DNA from: Candidatus Cloacimonadota bacterium | GTDB taxonomy: Bacteria > Cloacimonadota > Cloacimonadia > Cloacimonadales > JAJBBL01 | NCBI GenBank assembly: GCA_019429305.1 | Contig: JAHYIR010000016.1 | Span: 1-42,546 of the forward strand | Direction of reading: 5' to 3' | DNA: 42,546 bases | In this document: in pieces, positions 1 through 42,546 of the stretch | Layout: the number at the start of each line of letters is the position of its first letter | Numbering within the stretch: the first letter of the stretch is position 1 | The notes under the pieces: model-generated | What the model saw: only the letters and a program-made list of their open reading frames with translations | Told to the model about the DNA's origin: nothing | The model's database searches: none | Translations under genes and position numbers: made by a program

Positions 1-1
1 G

Positions 2-433
2 GGCGGGAGTAACTGTGATGCCATTCATTTTGCCGAAGAGTTTACCGGAAGATATAGAAAAGATAGACAACCATTACCTGTTATAGCTATTTCCGATTCC
101 AGCCATATAACTTGTGTTGCTAACGATTACGGATTTAGTGAAGTTTTTGCCAGAGGAGTTGAAGCATACGGGACAGAGGGGGATATCCTGATAGCTATCT
201 CTACCAGCGGTAACTCTGAAAACGTCATCAGAGCAGTTGAAAAAGCGCATAATTTGGGATTGTTTACTATCGGATTATTAGGTAAAGATGGTGGTAAAAT
301 GAAGGAGTTGGTCGATGTGGAATTGATAGTGGCAGGCAAAACCACCGATCGCATCCAAGAGGTACACATGATTATCCTCCATATTATAATCGAAATGACC
401 GAGAGAATACTCTTTCCGGCAAATTATGAGTAA
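2..433 (+). CDS. gmhA: Sedoheptulose-7-phosphate isomerase GmhA, 3' part
   Basis: The frame is open from the window edge to the TAA at 431-433 and gives 143 residues. About 50 N-terminal residues of a normal ~190-aa GmhA lie outside the window. GmhA converts sedoheptulose 7-phosphate to D-glycero-D-manno-heptose 7-phosphate, the first step of ADP-heptose synthesis for lipopolysaccharide inner core, in the cytosol. The visible part is the SIS sugar-isomerase fold: GGSNCDAIHFAEEF near the start, the phosphate-binding ISTSGNSENV loop, and the C-terminal TTDRIQEVHMIILH segment carrying the metal-ligand and catalytic His region of the family. The last 8 bases overlap the next gene, so the two are probably cotranscribed. 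It supports a Gram-negative type envelope. Only the truncation is unusual, and it is due to the window edge. Confidence 0.93.
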   Translation, partial: GGSNCDAIHFAEEFTGRYRKDRQPLPVIAISDSSHITCVANDYGFSEVFARGVEAYGTEGDILIAISTSGNSENVIRAVEKAHNLGLFTIGLLGKDGGKMKELVDVELIVAGKTTDRIQEVHMIILHIIIEMTERILFPANYE

Positions 434-1112
434 ATCTGGTTCAGAAAAGATCCCTTCAGCTAATGAATTAACAGACATTTATCATAAACTCTTTTCCTGT
501 TATGGTAACCAACAATGGTGGCCTGCCGATGATAGGGAAGAGGTCATTATCGGAGCGATACTGACTCAGAATACAAACTGGTTAAATGTTACTCGTGCTC
601 TGCAAAATCTAAAGAAGAATAACCTGTGTTCTTTGCACAAATTAGCATCTGCTTCAAAAGCAACTATATCTGAACTAATCAAGCCAAGCGGATATTATAA
701 TCTTAAAGCTGATAGGTTACAGAATTGTGCTCACTTCCTTAAAGATTGGCAACCTGCTTCATTGACATTTGAGGAAGCAAGAAGATATTTACTCGCTATT
801 AAAGGGATTGGTCCGGAAACAGCAGATTCAATTCTTCTCTACGCCTTTCATATTCCTGTGTTTGTGATAGATACCTATACTATCAGATTGTTAAATAGGT
901 TTTTCTGCATATCTTCCGGTAAAAACTATTCATATTATCAAAGTTTATTTATGAATCAGCTCACTAAGGAAAGTGATCTCTATAACGAATACCATGCCTT
1001 GATTGTACAGCATTGTAAATCATTTTGCAGAAGAAAACCGCTCTGTGATAACTGTCCTATAAATTCTGAATGTTTATATCATCTTTCAAATAGAAAAAAA
1101 CAGTCTGACTGA
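426..1112 (+). CDS. HhH-GPD DNA glycosylase, endonuclease III superfamily (COG2231-like)
   Basis: A 228-residue base-excision repair glycosylase that would remove damaged bases from DNA. The helix-hairpin-helix reads AIKGIGPETADSILLYAF at about residues 123-140, followed by the catalytic Asp in VFVIDTYT. The C-terminus carries a four-cysteine cluster (CRRKPLCDNCPINSEC, spacing 5-2-5) expected to hold a [4Fe-4S] cluster. The Lys that makes Nth a bifunctional glycosylase/lyase (GVGRKTA) is Glu here (GIGPETA). This matches the COG2231 / MagIII-like branch, which is monofunctional and acts on alkylated purines such as 3-methyladenine. The ATG overlaps the end of gmhA by 8 bases. The exact substrate cannot be read from the sequence. 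Confidence 0.85.
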   Translation: MSKSGSEKIPSANELTDIYHKLFSCYGNQQWWPADDREEVIIGAILTQNTNWLNVTRALQNLKKNNLCSLHKLASASKATISELIKPSGYYNLKADRLQNCAHFLKDWQPASLTFEEARRYLLAIKGIGPETADSILLYAFHIPVFVIDTYTIRLLNRFFCISSGKNYSYYQSLFMNQLTKESDLYNEYHALIVQHCKSFCRRKPLCDNCPINSECLYHLSNRKKQSD

Positions 1113-1127
1113 TATTCAATCAGACTG
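1094..1127 (-). terminator. Rho-independent terminator of the tRNA cluster
   Basis: The 8-bp arms CAGTCTGA / TCAGACTG (1101-1108 and 1120-1127) are separated by 11 nt. Read on the minus strand the stem is followed by seven T's (1100-1094). It lies immediately after tRNA-Leu and overlaps the stop codon of the convergent glycosylase gene. It could also act weakly for the plus strand. Confidence 0.85.
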
Positions 1128-1135
1128 TTGATTTA

Positions 1136-1223
1136 TGGTACCAGAGGCCGGACTCGAACCGGCACGAGCTGGAAGCTCGAGGGATTTTAAGTCCCTTGTG
1201 TCTACCAATTCCACCACTCCGGC
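1136..1223 (-). tRNA. tRNA-Leu (anticodon TAA)
   Basis: An 88-nt class II tRNA on the minus strand. The acceptor stem GCCGGAG pairs with CTCTGGT (two G-T pairs). The D-arm is GGTGGAATTGGTAGAC, the anticodon loop ACTTAAAAT, and there is a long variable arm (CGAGCTTCCAGCTCG) and the T-loop GGTTCGAGTCC. The 3' CCA is encoded at 1138-1136. It is the last gene of a Gly-Cys-Leu cluster and is followed directly by a terminator. Confidence 0.97.
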
Positions 1224-1232
1224 GAAATGCCT

Positions 1233-1306
1233 TGGAGGCGACACCCGGATTCGAACCGGGGATGAGGATTTTGCAGACCCTTGCCTTACCGCTTGGCGAT
1301 GTCGCC
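1233..1306 (-). tRNA. tRNA-Cys (anticodon GCA)
   Basis: A 74-nt tRNA on the minus strand. The acceptor stem is GGCGACA / TGTCGCC, the anticodon loop CTGCAAA, the T-arm CCCGGTTCGAATCCGGG, and the 3' CCA is encoded. It sits 8 nt after tRNA-Gly and 9 nt before tRNA-Leu, so the three are probably processed from one transcript. Confidence 0.97.
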
Positions 1307-1314
1307 AAAAAAAA

Positions 1315-1389
1315 TGGAGCGGGAAACGGGGGTCGAACCCGCGACATCTACCTTGGCAAGGTAGCGCTCTACCACTGAGCTATTCCCGC
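1315..1389 (-). tRNA. tRNA-Gly (anticodon GCC)
   Basis: A 75-nt tRNA on the minus strand. The acceptor stem is GCGGGAA / TTCCCGC, the D-arm AGCTCAGTGGTAGAGC, the anticodon loop TTGCCAA, the T-arm CGGGTTCGACCCCCG (one imperfect pair), and the CCA is encoded. It is the first gene of the Gly-Cys-Leu cluster, about 20 nt downstream of a good -35/-10 pair. Confidence 0.97.
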
Positions 1390-1408
1390 ACAGCTTTAGC
1401 TGTTGGTC

Positions 1409-1436
1409 AATATTTTTCAGACTTCAGTAATGTCAA
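1409..1436 (-). promoter_or_regulatory. Sigma-70-type promoter of the tRNA cluster
   Basis: On the minus strand a perfect -35 TTGACA (1436-1431) is followed after 16 nt by AATATT (1414-1409). The expected transcription start near 1402 lies about 12 nt before tRNA-Gly. It sits just past the end of the amrA gene. Confidence 0.65.
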
Positions 1437-1442
1437 TAAAAT

Positions 1443-1994
1443 TCACTTTTCTTCTGAAAAAATCTCGGCTGTAAAGCGGTAAACTTGATATTTAGGGTCA
1501 AGATAGCTGTTAGCAGATAGTCCGGCTTTATGACAAGTCTCTTTCAAGAATGTTTCCCTGTCCCAGTTCCACTCCACTGCAACCTGCGGTAGCAGAAGTC
1601 CTGATCCATAAAGTCCTTCAATATATAGACCATCTCTTCCTACAGTTATATCGTCCAATTCTTCCTTGCTGACAGGGATCAATTCCGAGAGAATTGAAAT
1701 CTCTATGTAAATATCATCTATTTCTTTTAGAGTTACTGATGGGAAACGAGGGTCTTGAAAGGCAGCTGCTCGAGCCATCTCTTTTATTGTTTGTAAGAGT
1801 GGTTTATAAGGTTTTATGTATCCAATACAACCCCTTAAGGCATCTTTTTTATGTAGAGTAACAAACGCACCTCTTTTTTCCTTAAGGATCTGATCAGTTG
1901 GATCTTTAAGAGCTATCTCTCTCCTTTCCAGATGTGCCAATATAGATTCCCTTGCTAATCTGAGTAAAAATTTCTTTTGCTCTTCAGTTAACAT
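1443..1994 (-). CDS. amrA: AMMECR1-domain protein (AmmeMemoRadiSam system protein A)
   Basis: A 183-residue single-domain AMMECR1 protein. The family signature LRGCIGYI is near residues 53-60, followed by the conserved AFQDPRFPSV and VEWNWDRETFLKETCHKAGL stretches. The length matches bacterial stand-alone AMMECR1 proteins. The biochemical role of the family is not settled. In many bacteria it is encoded beside a MEMO protein and an AmrS radical SAM enzyme, which gives the AmmeMemoRadiSam name. The MEMO gene is directly upstream with a 21-bp gap. No AmrS-type radical SAM gene is visible in the window. The ATG at 1994 is preceded by AAGGTGAGAAG as ribosome-binding site. Confidence 0.9.
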   Translation of the reverse strand: MLTEEQKKFLLRLARESILAHLERREIALKDPTDQILKEKRGAFVTLHKKDALRGCIGYIKPYKPLLQTIKEMARAAAFQDPRFPSVTLKEIDDIYIEISILSELIPVSKEELDDITVGRDGLYIEGLYGSGLLLPQVAVEWNWDRETFLKETCHKAGLSANSYLDPKYQVYRFTAEIFSEEK

Positions 1995-2015
1995 GACTTC
2001 TCACCTTTTTTTTTG

Positions 2016-2846
2016 TTACTTATAAAATAGTGTCGATAAATAACCAACCACATGGTTATAATCCCCGCTCGTAGTGCCGGAATGCATATATTTTAAGGTT
2101 TTTACTTTAGTGTAGTTGAGCAGCTTGGTTAGATTCATTATCGTCAAAATACCCCCAAAACCACATGCTTCACTTTTCCTTTCTTTGACAAGTTGGTCAA
2201 CCGTTTCTATTTCAAGTTTTTCTATTGCTTCGGCTAATCTTTTATCCATCTGTTCAGCTTGAGTATGGCTATGATAATGTGAAAGATCAGAACTGATAAT
2301 GAAAACCGTTTTATCCATTTTATCTTTAAAGAGTTCGGCAAGTTTTTGACTAAGATATAAACTGCTCTGATCGTATTGATAACCAATCAAGATAGGTAAA
2401 ATTTTTGCTTGGGGGTTTATTATCTGTAAAAAAGGGAGTTGAACTTCCAGAGAGTGTTCCCGAGAGTGAGCATAATGATAAAAGACGAATTTTGAATCAC
2501 TGAGCATTTTTTTTACAAGATCACGATCAACTTCTACTTCTCCTAAAGGGGTTTCGCACGAATCATAATCTCCCACCGAGTAGTAAAAATCTCCACTTTG
2601 ATGTGAAGGAGCTATAATTACTGCAGTATTAAAATCCTTACTCTTCAGAGCTTTATAAGAGTAGGCAGCACATTGTCCAGAGTAGATATATCCCGCATGT
2701 GGAGATATAACACCTAAAATATCAACCAAGTTGTCAGGCATAGAGTCAGTAATATTATCTATATAACCCTGAATTTCCTTTTTTAATATATCAGGATTAC
2801 TAGAGTAAAAACTACCCGCTACTACCGGTTTACAAATTGATTTCAT
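2016..2846 (-). CDS. amrB: MEMO-family protein (AmmeMemoRadiSam system protein B)
   Basis: A 276-residue MEMO-like protein related in fold to extradiol (LigB-type) dioxygenases. Family features include the N-terminal PVVAGSFYSSNPDILKKEI, the metal-site motifs SPHAGYIYSGQCAAYSY and REHSLEVQLPFL, SSDLSHYHS, and GGILTIMNLTK near the C-terminus. The His residues in SPHAGY and the REHS and SDLSHY motifs are the usual metal-ligand candidates. The start is ATG 2846, preceded by GGGAGGTGTTTG; a TTG one codon upstream is less likely. It lies between the isochorismatase-like gene and amrA in a probable three-gene operon. Its substrate is unknown. Confidence 0.92.
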   Translation of the reverse strand: MKSICKPVVAGSFYSSNPDILKKEIQGYIDNITDSMPDNLVDILGVISPHAGYIYSGQCAAYSYKALKSKDFNTAVIIAPSHQSGDFYYSVGDYDSCETPLGEVEVDRDLVKKMLSDSKFVFYHYAHSREHSLEVQLPFLQIINPQAKILPILIGYQYDQSSLYLSQKLAELFKDKMDKTVFIISSDLSHYHSHTQAEQMDKRLAEAIEKLEIETVDQLVKERKSEACGFGGILTIMNLTKLLNYTKVKTLKYMHSGTTSGDYNHVVGYLSTLFYK

Positions 2847-2883
2847 CAAACACCTCCCATAAAATAACTATCATCAAATTGAT

Positions 2884-3429
2884 TTAAACACCATGTCTAA
2901 TGAGTTTACTGATTGATTTAAAATCAGGATGGATGGCATCTTTAATAAGCTCAAAGAGAAGCATTTCAGTTGATACTACTATACCACCTTCTCTGATAAT
3001 GCGATCAAGAGCGATCTGTTTATTACGTAAAGATATTGAGGAGACAGCATCTTCAACAACAACTGGAATAAACTCCTTAGTAAGGGCTTCGATTACTGAC
3101 TGCATAATACAGATATGTGCTTCTATGCCGTATAGTATTAGGGTATCTTTCTTCATTGTTCGGATGTAAGCTTCGATTTCATCATCCAAGATACTAAATT
3201 TTGTTTTCTCAAATCTCTCATATTGTTGAGGTAGATAGATCTCATCAATGGTTTGGCCTAATCCTTTGGGGTTCTGTTCTGTTACAATGAGCGGTAAACC
3301 CAATATTTCAGTAGCTTTATTGAGTATGGCAGCTTTTTTAATTACTTGATCTATATCATTGATATGAGGTTGAAACTTTTGTTGTATATCAACCATTACG
3401 AAGATAGTATTATCTATCAAGATACGCAT
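2884..3429 (-). CDS. Isochorismatase-like cysteine hydrolase
   Basis: A 181-residue protein of the isochorismatase/nicotinamidase superfamily (YcaC-like subgroup). The Asp-Lys-Cys catalytic set is visible: Asp in FVMVDIQQKF, Lys in RFEKTKFS, and Cys in YGIEAHICIMQS. The cis-peptide region and the VVVEDAVSS strand that follows match the family. These enzymes hydrolyse amides or related bonds, and the substrate cannot be inferred. The start chosen is ATG 3429, preceded by AGGAGGTTGT. A longer frame to 3483 runs through the -10 region of the proposed promoter and lacks a ribosome-binding site. It is the first gene of the operon with amrB and amrA. Confidence 0.82.
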   Translation of the reverse strand: MRILIDNTIFVMVDIQQKFQPHINDIDQVIKKAAILNKATEILGLPLIVTEQNPKGLGQTIDEIYLPQQYERFEKTKFSILDDEIEAYIRTMKKDTLILYGIEAHICIMQSVIEALTKEFIPVVVEDAVSSISLRNKQIALDRIIREGGIVVSTEMLLFELIKDAIHPDFKSISKLIRHGV

Positions 3430-3475
3430 ACAACCTCCTAAAACTATTGACGGATTTTGTCCTTTATCTTGATTT

Positions 3476-3503
3476 ATTATCATAGCATTGCACGATTTGT
3501 CAA
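3476..3503 (-). promoter_or_regulatory. Sigma-70-type promoter for the isochorismatase-amrB-amrA operon
   Basis: On the minus strand TTGACA (3503-3498) is followed after 16 nt by GATAAT (3481-3476), a 6/6 and a 5/6 match. It lies about 47 bp upstream of the ATG at 3429, in the divergent spacer shared with the TrmH-family gene. Confidence 0.65.
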
Positions 3504-3545
3504 TGATAATATTGAGAATGAGTTCTAAACGAGCAAGGAGTTAAT

Positions 3546-4298
3546 ATGCAGTATTTATCCAAAGAGAAAAGCAAAGAGTTAAAGAAACTACTTATGAAGA
3601 AATACCGTGATCAGAGAAAACTGCTGTTAGTAGAAGGTATCAGGACCATAAAGCAGTTATCAACTTATCAGATCCCTCTTCTGGAAATTTACTGCACTGA
3701 GGAAGAGATTGAACATTATAGCGACATTATTTCTCAAATATCTTCAGAGAGTGTATTTATTGCCAAAGATTTTCAACTAAAACAGTTATCATCTGCTGAA
3801 ACTCCACAAAGTCTCATTGCCTTGGTAGAAATGAAAACACCAGAGTTTGTGGATAATGAGCGGTTATTATTTATCGATAGAGTTTCTAATCCTGGTAATT
3901 TAGGGACAATTTTTCGAGTGGCAAAAGCTGCTTTGATAGACGGCATAATACTATCTCCCGAGTGCTGTGACATTTATAACCCGAAAGTAGTAAGAGCATC
4001 TATGGGTACAGTATTCGCTCTTCCAAGCATGATCAGTGATTATCAATATCTGAAGGGAATTCCTAATAAAGTGATCATTACAAGTTTAAGCAAGGGAGTT
4101 TCAATTTACGATATTGAATCAAATGAACACCCCTATGTATTGGTAGTTGGTTCTGAGGCGACAGGTATAAATGAGGAATTAGTTCAGATTGCCGATAAGA
4201 TGATAACTATTCCCATGGCTGGTGGAATTGAATCATTGAATGTAGCAGTAGCTACCAGTATTTGCCTGTATTTTTTGAACAGAGATATCTTAACCTAA
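3546..4298 (+). CDS. TrmH/SpoU-family RNA 2'-O-methyltransferase
   Basis: A 250-residue SPOUT methyltransferase. The N-terminal ~100 residues form the L30e-like substrate-binding domain often seen in 23S rRNA 2'-O-methyltransferases (KSKELKKLLMKKYRDQRKLLLVEGIRTI). The C-terminal knot has all three family motifs: NPGNLGTIFR (motif 1, with the catalytic Arg), VVGSEATGI (motif 2), and IPMAGGIESLNVAVA (motif 3). It would transfer a methyl group from S-adenosylmethionine to a ribose 2'-OH, most likely in 23S rRNA, but the exact nucleotide cannot be told. GCAAGGAGTTAAT precedes the ATG. The TAA stop shares a base with the ATG of the next gene. Confidence 0.9.
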   Translation: MQYLSKEKSKELKKLLMKKYRDQRKLLLVEGIRTIKQLSTYQIPLLEIYCTEEEIEHYSDIISQISSESVFIAKDFQLKQLSSAETPQSLIALVEMKTPEFVDNERLLFIDRVSNPGNLGTIFRVAKAALIDGIILSPECCDIYNPKVVRASMGTVFALPSMISDYQYLKGIPNKVIITSLSKGVSIYDIESNEHPYVLVVGSEATGINEELVQIADKMITIPMAGGIESLNVAVATSICLYFLNRDILT

Positions 4299-5269
4299 TG
4301 TCTTCTATAACAAAATTAACTAAACAAAAACTCTGGTTAGCCCCTTTAGCGGGATTGACGGATAAAGCTTTTCGTCTGATCTGTAAGCAGAATGGGGCAG
4401 ATGTCGTAGTCTCTGAAATGGTCAGCTCCGACGGTTTAGTCTATGATTATAAAAGAAGTTTACGCTATGCTTTATTTAGTGAAGCAGAGAGACCTATTGG
4501 TATCCAATTGTTCGGCTCCAAACCGGAAGTTATGGCACAAGCTTGCCGATTATTGATATCTTTAAATCCCGATTTCATAGATATAAATATGGGGTGTCCG
4601 GTTAAGAAAGTTGTCAATCGCGGTGCAGGATCAGCTCTTATGAGAGATAGTTCACTCGCTTATGATATTGTGCAAGCTATTAAGAATGAACTCCAAGAAA
4701 CCGGAATCCCATTATCTGTTAAAATCAGGTCCGGTTGGGATCAGAACAATATAGTGGCAGTGGAGTTTGCTCAATTGTTAGAAAATGCCGGGGCTGATAT
4801 AATAATAGTACATCCACGAACCCGTACCCAACTATATTCGGGAAAAAGTGACTGGTCAGTGATTACTCGTGTAAAAGAAACGGTTACAATTCCGGTAGTT
4901 GGCAATGGTGATATTACATCATTTGCTGATGCAGTTAATATGTTTGAAACTACAAAGTGCGATTCGATTATGATTGGTCGTGGTGTATTAGGAAGACCTT
5001 GGTTGTTCAATGAAATTAAATCTTACCTATTGACAGGCAGTTATTTCAAATTATCTTATAAGGAAAAGTATGAGATAATCAAAAAGCATGTGGAGTTATC
5101 ACTTCTTGAGAATGATGAATCACGTGCAATAAAAGAGATGCGAACTCATTATTGCCATTATACTAAAGGCTTTAAAGGAGGAAGTAGAATTCGTAATTTA
5201 CTCAACAACTCAACTAATCACAAGGAAATTATTTCTCTGTTAGGATATCTTTATGAAGAAAGAACTTGA
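4298..5269 (+). CDS. dus: tRNA-dihydrouridine synthase (DusB/NifR3 type)
   Basis: A 323-residue FMN enzyme that reduces uridine to dihydrouridine in tRNA D-loops using NAD(P)H. The TIM-barrel signatures are all present: LAPLAGLTDKAFRLICK (FMN phosphate side), VVSEMVSSDGL, IQLFGS, the active-site Cys in DINMGCPVKKV, the Lys in VKIRSGWD, IVHPRTRTQLYSG, and PVVGNGDI with MIGRGVLGRPW. The start is taken as ATG 4298, which overlaps the TAA of the upstream gene. A longer frame from 4262 would overlap that gene by 37 bases and adds no conserved sequence. The last 17 bases overlap the TPR gene, suggesting translational coupling. Confidence 0.95.
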   Translation: MSSITKLTKQKLWLAPLAGLTDKAFRLICKQNGADVVVSEMVSSDGLVYDYKRSLRYALFSEAERPIGIQLFGSKPEVMAQACRLLISLNPDFIDINMGCPVKKVVNRGAGSALMRDSSLAYDIVQAIKNELQETGIPLSVKIRSGWDQNNIVAVEFAQLLENAGADIIIVHPRTRTQLYSGKSDWSVITRVKETVTIPVVGNGDITSFADAVNMFETTKCDSIMIGRGVLGRPWLFNEIKSYLLTGSYFKLSYKEKYEIIKKHVELSLLENDESRAIKEMRTHYCHYTKGFKGGSRIRNLLNNSTNHKEIISLLGYLYEERT

Positions 5270-6146
5270 GAGAATGATCTGGCAAGCTAAGTATGAGGCA
5301 GAAACGAATTGGATAAAAGCTACTCAAACTTTGCAAGAAGCCATTCAACTTTATCCTCAAGAAATGAGGTTATTCGACGAATTGGGTAACCTCTATTTCT
5401 ATAAAGATGCCTTTGAACAAGCAGCCGGATATTATAAACAAGCATTAGACTTAGATTTCCGCAATGCAGATGTAATATTTAAACTCGCTTACTGTCATCT
5501 CATCAATAGAGATTTCGAGTTAGCAGAGCATTATTTTGATATGATATCAGAGATCATTCCTGAAGCAACTTATAATAAGTGTGTTGCCTTATATAAATTG
5601 AACAAGGGTTACAAAGCTATTGAACTACTGGAAGATCTGATCATTTATAGCAACTATTCGGAAAAGCCGTATGTTTTATTGGGAAAACTTTATCTGGAAT
5701 ACGAACGGTTTCAGAAGGTATTTGAATTAGTCGAGACTGCCCAAAAGATCTTTGGGAAGGTCAATGAATTAACGTTTATCAGAGGAACGGCGTTTTTCCA
5801 TACCCGTCAATGGTTAAAAGCTTATGTCGATTTTATGGATGTTGAAGAAACGGTATCAGATACACCGACATATTATCGGATGTATGCTCTGACCTGTGAA
5901 AAGATCGGTAAAACAGATAAAGCAATTGAGATTCTTCTGAGGAGTATAGAAAAATATCCCCCCTTTTATGGTGCATATTATGATCTGGTAAAAATATTTA
6001 TCATGTACAATCGCTATTCTGATGCCTTAAAAATAGTCGACAAACTCTACAAGTTAGGTATTACACTCTTTGAAATAAGCGGAAGTGAAGGACAGCTGTT
6101 TGATAATGTGTTTAACTCGATGAGGGATAAAAAAGAGGACAAATAG
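5253..6146 (+). CDS. Tetratricopeptide-repeat protein
   Basis: A 297-residue, mainly helical protein without signal peptide or membrane segment. Repeated ~34-residue units with TPR spacing run through most of its length, for example LFDELGNLYFYKDAFEQAAGYY, DVIFKLAYCHLINRDFELAEHY, YVLLGKLYLEYERFQKVFEL and YYRMYALTCEKIGKTDKAIEI. TPR proteins are binding scaffolds, and no enzymatic motif is visible. It overlaps the dihydrouridine synthase gene by 17 bases and ends the plus-strand operon. It faces the PDZ gene tail to tail with only 14 bp between. The partner protein is unknown. Confidence 0.85.
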   Translation: MKKELERMIWQAKYEAETNWIKATQTLQEAIQLYPQEMRLFDELGNLYFYKDAFEQAAGYYKQALDLDFRNADVIFKLAYCHLINRDFELAEHYFDMISEIIPEATYNKCVALYKLNKGYKAIELLEDLIIYSNYSEKPYVLLGKLYLEYERFQKVFELVETAQKIFGKVNELTFIRGTAFFHTRQWLKAYVDFMDVEETVSDTPTYYRMYALTCEKIGKTDKAIEILLRSIEKYPPFYGAYYDLVKIFIMYNRYSDALKIVDKLYKLGITLFEISGSEGQLFDNVFNSMRDKKEDK

Positions 6147-6160
6147 AGGATATAATTAAA

Positions 6161-7030
6161 TTACTTTTCTTCTTGGAGTTTTCTTTGTATTTGGTTGATT
6201 TCTTCTTGTAACATCTTTATTCTTCTTTCCATTTCTTTACGTTCTGTATCGGAGAATACCGAATCGAGCCATCTATTAATATCGGAAATATCAAATTCTT
6301 GTTTCCCAAGGATGATAATTTCATTGCTCATATCCAGACTAAAAAATTCGTCAGCTTCTACTACAACAACCTTAGTTTGATGGTTTGTTCCGTTTCTGAC
6401 GAAGTCAATAACAATAATCTCGCCTGCTTTCTTACTCTTAATTATCTCTTTGATATCTCTGATCGAGTAGATTGGTTTTCTTTCAACCATAACAATTACA
6501 TCACCGGCTTTCAAACCTGCTTGCTCTGCTGGAGAATCAGGAAAAACTTCAACGATAAGAACTCCATGTTTTATCTGAAAGAAATCCTTTAATTGGTCGG
6601 TAAGGTGCTGAAACTTAACCCCTATATGTTTTGTTTTTGTATCTATAAATTTGATTCTGGATGTATCTGCTGTTTGCAGATTACCTAATGTCACTTCTAA
6701 GACTTTGTTATGACCGGCAGAAAAGACATAGATTTTGAGTATATCACCCGGATTAGCATACTGAATAATCGTTCGAACTTGGTCTTGAGAAGTAATCGGC
6801 ATATCATTGATTTTGACAATGATATCATTGGGCATTAGTCCGTTTTCATCAGCCGGTGAACCGGCAATTACCATATTGATACGAACACCATTATCCAGTT
6901 GTAGGTCTCTTCTCTCTAACTCTGTTAAATCTTCAAGATAAACACCTAAATAAGCATTGTTTGTTGAATAAAGTGTAGATGCAATAAGCAGCAATAATAA
7001 TATAGATAATAATTGAAGTGTTTTAGCCAT
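6161..7030 (-). CDS. Exported double-PDZ protein
   Basis: A 289-residue protein starting at ATG 7030. The N-terminus (MAKTLQLLSILLLLLIASTL) is a signal peptide or anchor. A longer frame to 7090 would bury it behind extra residues overlapping the upstream gene. Two PDZ domains follow: residues ~28-108 (YLGVYLEDL, GSPADENGLMPNDIIVKIND) and ~130-215 (HIGVKFQHL, DSPAEQAGLKAGDVIVMVER). The last ~35 residues are a charged coiled coil (KEMERRIKMLQEEINQIQRK). There is no trypsin-like or S41 protease domain, so it is probably a periplasmic peptide-binding sensor or adaptor. The ECF sigma factor and a membrane protein are directly upstream, 16 bp away, suggesting a role in envelope signalling. Confidence 0.85.
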   Translation of the reverse strand: MAKTLQLLSILLLLLIASTLYSTNNAYLGVYLEDLTELERRDLQLDNGVRINMVIAGSPADENGLMPNDIIVKINDMPITSQDQVRTIIQYANPGDILKIYVFSAGHNKVLEVTLGNLQTADTSRIKFIDTKTKHIGVKFQHLTDQLKDFFQIKHGVLIVEVFPDSPAEQAGLKAGDVIVMVERKPIYSIRDIKEIIKSKKAGEIIVIDFVRNGTNHQTKVVVVEADEFFSLDMSNEIIILGKQEFDISDINRWLDSVFSDTERKEMERRIKMLQEEINQIQRKLQEEK

Positions 7031-7046
7031 TGAAGTGTTGCTCGAA

Positions 7047-7556
7047 TTAATAAAGTGAATGACGACTGTTCTGATTAGCCTCCATCTCACTAACTATATA
7101 AACATAACGGTTATTTCTATCTCTCACTTTTCGGATAACATAGGGTGTTTCTTCCGGTAGGTCTGATAACTCCATTATTTGGTAAGGACTACTAGAATTC
7201 ATGGAAGATGATGTATAATATCGCCATCCTAGATAAGTCCCTTCCTCTGGTAAATCAATCTCTGCTTGTCGTCTTTCAGCCATCAATTGTTCTTCGTCTA
7301 TCTGACCAGTAGAAATAATACCTGTTTTGCAAAGTAGATTATCATGCAATGACGCAGCTAAATCAGGTTTGTAAATCATAATTGATGTCATAATAAATAA
7401 AAAGATACCAACATTACTCGTCAATTTGAGAAAGGTCTCTCTCTTTCTTCTTCTCTCGTACAAATAGTTTTTCAGATTGTATTTCAATCTGACAGAGAAA
7501 GGACCCGGATCAATTTCCGGAGTTTCAATATTCTCAAGATACTTTTCGACCGACAT
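7047..7556 (-). CDS. Single-pass membrane protein, candidate anti-sigma factor
   Basis: A 169-residue protein that I do not recognise by family. The N-terminal ~44 residues are charged (EKYLENIETPEIDPGPF, then YLYERRRKRE). One hydrophobic segment follows at about 45-63 (SNVGIFLFIMTSIMIY), then a ~105-residue C-terminal part likely outside the inner membrane. The basic RRRKR just before the segment predicts a cytosolic N-terminus. It overlaps the 3' end of the ECF sigma gene by 23 bases and precedes the PDZ gene, the usual position and topology of an anti-sigma factor. It lacks the HxxxCxxC zinc anti-sigma motif. The assignment rests on context only. Confidence 0.6.
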   Translation of the reverse strand: MSVEKYLENIETPEIDPGPFSVRLKYNLKNYLYERRRKRETFLKLTSNVGIFLFIMTSIMIYKPDLAASLHDNLLCKTGIISTGQIDEEQLMAERRQAEIDLPEEGTYLGWRYYTSSSMNSSSPYQIMELSDLPEETPYVIRKVRDRNNRYVYIVSEMEANQNSRHSLY

Positions 7557-8091
7557 ATTCCAAGACCTCTTTTGGTAGAGTTTGTTCTAATTTTTTTAAT
7601 GCTCTATGTAAGATAACTCTAATGTAACCCTCTTTCTTACCGATAATTTGCGATATTTCTTGAAAACTCTTCTTTTCGAAGTACCGTAATACGATGACAT
7701 CCTGATCTCTCTGGGGTAATTTCTTGATATATTCACCAAGGAATTCGTAATTCATTGTTTCTTCCATCTCTGGTGGAGATTCAAAAGTGTCTTTTTCTAT
7801 CAACAGTTCTCCTACTAATTTATGTTTCTTCTTTTCTCGCCGGTAATGGTTACTTATCTCATTCACAGCAATTCTGTATAGCCATGAAGAAAAAGGTATT
7901 GAACGCCATTTGAAGAGATGTAATTTACTCATCGCCTTATAGAAGACATCTGATACGATATCATGAGCAATATCTCTGTTTTTTACTCTCAGCATTACAA
8001 ATTTGTATATCTGTAAGAAGTACTTATCATACAGACACTCAAATGCTGACACATCATATTGTGCTTTGAGGATTAAATCTTTTTCGTTCAT
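7534..8091 (-). CDS. RNA polymerase ECF-type sigma factor
   Basis: A 185-residue sigma-70 family factor with only regions 2 and 4. Region 2 spans about residues 15-80 (FECLYDKYFLQIYKFVMLRV, DIAHDIVSDVFYKAM, and PFSSWLYRIAVNEISNHYRR for -10 recognition). Region 4 spans ~120-175 (LPQRDQDVIVLRYFEKKSFQEISQIIGKKEGYIRVILHRALKKL, a helix-turn-helix for -35 recognition). The start is ATG 8091, preceded by GAGGTGAAG. An in-frame GTG at 8106 is a weaker alternative. It heads a three-gene operon with a candidate anti-sigma protein and a double-PDZ protein, which suggests that it responds to an envelope signal. Confidence 0.93.
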   Translation of the reverse strand: MNEKDLILKAQYDVSAFECLYDKYFLQIYKFVMLRVKNRDIAHDIVSDVFYKAMSKLHLFKWRSIPFSSWLYRIAVNEISNHYRREKKKHKLVGELLIEKDTFESPPEMEETMNYEFLGEYIKKLPQRDQDVIVLRYFEKKSFQEISQIIGKKEGYIRVILHRALKKLEQTLPKEVLEYVGRKVS

Positions 8092-8254
8092 CTTCACCTC
8101 ATTCACCTCTCTTAACGGTGCTTTATCTTATTAGTTTCATGTAGTGATATCTTCTGCTTATAGAAAAAAGACTATCACTTCATATCTTATTTCTAATCAA
8201 TAATATACTACTGCTTGATTCTTGAGTCAAGCAAATTTTTAACATACCGCTTGA

Positions 8255-9496
8255 TTAATCTGAAGTATTAAAAGATGAGAATAGTTTTACATATTTACGA
8301 TAACTATCAGGAAAAGGTTTTAATGTTCTACTCAATGAGTCATGAATATGTGATATTAGTATTCCATAATTCGTAATGGGAATATTATTTTCAGAAGCTG
8401 TTTTTATTCTATGAAGCATCTCTTTTCTGTTTATCATACAGCCGCCACATTGAATGATCAACTTGATGTTCTCCAGATCCTGATGAATCATCTTGCCGGC
8501 ATTAATAATATACTGGAGTTTCTTTCCCGTATATTGATCTAACCAATGTGGTATTTTAACTCTTCCGATATCGTCCGGCTGGCTGTGATGAGTGCACGCT
8601 TCAGCGATGAGCACTTTATCTCCTGATTGCAGTTCTTTGAGAACGGTTAGTCCATCAATAAAGGGATTTAGTTCACCTTTCAATCTCGAGAAAAGGATAG
8701 AATAAGTAGTTAGCAAAGTATCTTCTGGAGTGTTTTTTGAGATAAGTCCTATAGCTTGTGAATCGGTAATTATCAGCTTGGGTTTTACTTTTAAAAGATC
8801 AAGCGTTAAAGATAATTCTTCCGGCTGAATACATATTGATAGAGAGTGGTTGTCTAATGTTTCTCTCAAAGCTTGCTCTTGTGGTAGTATAATTCGCCCT
8901 TTAGGAGCTGCCGAATCAATAGGTATGATGTGAATAACTATATCGTGAGGTTTGATTAAGTCTCGCAGAATAATATCAGAACTAATTACTTCAGGGACTT
9001 TTTGAGCAATCATTAACCGAAGTTCAGGTATATTAAACCCTGTCTTTGCTGAGACTCTTATAAAATCTATACTGCTCTCAGATAAAAATTGTTCTGTATT
9101 ATTTGCTATTTCCGAACTATGATCTACATCTGATTTGTTTAACACCACTATCGCATTCTTATTATAACTCAGAAATTCTTTTTCTACTTCATCAAAATCA
9201 CTGTAAGTAGTGACCAGAATAACTAAGTCGGTTCTTTTCAGAGTAGCTATGGTTTTTTTTACTCTCTTTTCGCCAAGTTCTCCAATATCATCCAGACCAG
9301 CTGTATCTATAATGAAGACCGGACCTAAGGGAAGGATTTCCATTGCTTTTCCTACAGGATCAGTAGTAGTCCCAGCAATATTAGACACAATAGCTGTCTC
9401 TTGATTGGTCAAGGCGTTGATCAAAGAGGACTTGCCGACATTTCTTTTCCCAAAGATCCCAATATGGGGTCGCATAGAAACTGGTGTTTTTTTCAT
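8255..9496 (-). CDS. hydF: [FeFe]-hydrogenase H-cluster maturation GTPase HydF
   Basis: A 413-residue HydF, the scaffold on which the 2Fe subcluster is assembled before transfer to HydA. The N-terminal GTPase domain has Walker A GKRNVGKSS (residues ~16-24), switch I GTTTDPV, DTAGLDD (G3) and NKSD (G4). The C-terminal [4Fe-4S] site is seen as EACTHHS and, about 50 residues later, QCGGC. The family's CxHx(46-53)HCxxC pattern is kept except that the second His is Gln here. It follows hydG with 4 bp between stop and start and no clear ribosome-binding site, suggesting coupled translation. HydE is absent from the window. A weak hairpin follows its stop (TGCTTGA / TCAAGCA). Confidence 0.95.
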   Translation of the reverse strand: MKKTPVSMRPHIGIFGKRNVGKSSLINALTNQETAIVSNIAGTTTDPVGKAMEILPLGPVFIIDTAGLDDIGELGEKRVKKTIATLKRTDLVILVTTYSDFDEVEKEFLSYNKNAIVVLNKSDVDHSSEIANNTEQFLSESSIDFIRVSAKTGFNIPELRLMIAQKVPEVISSDIILRDLIKPHDIVIHIIPIDSAAPKGRIILPQEQALRETLDNHSLSICIQPEELSLTLDLLKVKPKLIITDSQAIGLISKNTPEDTLLTTYSILFSRLKGELNPFIDGLTVLKELQSGDKVLIAEACTHHSQPDDIGRVKIPHWLDQYTGKKLQYIINAGKMIHQDLENIKLIIQCGGCMINRKEMLHRIKTASENNIPITNYGILISHIHDSLSRTLKPFPDSYRKYVKLFSSFNTSD

Positions 9497-9500
9497 ATTA

Positions 9501-10904
9501 TTATTGTATCAAATCTCGTTCACCATTAATAATTCTGTCGTATTGATCAAGCAGGAATTTCCGGTATTTAGAGTCTTTATAACCGGCAATTTCTTTCTTA
9601 ATGAGGTTTAATCCAATCTGTTTAGTTTCAGGAGATGCAAAATCAAGTATATACTCAAGATAAGTCAAAATAGCGTTTGGTTGGCAGAATTTGTGAATAT
9701 TACCAGGTTTAGCGTAGTTCATGAATTTATATCCGGTTCGACCTTTTCGATAACAAGAGGTACAAAAGGAAGGGATAAATCCTTGGTTGCTGAGATCTTT
9801 TATAACTTCATCAAGAGAACGGGTATCACCGATTGTAAATTGTTGCTTATCCGGTTGGTGATTTATCTCATCATGATATGCTCCCGGATATGTTTTTGAT
9901 CCGGCAGATATTTGCGATACCCCCAATTTTAATAGTATGTTTCGAAGAGCTATGTTTTCTCTTGTTGTTAGAATTATACCAGTGTAAGGGATTGCTATCC
10001 TTAAGACAGCAACAATCATTTTTAGATCTTCATCAGAAACCTGAAAAGGTGGGCATTCACTCACCGGAGCATTTAAAGCTGGCTCGATCCGTGGGAAGGA
10101 TATGGTATGAGGTCCGATTCCATAATTATTTTCCAGATGTTGAGAATGCTGTATTAAGGCGAGCAGTTCAAATCTCCAATCATAGAGTCCAAATAGTACC
10201 CCCAATCCTACATCATCAAGACCGGCAGAAAATGCCTTATCATGTGTCAAGAGACGATAATCATAATCTCTCTTCTTCCCTTTCAGATGCATTTTCTTGT
10301 AGGTATCACGATGGTATGTCTCTTGAAAACATTGATATGTTCCAATGCCTGCTTCTTTGACTATCTTGAAGTCTTCTATAGATAAAGGGGCTGAATTGAT
10401 ATTTACCCTTCTGATGTTGTTATGAGTTATCGCTTGCGAATAGACTGCATTGACTGTTTCAGCTATCCATTTACCATCGAAACGTGGATGTTCACCATAA
10501 ACCAATAATAGTCTTTTATGTCCTTGACTTATTAAGATCTTAGTCTCTTCCTTGATCTCCTCTATAGAGAGTGTTCTTCTCAACAGTCCTTTGTTATCGG
10601 CTCTAAAACCGCAATATTCGCAAATATTTGAGCACTCATTAGAGAGATACAGAGGTACAAAGATAACGATCCGGTTTCCATAAATCTCTTGTTTGATCTT
10701 ATAGGCAGTTTGATAGAGTTGGTTAATAAGTTCAGGATCTTCTAATTTCAACAATAGAGCTACTTCGTTAAGATCAAGACCCTTTTTCTCAGATGCTTTT
10801 GCTAAAATATCTTTGATTAGCTCAGTGTCAGGTTTCAAGTTATTGCTGAGTAAATGCTCCAAAAACTCATTATCCATGAAACTCTTTTCTCTATTTTTTT
10901 TCAT
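9501..10904 (-). CDS. hydG: [FeFe]-hydrogenase maturase HydG (radical SAM tyrosine lyase)
   Basis: A 467-residue HydG that cleaves tyrosine to supply CO and cyanide ligands to the H-cluster. The radical SAM motif CSNICEYC (CxxxCxxC) is preceded by IVIFVPLYLSNE. The C-terminal auxiliary cluster motif that separates HydG from ThiH is complete: CTSCYRKGRTGYKFM through HKFC fits CX2CX22C. The ATG at 10904 has little ribosome-binding site. An internal ATG at 10877, preceded by AAAGAGTTTC, is an alternative that keeps all domains. It is followed immediately by hydF and separated from hydA upstream by a terminator, so it probably has its own promoter within 10905-10993. Confidence 0.96.
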   Translation of the reverse strand: MKKNREKSFMDNEFLEHLLSNNLKPDTELIKDILAKASEKKGLDLNEVALLLKLEDPELINQLYQTAYKIKQEIYGNRIVIFVPLYLSNECSNICEYCGFRADNKGLLRRTLSIEEIKEETKILISQGHKRLLLVYGEHPRFDGKWIAETVNAVYSQAITHNNIRRVNINSAPLSIEDFKIVKEAGIGTYQCFQETYHRDTYKKMHLKGKKRDYDYRLLTHDKAFSAGLDDVGLGVLFGLYDWRFELLALIQHSQHLENNYGIGPHTISFPRIEPALNAPVSECPPFQVSDEDLKMIVAVLRIAIPYTGIILTTRENIALRNILLKLGVSQISAGSKTYPGAYHDEINHQPDKQQFTIGDTRSLDEVIKDLSNQGFIPSFCTSCYRKGRTGYKFMNYAKPGNIHKFCQPNAILTYLEYILDFASPETKQIGLNLIKKEIAGYKDSKYRKFLLDQYDRIINGERDLIQ

Positions 10905-10993
10905 TATTTTTAGTTCTGTTGCAATTTTTTACTATCTAATACACATTCTCTGATTAAATCTTCCATAGAAAGTATAAAACTTTTTACTGAAAT

Positions 10994-11018
10994 AAAAGAC
11001 CGCATAAAGCGGTCTTTT
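10994..11018 (-). terminator. Terminator after the hydrogenase structural operon
   Basis: A perfect 10-bp inverted repeat AAAAGACCGC / GCGGTCTTTT with loop ATAAA. On the minus strand the 3' arm ends in TTTT and continues TATTTC. It lies 13 bp after the hydA stop and separates hydA from hydG. Confidence 0.85.
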
Positions 11019-11031
11019 ATGAAATCATTTC

Positions 11032-12813
11032 TTAATGGTGTTTAGAAGTTGCTTCTTTTAAAATCTTGCCGTCAGATTTATCTCTATGATAGTAACTAGT
11101 ATGCAGTAGTTTATGAGCAATTTCTGATCCGGGAGAGCCGAGAAACTTTTCATATAGAGCTGCAACTGCCGGATTCTCATGAGATAATCTAATAGACAGG
11201 GCTTTATCTTCTTTATAAAGAGTCTCACCTCGTCTTGCTCTGGTAGCCAAGCTACTGCCGAATGGTTGTCCTCCACCGCCAACACAACCGCCGGGACAAG
11301 CCATAACTTCAATAAAATGATAACCTGATTTGCCAGTTGTTTGGATCTGATTTCTCACAATATCCATCAACTTCCGTGCCTGACCGAGACTATGGGCAAC
11401 AGCGATCTTAACCTTTATTCCCTCTACATCAACAACAGCTTCCTTTATACCTTCCATACCACGGACTGCATGAATCTCGACATCAGGCAGGTTTTTACCT
11501 GTGATCAGGAAATAGGCGGACCTTAAAGCAGCTTCCATAACTCCACCGGTTGTACCAAAGATAGTAGCTGCACCAGTGTAAAGACCCATGAAATCATCGG
11601 CTTTATCATCTTCTAAGTTCTTAAAATCTATCCCCGCTTCTTTTATCATCCTCGCAATTTCACGGGTAGTTAAGACATAATCAACATCCTGATAACCTGA
11701 ATCTGTCATCTCCGGTCGTCGTGCTTCAAATTTCTTAGCCGTACAGGGCATGATAGAGACCGACACAATATCCTGAGGAGCAATATCTTTCTCTTTTGCA
11801 TAATAGGTTTTTACTAAAGCACCAAACATCTGCTGGGGTGATTTACAGGTTGAAACATTATCTGCCAGATCAGAGTAATAAGTTTCCATGAATTTGATCC
11901 AACCGGGTGAGCAAGAAGTGATCAAGGGGAGCGTTCCCCCTTCTTTAAATCGTTTAACAAATTCAGTTCCTTCTTCCATGATTGTTAGATCAGCTGTAAA
12001 GTTTGTATCGAATATTGCATTAAAACCAAGTTTACGGAAAGCAGCATACATTTTACCCACTGTAAGAGTACCCTCTTCCATACCGAACTCTTCACCTAAA
12101 GTAGCTCTTACAGCTGGGGCAGCTTGGATAACTACGTGTTTTTCCGGATTCAACAGTTCTTCCCAAACTTGATCAGTTTCGGTTTTTTCGGTTAAGGCAG
12201 CAGTTGGGCAATAAACTGCACACTGACCACAGTTGATACAAGTACTATCTGCCATACCTTTACTAAAAGGTGTATTAATCTCTACTTCAAAACCACGATT
12301 TACATGCGTCAGGGCATAAACAGTTTGAATATCATTACAGACAGTCACACAACGACCACAGGCGATACATTTATTAGGATCTCTAATGATAGAAACGCTA
12401 CTATCATCGATCGGTTTTTTCTTTACTAAAGAAGCGATCTCATCGGTTTTTACACCCATGTAATATGCCAGATCTTGTAATTCGCATTTATTGTTCGCAA
12501 TACAGGTCAGACAATCAACATAATGGTCTGTTAAAATAAGTTCCAGCAGCTTTTTTCTCAATTTTCTCAATTGAACGCTATTAGTACGGATTTTCATACC
12601 TTCATAAACAGGGGTGCAACAAGCTCTTTTAGGAAGTTCCATCCCTTCAATTTCTACGATACAGATCCCACAACCAGAAGAAGGTTTTAGATCTTTATGA
12701 TAACAAAGTGAAGGAATCTTGATCCCAATTTCAGCTGCAGCTTCTATTATTGTTGTTTCTTCTTTTGTTTGTACATGATTACCATCTATCCAGACATTTA
12801 TTAATTTTTCCAT
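11032..12813 (-). CDS. hydA: NAD-linked [FeFe]-hydrogenase catalytic subunit
   Basis: A 593-residue catalytic subunit. In order: an N-terminal [2Fe-2S] ferredoxin domain (CYHKDLKPSSGCGIC, then CC in RACCTPV), the His-Cys3 cluster (HYVDCLTCIANNKCEL), two [4Fe-4S] motifs (CIACGRCVTVCND, CINCGQCAVYCP), and the H-domain. H-cluster motifs are all intact: TSCSPGWIKF (L1), MPCTAKKFEARR (L2), and EVMACPGGCVGGGGQP (L3). This is the layout of group A hydrogenases in HydABC/HndABCD complexes, which couple H2 to NAD(P) and often ferredoxin. It would be cytosolic since there is no signal peptide. It is last in the operon after the HydB-like gene (14-bp gap), with a terminator right after it. GAGGTGATAAG precedes the ATG. 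Confidence 0.97.
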   Translation of the reverse strand: MEKLINVWIDGNHVQTKEETTIIEAAAEIGIKIPSLCYHKDLKPSSGCGICIVEIEGMELPKRACCTPVYEGMKIRTNSVQLRKLRKKLLELILTDHYVDCLTCIANNKCELQDLAYYMGVKTDEIASLVKKKPIDDSSVSIIRDPNKCIACGRCVTVCNDIQTVYALTHVNRGFEVEINTPFSKGMADSTCINCGQCAVYCPTAALTEKTETDQVWEELLNPEKHVVIQAAPAVRATLGEEFGMEEGTLTVGKMYAAFRKLGFNAIFDTNFTADLTIMEEGTEFVKRFKEGGTLPLITSCSPGWIKFMETYYSDLADNVSTCKSPQQMFGALVKTYYAKEKDIAPQDIVSVSIMPCTAKKFEARRPEMTDSGYQDVDYVLTTREIARMIKEAGIDFKNLEDDKADDFMGLYTGAATIFGTTGGVMEAALRSAYFLITGKNLPDVEIHAVRGMEGIKEAVVDVEGIKVKIAVAHSLGQARKLMDIVRNQIQTTGKSGYHFIEVMACPGGCVGGGGQPFGSSLATRARRGETLYKEDKALSIRLSHENPAVAALYEKFLGSPGSEIAHKLLHTSYYHRDKSDGKILKEATSKHH

Positions 12814-12827
12814 TTTCTTATCACCTC

Positions 12828-14411
12828 TTATTTATTTACTGCTTCTCTGTTTTGGTTAAGATAGAAAAGAAAATCTTCTCTAAAATTCTCTATTGCACTC
12901 TTAACGACAAGGAGTAATGATTGTCCCAAAGCACAGAAAGATGTTTGATACATTGTGCTGGCTAACAATATCATCTTTTCGAGTTCACTTTCATCTGTCC
13001 TACCATTTTTTATGGCTTTTATCGATTCATAGAGATTTTCATTACCATTACTGCAAGGGATGCACTTTCCGCATGATTCGTGACGGAAGAAGCGGATGAT
13101 CGATTCTAACATATCAGCAATATTAACTGTATCATCCATAACCAATATTGCTCCGGAGCCAAGAACTGCCTTGTATTCAGCGAGGTTATGAAAATCCATT
13201 TTTACATCTAACATGTCTTCTGCAAGAAAAACACCGGCAGCTCCACCAACAAGGGCAGCTTTGAATTTGCCCGATTTTTTCATACCACCACCATATTTCT
13301 CGATAATAGTCCGTAAAGTAGTTCCCATCTCAACTTCACAGAGACCAGGCACCATGACATCGCCCAAAATAGTAAAAACTTTAGTTCCCGGACTTTCTTC
13401 GGTTCCAATATTCCAGAACCAATCAGCTCCGTTCAGGATAATACCAGGTACATTGGCGATCGTTTCGACATTATTCACCACTGTTGGTACAGATTGATAT
13501 CCTCGTTGTCCCGGATAAGGTGGTTTGCTTCTGGGGTTACCGCGATTTCCTTCCATCGATTCGATCAATGCAGTTTCTTCACCACAAACATAGGCACCGG
13601 CACCGATTTTAATTGAAATATCGAGATCAAAGCCGGAATTGAATATATTCTTACCCAACAGCCCATAATCATAAGCTTGATCAATAGCATTCTGCAAGCG
13701 GGCAATACAGAGTTTATATTCCCCTCTGATATAGATATATGCCTTATGCGCAGCGACTGCATAAGCGGCAATCATTGTCCCTTCCAGCAATTTATGCGGA
13801 TCTCCTTCCATGATCAATCTGTCTTTAAAAGTACCCGGCTCTCCTTCGTCGGCATTGATGACAACGCATTTGTAGTCTGATTGGATCGGGGCGGTAAAAC
13901 TCCATTTTAGACCGGCTGGGAATCCTGCTCCACCGCGTCCTCTTAATCTTGAATCTTTTACTGTTTGTACAACATCTTCCGGTTTCATAGTTAACAGGAC
14001 TTTTTCCCACGCTTCATAGCCACCATAACCTAAATAGTCTTCGATCTTATCCGGATTAATGATTCCAGAATTACTGAGAACGATCCTTTTGTCATACTCT
14101 AAAGGAATATCTTTTCTTTCTTCCCTGTCCAGTACCAGATTTTTTAATATTCTTCCTTTAACGATATGTTCTTCAATCAATTTAGGGACCATATCGACAG
14201 TCATGTTGCCATATACAATGTTATCAGGGTATATTACTAAGCATATGCCTTGATTAAAGAAACCAAGAGATCCCGTTTGTAAAACATTGATCTCATCTAA
14301 TAGATTTCTATCATTTAATTCTTCCTTTATTGCTTCCAGTACTTCTTTTGCACCTCTTTGGGTAGATGATTCATCAAGTTCGACTAAGATATGACTTCGA
14401 AAGTACTTCAT
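12828..14411 (-). CDS. hydB: NuoF-like flavin subunit of [FeFe]-hydrogenase
   Basis: A 527-residue flavoprotein that would bind FMN and NAD(H) and pass electrons to HydA. The core is typical: GRGGAGFPAGLKW (FMN/NAD), NADEGEPGTFKDR, GAGAYVCGEETALIESMEG, and the N3-type [4Fe-4S] site SCGKCIPC with a distant SFCALG. The N-terminal ~90 residues form the thioredoxin-like domain, but its [2Fe-2S] cysteines are gone (LDESSTQRGA and TGSLGFFNQG at the places that normally read TGC.S.GA and TGC.G.C). The C-terminal two-[4Fe-4S] ferredoxin extension seen in Thermotoga maritima HydB is absent; the protein ends at EAVNK. The start overlaps the hydC stop as ATGA. Confidence 0.93.
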   Translation of the reverse strand: MKYFRSHILVELDESSTQRGAKEVLEAIKEELNDRNLLDEINVLQTGSLGFFNQGICLVIYPDNIVYGNMTVDMVPKLIEEHIVKGRILKNLVLDREERKDIPLEYDKRIVLSNSGIINPDKIEDYLGYGGYEAWEKVLLTMKPEDVVQTVKDSRLRGRGGAGFPAGLKWSFTAPIQSDYKCVVINADEGEPGTFKDRLIMEGDPHKLLEGTMIAAYAVAAHKAYIYIRGEYKLCIARLQNAIDQAYDYGLLGKNIFNSGFDLDISIKIGAGAYVCGEETALIESMEGNRGNPRSKPPYPGQRGYQSVPTVVNNVETIANVPGIILNGADWFWNIGTEESPGTKVFTILGDVMVPGLCEVEMGTTLRTIIEKYGGGMKKSGKFKAALVGGAAGVFLAEDMLDVKMDFHNLAEYKAVLGSGAILVMDDTVNIADMLESIIRFFRHESCGKCIPCSNGNENLYESIKAIKNGRTDESELEKMILLASTMYQTSFCALGQSLLLVVKSAIENFREDFLFYLNQNREAVNK

Positions 14412-14866
14412 AGCTTGGCCTCCCGAAGTTTAGCAATAATAGATTTCACCTTATCTTCTGTCAGATCACCATAGAAATCATCATTGATCATCATTACCGG
14501 AGCATTACCGCACAAACCTAAACAAGCACATAACTCGAGAGTAAATAGACCGTCTGTTGTTGTTTCACCGGTCTTGATGTTTAAAATGTCTTTCAATTTC
14601 TTCAAAATATTATTAGAACCCTTCAAATAACATGGTGGTGATTCACAGAGTCTAATGATGTACTTTCCTCTCGGTTTAGTACTATACATAGTATAGAAAG
14701 TCAGAACACCATAAATATGATTAGCCGGAATTTTTAAAAACTCAGATACGGCTTGAACTGCTTCTTCTGAGACATAATGCTGGGGATGTTTGTCCTGAAT
14801 GTCATGCAAAATATAGATCAGATTATCTTTTGTGGGTTTGTAATTCTCAAATATCTTTTGATACAT
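14408..14866 (-). CDS. hydC: NuoE-like [2Fe-2S] subunit of [FeFe]-hydrogenase
   Basis: A 152-residue subunit homologous to NuoE / HndA. It has the thioredoxin-like fold with its four cluster cysteines in place: CESPPC (residues ~86-91) and CACLGLC (last two Cys used). An N-terminal helical part (PTKDNLIYILHDIQDKHPQHYVSEEAV) precedes it, and NAPVMMINDDFYGDLTEDK follows. It is the only thioredoxin-like subunit in this operon that still has its ligands. AGGAGAAAAGT precedes the ATG. It overlaps hydB by 4 bases and follows the HndB-like gene by 60 bp. Confidence 0.94.
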   Translation of the reverse strand: MYQKIFENYKPTKDNLIYILHDIQDKHPQHYVSEEAVQAVSEFLKIPANHIYGVLTFYTMYSTKPRGKYIIRLCESPPCYLKGSNNILKKLKDILNIKTGETTTDGLFTLELCACLGLCGNAPVMMINDDFYGDLTEDKVKSIIAKLREAKL

Positions 14867-14926
14867 ACTTTTCTCCTATATTCGTTCTCATTATAATTTT
14901 ATTTTACAAGCAAGAAGGTTGTTCGA

Positions 14927-15292
14927 TTACTCTTGGGAAGCAACAACAAAGTCGGATACTATTTGTCCATTGACTATGTGTTCCGCAACTATTCTTCTTA
15001 CTTTTTCCGGAGTTAAATATCCATAGGTTATTGTCGGTTTACCTTTCTCGATCAAGTCAACAACTGGTTCCATTGAAGACAATCCTTTTTCTCCGGTTTG
15101 AGTTACTTGAATATCTTTTAGTGATCGTTTTTCAATTTCTTCTAAAAAGGTTTTCATTACATCTCGGGCACCCATAGCAATTCCGGATGTACCCATTCCT
15201 ACAACGACCTTGATACGGTAGTCACTACCTCTGAGTTTCATCTCTTGTTGTGCCTTTTCCCGTATCATTCGTAATTCTTCTAATGATTTCAT
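14927..15292 (-). CDS. HndB-like thioredoxin-fold subunit, cysteine-free
   Basis: A 121-residue protein starting at ATG 15292, with GAAAGGAGTCTATT upstream; a longer frame to 15406 has no support. It matches the small ferredoxin-like protein encoded with NAD(P)-linked [FeFe]-hydrogenases (HndB of HndABCD). It opens with MKSLEELRMIREKAQQEM and contains VVVGMGTSGIAMGARDVM and TQTGEKGLSSMEPVVDLI. In [2Fe-2S] relatives these two loops carry the cluster cysteines, but this protein has no cysteine at all. A structural or regulatory role in the complex is therefore more likely than electron transfer. It is the first gene of the operon B-C-hydB-hydA. Candidate -35 boxes (TTGACA) lie upstream near 15342-15365, with no convincing -10. 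Confidence 0.82.
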   Translation of the reverse strand: MKSLEELRMIREKAQQEMKLRGSDYRIKVVVGMGTSGIAMGARDVMKTFLEEIEKRSLKDIQVTQTGEKGLSSMEPVVDLIEKGKPTITYGYLTPEKVRRIVAEHIVNGQIVSDFVVASQE

Positions 15293-15958
15293 AATAGACT
15301 CCTTTCTTTTATATATTTCTTTAGTTTTTCTCCAAATCTGTGTCAAAACCAAGAAATTAGCAATAGATGTCAACCATTTTATCATCTCAACTGAAGAAAG
15401 AACCACGAAGAGAATCTTTCGTAATGGAGAGATCTCATTACGGACTAACTTTTAGTAAATTGCTTTCTTTTGTACCGACAAAAGAAAGTAACAAATAAAA
15501 CCTCCCGGCTCTACAATTAATAGTTAAAAACCTTCTCGTCTCTGCTTCTTTCGCTAAACTCCTCGCTTCGCTCGTCTAACAGTAGCTTCGAAGCAGATCC
15601 TCGTTCGGTTTTCTTCACACCGTTAATTGTAATGCCGGATTATCTATTCTTTCCCGCCACCCAAATAGAGCGTAGCTCCATACCTGCGACTGAAGTCGCA
15701 GGCTATCATATTTCACCCCTTCAGGGTGCTGTCGGAGCCAAGCAAGAAATCTATTTTGTCATCTCGACTGAAGCGAAGCGTAATGGAGAGATCTCAACAC
15801 TGACTTACATGATATTCAAACAAACTTAAAAAAAAATAATCAACTCAGCAATATATTTGACAAAATATCTCATTTCTATTGTTTTAACACCATGTGATTT
15901 TTTTAGCACAATCAACATACTTTTTAGCGGGTAAGAAAGACAAGAACATGGAGGAATT
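15293..15958. repeat. Repeat-filled spacer with copy 1 of a ~285-bp dispersed repeat
   Basis: No gene is seen. A variant of the GTCATCTCGACTG...GAGAGATCTCA repeat occupies ~15375-15430 just upstream of the hydrogenase operon. From 15461 to 15745 runs a block that recurs in the same orientation at 42042-42325. It begins with a CTTTCTTTTGTAC hairpin, includes CCTCCCGGCTCTACAATTAA and GTAATGCCGGAT, and ends in hairpin modules (CCTGCGACTGAAGTCGCAGG at 15683-15702). Another GTCATCTCGACTG repeat follows at 15757-15796. The last 150 bp are AT-rich and should hold the tricorn promoter (TTGACA at 15857-15862 is a possible -35). Confidence 0.85.
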
Positions 15959-18900
15959 ATGAAGCAAAATCAAGGTTATTATCGTCACGCTACAGTATAT
16001 AAGGATCAGATAGTCTTTGTTGCAGAGGATGACCTATGGAAAGTAAAAATCTCTGGAGGGACAGCGACAAGATTAACAGCTAATCTCGGTCAGGTATCAA
16101 ATCCTTTTATTTCTGATAATGGTCAGTTAATAGCATTTATCGGCAGTGAAGAGGGTACTCCGGAGGTATATGTGATGCCGGTTGAGGGTGGAACTGCCAA
16201 AAGACTGACTTATCTTAATAGTGCTTGTCGCGTTATTGGTTGGAAAGATGGTAAAATTCTCTTTTTTAGTAATCATGGACAACCATTTAGGCAAAACTTC
16301 ATGATCTATGCTATCAGTCCTGATGGGGGAGAGCCCCAAAAACTACCTTATGGTCTAGCGACGAGTATCAGTTTCGGCAAGAAAGGGGTAGTTTTAGGTC
16401 GAAAAGCAATGGATTTAGCTACTTGGAAAAGGTATAGGGGTGGTACAGCCGGTGAGATATGGATCGATACGGAAGGGAAAGGGAAGTTCACTAAGCTGAT
16501 CGACCTGAAAGGTAATTTTGCTAATCCGATGTGGTTAGGTGACAGGATCTTCTTTGTTTCGGATTATGAAGGGATAGCTAATATCTATTCGGTCAATCCT
16601 TCCGGTAAGGACATAATAAAACATACCAAGCAAAAGGATTATTATGTAAGAAATGCTACTACAGACGGACAATCTATAGTATATCACGCCGGAGCAGATA
16701 TTTACTGCTACGATATTAAAAAAGATCAGGATAGGATAGTAAAAATAGATTATCGTTCTCCTTTCATCCAGAGACAGAGGAAATTTGTTACTGGCTTTGA
16801 GTATTTGGAAGATTGTGATTTAAATGCTGACGGGAGCAAAATAGCACTTGAATGTCGTGGTAAACTCTTTAACATGGGTAACTGGGAAGGGGGTGTGATT
16901 CAATGTGGTAATTCTGATGGTGTACGTTATCGTTTAGGACGCTGGCTTAATGATAACAAACGTATCATAACGGTAAGTGATGAAAGTGGAGAAGAACACT
17001 TAGAAATATACGAAGCAGAGAGCAATAAGCTCCTTAAAACAATTAAGATCCAAAATCCCGGTCGTTTTGTTTTTTTAGAAGTATCTCCAACCAAGAAAGA
17101 AGACATCGTTGTGTATTGTAATCATCGTAATGAACTCTATTGGTTGGATCTGAAAGGAAATAAACCGGTTAAGATCGATAAGAATGAGTTTGGTTCTCTC
17201 GATGATGCTGTCTGGTCTCCTGATGGCAGATGGATTGCCTATAGCATTGATGTTTCTAAAACAACAAGAGCATTAAAACTCTACAATTTAGAGAAAAAAG
17301 CGATCCATCAGATAACCAAACCTATCATGTCTGATTCGGATCCATATTTCAGTAGTGATGGAAAATATCTTTATTTTGTATCTAGCAGGATTTTTAATCC
17401 GGTTTATGATGCCATGCATTTCGATCTCGGCTTTCCTCAAGGGAGTTTGCCTTATGTAATAACTCTGACCAAGGATACCAAAGATCCATTTGAGATGGAA
17501 CCGAAAGGTTTTAACCCAACAGAGAAAGACGAGAAGAAATCGGAGAAGAAAGATAAGAAAAAAGAAGAGCTCAGAGTTAAGATTGATCTGGAAGGCATTG
17601 AAGATAGAATTACACCTTTTCCTCTCAAAGAGGCAAACTATTATGGTCTTTCTGTTACCAATAACAGAATATTCTACTTAGTTTACCCCGTTTCCGGTGT
17701 TCTTGATAATGATGATTGGTTGAATCAGTCTCCGAAGTCAGTTTTAAAGTTCTATGATCTTGAAAAGCGGAAAGAGATCGTTATGGCCAACAATGTTTCC
17801 GGATACCGTTTATCAGCTGACGGCTCTGCCATTGGAATCTTTATGGGGAAAAAATTGCGAGTGTTATCTACAAAGAGTGATCCTGAAAGTCTCTCTAAAG
17901 AAGATGGTAATAATCGGGAAACCGGCTGGATCAATCTGAACCGGGTGAGAATATCTATCAATCCACCCGCTGAATGGAAACAGATGTATGCAGAAGCTTG
18001 GCGGTTACAGCGTGACTATTTCTGGGTAGAGGATATGTCAGGTATTGACTGGAAGAAAATTTACAAACGTTATTTTCCTCTGCTTGATAGAATAGCTACT
18101 CGCACTGAGTTTGCAGATTTGGTCTGGGAGATGCAGGGAGAATTAGGGACTTCTCATGCTTATGAGTTTGGTGGAGATTACAAAAAACGTCCTTGGTATT
18201 TAGTCGGTCAACTGGGAGCAGATTTCCAGTATGATCCAAAGAGCGATTCTTATATCATCAAGCATATTGTAGAAGGAGATGTTTGGGACAAAAAGCATTC
18301 TCCACCTCTTAAAAAACCGGGGTTGAATATTAAAGTTGGGATGTTACTTAAAGCCATTAATGGAACAAAATTGTCTCGTATGATAACACCTGAACAGGCA
18401 TTGGTGAATTATGCCGGTCAAGAAGTACAGTTGCTAATAGCAGAAAATGACGGCAAGAAAGAGCGTCAGGTTACAGTCAAAACCTTAAGAAACGATATTA
18501 ATCTTCGCTATCGTGAATGGGTAGAACGAAATAAAGAGTATGTTCATCAGAAGACAAAAGGAAAGGTTGGATATATCCATATTCCCGATATGATGGGTGA
18601 AGGGTATGCAGAATTCCATCGTCATTTCCTGACAGAATATGATCATGATGCTCTGATCGTTGATGTACGCTATAATGGAGGCGGTCATGTTTCTCAACTG
18701 CTCTTGGAGAAATTAGCCCGTAAGAGGATCGGATATGACCTTACTCGTTGGTATGGCTATGATCCCTATCCAGAATATTCCGTTAAGGGTCCTATAGTTG
18801 TTATTACTAATGAGTTTGCCGGTTCTGATGGAGATATCTTCAGCCATTCCTTTAAATTAATGAAACTCGGCAAGTTGATCGGTAAAAGGACTTGGGGTGG

Positions 18901-19168
18901 GGTAATAGGGATTAGTCCCCGTAACAGACTGGTTGACGGTGGTATCACAACTCAGCCGGAATTCTCTTTCTGGTTTAAAGATGTCGGTTGGAATGTCGAA
19001 AATTACGGAACTGATCCTGATATTGAAGTGGATATAACACCACAGGATTATGCTAAGAATAAGGATCCACAAATGGAAAAGGCATTGGAAGTTATAGCCA
19101 AAGAGATGAAGCAATTCAAGTATCTCAAACCGAAATTTGATAAGAAACCGAAGCTGACTTTACCGTAA
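15959..19168 (+). CDS. Tricorn-type protease
   Basis: A 1069-residue tricorn protease homologue, a large cytosolic serine peptidase that trims oligopeptides. The N-terminal half holds beta-propeller repeats (for example SDNGQLIAFIGSEEGTPEVY, SPDGRWIAYSIDVSK). A Lys/Glu-rich linker lies near residues 520-540 (EKDEKKSEKKDKKKEE). A PDZ region is near 760-860 and the S41-type core is C-terminal. The catalytic set aligns with Thermoplasma tricorn: His733 in TSHAYEF, Ser956 and Asp957 in AGSDGDIFS, and Glu1014 in NVENYGTDPD. The length is close to the archaeal enzyme (1071 aa). No signal peptide is seen. ATGGAGGAATT precedes the ATG. It stands alone, with repeats upstream and a terminator hairpin downstream. 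Confidence 0.96.
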   Translation: MKQNQGYYRHATVYKDQIVFVAEDDLWKVKISGGTATRLTANLGQVSNPFISDNGQLIAFIGSEEGTPEVYVMPVEGGTAKRLTYLNSACRVIGWKDGKILFFSNHGQPFRQNFMIYAISPDGGEPQKLPYGLATSISFGKKGVVLGRKAMDLATWKRYRGGTAGEIWIDTEGKGKFTKLIDLKGNFANPMWLGDRIFFVSDYEGIANIYSVNPSGKDIIKHTKQKDYYVRNATTDGQSIVYHAGADIYCYDIKKDQDRIVKIDYRSPFIQRQRKFVTGFEYLEDCDLNADGSKIALECRGKLFNMGNWEGGVIQCGNSDGVRYRLGRWLNDNKRIITVSDESGEEHLEIYEAESNKLLKTIKIQNPGRFVFLEVSPTKKEDIVVYCNHRNELYWLDLKGNKPVKIDKNEFGSLDDAVWSPDGRWIAYSIDVSKTTRALKLYNLEKKAIHQITKPIMSDSDPYFSSDGKYLYFVSSRIFNPVYDAMHFDLGFPQGSLPYVITLTKDTKDPFEMEPKGFNPTEKDEKKSEKKDKKKEELRVKIDLEGIEDRITPFPLKEANYYGLSVTNNRIFYLVYPVSGVLDNDDWLNQSPKSVLKFYDLEKRKEIVMANNVSGYRLSADGSAIGIFMGKKLRVLSTKSDPESLSKEDGNNRETGWINLNRVRISINPPAEWKQMYAEAWRLQRDYFWVEDMSGIDWKKIYKRYFPLLDRIATRTEFADLVWEMQGELGTSHAYEFGGDYKKRPWYLVGQLGADFQYDPKSDSYIIKHIVEGDVWDKKHSPPLKKPGLNIKVGMLLKAINGTKLSRMITPEQALVNYAGQEVQLLIAENDGKKERQVTVKTLRNDINLRYREWVERNKEYVHQKTKGKVGYIHIPDMMGEGYAEFHRHFLTEYDHDALIVDVRYNGGGHVSQLLLEKLARKRIGYDLTRWYGYDPYPEYSVKGPIVVITNEFAGSDGDIFSHSFKLMKLGKLIGKRTWGGVIGISPRNRLVDGGITTQPEFSFWFKDVGWNVENYGTDPDIEVDITPQDYAKNKDPQMEKALEVIAKEMKQFKYLKPKFDKKPKLTLP

Positions 19169-19215
19169 GAAGTATCCACTGATACACACAGAAAAAACGC
19201 TGATTGACACAGATT

Positions 19216-19257
19216 AAAAAAAAGATAAAGGGCGACCGCTGGTCGCCCTTTATCTTT
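19216..19257. terminator. Strong bidirectional terminator hairpin
   Basis: A perfect 17-bp stem (19221-19237 with 19241-19257) around a 3-nt loop, core GGGCGACC / GGTCGCCC. On the minus strand it is followed by a run of T's (complement of the A's at 19216-19223), so it best serves the EFR1-type gene. On the plus strand it follows the tricorn gene by about 50 bp. A diverged copy with the same flanking sequence lies at ~20605-20645. Confidence 0.85.
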
Positions 19258-19389
19258 AGCACAAAGCTATTTTTTCCCCCTTCTTTTCTCTGTGCCCTCT
19301 GTGTCTTCGTGGTAGTTTTGACCTGCTTGCTATACTTCCTCCGGTTTTCTCTCAGTCTCTTAGTCTCTTCCTCTCTCCCTCGAAATCAC
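19258..19389. repeat. CTCTGTG...CGTGGT repeat between convergent genes
   Basis: The sequence TTTTCTCTGTGCCCTCTGTG and CTTCGTGGTAG (~19283-19316) is one member of a dispersed family also seen at ~20653-20694, ~20890-20930, ~30819-30855 (inverted), ~39637-39690 and ~41500-41545. The rest is a pyrimidine-rich stretch (CTCTCAGTCTCTTAGTCTCTTCC) without coding features. Confidence 0.7.
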
Positions 19390-20166
19390 TCACTTCATCA
19401 CTTCTTCCGCTTCTTGTGCCTGATAGGGGTAAAAATCATCTCTATTATTAAACCTGATCGCCTGTGTCGGGCAGAAAGAGATACATCTCATACAGAATTG
19501 ACATTTATCAAGAAATTCAGGATACTCCTCCATCTCGACATTTCCTGTCGGGCAGAGTTTATAGCAGTAACCACAACGGATACACTTGATGTTATCTACC
19601 GTAAGTTTCCATTTTTTAGCCAAAATATCCCAAGCTCTTTTTCTGAGATTTAGTTTATTAAAAATAGAGGGGAATAACAATATTGGTTTCCATTTGGTAA
19701 TACCATAAACAAGATCATGAGTGTAGTATTTGGCTTTTTGTAATCCGGAGCTGATAATTTGTTGATTTTTCTGTTCGTAAAGACTCTTATTACTAATATT
19801 ATTAGGCATTTTGATCTCTTTTGCACCGATTGGTTGGTAATTTTTTTTTACTAGTAGATTTCTGATCTGACTTGTTACCACTCCCGAAAAAGAACCAAAA
19901 GTATCTACCATAAAGATCTCAGTTCCTTGACCGTCGGGCATTCCTTCTATAAAGTCCCAAACCAAAGGATAGGTAGAGAAACAAGCTACAGGGAAAGCAA
20001 GACCGATTGTACTGTCTTTACTTATATCTTGGGGATCTGTATTAACTAAGTTATGTGTATCTATCTCTACACCCAAAGAACTAAAAATTTCAGCCATTTT
20101 TTTGACAATTAGCAGAGTATTTCCGGTTCCGGTGAAATAATAAAGGGCGACTTTCTTGTTTTTCAT
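19390..20166 (-). CDS. EFR1-family flavodoxin/ferredoxin fusion protein
   Basis: A 258-residue protein starting at ATG 20166, with CGAAAGGAGATACATA upstream; a longer frame to 20199 is unsupported. The N-terminal ~150 residues are flavodoxin-like with the phosphate loop YYFTGTGNTLLIVKK and the FPVACFSTYP and VDTFGSFSGV loops. The C-terminus carries two [4Fe-4S] motifs, CIRCGYCYKLCP and CQFCMRCISFCP. The combination fits the EFR1 family: FMN plus two clusters, soluble, transferring single electrons between ferredoxin pools. The physiological partner is unknown. In this genome it could draw on the same reduced ferredoxin as the hydrogenase, but that is only inferred. Confidence 0.88.
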   Translation of the reverse strand: MKNKKVALYYFTGTGNTLLIVKKMAEIFSSLGVEIDTHNLVNTDPQDISKDSTIGLAFPVACFSTYPLVWDFIEGMPDGQGTEIFMVDTFGSFSGVVTSQIRNLLVKKNYQPIGAKEIKMPNNISNKSLYEQKNQQIISSGLQKAKYYTHDLVYGITKWKPILLFPSIFNKLNLRKRAWDILAKKWKLTVDNIKCIRCGYCYKLCPTGNVEMEEYPEFLDKCQFCMRCISFCPTQAIRFNNRDDFYPYQAQEAEEVMK

Positions 20167-20266
20167 TATGTATCTCCTTTCGTTTGAAAATATCAACATA
20201 TTTTACTGATCTATATTCAATCGAATATTTTCTAGATTGATAGGGTTAAAGTCATATGCAAAAAAA

Positions 20267-20343
20267 TGGTACGCCTGAAGGGATTCGAACCCCAAACCGT
20301 CTGATCCGTAGTCAGATGCTCTATCCAATTGAGCTACAGGCGC
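20267..20343 (-). tRNA. tRNA-Arg (anticodon ACG)
   Basis: A 77-nt tRNA on the minus strand. The acceptor stem is GCGCCTG / CAGGCGT, the D-arm AGCTCAATTGGATAGAGC, the anticodon loop CTACGGA, the T-arm TTGGGGTTCGAATCCCTTC, and the CCA is encoded at 20269-20267. A possible -35 (TTGACA at 20382-20377) lies upstream without a convincing -10. Confidence 0.97.
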
Positions 20344-21188
20344 ACACCATATTCCAGAAATATAAAATGACTACCTTGTCAAGCAGATTGTGAAAAATGA
20401 TCTAAACCGTCAGATAGTTTGTGAATCATGAAAACCGAATAATGATTTCGTTGGTGAGTGATCGAAACTTGCTACTCCTTCCAATGAACTAGCTACTCTT
20501 CTTCCTTCGATACAACCTGCTGCCTGCTTAAGCAAGAAGTAATCAGCAGAACACTCGGGATGACCGGGCACGAGATTAATTATAACTACAAAAATTAAAG
20601 TCTATGAAACAAGAAGAGCGACTGGTGGTCGCCTCTTTATCTTTTGCACATAGCTTTTTTTTCTTTTCTCTGTGTTCTCTGTGCCTCCGTGGTCATTTAT
20701 TTTGCTTGCTACACCCCCCAATGGACTTGCTGATCTTTCTCCTTCGATACGTTCTGCTGCCTGCTTAAGCAAGAGGTAATCAGCAGGACACTCAGGATGA
20801 TATAGTAATGATTATTTACAATTTCGCTACCAAAATACTGTACTGACCTTTTTTACCTAATTATCTAACACCTAATAAAACCTACAACCTATTTTTTTTC
20901 TCTGTGTTCTTTGTCTCCCTGTAGTTAGTCTTGATCATTCTCTACTTCCTTAGGTTTTCTTTTAAAAAAGTCTTGCCAAAAAGCATCACTACATATTAAG
21001 TACATAGTAAACTTAAATATAATCAAGGTTTCAGAGAATGATAAAAAAAAGGTGTCAGCCAGGATGTATCACTTCTATCAGTTTAGAGAGTAGGATTTGT
21101 TGATATCTAATGGCAGTAATCATCTGTCTGATCAAGACAGAACTACATTTCATCGCAACTCACTAAGAGACTACTACAGGATAAAGTT
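20344..21188. repeat. Repeat-rich spacer upstream of the histidine kinase
   Basis: No gene is seen. Two right halves of the GTCATCCTGAGTG palindromic element lie at ~20503-20564 and ~20741-20800, each with CCTTCGATAC, an inner hairpin (CTGCTG / CAGCAG around TGCTTAAGCA) and a terminal ACACTC(A/G)GGATGA. At 20605-20694 a GGTCGCC hairpin is followed by the CTCTGTG...CCGTGGT repeat, a diverged copy of 19225-19316. A third CTCTGTG member is at ~20890-20930. The last 200 bp look unique and presumably contain the kinase promoter. Confidence 0.75.
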
Positions 21189-24100
21189 ATGATCTTAGAT
21201 ATATTCCTCTCCTTCATTGCTTTCTTTTTATACATGCAGTTAGGATTGTATGTACTTTTCAATAAACCACGTTCCAAAGTCAACCGGGCATTTTTCTATC
21301 TCTCCATTAGTTTAGTGATCTGGTCATTTGGTTATGTTTTTATCCATGCCTCGAACAATATAGATACTTTTCTTTTTTGGGAACGGATCTCTTCCTTCGG
21401 CTGGATAATCTTCCCAGCACTGCTGGTTAATTTCTTTTTTGTACTAAAAAAACAAGCCAAATCACTATTCAGAACAATAACTCAGCTTGGTTTTTATTTA
21501 GCTGGTTTAGTCTTCTTTATCCAGTCATTGTTGGGACATCTATTGAGCAATGATTACCTTTATGTAGCAGAAAGATGGATCTTTAAACCTAATTTTGCTT
21601 CTGCTTGGTATATATCCTTTGTCGTATATCTCGTTTTAGCAGTAATGATCAGTTTCTATCTGCTCATTTCTTGGAGCTTGAAGACTAAGGTCAATAAAGA
21701 AAAGATCCAGTCCAAGATCATCATGATCACCCTCTTCCTATACTTTGCTGGGATTCTGGTCAGTAACTACATAATACCGGTTGTTAGTCCTGTAGAATTT
21801 CCCGGATTAATCCACATAACATCCTTTTTCTGGGTTGCAGGCTTTGGATTAGCAATAGTGAGATATAAATTTTTGGTTTTAAATCCTCAAACAGCAGCGA
21901 GTGAGATCATTGCCAACATGAAGGAACTTTTATTCTTTCTCGATACAGAAGGTAAGATAATTAAGATCAATCAGTTCACGGAAGAGTTATTAGGTTATGA
22001 ATCTTCAGAAATAATCAACCAACAATTCAATAGTTTTTTGGTTGATAAGGAAAAAGCCCGCAAGATACTTGCCATCGAAGACACTTTAGAAGAGATAAAA
22101 CCGCATGAGTATTTTTTGCGCAAAAAAAATAGAGATATTGTATTATTCAATCTCTCTTCAGCAGAAGTAAAAGATGATGCCGGCGATACTTTAGGAACAA
22201 TAATCGTCGGGTATGACATCAGGTATGAGAAAATGCTGGAAGAGGCGTTACGCAACAGCGAGAAAAAGTTCCGTGAACTCTATACTATGGTCAGGTTAAT
22301 GTGTGATAATGTACCCGATCTGATCTGGGCTAAAGATCTGGAGAAAAGGTACATTTTTGCCAATAAGGCGACCTGTCAGATACTGCTCAATACCTCAGAT
22401 CCGGAAGAACCAATCGGTAAAACTGATGCGTTTTTTTTCCAAAGAGAAAAAGAGTCACACAAAGATGATAAATTTTGGTTTACTTTTGCTGAAGACTTAC
22501 CCGATTCCGATAGTATCACTTTGGAAAGACGACAAGCGGGGCGTTATCTTGAGTTTGGTAATATCAGAGATGAATTTGTCTATTTTGATGTTTATAAAGC
22601 CCCCTTCTGGGTTGAAAATCAAAATATGATCGGTCTTGTCGGCTGTGGTAGGGATGTAACCTTAGAAAAACGGATGGAAGAGAAAAGGTTGGATACTGAG
22701 ATCGCTCTATCTCAAGAGAAAGAGCTTCTATCAGTAACATTGAGTTCTATCGGGGACGGAGTTATCTCTACCGATACAGACGGAAGAATAGTCCTGATCA
22801 ATAAAGCGGCGGAAGAAATGACCGGTTGGCAGAAAGAAGAAGCATTCGGTGAACATATAGATCAGGTTTATAAATTGCTTGATTCTCATACACGAGAGGA
22901 GTTGGAGAGCACTTTTTCACTTGTATTAAGAACAGGCAGGATCATTGGCACCGAGCATAGTCCTATTCTGTTAAACAGATCAGGAAAGAAGATTTATATA
23001 GCTCACAATGGAGCACCTATTTTTAACAAGGAAGGTCAGATAATAGGTGTTGTTATTGCATTCAGCGATATAACTGCCAAAAAACAGATCGAACATGAGC
23101 TGATCAAAATACAGAAATTGGAGACAGTCGGGGCATTGGCAGGTGGGATAGCCCACGATTTCAATAATATTATGACTGCCATATTGGGCAATGTTTCAAT
23201 GGTTATCAGGAAGATGCCAGATGAGAAGTTAAGAAATAGATTATTTATAGCAGAAAAGGCCTGTTTCCGAGCTCGTGATCTGACCAGACAACTTCTCACA
23301 TTTGCTAAAGGGGGAGAACCGGTTAAGAAAGTTGTCCTATTGAACAAGATGATCGAAGACGCAGTTCTTTTCTCTCTAAAGGGCTCTGATATAGAGTGTA
23401 AGCTAAACATATCAAGAAATCTGCGACCTGTTGAAGTTGATGAAAGTCAGATCAGCCAAGTTATTAGTAATTTATTGATCAATGCCAAGCAAGCTATGCC
23501 TGATGGTGGCTTATTGTTAATAAATGCCGAGAATATAACTAAAACTGATACCTTCAACTTGCCAATAGAAAATGGAGAATATGTTAAAGTTGAAGTTATA
23601 GATACCGGAACCGGAATATCACCACAACATATTAATCATATCTTTGATCCCTTCTATACAACCAAGCAAGATGGTACCGGCTTAGGTTTGGCTATCAGCT
23701 TCAATGTTTTAGCTCGTCATCATGGTTATCTCCATGCTGTTTCTGAAGAAGGGAAAGGATCAATTTTCACTATCTATTTACCTGCCTCCGGGAAAGAATT
23801 CGTTCCTGAGAAAGTACAGGAAGAGGTTATCCCTTATCGTGGTGAGGGCTACATTATCCTGATGGATGATGAGATAGAGATCAGGAATACCCTCGGCAGC
23901 ATGTTAGAGTCTTTAGGATTTACTGTCATTTGTACTGAAAAAGGTGAGGAAACAATTAATGAATTAGAAAAACTAAGAGAGAATAAAGAGAATCTTGTTT
24001 GTACAATTCTTGATCTTATTGTACCTCACGGAATGGGTGGAAAAGAAACGATCATGAAGCTAAGAGAGATTGACCCTGATATCAAAGCGATCGTTTCCAG

Positions 24101-24239
24101 TGGTTATTACAGTGATCCGGTAGTTGCTAATTATGCCAGATACGGCTTTAATGGAGTGATTGAAAAACCTTATACAATTAGTAATTTGATCAAGGTTATC
24201 AAAGAGGTCACTTCAAACGTTAAGCAAGTAGTAAATTAG
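21189..24239 (+). CDS. Hybrid sensor histidine kinase (7TM, PAS repeats, HisKA, ATPase, receiver)
   Basis: A 1016-residue membrane hybrid kinase. The first ~230 residues contain about seven hydrophobic segments, as in the His-kinase N-terminal 7TM sensor (IFLSFIAFFLYMQLGLYVLF opens it). Three PAS-like regions follow at about 235-350, 360-495 and 510-630 (FFLDTEGKIIKINQFTEELLGYE; ISTDTDGRIVLINKAAEEMTGW). The HisKA box GGIAHDFNN has the phospho-His at 656. The ATPase has NAKQAM (N box), DTGTGIS (G1), FDPFYTTK (F) and GTGLGLAIS (G2). A C-terminal receiver (~890-1012) has Asp942 in ILDLIVP and Lys in IEKPYT. No output domain follows, so phosphate likely passes to another receiver. It stands alone among repeats next to the pilus locus. 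AGGATAAAGTT precedes the ATG. Confidence 0.93.
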   Translation: MILDIFLSFIAFFLYMQLGLYVLFNKPRSKVNRAFFYLSISLVIWSFGYVFIHASNNIDTFLFWERISSFGWIIFPALLVNFFFVLKKQAKSLFRTITQLGFYLAGLVFFIQSLLGHLLSNDYLYVAERWIFKPNFASAWYISFVVYLVLAVMISFYLLISWSLKTKVNKEKIQSKIIMITLFLYFAGILVSNYIIPVVSPVEFPGLIHITSFFWVAGFGLAIVRYKFLVLNPQTAASEIIANMKELLFFLDTEGKIIKINQFTEELLGYESSEIINQQFNSFLVDKEKARKILAIEDTLEEIKPHEYFLRKKNRDIVLFNLSSAEVKDDAGDTLGTIIVGYDIRYEKMLEEALRNSEKKFRELYTMVRLMCDNVPDLIWAKDLEKRYIFANKATCQILLNTSDPEEPIGKTDAFFFQREKESHKDDKFWFTFAEDLPDSDSITLERRQAGRYLEFGNIRDEFVYFDVYKAPFWVENQNMIGLVGCGRDVTLEKRMEEKRLDTEIALSQEKELLSVTLSSIGDGVISTDTDGRIVLINKAAEEMTGWQKEEAFGEHIDQVYKLLDSHTREELESTFSLVLRTGRIIGTEHSPILLNRSGKKIYIAHNGAPIFNKEGQIIGVVIAFSDITAKKQIEHELIKIQKLETVGALAGGIAHDFNNIMTAILGNVSMVIRKMPDEKLRNRLFIAEKACFRARDLTRQLLTFAKGGEPVKKVVLLNKMIEDAVLFSLKGSDIECKLNISRNLRPVEVDESQISQVISNLLINAKQAMPDGGLLLINAENITKTDTFNLPIENGEYVKVEVIDTGTGISPQHINHIFDPFYTTKQDGTGLGLAISFNVLARHHGYLHAVSEEGKGSIFTIYLPASGKEFVPEKVQEEVIPYRGEGYIILMDDEIEIRNTLGSMLESLGFTVICTEKGEETINELEKLRENKENLVCTILDLIVPHGMGGKETIMKLREIDPDIKAIVSSGYYSDPVVANYARYGFNGVIEKPYTISNLIKVIKEVTSNVKQVVN

Positions 24240-24268
24240 TAAAAAATACGTTAACAAATTGAATATAT

Positions 24269-24424
24269 GTCATCCTGAGTGTTCTGCAATGGCTTCTTGC
24301 TTTACCTGTCAGAATGTATAGATTGATGGCCCATTCTGAAACGGTTTTTTAAGACCAATTTAGCCTTCGATACATCACTTGGATAGATAAGCAAGAAGCA
24401 GGACCAAGTGACACTCAGGGTGAA
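24269..24424. mobile_element. MITE-like nested palindromic element, copy B1
   Basis: About 156 bp bounded by GTCATCCTGAGTG and its near-inverse CACTCAGGGTGA. The right arm has CCTTCGATACATC and the TCACTTGG / CCAAGTGA inner hairpin. The left arm is decayed (TGTATAGATTGATGG instead of TGTATCGAAGG). There is no coding capacity. It is the sibling of the element at 24646-24803. Confidence 0.75.
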
Positions 24425-24645
24425 ACGGGAATAGATTAGTAAGGTTTTGTAATAATATTGAATTGTATTTATGTTCTAAACAGCTTGATCATGCAGTGTA
24501 GGGGCGGTTCATGAACCTAAAATAATACTTCTTTGTCGCTGCTTCCGATCCTTCGTCAAGCTCAGGACAGGGTTTACGAAGTCACATGTCAAAAATAAGA
24601 AAAGAGCAAGCAAAGCTAAGACATAGACCTCAATCTATGGCTTTT

Positions 24646-24803
24646 GTCATCCTGAGTGTTCTGCTGTTGGCTTCTTGCTAATCTTGTAGCAGAATGTATC
24701 GAAGGATGGTCTATTCTGAAACGGTTTTTAAGACCAATTTACCCTTCGATACATCACTTGGATAGATAAGCAAGAAGCAAGACCAAGTGACACTCAGGGT
24801 GAC
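24646..24803. mobile_element. MITE-like nested palindromic element, copy B2 (best preserved)
   Basis: About 158 bp. The outer arms are GTCATCCTGAGTG and CACTCAGGGTGAC, the next arms TGTATCGAAGG and CCTTCGATACA. Each half encloses its own hairpin: TTCTGCT / AGCAGAA on the left and TCACTTGG / CCAAGTGA on the right. CTTCTTGCT in one loop pairs with AGCAAGAAG in the other. The centre (TCTATTCTGAAACGG...) is unpaired. It is non-coding. Other copies or halves lie at 20503, 20741, 24269, 35031, 35443, 35595 and 41699. Confidence 0.8.
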
Positions 24804-24872
24804 ACGGGCAGATTGGATGATATGTTAAGAAATCTGATAAATGATAAATTACTTAACCGCCCCTACAAAAAA

Positions 24873-24941
24873 GCGAATTACACTGATCTTACGAAATGCT
24901 TGTTAGTAAGCATTTAATTCGCGTCTATCAGTGTAATTCGC
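24873..24941. repeat. Nested inverted repeat downstream of the secretin gene
   Basis: A 15-bp perfect inverted repeat GCGAATTACACTGAT / ATCAGTGTAATTCGC (24873-24887, 24927-24941) encloses a second hairpin AAATGCTT / AAGCATTT (24894-24901, 24908-24915). It lies 24 bp after the secretin stop (minus strand) and may act as a transcript end, although no T-run follows. Confidence 0.75.
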
Positions 24942-24965
24942 CGTTAAACTTTTAATTTATTCTTT

Positions 24966-26153
24966 TTACGGCAGTAGTTTCGGTTCCAGTTCAGGTTGAC
25001 GTTGACGTTTGATTTCAATCTCCTCGGCTACATCTTGTCTTATGAGCTTTCTTTCATGGATGGCGGGCAAGATAGAAGCTTTAAGAAGAATAATCAGTTC
25101 CTTTGTTTCGATCTCGTGTTTGTTATAACCGGTAAGATATCTGATACCAAAGACCCACCACGGTAAATCCTTCAAGAAAGGTATTCCATAGCGATCACTT
25201 CTAGTTTTGGAAGTTGTCAAACCACCGATAATTGTCTCTTCTCCATTGTACAGAGTTTTAAAGCTAGTTACTTCTGAAGTCAATTTTTCATATCCGGTTG
25301 GGTTAGGAAATGCTTCACTACGCTCAACCTTGATATTAAGCTTAATAGCTTTTTCACCTTCTTCATCAAGAATAACAAGAGGTGTAACTCTGACAATTGT
25401 TCCAGACTGCACATCAATTTCTCTGGCTCTTTCAACTTCTGTTCCAGCAGTAGTTATCCCGGCAAGTAAGATCGTGAAGTCTCTGCCGTCCTGAACAGTT
25501 CCGGTCTCTCCGGATGAAACAGTAACCTGTGGAGTAGCGAGGAAATGACCTTGATTAGTACTTGCTAATGCCTTAAAGAGAGCATTGACTTCAATAGTAG
25601 TATCTCCGATATCAAAGGCACGGTCTCCAGTTGAGACAGTTAACAAATCTGAGGTTAATCGATCAGTACTCGATAAATCTGCATTAATCTTAACTCTTCC
25701 ACCAATAAAAGAACTCCAGTCAATACCTAATTCTCGCACAGTGCGAAAATCAATTTCGAAGAAAGTCGCCTCGATCAGTATATCGTCTATGTATTCAACA
25801 GCAGCTTCTTCTTTAGTTGGGGCTTTCAGGTCACTCTCTTTGCGAACAAGAAAGGCATTATCCCTTTCTTGAAGAACAAGCTCATTTTTCTTCAAGATAC
25901 TGTTAAAAGCGGCTTTCCAGTGGATGCGGTCGAGATTGATCCCAATAGGACCGACATAGTCCGACATATCGAGGAGAACTTTGTTCTCATACTGACGATA
26001 ATAGGGATCAAAGATCCTAACAGCATCGGCAAACTGGACATTTTCCGATAAACTGATCAGATCTCTTTCTCCCTGTGGAGCGGCAAACAGACAGAAGGTA
26101 GCCAAACAGATCATGAATGCTACCACTAATGAATAGATTGATTTACTTCTCAT
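24966..26153 (-). CDS. Minimal outer-membrane secretin (PilQ/GspD family)
   Basis: A 395-residue secretin starting at ATG 26153 (AAAGGAGTTCTTTATA upstream), which gives a clean signal peptide (MRSKSIYSLVVAFMICLATF, then CLFAAP). An earlier ATG at 26186 would hide it. Residues ~30-105 form one STN-like N domain (LISLSENVQFADAVRIF, INLDRIHWKAAFNSILKKN). Residues ~120-370 are the secretin core: VEYIDDILIEATFFEID, FLATPQVTVSSGETGTVQDG, and the signature YNGEETIIGGLTTSKTRSDRYGIPFLKDLPW followed by ELIILLKASILP. It forms the outer-membrane ring for pilus or substrate exit. It is short beside PilQ or GspD (usually 600+ aa), lacking AMIN and N1-N3 domains. It is the last gene of the minus-strand pilus operon. 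Confidence 0.92.
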   Translation of the reverse strand: MRSKSIYSLVVAFMICLATFCLFAAPQGERDLISLSENVQFADAVRIFDPYYRQYENKVLLDMSDYVGPIGINLDRIHWKAAFNSILKKNELVLQERDNAFLVRKESDLKAPTKEEAAVEYIDDILIEATFFEIDFRTVRELGIDWSSFIGGRVKINADLSSTDRLTSDLLTVSTGDRAFDIGDTTIEVNALFKALASTNQGHFLATPQVTVSSGETGTVQDGRDFTILLAGITTAGTEVERAREIDVQSGTIVRVTPLVILDEEGEKAIKLNIKVERSEAFPNPTGYEKLTSEVTSFKTLYNGEETIIGGLTTSKTRSDRYGIPFLKDLPWWVFGIRYLTGYNKHEIETKELIILLKASILPAIHERKLIRQDVAEEIEIKRQRQPELEPKLLP

Positions 26154-26203
26154 TATAAAGAACTCCTTTGAGGGTAATTCATTCATTACCTCTATTTAAA
26201 TTA

Positions 26204-27118
26204 TTATTGAGGTTGGATCTGAAGACGGATATCTTCAGCTATACCTGTTAGATTCATACGGAATACAACCTCTTGATTGTTCCAATCAATACTTTGTAAC
26301 CTACCATATCTAATCTGATCGCCGACGTGCATAACCTCTATGTTTCCTGTACGGCGGTTTCTGATAAATACTCTTTCCTGCGTCATGCCGACAATGATGA
26401 TCTCCGAAAGATCCAGCATTTGTCTGAACTCTTCTGTTTCTATTCTCATCGGATCATGAATACGGGGATAGAATATATTATAGACCAATCTTCTTTCGCG
26501 CAGATCTTTTAAAGCAATATCTTCGTGAGGAACACCGGTCTTAGTATAATAAGCATTAAATTCTATCGTGAAACTCACCTTTCCTTGTTCTTCAGGTGGT
26601 AAAGTCCCCAGATTGATTTTTTCAATACTATAAAAAGCCGGTTGCCTTTCTAACTGATCAATAAAGATATATAAGAGATTCACATACGCTTTACCTGTTA
26701 ACTCATACTTGTGATAAAACACCTCTTGATCTTCATTGACTGTTCCCGAAGAAACGATCCTGTAGTTGAAATAGAAATTGTTCTTATATTTCCAGAAGAT
26801 ATCGAAAATGTAGGAAAGGGTTATTGTTGAGTTATTCAGGTTCGGCATTACTTTATCGGTCAGGAACAATTCCTCTTGCAGCTCTGCTAATCTCGCTCTT
26901 AAGGCATCTTCTGATGCCAGCTCGGTCATGATCCTCATCAATTCCTGCTGTTTTTGCGCGTTTTGAGCTAACAACTCTTCCCGTGTTGTGCGTAGATTTT
27001 TGCTGATCACAACGGTTAAGATGATGATAATAACTAAGAAGACCACCAATACGATTAGATTACGGGTCTTGTAATCGAGACCTTTCTTGTACAAAAACGT
27101 TAATTTATATTCTCCCAT
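26204..27118 (-). CDS. PilO-PilP fusion-like inner-membrane alignment protein
   Basis: A 304-residue protein. A short cytosolic N-terminus precedes one membrane segment at ~20-40 (NLIVLVVFLVIIIILTVVIS), followed by a coiled coil (~42-85) and a PilO-like alpha/beta domain (~95-205, containing YELTGKAYVNLLYIFIDQLE). The last ~70 residues (LSEIIIVGMTQERVFIRNRR, GDQIRYGRLQSIDWNNQEVVF) resemble the beta-domain of PilP/GspC that contacts the secretin. In classical systems PilO and PilP are separate genes. Here one chain would link the inner-membrane complex to the secretin encoded just downstream (50 bp). The PilP-like part is recognised by pattern and position only. Confidence 0.72.
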   Translation of the reverse strand: MGEYKLTFLYKKGLDYKTRNLIVLVVFLVIIIILTVVISKNLRTTREELLAQNAQKQQELMRIMTELASEDALRARLAELQEELFLTDKVMPNLNNSTITLSYIFDIFWKYKNNFYFNYRIVSSGTVNEDQEVFYHKYELTGKAYVNLLYIFIDQLERQPAFYSIEKINLGTLPPEEQGKVSFTIEFNAYYTKTGVPHEDIALKDLRERRLVYNIFYPRIHDPMRIETEEFRQMLDLSEIIIVGMTQERVFIRNRRTGNIEVMHVGDQIRYGRLQSIDWNNQEVVFRMNLTGIAEDIRLQIQPQ

Positions 27119-27122
27119 CTTT

Positions 27123-28871
27123 CTATCTCCCGCTTAATTCGTTATTTCCCTCTAAATCTGAGAGATAGGATTTATCAACATCTGCTTTTTCGATAATAAT
27201 TGCTTCTATTACCTCATTACGACGATTAGGCATGCTTATATTCGTTATACGTGACTCGCGTAGATAGTTGAGCCGTTTCGTTTCCAGCGGATCGGGCATA
27301 TTGAAAAAGATCTCATAATCCCAGACAGTATGTTCTTGGATCGGATCTTCAGTGAAGAATCTTATAACTGCATCGGGGAAAAGTTTGGAAAGTGCTATGA
27401 TATGTAACCGGTTAGTAGTTTTACCCGAGACAGCAAATCCTGTTCGTTCCTCTCGCAACGATACTACCCAACTGAGTCTGTTACGATGGAAAGAATTGGC
27501 TATCCGCTCCATTATGTAGTGCCATTGATTACGACTACCGATCAGCAGATTAGTCCGGGCAATATTTGTCTCGATTGTAGCGATCTCGTCTCTGATCACA
27601 TTAAGTGAATCAAGTCGGACCCGGTTAACTTCGATCTGTGATTGTGTGCGGTTGATTTCCAACCTGATCCTGCTGTTCTGGGTTTGGTTGCCTAAGATGT
27701 TATTTATCCCGATCAGTATGACGATCAAAATCAATCCCAGAGCAACTAATCCTGCCGGATTGATCGAGAAAAAGTTTTGCTGTTCCCTCAACTGGCGGGG
27801 CAGGAAATTCGAACGAATTAGCGAAGATGCTTTGGGTAGGGCTGCAGTAACAGCCAGCATGATCGGGACAATATATTCAGCAAGTGTCTTATCGTCATAG
27901 ATCTCAGAATAGTCAATCATATCGATCAGCTTATTCGGCAATAAATACTCCACTCTCGATTCCGGTTGCCTGTCAGCGATAAACTCCAACATCGAATCAT
28001 TTAATCCTTCTCCGGCTAAGAAATAATTATTCACTACCGACAGATTGAGATGTGAACTCTCCAACATCAGGCGGGAGAAGATCGTCTTGATGGCATCTTT
28101 CGATTTATAACCCTCATTGATGATCGGCAGATCGACCAAGAAATCGTACCCCTTAACCAGAGTGATACGGCTATAATCCATACCGATAAACATGATTGCC
28201 GATACATCTCCTGGTTTGATGTTATAATTGAAACGAAGGGCATTGATCAGAGCAAATTCATTTGGCTGAATGTAAGAATAATGATAACGTTTCTTGGAGA
28301 GGGTGCGATTAAGATTGATCAGATTCTCCAACAGCTCCATTTTTCCTTCATGACTGACACCAACAACTGTTCCGTCGTGCCGCTCCAAATGAGAGAAAGT
28401 CATTACTGCCGGAGATTCAGCATCAAAAAATAGCTTTTTAATCTCCGAATAGACCTTTTTCTTACTCGCTTTTTCCGGGATCTTCAATTCTTTGTAACTT
28501 ATATTGGAGATATCCAGATTAAGTGAAACTGTTCCATTTTCAAATTTTAATTCCCGTGCCACTTTTTCCAGGGTTCGTTCTTCCGATTTTGCCTGAAGAG
28601 GTTCGGCTTCTTTGGGAATACCAAAATCCTGTTGTGAATCGGACTCTGCTCCCGATGGTTTATCACCACCGGTCTCAAAATCAAAATCAAAGTCCAGATC
28701 TGTCAGGGTTTCATCGAACATACCGTCCGGGGTTGTCGGAACATCCCCTTCCGGTAACCTTACCGTCTGCAGATCAACTATCCGAAGCCGTTCTTTATCC
28801 GCCTCCAGATAAGCTATCTTGATTGCAGAACCGTCCTGCATCAAACCAAAAGATCTTATTTTTTTTGCCAT
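27123..28871 (-). CDS. PilM-PilN / GspL-like fusion protein of the pilus inner-membrane platform
   Basis: A 582-residue protein. Residues 1-340 are cytosolic with a PilM-like actin-fold pattern (IRSFGLMQDGSAIKIAYLEAD; YSYIQPNEFALINALRFNY; GDVSAIMFIGMDYSRITLVK), interrupted by an acidic insert at ~45-95 (DFDFDFETGGDKPSGAES). A membrane segment lies at about 370-390 (PAGLVALGLILIVILIGINN). A coiled coil and a PilN-like ferredoxin-fold domain follow (~395-545, with WHYIMERIANSF, LSWVVSLREERTGFAVSGKT). So PilM and PilN functions are joined in one chain, the arrangement known from GspL. ATP-binding residues of PilM are not obvious. It lies between pilT and the PilO-PilP gene with gaps of 9 and 4 bp. 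Confidence 0.78.
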   Translation of the reverse strand: MAKKIRSFGLMQDGSAIKIAYLEADKERLRIVDLQTVRLPEGDVPTTPDGMFDETLTDLDFDFDFETGGDKPSGAESDSQQDFGIPKEAEPLQAKSEERTLEKVARELKFENGTVSLNLDISNISYKELKIPEKASKKKVYSEIKKLFFDAESPAVMTFSHLERHDGTVVGVSHEGKMELLENLINLNRTLSKKRYHYSYIQPNEFALINALRFNYNIKPGDVSAIMFIGMDYSRITLVKGYDFLVDLPIINEGYKSKDAIKTIFSRLMLESSHLNLSVVNNYFLAGEGLNDSMLEFIADRQPESRVEYLLPNKLIDMIDYSEIYDDKTLAEYIVPIMLAVTAALPKASSLIRSNFLPRQLREQQNFFSINPAGLVALGLILIVILIGINNILGNQTQNSRIRLEINRTQSQIEVNRVRLDSLNVIRDEIATIETNIARTNLLIGSRNQWHYIMERIANSFHRNRLSWVVSLREERTGFAVSGKTTNRLHIIALSKLFPDAVIRFFTEDPIQEHTVWDYEIFFNMPDPLETKRLNYLRESRITNISMPNRRNEVIEAIIIEKADVDKSYLSDLEGNNELSGR

Positions 28872-28880
28872 ACCATTCTC

Positions 28881-30101
28881 TTAAGCCATCTTATTCTGAT
28901 AATACTGAATAAGATCGACCATCCTTTTTTTGTTGTTAGCGTACGCAATAGCATTCTTTCTAGTTATTATCTTGTTCATATATAGACGAAGCAGGTCCTG
29001 CTCCATCGTTACCATACCAAGGTCTTTACCTTCAGTAATCATTTGGTAAATCTCACCTACATTATTATTTATAATTGCTGCCGCTACATTGGCAGTTACA
29101 TTAAGGATCTCTTTCGCCATTATTCTCTTACCATCGGTAGAAGGGACTAACTTCTGGGATATTACTACACTCAAGACATCTGCCAGTCGCATTCTTACTC
29201 TTTGTTGCTCTTCAACGGGGCACTCGGCTACAATACGGTGGATACTCTCCGATGCCGAACCGGTATGGAGAGTCGAGAAGACCTTATGACCACTATCGGT
29301 GATCTCCAATGCGGTCATGATCGTGTCCGGGTCTCGCATCTCACCGATAACTATAATATCCGGATCCTGACGTAAAGATTCTATCGTACCATCTTTAAAA
29401 GAGAGTGTATCTCTTCCCACTTCACGATGACGGACGATACATTTATTAGATTTATGGAAAAATTCGATCGGGGAACCAATGATAGTAACATGTCCTTCAT
29501 TATGATTATTGTTCATATTGATGATCGCATCGAGAGTTGTACTCTTACCGGAACCAGTGATACCAGTTACCAGGATCAACCCCTTCTTCTCGAAATCGAG
29601 ATCGAGTTTTCTCACTATTGGTGCCGGAAAGCCCAAAGATTCCATAGTAAAAGGTTGTGGGTTGATATGACGGAAGTTACAAGCTAAAAAATCGAGGTCC
29701 ATATAGGCATCTGCTCGGAAACGGTGCAGCAGACCATCCTGCTCTATCTGATAAGAAAAATCAGCATTCTGAGAGAGAATTATTGAGTCTATCTTCTTCT
29801 CGGAAAGGATACTGCAAATCAAAGCAGTCGAGTCATCATGTTCTAACTGGGAAAATTCATTGAAGGGGAATTTACGGCTGAAAACTCTATACCAGACTCT
29901 TCTGTTGGCACCCATCCCACCGAAATCAATATCCGATGCCTCTAATTCGATCATCTTATTTAGAAATGTGTTAATTGTCTTTTGCGCTTCTAAACGATAA
30001 TCCGGATTTTCTGAGATAATCCGGTTTATCTCGGCTACTCGATCTATACCCTGAATATAATAGGGTAACTCCTTCAGTTTCGTGGAAAATGAGAATTTCA
30101 T
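28881..30101 (-). CDS. pilT: PilT-type twitching/retraction ATPase
   Basis: A 406-residue hexameric ATPase of the PilT/PilU type. Walker A is GITGSGKST (~residues 180-188), Walker B DPDIIVIGEMRD with the catalytic Glu, the His box STLHTGSASESIHRI, and the Arg-containing REVGRDTLSF. The Asp box is altered: GSPIEFFH where PilT usually has EDPIEFVH. It would power pilus retraction or disassembly at the inner membrane. It is the first gene of the minus-strand arm. AGAGGTTGG lies about 9 nt before the ATG. The retraction ATPase is encoded away from PilB, which is in the opposite arm. Confidence 0.92.
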   Translation of the reverse strand: MKFSFSTKLKELPYYIQGIDRVAEINRIISENPDYRLEAQKTINTFLNKMIELEASDIDFGGMGANRRVWYRVFSRKFPFNEFSQLEHDDSTALICSILSEKKIDSIILSQNADFSYQIEQDGLLHRFRADAYMDLDFLACNFRHINPQPFTMESLGFPAPIVRKLDLDFEKKGLILVTGITGSGKSTTLDAIINMNNNHNEGHVTIIGSPIEFFHKSNKCIVRHREVGRDTLSFKDGTIESLRQDPDIIVIGEMRDPDTIMTALEITDSGHKVFSTLHTGSASESIHRIVAECPVEEQQRVRMRLADVLSVVISQKLVPSTDGKRIMAKEILNVTANVAAAIINNNVGEIYQMITEGKDLGMVTMEQDLLRLYMNKIITRKNAIAYANNKKRMVDLIQYYQNKMA

Positions 30102-30187
30102 CTAAACCAACCTCTAAAAGCCAATTTCATACTCCTATTTATACTCCCTTTTTCACAAGTTGCCCCATAAATTAAGTTACAGGTTAT

Positions 30188-30216
30188 CGCATACAACAAC
30201 CCCACTTTAATGTCAA
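30188..30216 (-). promoter_or_regulatory. Candidate sigma-70-type promoter for the pilT operon
   Basis: On the minus strand TTGACA (30216-30211) is followed after 17 nt by TATGCG (30193-30188). It lies about 87 bp upstream of the pilT ATG, inside a stretch with no believable gene. The -35 is perfect and the -10 is poor (3/6). Confidence 0.45.
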
Positions 30217-30430
30217 GAACTAAATCATTGTTAAGCTTATTTTTATCTCTGCTCTCAGGCATTTTCAGTACTTTCAGGCAAAATAACATTATTTCTATTT
30301 GACTGATTAACAATGAGATAGCGTCTGACATTGTCAAGGTTGCTTCTAACAAACAGGAATAAGCATTTTTTTTCATTTTTTCTTCTCTATAACAGGCGAA
30401 TTAAATAAGTATTGATAACTTGATCTACGA

Positions 30431-30622
30431 TCAGGATAGTTGCTCTTTCTGCTTGTTATTTGTCATAAAATTACTGTTAAAGAGAACTGTTACTACTAAC
30501 GAGATCAACAATGACAGGGAGAGTGCCATTATTAAGCCATGTTTGCCCCAACTCTCTTTAGCAGGTTCTACTCTTGATCTGTCATCCTTGAATAATTCTT
30601 CCAGCGGATTGTTCTTCATCAT
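30431..30622 (-). CDS. Small single-pass membrane protein
   Basis: A 63-residue protein of no family I recognise. A charged N-terminus (~27 residues, NPLEELFKDDRSRVEPAKES) is followed by a hydrophobic segment (~30-50, LIMALSLSLLISLVVTVLF) and a short polar tail. The coding call rests on a strong ribosome-binding site (TTTTAAGGAGTTTATT before ATG ATG), the clean topology, and a sigma-54-type promoter 51 bp upstream. It precedes pilT by about 330 bp and may be a small accessory or regulatory subunit of the pilus platform. That function is inferred from position only. Confidence 0.65.
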   Translation of the reverse strand: MMKNNPLEELFKDDRSRVEPAKESWGKHGLIMALSLSLLISLVVTVLFNSNFMTNNKQKEQLS

Positions 30623-30670
30623 AATAAACTCCTTAAAATCGCTTATAATGCGTCATTTATTAATATTAGA

Positions 30671-30687
30671 TGCAAGAAGACTGCCAA
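30671..30687 (-). promoter_or_regulatory. Sigma-54-type promoter upstream of the small membrane protein
   Basis: On the minus strand TTGGCAGTCTTCTTGCA has GG (30685-30684) and GC (30673-30672) exactly 10 nt apart. The -24 element TTGGCA and the -12 element TTGCA fit the sigma-54 consensus. It is 51 nt upstream of the start codon and could also drive pilT by read-through. Confidence 0.65.
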
Positions 30688-30714
30688 TGGAAGGAAAATA
30701 ATCAAGAAGAGGAG

Positions 30715-31690
30715 TAAATACGAGAGAGCGAGGGGGCGAGGGAGAGACTAAGTGACTGAGAGAGAACCGGTAGGAGGAGAAGCAAGTCCATTGAAAGCAA
30801 AGCAAGAAGGAAAAATATTTCACCACGGAGACACGGAGAGCACAGAGGAAAATAAAAATAACATGACGCTCCGACGGAAGAATAGCAAGTTCATTGGAAG
30901 GTATAGCAGGAAATTAATAGAACACGGATTAAACGGAAAAACAGGATTGAAACGGATTTGGAATATAAGGTAACAAATACCGGTGAAACATAACAACTTT
31001 TATGGAATATTGGCTTTTTTTTAAAAACAGCCAAGCAAAAACAAGACAAAGACTGAAGTCTATATCTATAAATCTTTGTCATCTCGACTGGAGCGCAGCG
31101 TAATGGAGAGATCTCATTACGGGCTAACATAAAGCAAAGCAAGCAAAGATGGGATATCTCGACTACGCTCGATATGACAATTTGTGGGGTGAGCAAGCTA
31201 AAAGATCATGCCCCGTAGGGGTATGCAATAAGATCGCCAGACACTTCAGTGTCTGGAATAAAGATGATCTCAACCCACCCAACCCTTTGTCATCTCGACT
31301 GTAGCGCAGCGTAATGGAGAGATCTCAGCACTGACCAACTATCAAAATAAGCAAGAATTACCAACCAGACACTTTGCTTTTTATGTTTTTTCCCTAAGCC
31401 AAATATTTTGTGATGGCTCCTTACTATTATTATACATTATTATATATAAACTAAAGTTGTTTTTCCGTAAGATCCACTTTTACCGTTGAATCCGTGTTCT
31501 ATTTCATCCTTATCACCCTTCCACCCTTCCACCCTTCCACCCTTTTTTTATCTGTGTCAATGGCTTCGCCGAGCTCGGAAGCAGCCACGAAGAAGTGATT
31601 TCCTCGGTTCAGTGGATAGTGCTTGCTCTGCTTCCGTAAGTTTTCCTAATCCCTAATCCCTAATACCTAATTAATCTATTTGACAAAAAC
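30715..31690. repeat. Mosaic of dispersed repeats
   Basis: No gene is seen in this ~1-kb spacer. Its parts are: 30781-30900, an inverted copy of 41455-41575 containing the CCACGGAGACACGGAGA motif; 31075-31181, a GTCATCTCGACTGGAGCG...GAGATCTCA repeat closed by an inverted arm (CGACTACGCTCGATATGAC); 31204-31256, a two-hairpin module (CATGCCCCGTAGGGGTATG, then CCAGACACTTCAGTGTCTGG); and 31286-31326, another GTCATCTCGACTG repeat. Short tandem units occur at ~31515-31550 (CACCCTTC x4) and ~31650-31675 (CCTAAT). Confidence 0.8.
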
Positions 31691-31767
31691 AATCTCCATA
31701 AAGAATATGCTATTAGATTTTTTTCATAGTAATTAAGGTAGTATATTAGGTAATAGAGGATGATAAA

Positions 31768-32211
31768 ATGGGGAAGAAACAATTTTTACTAATTTTTCTG
31801 GGTATCATTTTAATAGTTGCAACTGCATTTATTTGTAGGTATATGTATCAATCCTATAAAATAGATGCCCATCAGGACGACATCATATTTGATATTATGA
31901 GGATCGCTGATGCTGCCTATAAATATAGAGTTGAGCAGGGGCAGACTCAGGATGGTGTAGCTCTCTATACCGGTTTTGAAATACCACAAAACTATAATTT
32001 CACATCCAATGCCCTGTATCAGGTTTCCATATCAGATGATGGTGAAGTTATAACGATCAAAGGTCTATCCCAGTTAGTAGTTGGTGCTTCTATTTATGCT
32101 CATTTTGACCGGCAATTGAATTTCTTAGCCGCAACTGAAGAGGGAGAGAGACATATTCTTTCTCCGATCGGGAGTGACAGAGAGAGTTTTTTTTTCTGGG
32201 AAGGTTGGTAG
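31768..32211 (+). CDS. Pilin-like membrane-anchored protein 1
   Basis: A 147-residue protein. It begins MGKKQFLLIFLGIILIVATA, a hydrophobic helix from residue 6, then a polar helix (YQSYKIDAHQDDIIFDIMRIADAAYKYRVEQGQ) and a small beta-rich domain. The layout matches the other two pilin-like genes in this region (33326-33775 and 34238-34651), which begin MGQQQILL. There is no GFTLIE-type cleavage site and no Glu at position +5. AATAGAGGATGATAAA precedes the ATG. The upstream TTGACA (31679-31684) suggests a sigma-70 promoter rather than the sigma-54 type of its relatives. It is on the opposite strand to them and flanked by repeats, and is probably an exported pseudopilin-like subunit. Confidence 0.68.
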   Translation: MGKKQFLLIFLGIILIVATAFICRYMYQSYKIDAHQDDIIFDIMRIADAAYKYRVEQGQTQDGVALYTGFEIPQNYNFTSNALYQVSISDDGEVITIKGLSQLVVGASIYAHFDRQLNFLAATEEGERHILSPIGSDRESFFFWEGW

Positions 32212-32280
32212 TTCCAAATATAGATGCATATTAATTATATCATCTGCTGCATTCCCAGTTTTTTTGGCAAACTAATCTAA

Positions 32281-33245
32281 AATAAAGATCATGCCGTGCA
32301 GGGGTATGAAATAAGATAGCCAGACACTTCAGTGTCTGGGATAAAAGATTATCTCAACCCACCCCGCCACCCAAATGGGACTTTGTCCCATACCTGCGAC
32401 TGAAGTCGCAGGCTATATTATGTCACCCATCGCCTTCGGCTCCGGGTTTTTTAATGGGGAAGAGCAAGCTATAAAGATCATGCCCCGCAGGGGTATGAAA
32501 TAAGATAGCCAGACTCTTCAGTGTCTGGGATAAAGATGATCTCAACCCACCCGCCACCCAAATGGGACTTCGTCCCATACCTGAGGTTGAAGCGAATCTT
32601 TTCTCCTATGTCATCTCGACTGGAGAAAGAGTCACATTAGTGATGCTTTCGAAATGGAGAGATCTCATCACGGATTAACATAAAGCAAAGCAAGCAAAGA
32701 TGGGATATCTCGACTACGCTCAATATGACACGCATAGGCATAGGTAGAGAAAGATAAAAAATAAATCATGCCCCGTAGGGGTATGGAATATGATAGCCAG
32801 ACATTTCAATGTCTGGTTTGAGATCGAATCCCACCCACCACCCAAATTGGAGCAGAGCTCCATTACCTGGCACTGAAGTGCCAGGCTATTATATTGCACC
32901 CATCGCCTGCAGCTCAGGGTGCTGCCGGGGTTAAGCATGGGGATAATGAGCCACAGACTGAAGTCATTCTCTACTTGTAACATAGGCTTTAGCCTGTGTA
33001 AGTTACGGATAAAAAACACAGACTGAAGTCTATGGTACGAAAAACCAGAGGAAGTGGAAGCAAGAGGAATTAGTTATTAGCTATGTAGCGATTAGTTAAT
33101 GACTTCGTCGAGCTCGGTAGCAGCCACAATGAAGCAATTTCCTCGGTTCGCTACGCTCCGGGTTTTAGATGAGGTAGAGCAAGCTAAAAGATCATGCCCT
33201 GATAGGGGTATGAAAATAAGATAGCCAGACACTTCAGTGTCTGGG
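32281..33245. repeat. Tandem-clustered hairpin modules and interspersed repeats
   Basis: No gene is seen. Four copies of the ATGCCCC..GGGGTAT + CCAGAC..GTCTGG module lie at ~32288-32340, 32476-32529, 32765-32816 and 33191-33244. Between them are CACCCAAATGG..CCAT + CCTG.GACTGAAGTC modules at ~32362-32450, ~32556-32590 and ~32836-32930. A ~123-bp GTCATCTCGACTGGAG element with an inverted closing arm spans 32609-32731. Further CTGAAG/CTTTAG hairpins are at ~32951-33036. GAGCTCGG(A/T)AGCAGCCAC (~33109) matches a short repeat at ~31570. Confidence 0.8.
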
Positions 33246-33270
33246 AAGTCGAATAAAAAAAATACAAACA

Positions 33271-33300
33271 AAAAAACCCACACATTGCTGTGTGGGTTTT
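33271..33300 (-). terminator. Terminator of pilin-like gene 2
   Basis: A 12-bp stem AAAACCCACACA / TGTGTGGGTTTT (33273-33284, 33289-33300) with loop TTGC and T-rich sequence after it on the minus strand. It lies 25 bp after the stop codon. Confidence 0.88.
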
Positions 33301-33325
33301 ATTAGTTTGTTAATAATTGCTATGA

Positions 33326-33775
33326 TTAGTTAGTTGGTGGTTCTGGGGGCTCACCAGGAGATGCAGTTAAATCCGTTATCGACATTAGGCCATTTTCATC
33401 TATAGTAATAGTACGACCATGTAAGTAAGTAGCATTCCATCCATGAATTTCTACTGAAATATCAGTTACTGTACCGATAACATAATAACCATTCTGATTC
33501 ACTTGCATATCATATGGCAGAGTATCAAAATATGCTTCGAAACCCATACCCGGAGTAGGTAGTGCTGAAGCATCATAAACACCGCCACCGCCACCCATGC
33601 TGACTGGTCTCAGTTTGTGCTGATAAGCGATAGCACCTAAGTTATTAAGGTCTGCAATAATTGCATCAAGATTACTCTGTCTAGCTTGTGCTCTGAACAT
33701 TGTGATACCGACCGCAATGGCGATACCAACTAAGATCACACTTAAAACGATCAATAGGATTTGTTGTTGTCCCAT
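33326..33775 (-). CDS. Pilin-like protein 2
   Basis: A 149-residue protein starting at ATG 33775, with ATTGGAGGATATT upstream; a longer frame to 33829 runs through the sigma-54 promoter. The N-terminus MGQQQILLIVLSVILVGIAI is hydrophobic from residue 6 to ~27, followed by an amphipathic stretch (RAQARQSNLDAIIADLNNLGAIAYQH) like the C-terminal part of a pilin alpha-1 helix. Then come a Gly run (MGGGGG) and a small beta domain. Cleavage after Gly2 would give a mature N-terminal Gln with no Glu5, unlike type IVa pilins. A single-gene transcript is likely: a sigma-54-type promoter lies 40 nt upstream and a terminator directly after. It is the best major-pilin candidate with its paralogue. Confidence 0.78.
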   Translation of the reverse strand: MGQQQILLIVLSVILVGIAIAVGITMFRAQARQSNLDAIIADLNNLGAIAYQHKLRPVSMGGGGGVYDASALPTPGMGFEAYFDTLPYDMQVNQNGYYVIGTVTDISVEIHGWNATYLHGRTITIDENGLMSITDLTASPGEPPEPPTN

Positions 33776-33812
33776 AATATCCTCCAATATTTTTTTGGTT
33801 GCCAGATACATA

Positions 33813-33829
33813 TGCAAGGGTCGTGCCAA
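33813..33829 (-). promoter_or_regulatory. Sigma-54-type promoter of pilin-like gene 2
   Basis: On the minus strand TTGGCACGACCCTTGCA is a full match to the -24/-12 consensus TTGGCACG-N4-TTGCA. GG is at 33827-33826 and GC at 33815-33814, exactly 10 nt apart. The GC lies 40 nt before the start codon, the same distance as for the paralogous pilin-like gene 3. Confidence 0.82.
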
Positions 33830-34175
33830 AACTATTTATTGATATTCTATAAGATTGAAAATAAAGCAGATAGAGTATGAATATAGTATTTGGTAAGACA
33901 GAAAAGTGAAAAAATGAGAAAGATCTGAGCAAAAGTAATACTTTATAGAGCCCAAAGTTAAGTGACTATGACATCAGTTCATTACAATATAAATATAGAT
34001 GACATCATAATATGACAAAACTGTTGGAATATAGTAAGAAGATATGGGCTTGATCTGTGATCAGTAATCAGTAAGAAGGGAAAAGTAACTTATTTAGATC
34101 TTGCACAGCAATTCATTTTATAAAGCTAATACTTTCAGCAAAGTGAATGATAAAGGATAAGGAAGGATTAGTTAA
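33830..34175. other. AT-rich spacer between the two pilin-like genes
   Basis: No gene is seen, and no member of the dispersed repeat families is recognised. It would hold the enhancer-type activator sites expected upstream of a sigma-54 promoter, but no clear inverted repeat was found by eye. Confidence 0.5.
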
Positions 34176-34203
34176 TAAAAAAGACCACATGGAAATGTGG
34201 TCT
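34176..34203 (-). terminator. Terminator of pilin-like gene 3
   Basis: A 9-bp stem AGACCACAT / ATGTGGTCT (34182-34190, 34195-34203) with loop GGAA. On the minus strand it is followed by a run of T's. It lies 34 bp after the stop codon. Confidence 0.87.
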
Positions 34204-34237
34204 GACAATGGTATAACTTATAGTAATGATATTTAGA

Positions 34238-34651
34238 TCATTGAGTAGGTGGTTCAGTAATAAATAAGTCAAACTTGCCGTCATTATCAACCGAAAGCCA
34301 GCGTATTATCGGTTCATTGTTTTCCTGATGCATTTTCGAAACTCCTTGAATGACCACAAGATCAGGAAGGAGAGTATGAATCGTATAGGTCCCATTAATA
34401 TTGTCTGTCAATCCATCAGGTAAATCAATAAAGTATTCGTCAAAACCGTCATATGAAGCTGCACTGCCTAATTCGGCAGTTTGTCTCATTCGGTATTGAT
34501 ATGCCATTATACCGAGATTGTTCAGATCGGTTATCATTGCATCAATATTACTTTGCACCGTTTGAACACGAAATGTAGTAATACCGATCACAATTGCTAT
34601 TGCAACCAGGATAATAACTAAAACAAGTAAAAGAATCTGCTGTTGTCCCAT
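34238..34651 (-). CDS. Pilin-like protein 3
   Basis: A 137-residue paralogue of the gene at 33326-33775. The N-terminus MGQQQILLLVLVIILVAIAI is nearly identical, and the following helix is conserved too (FRVQTVQSNIDAMITDLNNLGIMAYQYRMRQ). The C-terminal part diverges (YDGFDEYFIDLPDGLTDNIN; WLSVDNDGKFDLFITEPPTQ). Strong conservation of the membrane helix with a variable head is the pattern of pilin paralogues. There is no Glu5 and no canonical prepilin leader. GTGAGGTGAATT precedes the ATG. It has its own sigma-54-type promoter and its own terminator. Confidence 0.78.
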   Translation of the reverse strand: MGQQQILLLVLVIILVAIAIVIGITTFRVQTVQSNIDAMITDLNNLGIMAYQYRMRQTAELGSAASYDGFDEYFIDLPDGLTDNINGTYTIHTLLPDLVVIQGVSKMHQENNEPIIRWLSVDNDGKFDLFITEPPTQ

Positions 34652-34687
34652 AATTCACCTCACAAAAATCATATTTCTTATTAAGAG

Positions 34688-34705
34688 ATGCATTATATGT
34701 GCCAA
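34688..34705 (-). promoter_or_regulatory. Sigma-54-type promoter of pilin-like gene 3
   Basis: On the minus strand TTGGCACATATAATGCAT has TTGGCAC and ATGCA with GG (34703-34702) and GC (34691-34690) exactly 10 nt apart. The GC is 40 nt before the ATG, matching the geometry of pilin-like gene 2. Confidence 0.7.
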
Positions 34706-34860
34706 TTGCTTATTATTTAATAAGTTATCTGTAAAAAATGCCAAAGAAAGGAAAAATGGTGATAGGGTGGAAAGGTGAAATGGTGATAGGGTTTTTTGTA
34801 GGGGCGACCGGCGGTTGCCCGGCTGGAAGGAGCAAAAAATGATTTGAATTAATAGGTGAT

Positions 34861-34910
34861 CATTAGGAAGGGATATAGTCGGATATATCCGACTATATCC
34901 CTTCCTAATG
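34861..34910. repeat. Perfect 50-bp palindrome without spacer
   Basis: The 25 bases from 34861 (CATTAGGAAGGGATATAGTC...) are exactly complementary to the next 25 (...GACTATATCCCTTCCTAATG), with the axis between 34885 and 34886 and no unpaired base. The match ends sharply on both sides. It contains no gene and belongs to none of the other repeat families here. Confidence 0.95.
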
Positions 34911-34947
34911 TTAAGAGTATGATATGCAAGGGGATAGACTTTTGTTC

Positions 34948-35100
34948 GTGATGAGATCTCTCCGTTACGAAAACATCACTAACGTGATATTTTCTCCAGT
35001 CGAGATGACAAAATGCAGATCATTATTTGTTTACCTTTCGATACAATCCTTGGTAAAAAAAGAAGCAAGAAGCGATTCTAAGGATCACTCAGGGTGACAG
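34948..35100. repeat. Duplicated 153-bp block, copy 1
   Basis: It starts CGTGATGAGATCTCTCCGTT, an inverted GTCATCTCGACTG repeat with a CATCACTAACGTGAT insert, and continues into a right half of the GTCATCCTGAGTG palindrome (35031-35100, CCTTGG..AAGG hairpin, ending in CACTCAGGGTGACAG). It is near-identical to 35359-35511. Confidence 0.88.
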
Positions 35101-35179
35101 TTGTTAGGTAATGTAGGGAGGGGGAAAAAAGTAGGTAGTAAGTAGTAAGTAGAAAAAGCCAAAGGGAGGGTTAGCAAAC

Positions 35180-35222
35180 CGGAACGCTGGCTTCAGCCGG
35201 CTGGTTCACTGGCTTCAGCCGG
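35180..35222. repeat. GGCTTCAGCC hairpin pair
   Basis: GGAACGCTGGCTTCAGCC and ACTGGCTTCAGCCGGT form two short hairpins. The block is an inverted, diverged copy of 41403-41447, which has CTGAAG and CTAAAG in the corresponding loops. Confidence 0.75.
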
Positions 35223-35358
35223 TCTCTGACTAACTACAAAAAATTCTAAGATCAGGATTGTATGGTACAAATATTCACTATCATTTTAAACCATTCTATA
35301 TACTGATAGATTAACTATTAGATTCCTTGTACCAATTTCAACTGCCATTTACATAGTC

Positions 35359-35511
35359 CGTGATGAGATCTCTCCGTTACGAAACATCACTAACGTGATA
35401 TTTTCTCCAGTCGAGATGACAAAATGCAGATCATTATTTGTTTACCCTTCGATACAATCCTTGGTAAAAAAAGAAGCAAGAAGCGATTCCAAGGGTCACT
35501 CAGGGTGACAG
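35359..35511. repeat. Duplicated 153-bp block, copy 2
   Basis: Near-identical to 34948-35100, with one A fewer in GTTACGAAA and a few substitutions near the end (CTTTCGATAC versus CCTTCGATAC, CTAAGGATC versus CCAAGGGTC). Both copies are in the same orientation, 258 bp apart. Confidence 0.88.
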
Positions 35512-35594
35512 AAACGAGGATAGTGCTTCCTCGTGGCTGCTTCCGAACTCGAGGAAGTCACAGGACATTGACAGCTTAAAGACATCAAAATATT

Positions 35595-35752
35595 GTCATC
35601 CTGAGTGTTCTATCGTTGGCTTCTTGCTATTCTTGTCGGTAGAATGTATCGAAGGAGTCAGAATACTTAACCGACTTTTTGATCATGGTACCCTTCGATG
35701 CAATCCTTGGTAAAATAAGCAAGAAGTCATTCCAAGGATCACTCAGAGTGAC
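35595..35752. mobile_element. MITE-like nested palindromic element, copy B3
   Basis: About 158 bp with outer arms GTCATCCTGAGTG and CACTCAGAGTGAC, and second arms TGTATCGAAGG and CCTTCGATGCA. The inner hairpins differ in sequence from B2 but still pair: TTCTATCG / CGGTAGAA and CCTTGG / CCAAGG. The flank that follows it (GTTGTTAGGTAATG..., 35753-35822) repeats 35101-35163. Confidence 0.78.
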
Positions 35753-35822
35753 AGTTGTTAGGTAATGGAGGGAGGGGAAAAAGTAGGTAGTAAGTAGAAA
35801 GTAGTAGGTAGAAAAATGCCAA

Positions 35823-36240
35823 AGATGGTGAGGAAAAGTTGTTATCTATTAAATAATAATGTACTATAATAAGAGAAAAAAGATTGTCAGGCAAAACTTT
35901 TTTAACATGAAAAGCTCATATCTGCATTGATAAAGGTATAATCCAATAAATAAATATTTCATATAAGGAAATACTCGGGTTCCAATATAGAAGATACCAA
36001 AGAACAAGTTAAAAGAGTGTCCCATAGTGCGACAGGTAGCATTATTCTCACAAGGGTCATGGGGAGTAATTTTATATCTTAAAGGTTGATAAAAGTCAGA
36101 AAAATAAGGGTAAAACAAAGATTTTTATTGACTAACTTAAAAGCGGTTAAATTATGCACTCTTAGAATGAGAACAACAACGTAGCATCATAAATCGCCGT
36201 TGGAAGAGCCAGCGGTAGAAAAATAAGCTGTGAGGCCAAG
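35823..36240. other. Unique AT-rich spacer upstream of pilC
   Basis: No gene is accepted here. A possible promoter for the pilC-pilB arm is TTGACT (36128-36133), 17 nt, then ATTATG (36151-36156), about 85 bp before the pilC ATG. No sigma-54 element with proper GG-N10-GC spacing is seen. Confidence 0.45.
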
Positions 36241-37587
36241 ATGTTTAAAGAGTTTCGTTACACAGGTACAAGATTAGACAATGGGGCAACTGTTAGGGGT
36301 GTCTGTCCGGCAAATAATTTATCAACAGCCCGTCACAAGATCAATGAGTTAGCAGTAAAAAACAATTTTGTAGTCAACAGTATTGAAAAGAAAAAAATGT
36401 TCTTATATAAGGGAATAACCTCCATGGGAAACAAAGTAAGCGGCGAGCAGGAGGCGTATTCCAAAGAGGAATTGTATCGAGTTCTGGAAGGGCTCAATAT
36501 GAGCAACATCAAGATCGAGCCGATGCTCCTCGATATCAGAATAAAACCGCCCTTTGCCGATGTTGTCATGTTCATCACTCTCTCTTCCGAAATGCTCAAA
36601 GAAAACATGAGATATGATGAAGTCTTAAAGATCTTAGGGATGGATATGCAGAACAAGACCCTGAAGCGGACGATCAAATATATTTCACGGGACTTGAAAC
36701 AGGGGCAGGACGGTGCTGTTGTGTTTATGAAGTATTCCGATATCTTTGGACGCTTCACTTCCTATATGCTTGGACTGGCATCAAAATCGGGTAACATGGC
36801 ACAGATCTATGATAATACGGCAAAATATCTGGAACGACAGCATGAATTCAGGAAGAATGTAAAACAGGCACTTGTTATGCCGACAATAACCATGATAGCC
36901 ATCATAATCGCTATTGCATACTATGTCGGGGTTCTTTTTCCTCAGATAACCGAGATGTTTATCCAATACAATATTGATCTTCCGCCAATGACAGCAGCAA
37001 CTCTTCAAGTGAGTTATTTTCTGCAGGATAACTGGTGGTGGATGATTCTCTTGTTTTTCACTCCCATTTTTGCCATAGGTTATTGGTTCAGTACTCCCAA
37101 AGGGAGATTATTTAGGGACAGAATGATTTTAAAACTCCCGTTGGTAGGAACCTTGCTTCATAAAATGAGTATCGAGATATTCTTTAGAGTATTCTCGACG
37201 GTTTATACAGGTGCCGGTAATAATATGGAAGTAATTCAGCTTTCAGCCGAAGCTTGTGGTAATCAATATATGGAGAAACAGGTGAAGGAGATAACCATAC
37301 CGAGAATGTTAAAAGATGGTGCTGGATTGATTGAGGCATTAGCTCAATCAGGAGTCTTTACAGAAACTGTGATCTCTAGATTAAATGCCGGTTCGGCTAC
37401 CGGATCTGTAAAAAAGTCAGCCGAGCAGATAGCGATCTATTATGAGAAAGAAACCGGTTATAGGTTCCGGACAATTCTTAACTCAATAGATGTAACCACT
37501 GCCATAATCATCATGGTCGTGATGACTTTCCTGATCATTGTTTCCTCTGAGAGTGCCTTTATCCGTCCGCCAACACACGGATTCTAA
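36241..37587 (+). CDS. pilC: Pilus/secretion inner-membrane platform protein (PilC/GspF)
   Basis: A 448-residue GspF-family protein that forms the inner-membrane core contacting PilB and PilT. There are two GspF repeats: cytoplasmic helical domain 1 (~100-210, ITLSSEMLKENMRYDEVLKIL) then membrane segments at ~217-238 (TMIAIIIAIAYYVGVLFPQI) and ~264-286 (WWWMILLFFTPIFAIGYWF). Domain 2 follows (~300-410, LVGTLLHKMSIEIFFRVFST, VISRLNAGSATGSVKKSAEQ), with the final segment ~418-440. The N-terminal ~95 residues are a longer extension than usual (RYTGTRLDNGATVRGVCPANN), comparable to the short FxYxAxDxxG start of PilC. GTGAGGCCAAG precedes the ATG. It is followed by pilB after 6 bp. Confidence 0.93.
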   Translation: MFKEFRYTGTRLDNGATVRGVCPANNLSTARHKINELAVKNNFVVNSIEKKKMFLYKGITSMGNKVSGEQEAYSKEELYRVLEGLNMSNIKIEPMLLDIRIKPPFADVVMFITLSSEMLKENMRYDEVLKILGMDMQNKTLKRTIKYISRDLKQGQDGAVVFMKYSDIFGRFTSYMLGLASKSGNMAQIYDNTAKYLERQHEFRKNVKQALVMPTITMIAIIIAIAYYVGVLFPQITEMFIQYNIDLPPMTAATLQVSYFLQDNWWWMILLFFTPIFAIGYWFSTPKGRLFRDRMILKLPLVGTLLHKMSIEIFFRVFSTVYTGAGNNMEVIQLSAEACGNQYMEKQVKEITIPRMLKDGAGLIEALAQSGVFTETVISRLNAGSATGSVKKSAEQIAIYYEKETGYRFRTILNSIDVTTAIIIMVVMTFLIIVSSESAFIRPPTHGF

Positions 37588-37593
37588 TAAAAT

Positions 37594-39381
37594 ATGAATG
37601 AGATGAATGATAATCAATTAGTAGCCAAACTTCTGAAACTAAAGAATATCATCAGTGAAGATATCTATAATGCGGTAATTACCAAGACCAATACTTTAGG
37701 CAACAAATCTAAAGTAGAAGAGATCCTCATTGATGAATATCATATCGATAGAGATGCAGTTTATACAGAGATAGCCAAGATATATGCTATTCCGAAGACT
37801 ACTGTCAATATAGAGAATATGACAGCAGGAGATATCGAAGAAGCACGAGAGTTGATCTTCAGTCTGCCTAAAGATATAAAAGAAGAGGTCTTTCAGAAAA
37901 GGATCATCCCCTATAAAATTCAGAAGAAAAAGAATGAGTCCTTGATAATCCTCTCGTCAATACCAACTGATAATTTTACCAGAACACTGGCTAATGCCCT
38001 TAAGATAAAAAGATTCGATGTTTACTATTGCCCCTGGGACAAAATTGATAAGTTGATCTCTCATATATCGAGCAAAGAAGAGGAAAAATATCTGGAAGAT
38101 ATGCTCGATAAATCCGAGTCTGAGCTGGAAATACCGGATCAAACTTTAGAGGACGAATCTGAAGATCTGATCGAACAGGAGATCAATAAGGGTGCTCTGG
38201 TCTATCTCTTTGAAGCCGCACTCATTGATGGCGTTAAGTCACAGGTCAGTGATGTTCACGTGATACCTTTCAACCATACAAGTGTAGATATCAGATTCAG
38301 GCAGGATGGTAGATTGCGTCTTTGGAAAAGAAAAGAGGGTATCAATCCACAATCTTTTCTTTCAGTCGTCAAGGACCGTTCCAGCAATGTTGACCGTTTT
38401 AAGGTAGATGAAGCCCAAGACGGTTTTATTCAGAGAGAGATCGAAGGGCATACTATCAGGTTCCGAGTCTCGATCTTGCCGATCGTTTCCAGAGAGCATA
38501 GCCGGCATTATGAAAGTATCGTTATCAGAATATTGGACGATAGGAATGTCATTGATAATATTGACAAGTTAGGTTTTCTGCCAAGAGCACGACAGGACTT
38601 TGAAGAAGCCGTTACTAAGCCCCAGGGATTGGTCATAGTTACAGGTCCGACCGGTAGTGGTAAAAGTACGACCCTCTTGGCAGCTCTGTATCATGTGATT
38701 ACACCTGAGAAGAATATCCTGACAGTTGAAGATCCGGTTGAGTATGTCATCAAAGGAGCAAGACAGATCAAGATCAGTCCCAAGCTCGATTTTAACTGGG
38801 CAATCAGATCTATACTCCGTCATGACCCCGATATTGTTATGGTCGGTGAGATGCGCGACAAGGAAACAGCTGAAGTGGCAATCAAATTAGCTAATACAGG
38901 TCACTTAACCTTCTCGACACTCCATACCAATGATGCCCCGAGTGCCATCTCCCGTCTCTATAAAATGGAAATTGAGACCTTCCTGCTCGCTTATGCGATC
39001 AATATTATCGTTGCCCAACGATTGGTCAGAAAACTCTGTAAGCACTGTAAAAGGGTAGTTGGTGCTGACAAACATCAGTATCTAATGCGGAATGGGATCA
39101 CAGAAGAGGAGTTACAAGCCGGTAAGGTCTTCGAAGTGGTTGGATGTGAGAAATGCCGGACAACCGGATATAGTGGGCGTGTAGCTATCCATGAAGTGAT
39201 CCTCTTTACAAAAGAGATCCGCCAAGCGATAGTAAGTGCCAAAACTGATATTAATGAAGATCTGATCCGTGAGATAGCTAAAGGACAAGGAATGCTTTCT
39301 CTTCGTGAAGCGGGTATTGAGCTTGTCCGTCAAGGAATGACGACTATTGAAGAAGTGATCTATACGACTACTATAGCTTAA
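37594..39381 (+). CDS. pilB: Pilus/secretion assembly ATPase (PilB/GspE)
   Basis: A 595-residue AAA+-like secretion ATPase that powers pilin polymerisation. The N-terminal ~150 residues are a GspE_N/MshEN-like region (IISEDIYNAVITKTN, EEILIDEYHIDRDAVYTEIA). An acidic linker lies near 170-200. The core has Walker A GPTGSGKST (~351-359), Asp box TVEDPVEYV, Walker B DPDIVMVGEMRD, and His box STLHTNDAPSAISRL. The zinc-binding C-M2 element is complete: CKHC (~482) and CEKC (~518). All catalytic residues are intact, in contrast to the REC-ATPase encoded downstream. It lies in an operon with pilC. Confidence 0.95.
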   Translation: MNEMNDNQLVAKLLKLKNIISEDIYNAVITKTNTLGNKSKVEEILIDEYHIDRDAVYTEIAKIYAIPKTTVNIENMTAGDIEEARELIFSLPKDIKEEVFQKRIIPYKIQKKKNESLIILSSIPTDNFTRTLANALKIKRFDVYYCPWDKIDKLISHISSKEEEKYLEDMLDKSESELEIPDQTLEDESEDLIEQEINKGALVYLFEAALIDGVKSQVSDVHVIPFNHTSVDIRFRQDGRLRLWKRKEGINPQSFLSVVKDRSSNVDRFKVDEAQDGFIQREIEGHTIRFRVSILPIVSREHSRHYESIVIRILDDRNVIDNIDKLGFLPRARQDFEEAVTKPQGLVIVTGPTGSGKSTTLLAALYHVITPEKNILTVEDPVEYVIKGARQIKISPKLDFNWAIRSILRHDPDIVMVGEMRDKETAEVAIKLANTGHLTFSTLHTNDAPSAISRLYKMEIETFLLAYAINIIVAQRLVRKLCKHCKRVVGADKHQYLMRNGITEEELQAGKVFEVVGCEKCRTTGYSGRVAIHEVILFTKEIRQAIVSAKTDINEDLIREIAKGQGMLSLREAGIELVRQGMTTIEEVIYTTTIA

Positions 39382-39749
39382 AAGTAGTGATTAGCTATTA
39401 ATGATTAGTGAAAAACCTACGGAGAGATAGCTAAGGGCGGAGAGCTAAGGGCTAAGAGCTGAGGGCAGAGAGCAAAGACAAGCAAGGAGGATAAACTTGA
39501 GAAACTCACAACTCAAGACTCATAACTCACTACTATTTTTCAAGTCTCCAGGTTAAAACAGATATCAGTAAAGGGGGAATAGATAATTGTACAATCAGAT
39601 GTTACGCGAGAATACGATTCCTTAAACAAAGTACACTTTTCTCTGTGTTCTCTTTTTTTTCTCCGTGTACTCTGTGCCTCCGTGGTTAATTAGATTTGAT
39701 TAAAAATTGAAACAGAAGTAAAAAACAAAGAAAATAAAGAGGTAAAGTT
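39382..39749. repeat. Low-complexity spacer before the receiver-ATPase gene
   Basis: No gene is seen. It holds a purine-rich imperfect tandem (GCTAAGGGCGGAGAGCTAAG, GGCTAAGAGCTGAGGGC, ~39432-39475), an ACTCACAACTCAAGACTCA tract (~39504-39532), and a CTCTGTG...CTCCGTGGTTAAT repeat (~39637-39690). The 368-bp gap means that the next gene may have its own promoter, but none is convincing. Confidence 0.6.
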
Positions 39750-41297
39750 ATGAAGCCCAGAATTCTTATTATCGACGACGAAAAAGAAGCAAGGGATTTG
39801 TTTAAAAGTTTCTTGGAAGGGGAAGATTACGAAATAGTCGAAGCTGAGAACGGACAGGAAGCATTTAATCTGGTCAGTAACGAGATCTTTGATCTCTACA
39901 TCACGGATATTTTTATGCCGGAGATGAACGGTATCGAATTTCTTAAGGTTTTGAAAACATTTGATCCCGATGCTGTAGTGATCATCATTACCGGCTATGA
40001 TAAGATGGAATATACTAAACAAGCTCTTGAGTATGGTGCCTTTCGGTTCATGACCAAACCGGTCAAGCTGGCTGAGTTCCGTTCAGCAGTAGATCTCGGA
40101 TTATTGGAACGTAAGAAACTGTTCCAGTCAAGCACCTCCGAAAAGCTCTTGAGAATGAAGCAAAAGCTTAATACTAATGTAGAATTACGAGCAAGGGTCT
40201 TCAATAAATTTCAAAACTTTTTGCTCAGTATGGAAGAAAAACAGCCGAACTATTTAGAGATCGGTGGACCCGGTTCTAAAGACAAGATTTGGGGTAAATT
40301 CTTTTCTAACTTCAAACCGATCCCCTTTGAGAGCGGCTTTGTTCAGGATGAGATCAATATCATGATCTTGAGTATTTTGAGTAATTCTCAGTTAGAAACG
40401 TTAATTGATCAGAAGTCAATTAAAGCCAATTTTGAATTCACAGCTAATGAAGTCCTATACCGTTATCGGCTAAATATTTTCTTTGATATGGATGAACTGG
40501 TCATTGGTGTCAAAACAACAAGAAGATCGATCATCAATCTGGAACAGATGAAGTTTAGCAATCAAGTTCTTAATAATTTAACTTTCAAGAACGAAAATTC
40601 TGGTTTGATCATTGTGTCCGGACCCCCGGGCTCAGGAAAGAGTAGTTTAGTTGATGCAATTATCAATCTTAACAATAGTCATCTCTCCGGAAATATTGTG
40701 CTCGTTGCCGACTCGTTAGAATATATCCATGAGTCAAAGAATAGTGTTGTCAGGCATCAGAAACTTTATCGGGATGTAAATAGTGTCACTGATGCTTTAG
40801 AACGATGTCTCGATTATCATCCCAATATGGTCGTTATAGAGGATATTACCTCTTGTGAGATACTTGATGCAGCACTGAAACTCATTGATACCGGTTGTTT
40901 GGTTGTTGCTACTCTGAAAAACCAAAGCGTAACTGAAGTGATCTATAAATTACTATCCTTCTATCCACCGGAATCACACGATCTGGTTAGAAGGCATCTG
41001 GCGAGAACTTTATCAGTCATTATCTGCCTGCAATTATTGCCAACAACAAATAATAAGATGCTGCCGGTGAAGGAAATATTCGTAACGAATGATCAGTTAT
41101 CACAGGTAGTCTATTCTGGTAATATCGAAGAGATCTATCCTATGATCCAAAGAAACAGGAAATTAGGGCTGCAAACAATGGAACAAGATCTATTGATGAA
41201 TATGAAAGCAGGAATATTAAGCACTGAAATTGCTATGGAAGCAGCTAACCGCCCTAAACTCTTGAAGGACTTGATGCAATATACATCATCGGAATGA
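39750..41297 (+). CDS. Response-regulator receiver fused to a degenerate PilT-type ATPase
   Basis: A 515-residue two-part protein. Residues 1-120 are a full receiver domain: Asp9/Asp10 (IIDDE), phospho-acceptor Asp53 (LYITDIFMPEMNG), Thr81 (IITGYD), Lys103 (FMTKPVK). Residues ~185-510 are PilT-like, with an N domain and an ATPase core. Walker A is intact (GPPGSGKSS, Lys297). The Walker B region reads HPNMVVIEDITS where PilT has DPD...GEMRD, so the catalytic Glu is Asp and the Arg is lost. The His box is ATLKNQSV instead of STLHTNSA, and the REVGRDT arginine region is QKLYRDV. The C-terminus closely tracks the PilT gene of the other arm (IEEIYPMIQRNRKLGLQTMEQDLL). It probably binds ATP but hydrolyses it poorly, acting as a phosphorylation-controlled regulator or PilU-like subunit. 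AAAGAGGTAAAGTT precedes the ATG. Confidence 0.9.
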   Translation: MKPRILIIDDEKEARDLFKSFLEGEDYEIVEAENGQEAFNLVSNEIFDLYITDIFMPEMNGIEFLKVLKTFDPDAVVIIITGYDKMEYTKQALEYGAFRFMTKPVKLAEFRSAVDLGLLERKKLFQSSTSEKLLRMKQKLNTNVELRARVFNKFQNFLLSMEEKQPNYLEIGGPGSKDKIWGKFFSNFKPIPFESGFVQDEINIMILSILSNSQLETLIDQKSIKANFEFTANEVLYRYRLNIFFDMDELVIGVKTTRRSIINLEQMKFSNQVLNNLTFKNENSGLIIVSGPPGSGKSSLVDAIINLNNSHLSGNIVLVADSLEYIHESKNSVVRHQKLYRDVNSVTDALERCLDYHPNMVVIEDITSCEILDAALKLIDTGCLVVATLKNQSVTEVIYKLLSFYPPESHDLVRRHLARTLSVIICLQLLPTTNNKMLPVKEIFVTNDQLSQVVYSGNIEEIYPMIQRNRKLGLQTMEQDLLMNMKAGILSTEIAMEAANRPKLLKDLMQYTSSE

Positions 41298-41330
41298 TGA
41301 TTTGATATATCAATAGAATTAGTTAGTGTT

Positions 41331-41358
41331 AAAACCCCGTCTTTCGACGGGGTTTTTT
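41331..41358 (+). terminator. Terminator after the receiver-ATPase gene
   Basis: An 11-bp stem AAAACCCCGTC / GACGGGGTTTT (41331-41341, 41346-41356) with loop TTTC and a T-run ending at 41358. It lies 33 bp after the stop codon and closes the pilus locus. Confidence 0.92.
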
Positions 41359-41402
41359 CTTTGTTTGTAGCAATGAGAGTCAATGTTTTTTCATATCCAA
41401 AA

Positions 41403-41575
41403 ACCGGCTGAAGCCGGTGATCCAGCCGGCTAAAGCCAGCGTTCCGGCTTGTTAACCTTCCAATGGACTTACTTTTCTTCCGCCGAAGCGTCATATTGTT
41501 TTTTTTCCTCTGTGTTCTCCGTGTCTCCGTGGTGAAATATTTTTTCTTCTTGATTTGCATCCAATGGACTTGCTA
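41403..41575. repeat. CTGAAG hairpin pair and inverted copy of 30781-30900
   Basis: 41403-41418 is a hairpin ACCGGCTGAAGCCGGT, followed by GCCGGCTAAAGCC. 41455-41575 is the inverse of 30781-30900, including the CTCTGTGTTCTCCGTGTCTC motif and CCAATGGACTTGCT at both ends. A pyrimidine-rich tract (CTCTCCCTCTCTCAGTCTCT) follows to about 41695. No gene. Confidence 0.78.
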
Positions 41576-41698
41576 TCATTCCTCAGGTTTTTTATACTTA
41601 CTACATACTATCTACTACTTAAATTTTTCTTTTTCGCTCAGACTCCTAATCTCTCCCTCTCTCAGTCTCTCTGTCTCATCATCTCTCCCTCTAGTACT

Positions 41699-41758
41699 GT
41701 CACCCTGAGTGTTCTGCAATTACTACTTGCTCAACCCTGCAGAATGTATCGAAGGGTC
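41699..41758. mobile_element. Left half of the GTCATCCTGAGTG palindromic element
   Basis: GTCACCCTGAGTG, then the TTCTGCA / TGCAGAA hairpin, then TGTATCGAAGGG. The right half is missing; the 30-bp tandem array begins 20 bp later. Confidence 0.75.
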
Positions 41759-41778
41759 GACAAATATTATACAAGCCT

Positions 41779-41911
41779 TTTGTCATCTCGACTGAAGTAT
41801 CCTTCCTCTTTGTCATCTCGACTGAAGTATCCTTCCTCTTTGTCATCTCGACTGGAGCATCCTTCCTCTTTGTCATCTCGACTGGAGCGAAGCGTAATGG
41901 AGAGATCTCAT
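41779..41911. repeat. 30-bp tandem array derived from the GTCATCTCGACTG repeat
   Basis: Three 30-bp units (41779-41808, 41809-41838, 41839-41868) begin TTTGTCATCTCGACTG and end ATCCTTCCTC. They are followed by one complete repeat ending GCGTAATGGAGAGATCTCA. Units 1 and 2 are identical (GAAGTATCC), while unit 3 reads GGAGCATCC. A shorter version of the same array lies at ~42365-42435. Because 30 is a multiple of 3, the array reads as a repetitive peptide in open frames, but no gene features accompany it. Confidence 0.9.
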
Positions 41912-42041
41912 AACAGACTTAGTTATATTAAACTACTTTCTTTTGTACCGACAAAAGACCCGAGGAATTGACTTCTTCGTGGCTGCTTCCGAGAGCGGCG
42001 AAGCCAACGTAACAAAGAAAACCTCCCGACTTACTTTAAAT

Positions 42042-42325
42042 TACTTTCTTTTTCATCGGAAAAAGAAAGTAACAAAGAAAACCTCCCGGCTCTACAATTA
42101 ACGGTTAAAAACCTTCTCGTCTCTGCTTCTTCGCTAAACTCCTCGCTCCGCTCGTCTAACAGTAGCTGCGAAGCAGATCCTCGTACGGTTTTCTTCACAC
42201 CGTTAACTGTAATGCCGGATGATCTATTCCCGCCCACCACCCAAATGGAGTGTAGCTCCATACCTGCGACTGAAGTCGCAGGCTATTATATAGCACCCAT
42301 AAAGGGTGCTGTCGGAGTAAAGCAA
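42042..42325. repeat. Copy 2 of the ~285-bp dispersed repeat
   Basis: Same order and orientation as 15461-15745: a CTTTCTTTTTC hairpin, CCTCCCGGCTCTACAATTAA, GTAATGCCGGAT, CACCCAAATGGAG..CTCCAT, CCTGCGACTGAAGTCGCAGG (42263-42282) and AGCACCC / GGGTGCT. A truncated third copy lies at ~41935-42030, interrupted by CGAGGAATTGACTTCTTCGT and following sequence. The copies differ by scattered substitutions. Confidence 0.88.
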
Positions 42326-42364
42326 GATATTATTTTTGTCATCCGGATTGAAGCTTCCTTTTCA

Positions 42365-42546
42365 TTGTCATCTCGACTGGAGCATCCTTCCTCTTTGTCA
42401 TCTCGACTGGAGCGAAGCGTAATGGAGAGATCTCATCACCGACTTACTTCTATCCCCATCAATATAAGATCATGCCCCGATAGGGGTATGAAATATAATA
42501 GCCAGACATTTCAATGTCTGGGAATAGGAAACACATCAAATAAAAA
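42365..42546. repeat. Second short tandem array and a two-hairpin module at the window end
   Basis: ~42365-42435 has one 30-bp unit plus a complete GTCATCTCGACTGGAGCG...GAGATCTCA repeat. 42468-42521 is a module with ATGCCCC / GGGGTAT and CCAGACATTTCAATGTCTGG. The window ends inside non-coding sequence. Confidence 0.8.

Follow-up and report, generated by a model that had tools for sequence, protein, structure and literature searches.

Here we describe a gene that joins a complete response-regulator receiver (REC) directly to a PilT-type ATPase in a single protein. The gene, REC::PilT', is one open reading frame of 515 aa (39750-41297, + strand) in the window, the 42,546-nucleotide stretch of Candidatus Cloacimonadota DNA analysed here, and it occupies the operon position that most relatives give to a separate REC-cNBD protein, encoded directly upstream of the PilT-type paralogue PilT2. 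We judge it about an even chance that the fusion is a response regulator with a remodelled PilT2-type motor subunit as its output, gating the PilB/PilT2/PilC machine. The original prediction had proposed a phospho-switched regulator of the pilus motor made from a receiver and a catalytically altered PilT; its architecture and most of its residue changes hold across five families, and overall it is partly supported.

The receiver occupies residues 1-118 (39750-40103, +) and matches Response_reg (Pfam PF00072) over residues 5-114 at 1.2e-29, scoring 103.1 bits against a gathering threshold of 30.2. Its acceptor site, formed by D53 (39906-39908, +), T81 (39990-39992, +) and K103 (40056-40058, +) together with D9/D10, is unchanged in all five complete copies of the fusion, so that the receiver is indeed complete at the three positions (Asp53, Thr81 and Lys103) named at the outset. 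A conserved helical linker follows at about residues 119-142 (40104-40175, +; helices at 107-125 and 129-142 in the model), and the receiver and linker find their best PDB match in NtrC1 (residues 5-139, 1.3e-22). The model and PDB folds place the N-terminal domain of a PilT-type ATPase, with R238/R240, at about residues 143-265 (40176-40544, +), and the RecA-like ATPase core with its C-terminal helices takes up residues 266-515 (40545-41294, +). Here Pfam matches T2SSE (PF00437) over residues 249-432 (3.6e-18, 65.8 bits against a gathering threshold of 24.9), and a phmmer search of the PDB aligns residues 206-508 to PilT at 3e-36. The AlphaFold model has a mean pLDDT of 90.7 and a pTM of 0.73, and Foldseek superposes about 350-360 of its residues onto PilT/PilU chains with a TMt of about 0.9 and an rmsd of 1.9-3 A. 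The whole two-domain PilT fold is therefore predicted in the fusion, which resembles PilU and PilT about equally. Against NCBIfam TIGR01420 the fusion scores 183.7, below the curated cut-off of 319.1, as does the PilT2 of the window (309.2). Pfam finds no PATAN domain and no sigma-54 interaction AAA+ domain (PF00158) in the protein, and T2SSE stands in place of any ParA/MinD-type ATPase domain. The direct joining of receiver and PilT-type ATPase is thus borne out by the single reading frame, Pfam, the PDB and AlphaFold/Foldseek alike.

The fusion occurs in 6 of the 125 Cloacimonadota genomes (G000, which is the genome of the window, G003, G004, G006, G007 and G014), in five families, and this combination of REC and T2SSE always lies in the PilC-PilB operon; G001, from the same family as the window, enters this count with a contig that ends inside PilB, short of the fusion position. 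The frame is open and full-length in five genomes; identity to the window copy is 49-65%, and the orthologues in G004, G006, G007 and G014 measure 512-516 aa. In G003 contig ends interrupt the gene within Walker A, the two pieces meeting at adjoining residues. An assembly error or frameshift joining two genes is ruled out by the uninterrupted orthologues of four further genomes, which likewise exclude the sequencing error between receiver and ATPase that the original prediction had asked to be checked. Samples of four other phyla, about 380-400 genomes each, yielded no fusion, a weak negative at three to four candidates per genome and a strict cut-off, and a single scan of viral contigs returned no relative that would point to a viral or mobile origin. 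Apparent fusions in Methylumidiphilus and Geobacter (loci L054-L056) turned out to be plain PilT/PilU.

A comparison of the six fusion ATPase halves with 48 PilT1/PilT2/PilB rows, column by column, shows which parts of the active site have been kept and which remodelled. Walker A (GPPGSGKSS, residues 291-299, 40620-40646, +) is retained as expected, the GxxxxGKS/T pattern being present, with K297 and S298, in 6/6 copies. The Asp-box Glu324 is also kept in all six, and of the N-domain arginines R238 is found in six copies and R240 in five. The Walker-B segment (PNMVVIEDITS, residues 358-368, 40821-40853, +) has changed from GE to ED, EE or DD and has lost RD as a pair. Its Gly, present in 46/48 of the other motor ATPases, is Glu in four fusions and Asp in two, and its Glu, invariant in the other 48, is Asp in four and Glu in two; the following Arg, likewise found in 48/48, is replaced by Asn (three copies), Thr (one) or Ala (one) and survives in one. 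The claim that the catalytic Glu had been lost (IEDITS for GEMRD) is therefore only partly right: GE has changed and RD is gone as a pair, and an acid is kept at the aligned position. Since a further acid replaces the preceding Gly, Walker-B acidity is retained. In the His box (VATLKNQS, residues 386-393, 40905-40928, +) the His found in 48/48 other motor ATPases is Lys in three copies and Arg in three, and the REVG Arg, present in every PilT1/PilT2 row, is Gln in five and Ile in one, both as foreseen. With the same positions changed in all six copies, the description of the ATPase as catalytically altered is well founded. Work on Pseudomonas aeruginosa PilT regards the corresponding changes, E204A in Walker B and H229A in the His box, as inactivating (PMC12607626), and on the evidence of these residues the ATPase half is probably hydrolysis-impaired. 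Walker A and the acidic residues persist, therefore some ATPase activity is possible. Between orthologues the receiver is 62-79% identical and the ATPase half 43-65%; because the receiver outconserves the ATPase and keeps every acceptor-site residue, phosphorylation appears to be under selection.

In the window the fusion lies directly downstream of a PilB-type ATPase of 595 aa (37594-39381, +; PF00437, 9.3e-103), which follows a PilC/GspF platform protein (36241-37587, +; PF00482, 6.5e-27), and a PilB orthologue lies before the fusion in all fusion genomes. On the opposite strand are PilT2 (28881-30101, -; PF00437, 8.5e-35), with intact catalytic motifs in the residue columns, and downstream of it a conserved neighbour with no Pfam match (27123-28871, -), for which position and topology suggest the name PilM/PilN-like. 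A putative PilO-like protein (26204-27118, -; so named from conserved order, with no Pfam match) and a secretin (24966-26186, -; PF00263, 1.2e-20) complete this group. A normal PilT and a normal PilB had been noted in the locus: PilB is indeed upstream and a catalytically intact PilT-type ATPase is present, but the latter belongs to a separate clade, PilT2, and the PilT that falls in the sampled T1 group is encoded elsewhere in the genome (G000:C3:75795). Small pilin-like proteins with an N-terminal hydrophobic stretch (often MG...) are encoded at 31768-32211, 33326-33829 and 34238-34651 of the window and at L038:6503-9013, and lack the usual GF(S/T)xxE prepilin motif. A 14-bp repeat array lies between PilB and the fusion (39425-39477), and intergenic tandem repeats with 30-bp units, TTTGTCATCTCGACTGAAGTATCCTTCCTC, are found near the contig end (41779-42436).

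The usual Cloacimonadota gene order (loci L044, L046, L047 and L050) is PilC, PilB, pilin-like genes, a PilS-TM/HisKA-only protein, REC-cNBD, PilT2, PilMN-like, PilO-like and secretin. In the fusion genomes it runs PilC, PilB, in some cases pilin-like genes, and then the fusion, with PilT2-PilMN-PilO-secretin as a separate operon. The fusion comes directly after PilB in G000, G003, G006 and G014 and after three pilin-like genes in G004 and G007. REC-cNBD is present in 80 genomes, a count that leaves out a weak partial match in G013, and stands directly upstream of 77 of the 105 PilT2 copies, mostly within 400 bp. It occurs in none of the six fusion genomes as against 78 of the 84 other PilT2 genomes (Fisher p 1.5e-6, kinship ignored). 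That the fusion lies in the PilC-PilB operon, at the position held by REC-cNBD in relatives, strengthens the link to the PilB/PilT machinery that the original prediction had drawn.

Other occupants of this region were also observed. In many Cloacimonadota the HisKA-only protein is encoded directly upstream of REC-cNBD (L046:9263-10189, L047:9173-10105, L044:10569-11117 and L050:9508-10422, all on the - strand); it has no ATPase domain but carries an H-box of HisKA type, which is DHDINTPL in the three copies inspected, and its PilS-like membrane domain was matched in L046 and L047. It is possibly a phosphotransfer or scaffold protein, and it was not found in the fusion genomes. Several Bacteroidota encode a stand-alone cNBD protein between PilB and PilT2 (L162:859-1362, L163:837-1355, L164:2904-3407, L165:664-1167 and L167:3090-3605), which hints that the same machine may answer to a second messenger. 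PilT2 itself is a clade of PilT-type ATPases, abundant in Cloacimonadota and Bacteroidota (130/396 sampled); the window copy and its relatives mostly lack the Asp-box Asp and the AIRNLIRE motif and retain the other catalytic residues. The simplest reading is of one regulatory slot with a changing occupant, be it cNBD, REC-cNBD or REC::PilT'.

Phylogeny places the two halves of the fusion near two neighbouring genes of the operon in relatives. The fusion receivers, with one G004 receiver paralogue nested among them, are nearest to those of REC-cNBD (90/83 in the tree), and holding fusion and REC-cNBD receivers together without the G004 paralogue is not rejected (AU p 0.068). The paralogue (G004:C4, L181:1411-2730) is a 439-aa protein whose receiver is 50% identical to that of the fusion and is joined to an unidentified C-terminal region. 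An NtrC-like protein as source of the receiver was discarded, as this G004:C4 receiver nests within the fusion receiver clade and hence represents a paralogue. The fusion ATPases form one clade (100/100) that groups with PilT2 (99/98) on a long stem outside all sampled PilT2, and the data neither favour nor reject a recent origin of the ATPase half by PilT2 duplication within the fusion genomes, in which it would nest with their own PilT2 (AU p 0.07). Kinship with PilT2 is pulled in opposite ways by individual residues: the fusions share R335 and N458 with PilT2, yet retain the Asp of the Asp box, which is gone from nearly all PilT2. An attractive route, which we infer from the adjacent and co-directional REC-cNBD and PilT2 genes of relatives, is a deletion joining the receiver of REC-cNBD to a neighbouring PilT2 copy.

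These observations enabled us to propose a model for the action of the fusion. A histidine kinase would phosphorylate D53 of the receiver, and the resulting rearrangement of receiver and linker would alter how the ATPase half oligomerises or docks, in the manner of NtrC1-type REC-linker-ATPase proteins. That half, binding ATP and hydrolysing it poorly, would join or cap the PilT2 ring, or compete with PilT2/PilB for the platform protein PilC; in this way a phosphorylation signal could set the balance of extension and retraction of a pilus (or pseudopilus) machine without a second protein. In its most specific form, which we advance only tentatively, a phosphorylation-gated pseudo-motor that replaced the ancestral REC-cNBD adaptor becomes part of the retraction ring, caps it or blocks PilC, and the kinase switches the machine directly with neither adaptor nor second messenger. 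The candidate kinase input is a hybrid histidine kinase (21189-24239, +; 7TM-PAS-PAS-HisKA-HATPase-REC by Pfam), a putative cognate partner that stands tail-to-tail with the secretin in the window and in G001 and has a weaker homologue between the two operons in G006; no dedicated kinase beside the fusion is common to all fusion genomes. When overexpressed, PilT or PilU with a dead ATPase disrupts the native ring of its own kind (PMC6821130), and CpiA is a dedicated PilB inhibitor. Together with the control of PilB1 by PixE and of PilB by FimX, these precedents render each step of the mechanism plausible. Conversely, PilT and PilU form separate homohexamers rather than mixed ones (PMC6821130), which weakens the mixed-ring form of the proposal, and the location of PilT2 in an operon separate from the fusion also counts against the model.

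Several other explanations bear on the same data. The fusion may be an active third motor, an accessory ring in the manner of PilU, whose catalytic site has diverged and whose ATPase is toggled by receiver phosphorylation. Walker A, the Asp-box Glu and the Walker-B acid do persist in all six copies, the model matches PilU as well as PilT, and PilU, which depends on PilT, is established as a second retraction ATPase (PMC6821130); however, all six fusions depart from the 48 PilT1/PilT2/PilB rows at the His box and around the Walker-B GE...RD, where those rows vary little or not at all, and we consider this reading somewhat unlikely. It is also unlikely, to our minds, that the protein is a signalling adaptor whose ATPase half only senses ATP or docks while the receiver relays motor state to a kinase or localises the machine. 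Retention of the complete predicted PilT fold, N-terminal domain included, seems beyond what docking needs, although such a role would suit the replacement of REC-cNBD, a two-module sensor or adaptor without a motor fold, and PilB is reported to act as a signalling protein in Myxococcus (PMC5544727).

The remaining two alternatives would deprive the operon position or the protein of significance. If the fusion genomes form one clade, as they may, the six genomes may record one event, and the exchange of occupants could reflect shared ancestry only, with one fusion, one loss of REC-cNBD and an unrelated role for the fusion. The equivalent operon position in all fusion genomes, after PilB or three pilin-like genes, and the status of the fusion and REC-cNBD receivers as nearest relatives make this very unlikely. 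Finally, the lost catalytic positions and the faster evolution of the ATPase half relative to the receiver are what a decaying, functionless motor paralogue might show, but this is scarcely credible and largely refuted by conservation, given an open full-length frame in five genomes, a pLDDT of 90.7 and substitutions common to all copies. The preferred reading is that of a response regulator with a motor-type output.

The fusion shares features with several known systems. TadZ/CpaE of Tad pili, likewise encoded in a pilus operon, combines a receiver-like domain and an ATPase in one protein, but its ATPase is of the ParA/MinD localisation type, outside the motor family, and its receiver is usually degenerate. 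The REC-cNBD of other Cloacimonadota shares the operon slot and the nearest receiver with the fusion, and has a cyclic-nucleotide-binding-type domain as its output. NtrC1-type REC-linker-AAA+ proteins (PDB 1ny5, 1zy2) resemble it in carrying a receiver and helical linker on a ring-forming ATPase, whereas their output is a sigma-54 AAA+ domain and that of the fusion a PilT-type secretion ATPase, with no DNA-binding domain. PilT and PilU (TIGR01420; PDB 6ojx, 9n32) have the same two-domain fold, Walker A, Asp-box Glu and N-domain arginines, and differ in that the fusion has an N-terminal receiver, an altered His box and Walker B, and a TIGR01420 score below the cut-off. Response regulators acting on pilus motors are already known, but they are unfused. 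The PATAN-CheY regulator PixE of Synechocystis binds PilB1 as a separate protein with a PATAN domain, unlike a receiver attached to a motor-family ATPase (PMC7690835), and FimX (REC-PAS-GGDEF-EAL), which controls PilB, contains a receiver that lacks the acceptor Asp and is not fused to an ATPase (PMC11656802). The original prediction knew of no receiver built into the motor ATPase family, and our search of the literature on REC-PilT fusions and unusual response-regulator outputs likewise found no description, a provisional result with subscription journals thinly covered.

How environmental signals reach pilus motors is a long-standing question, and the routes known so far run through separate adaptors (PixE, FimX/PilZ) or through second messengers. 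A receiver within the motor family would constitute a one-protein input-output device amenable to reconstitution in vitro. The comparison of the fusion with REC-cNBD in sister lineages and with the cNBD of Bacteroidota shows that the regulatory position between PilB and PilT2 can change its occupant, which suggests that two phyla share a pilus or pseudopilus machine under the control of PilT2; our literature search, with thin coverage of subscription journals, found no description of such a machine. Taken as a whole, the fusion suggests that in one branch of the Cloacimonadota a phosphorylation signal has been wired straight into the pilus motor.
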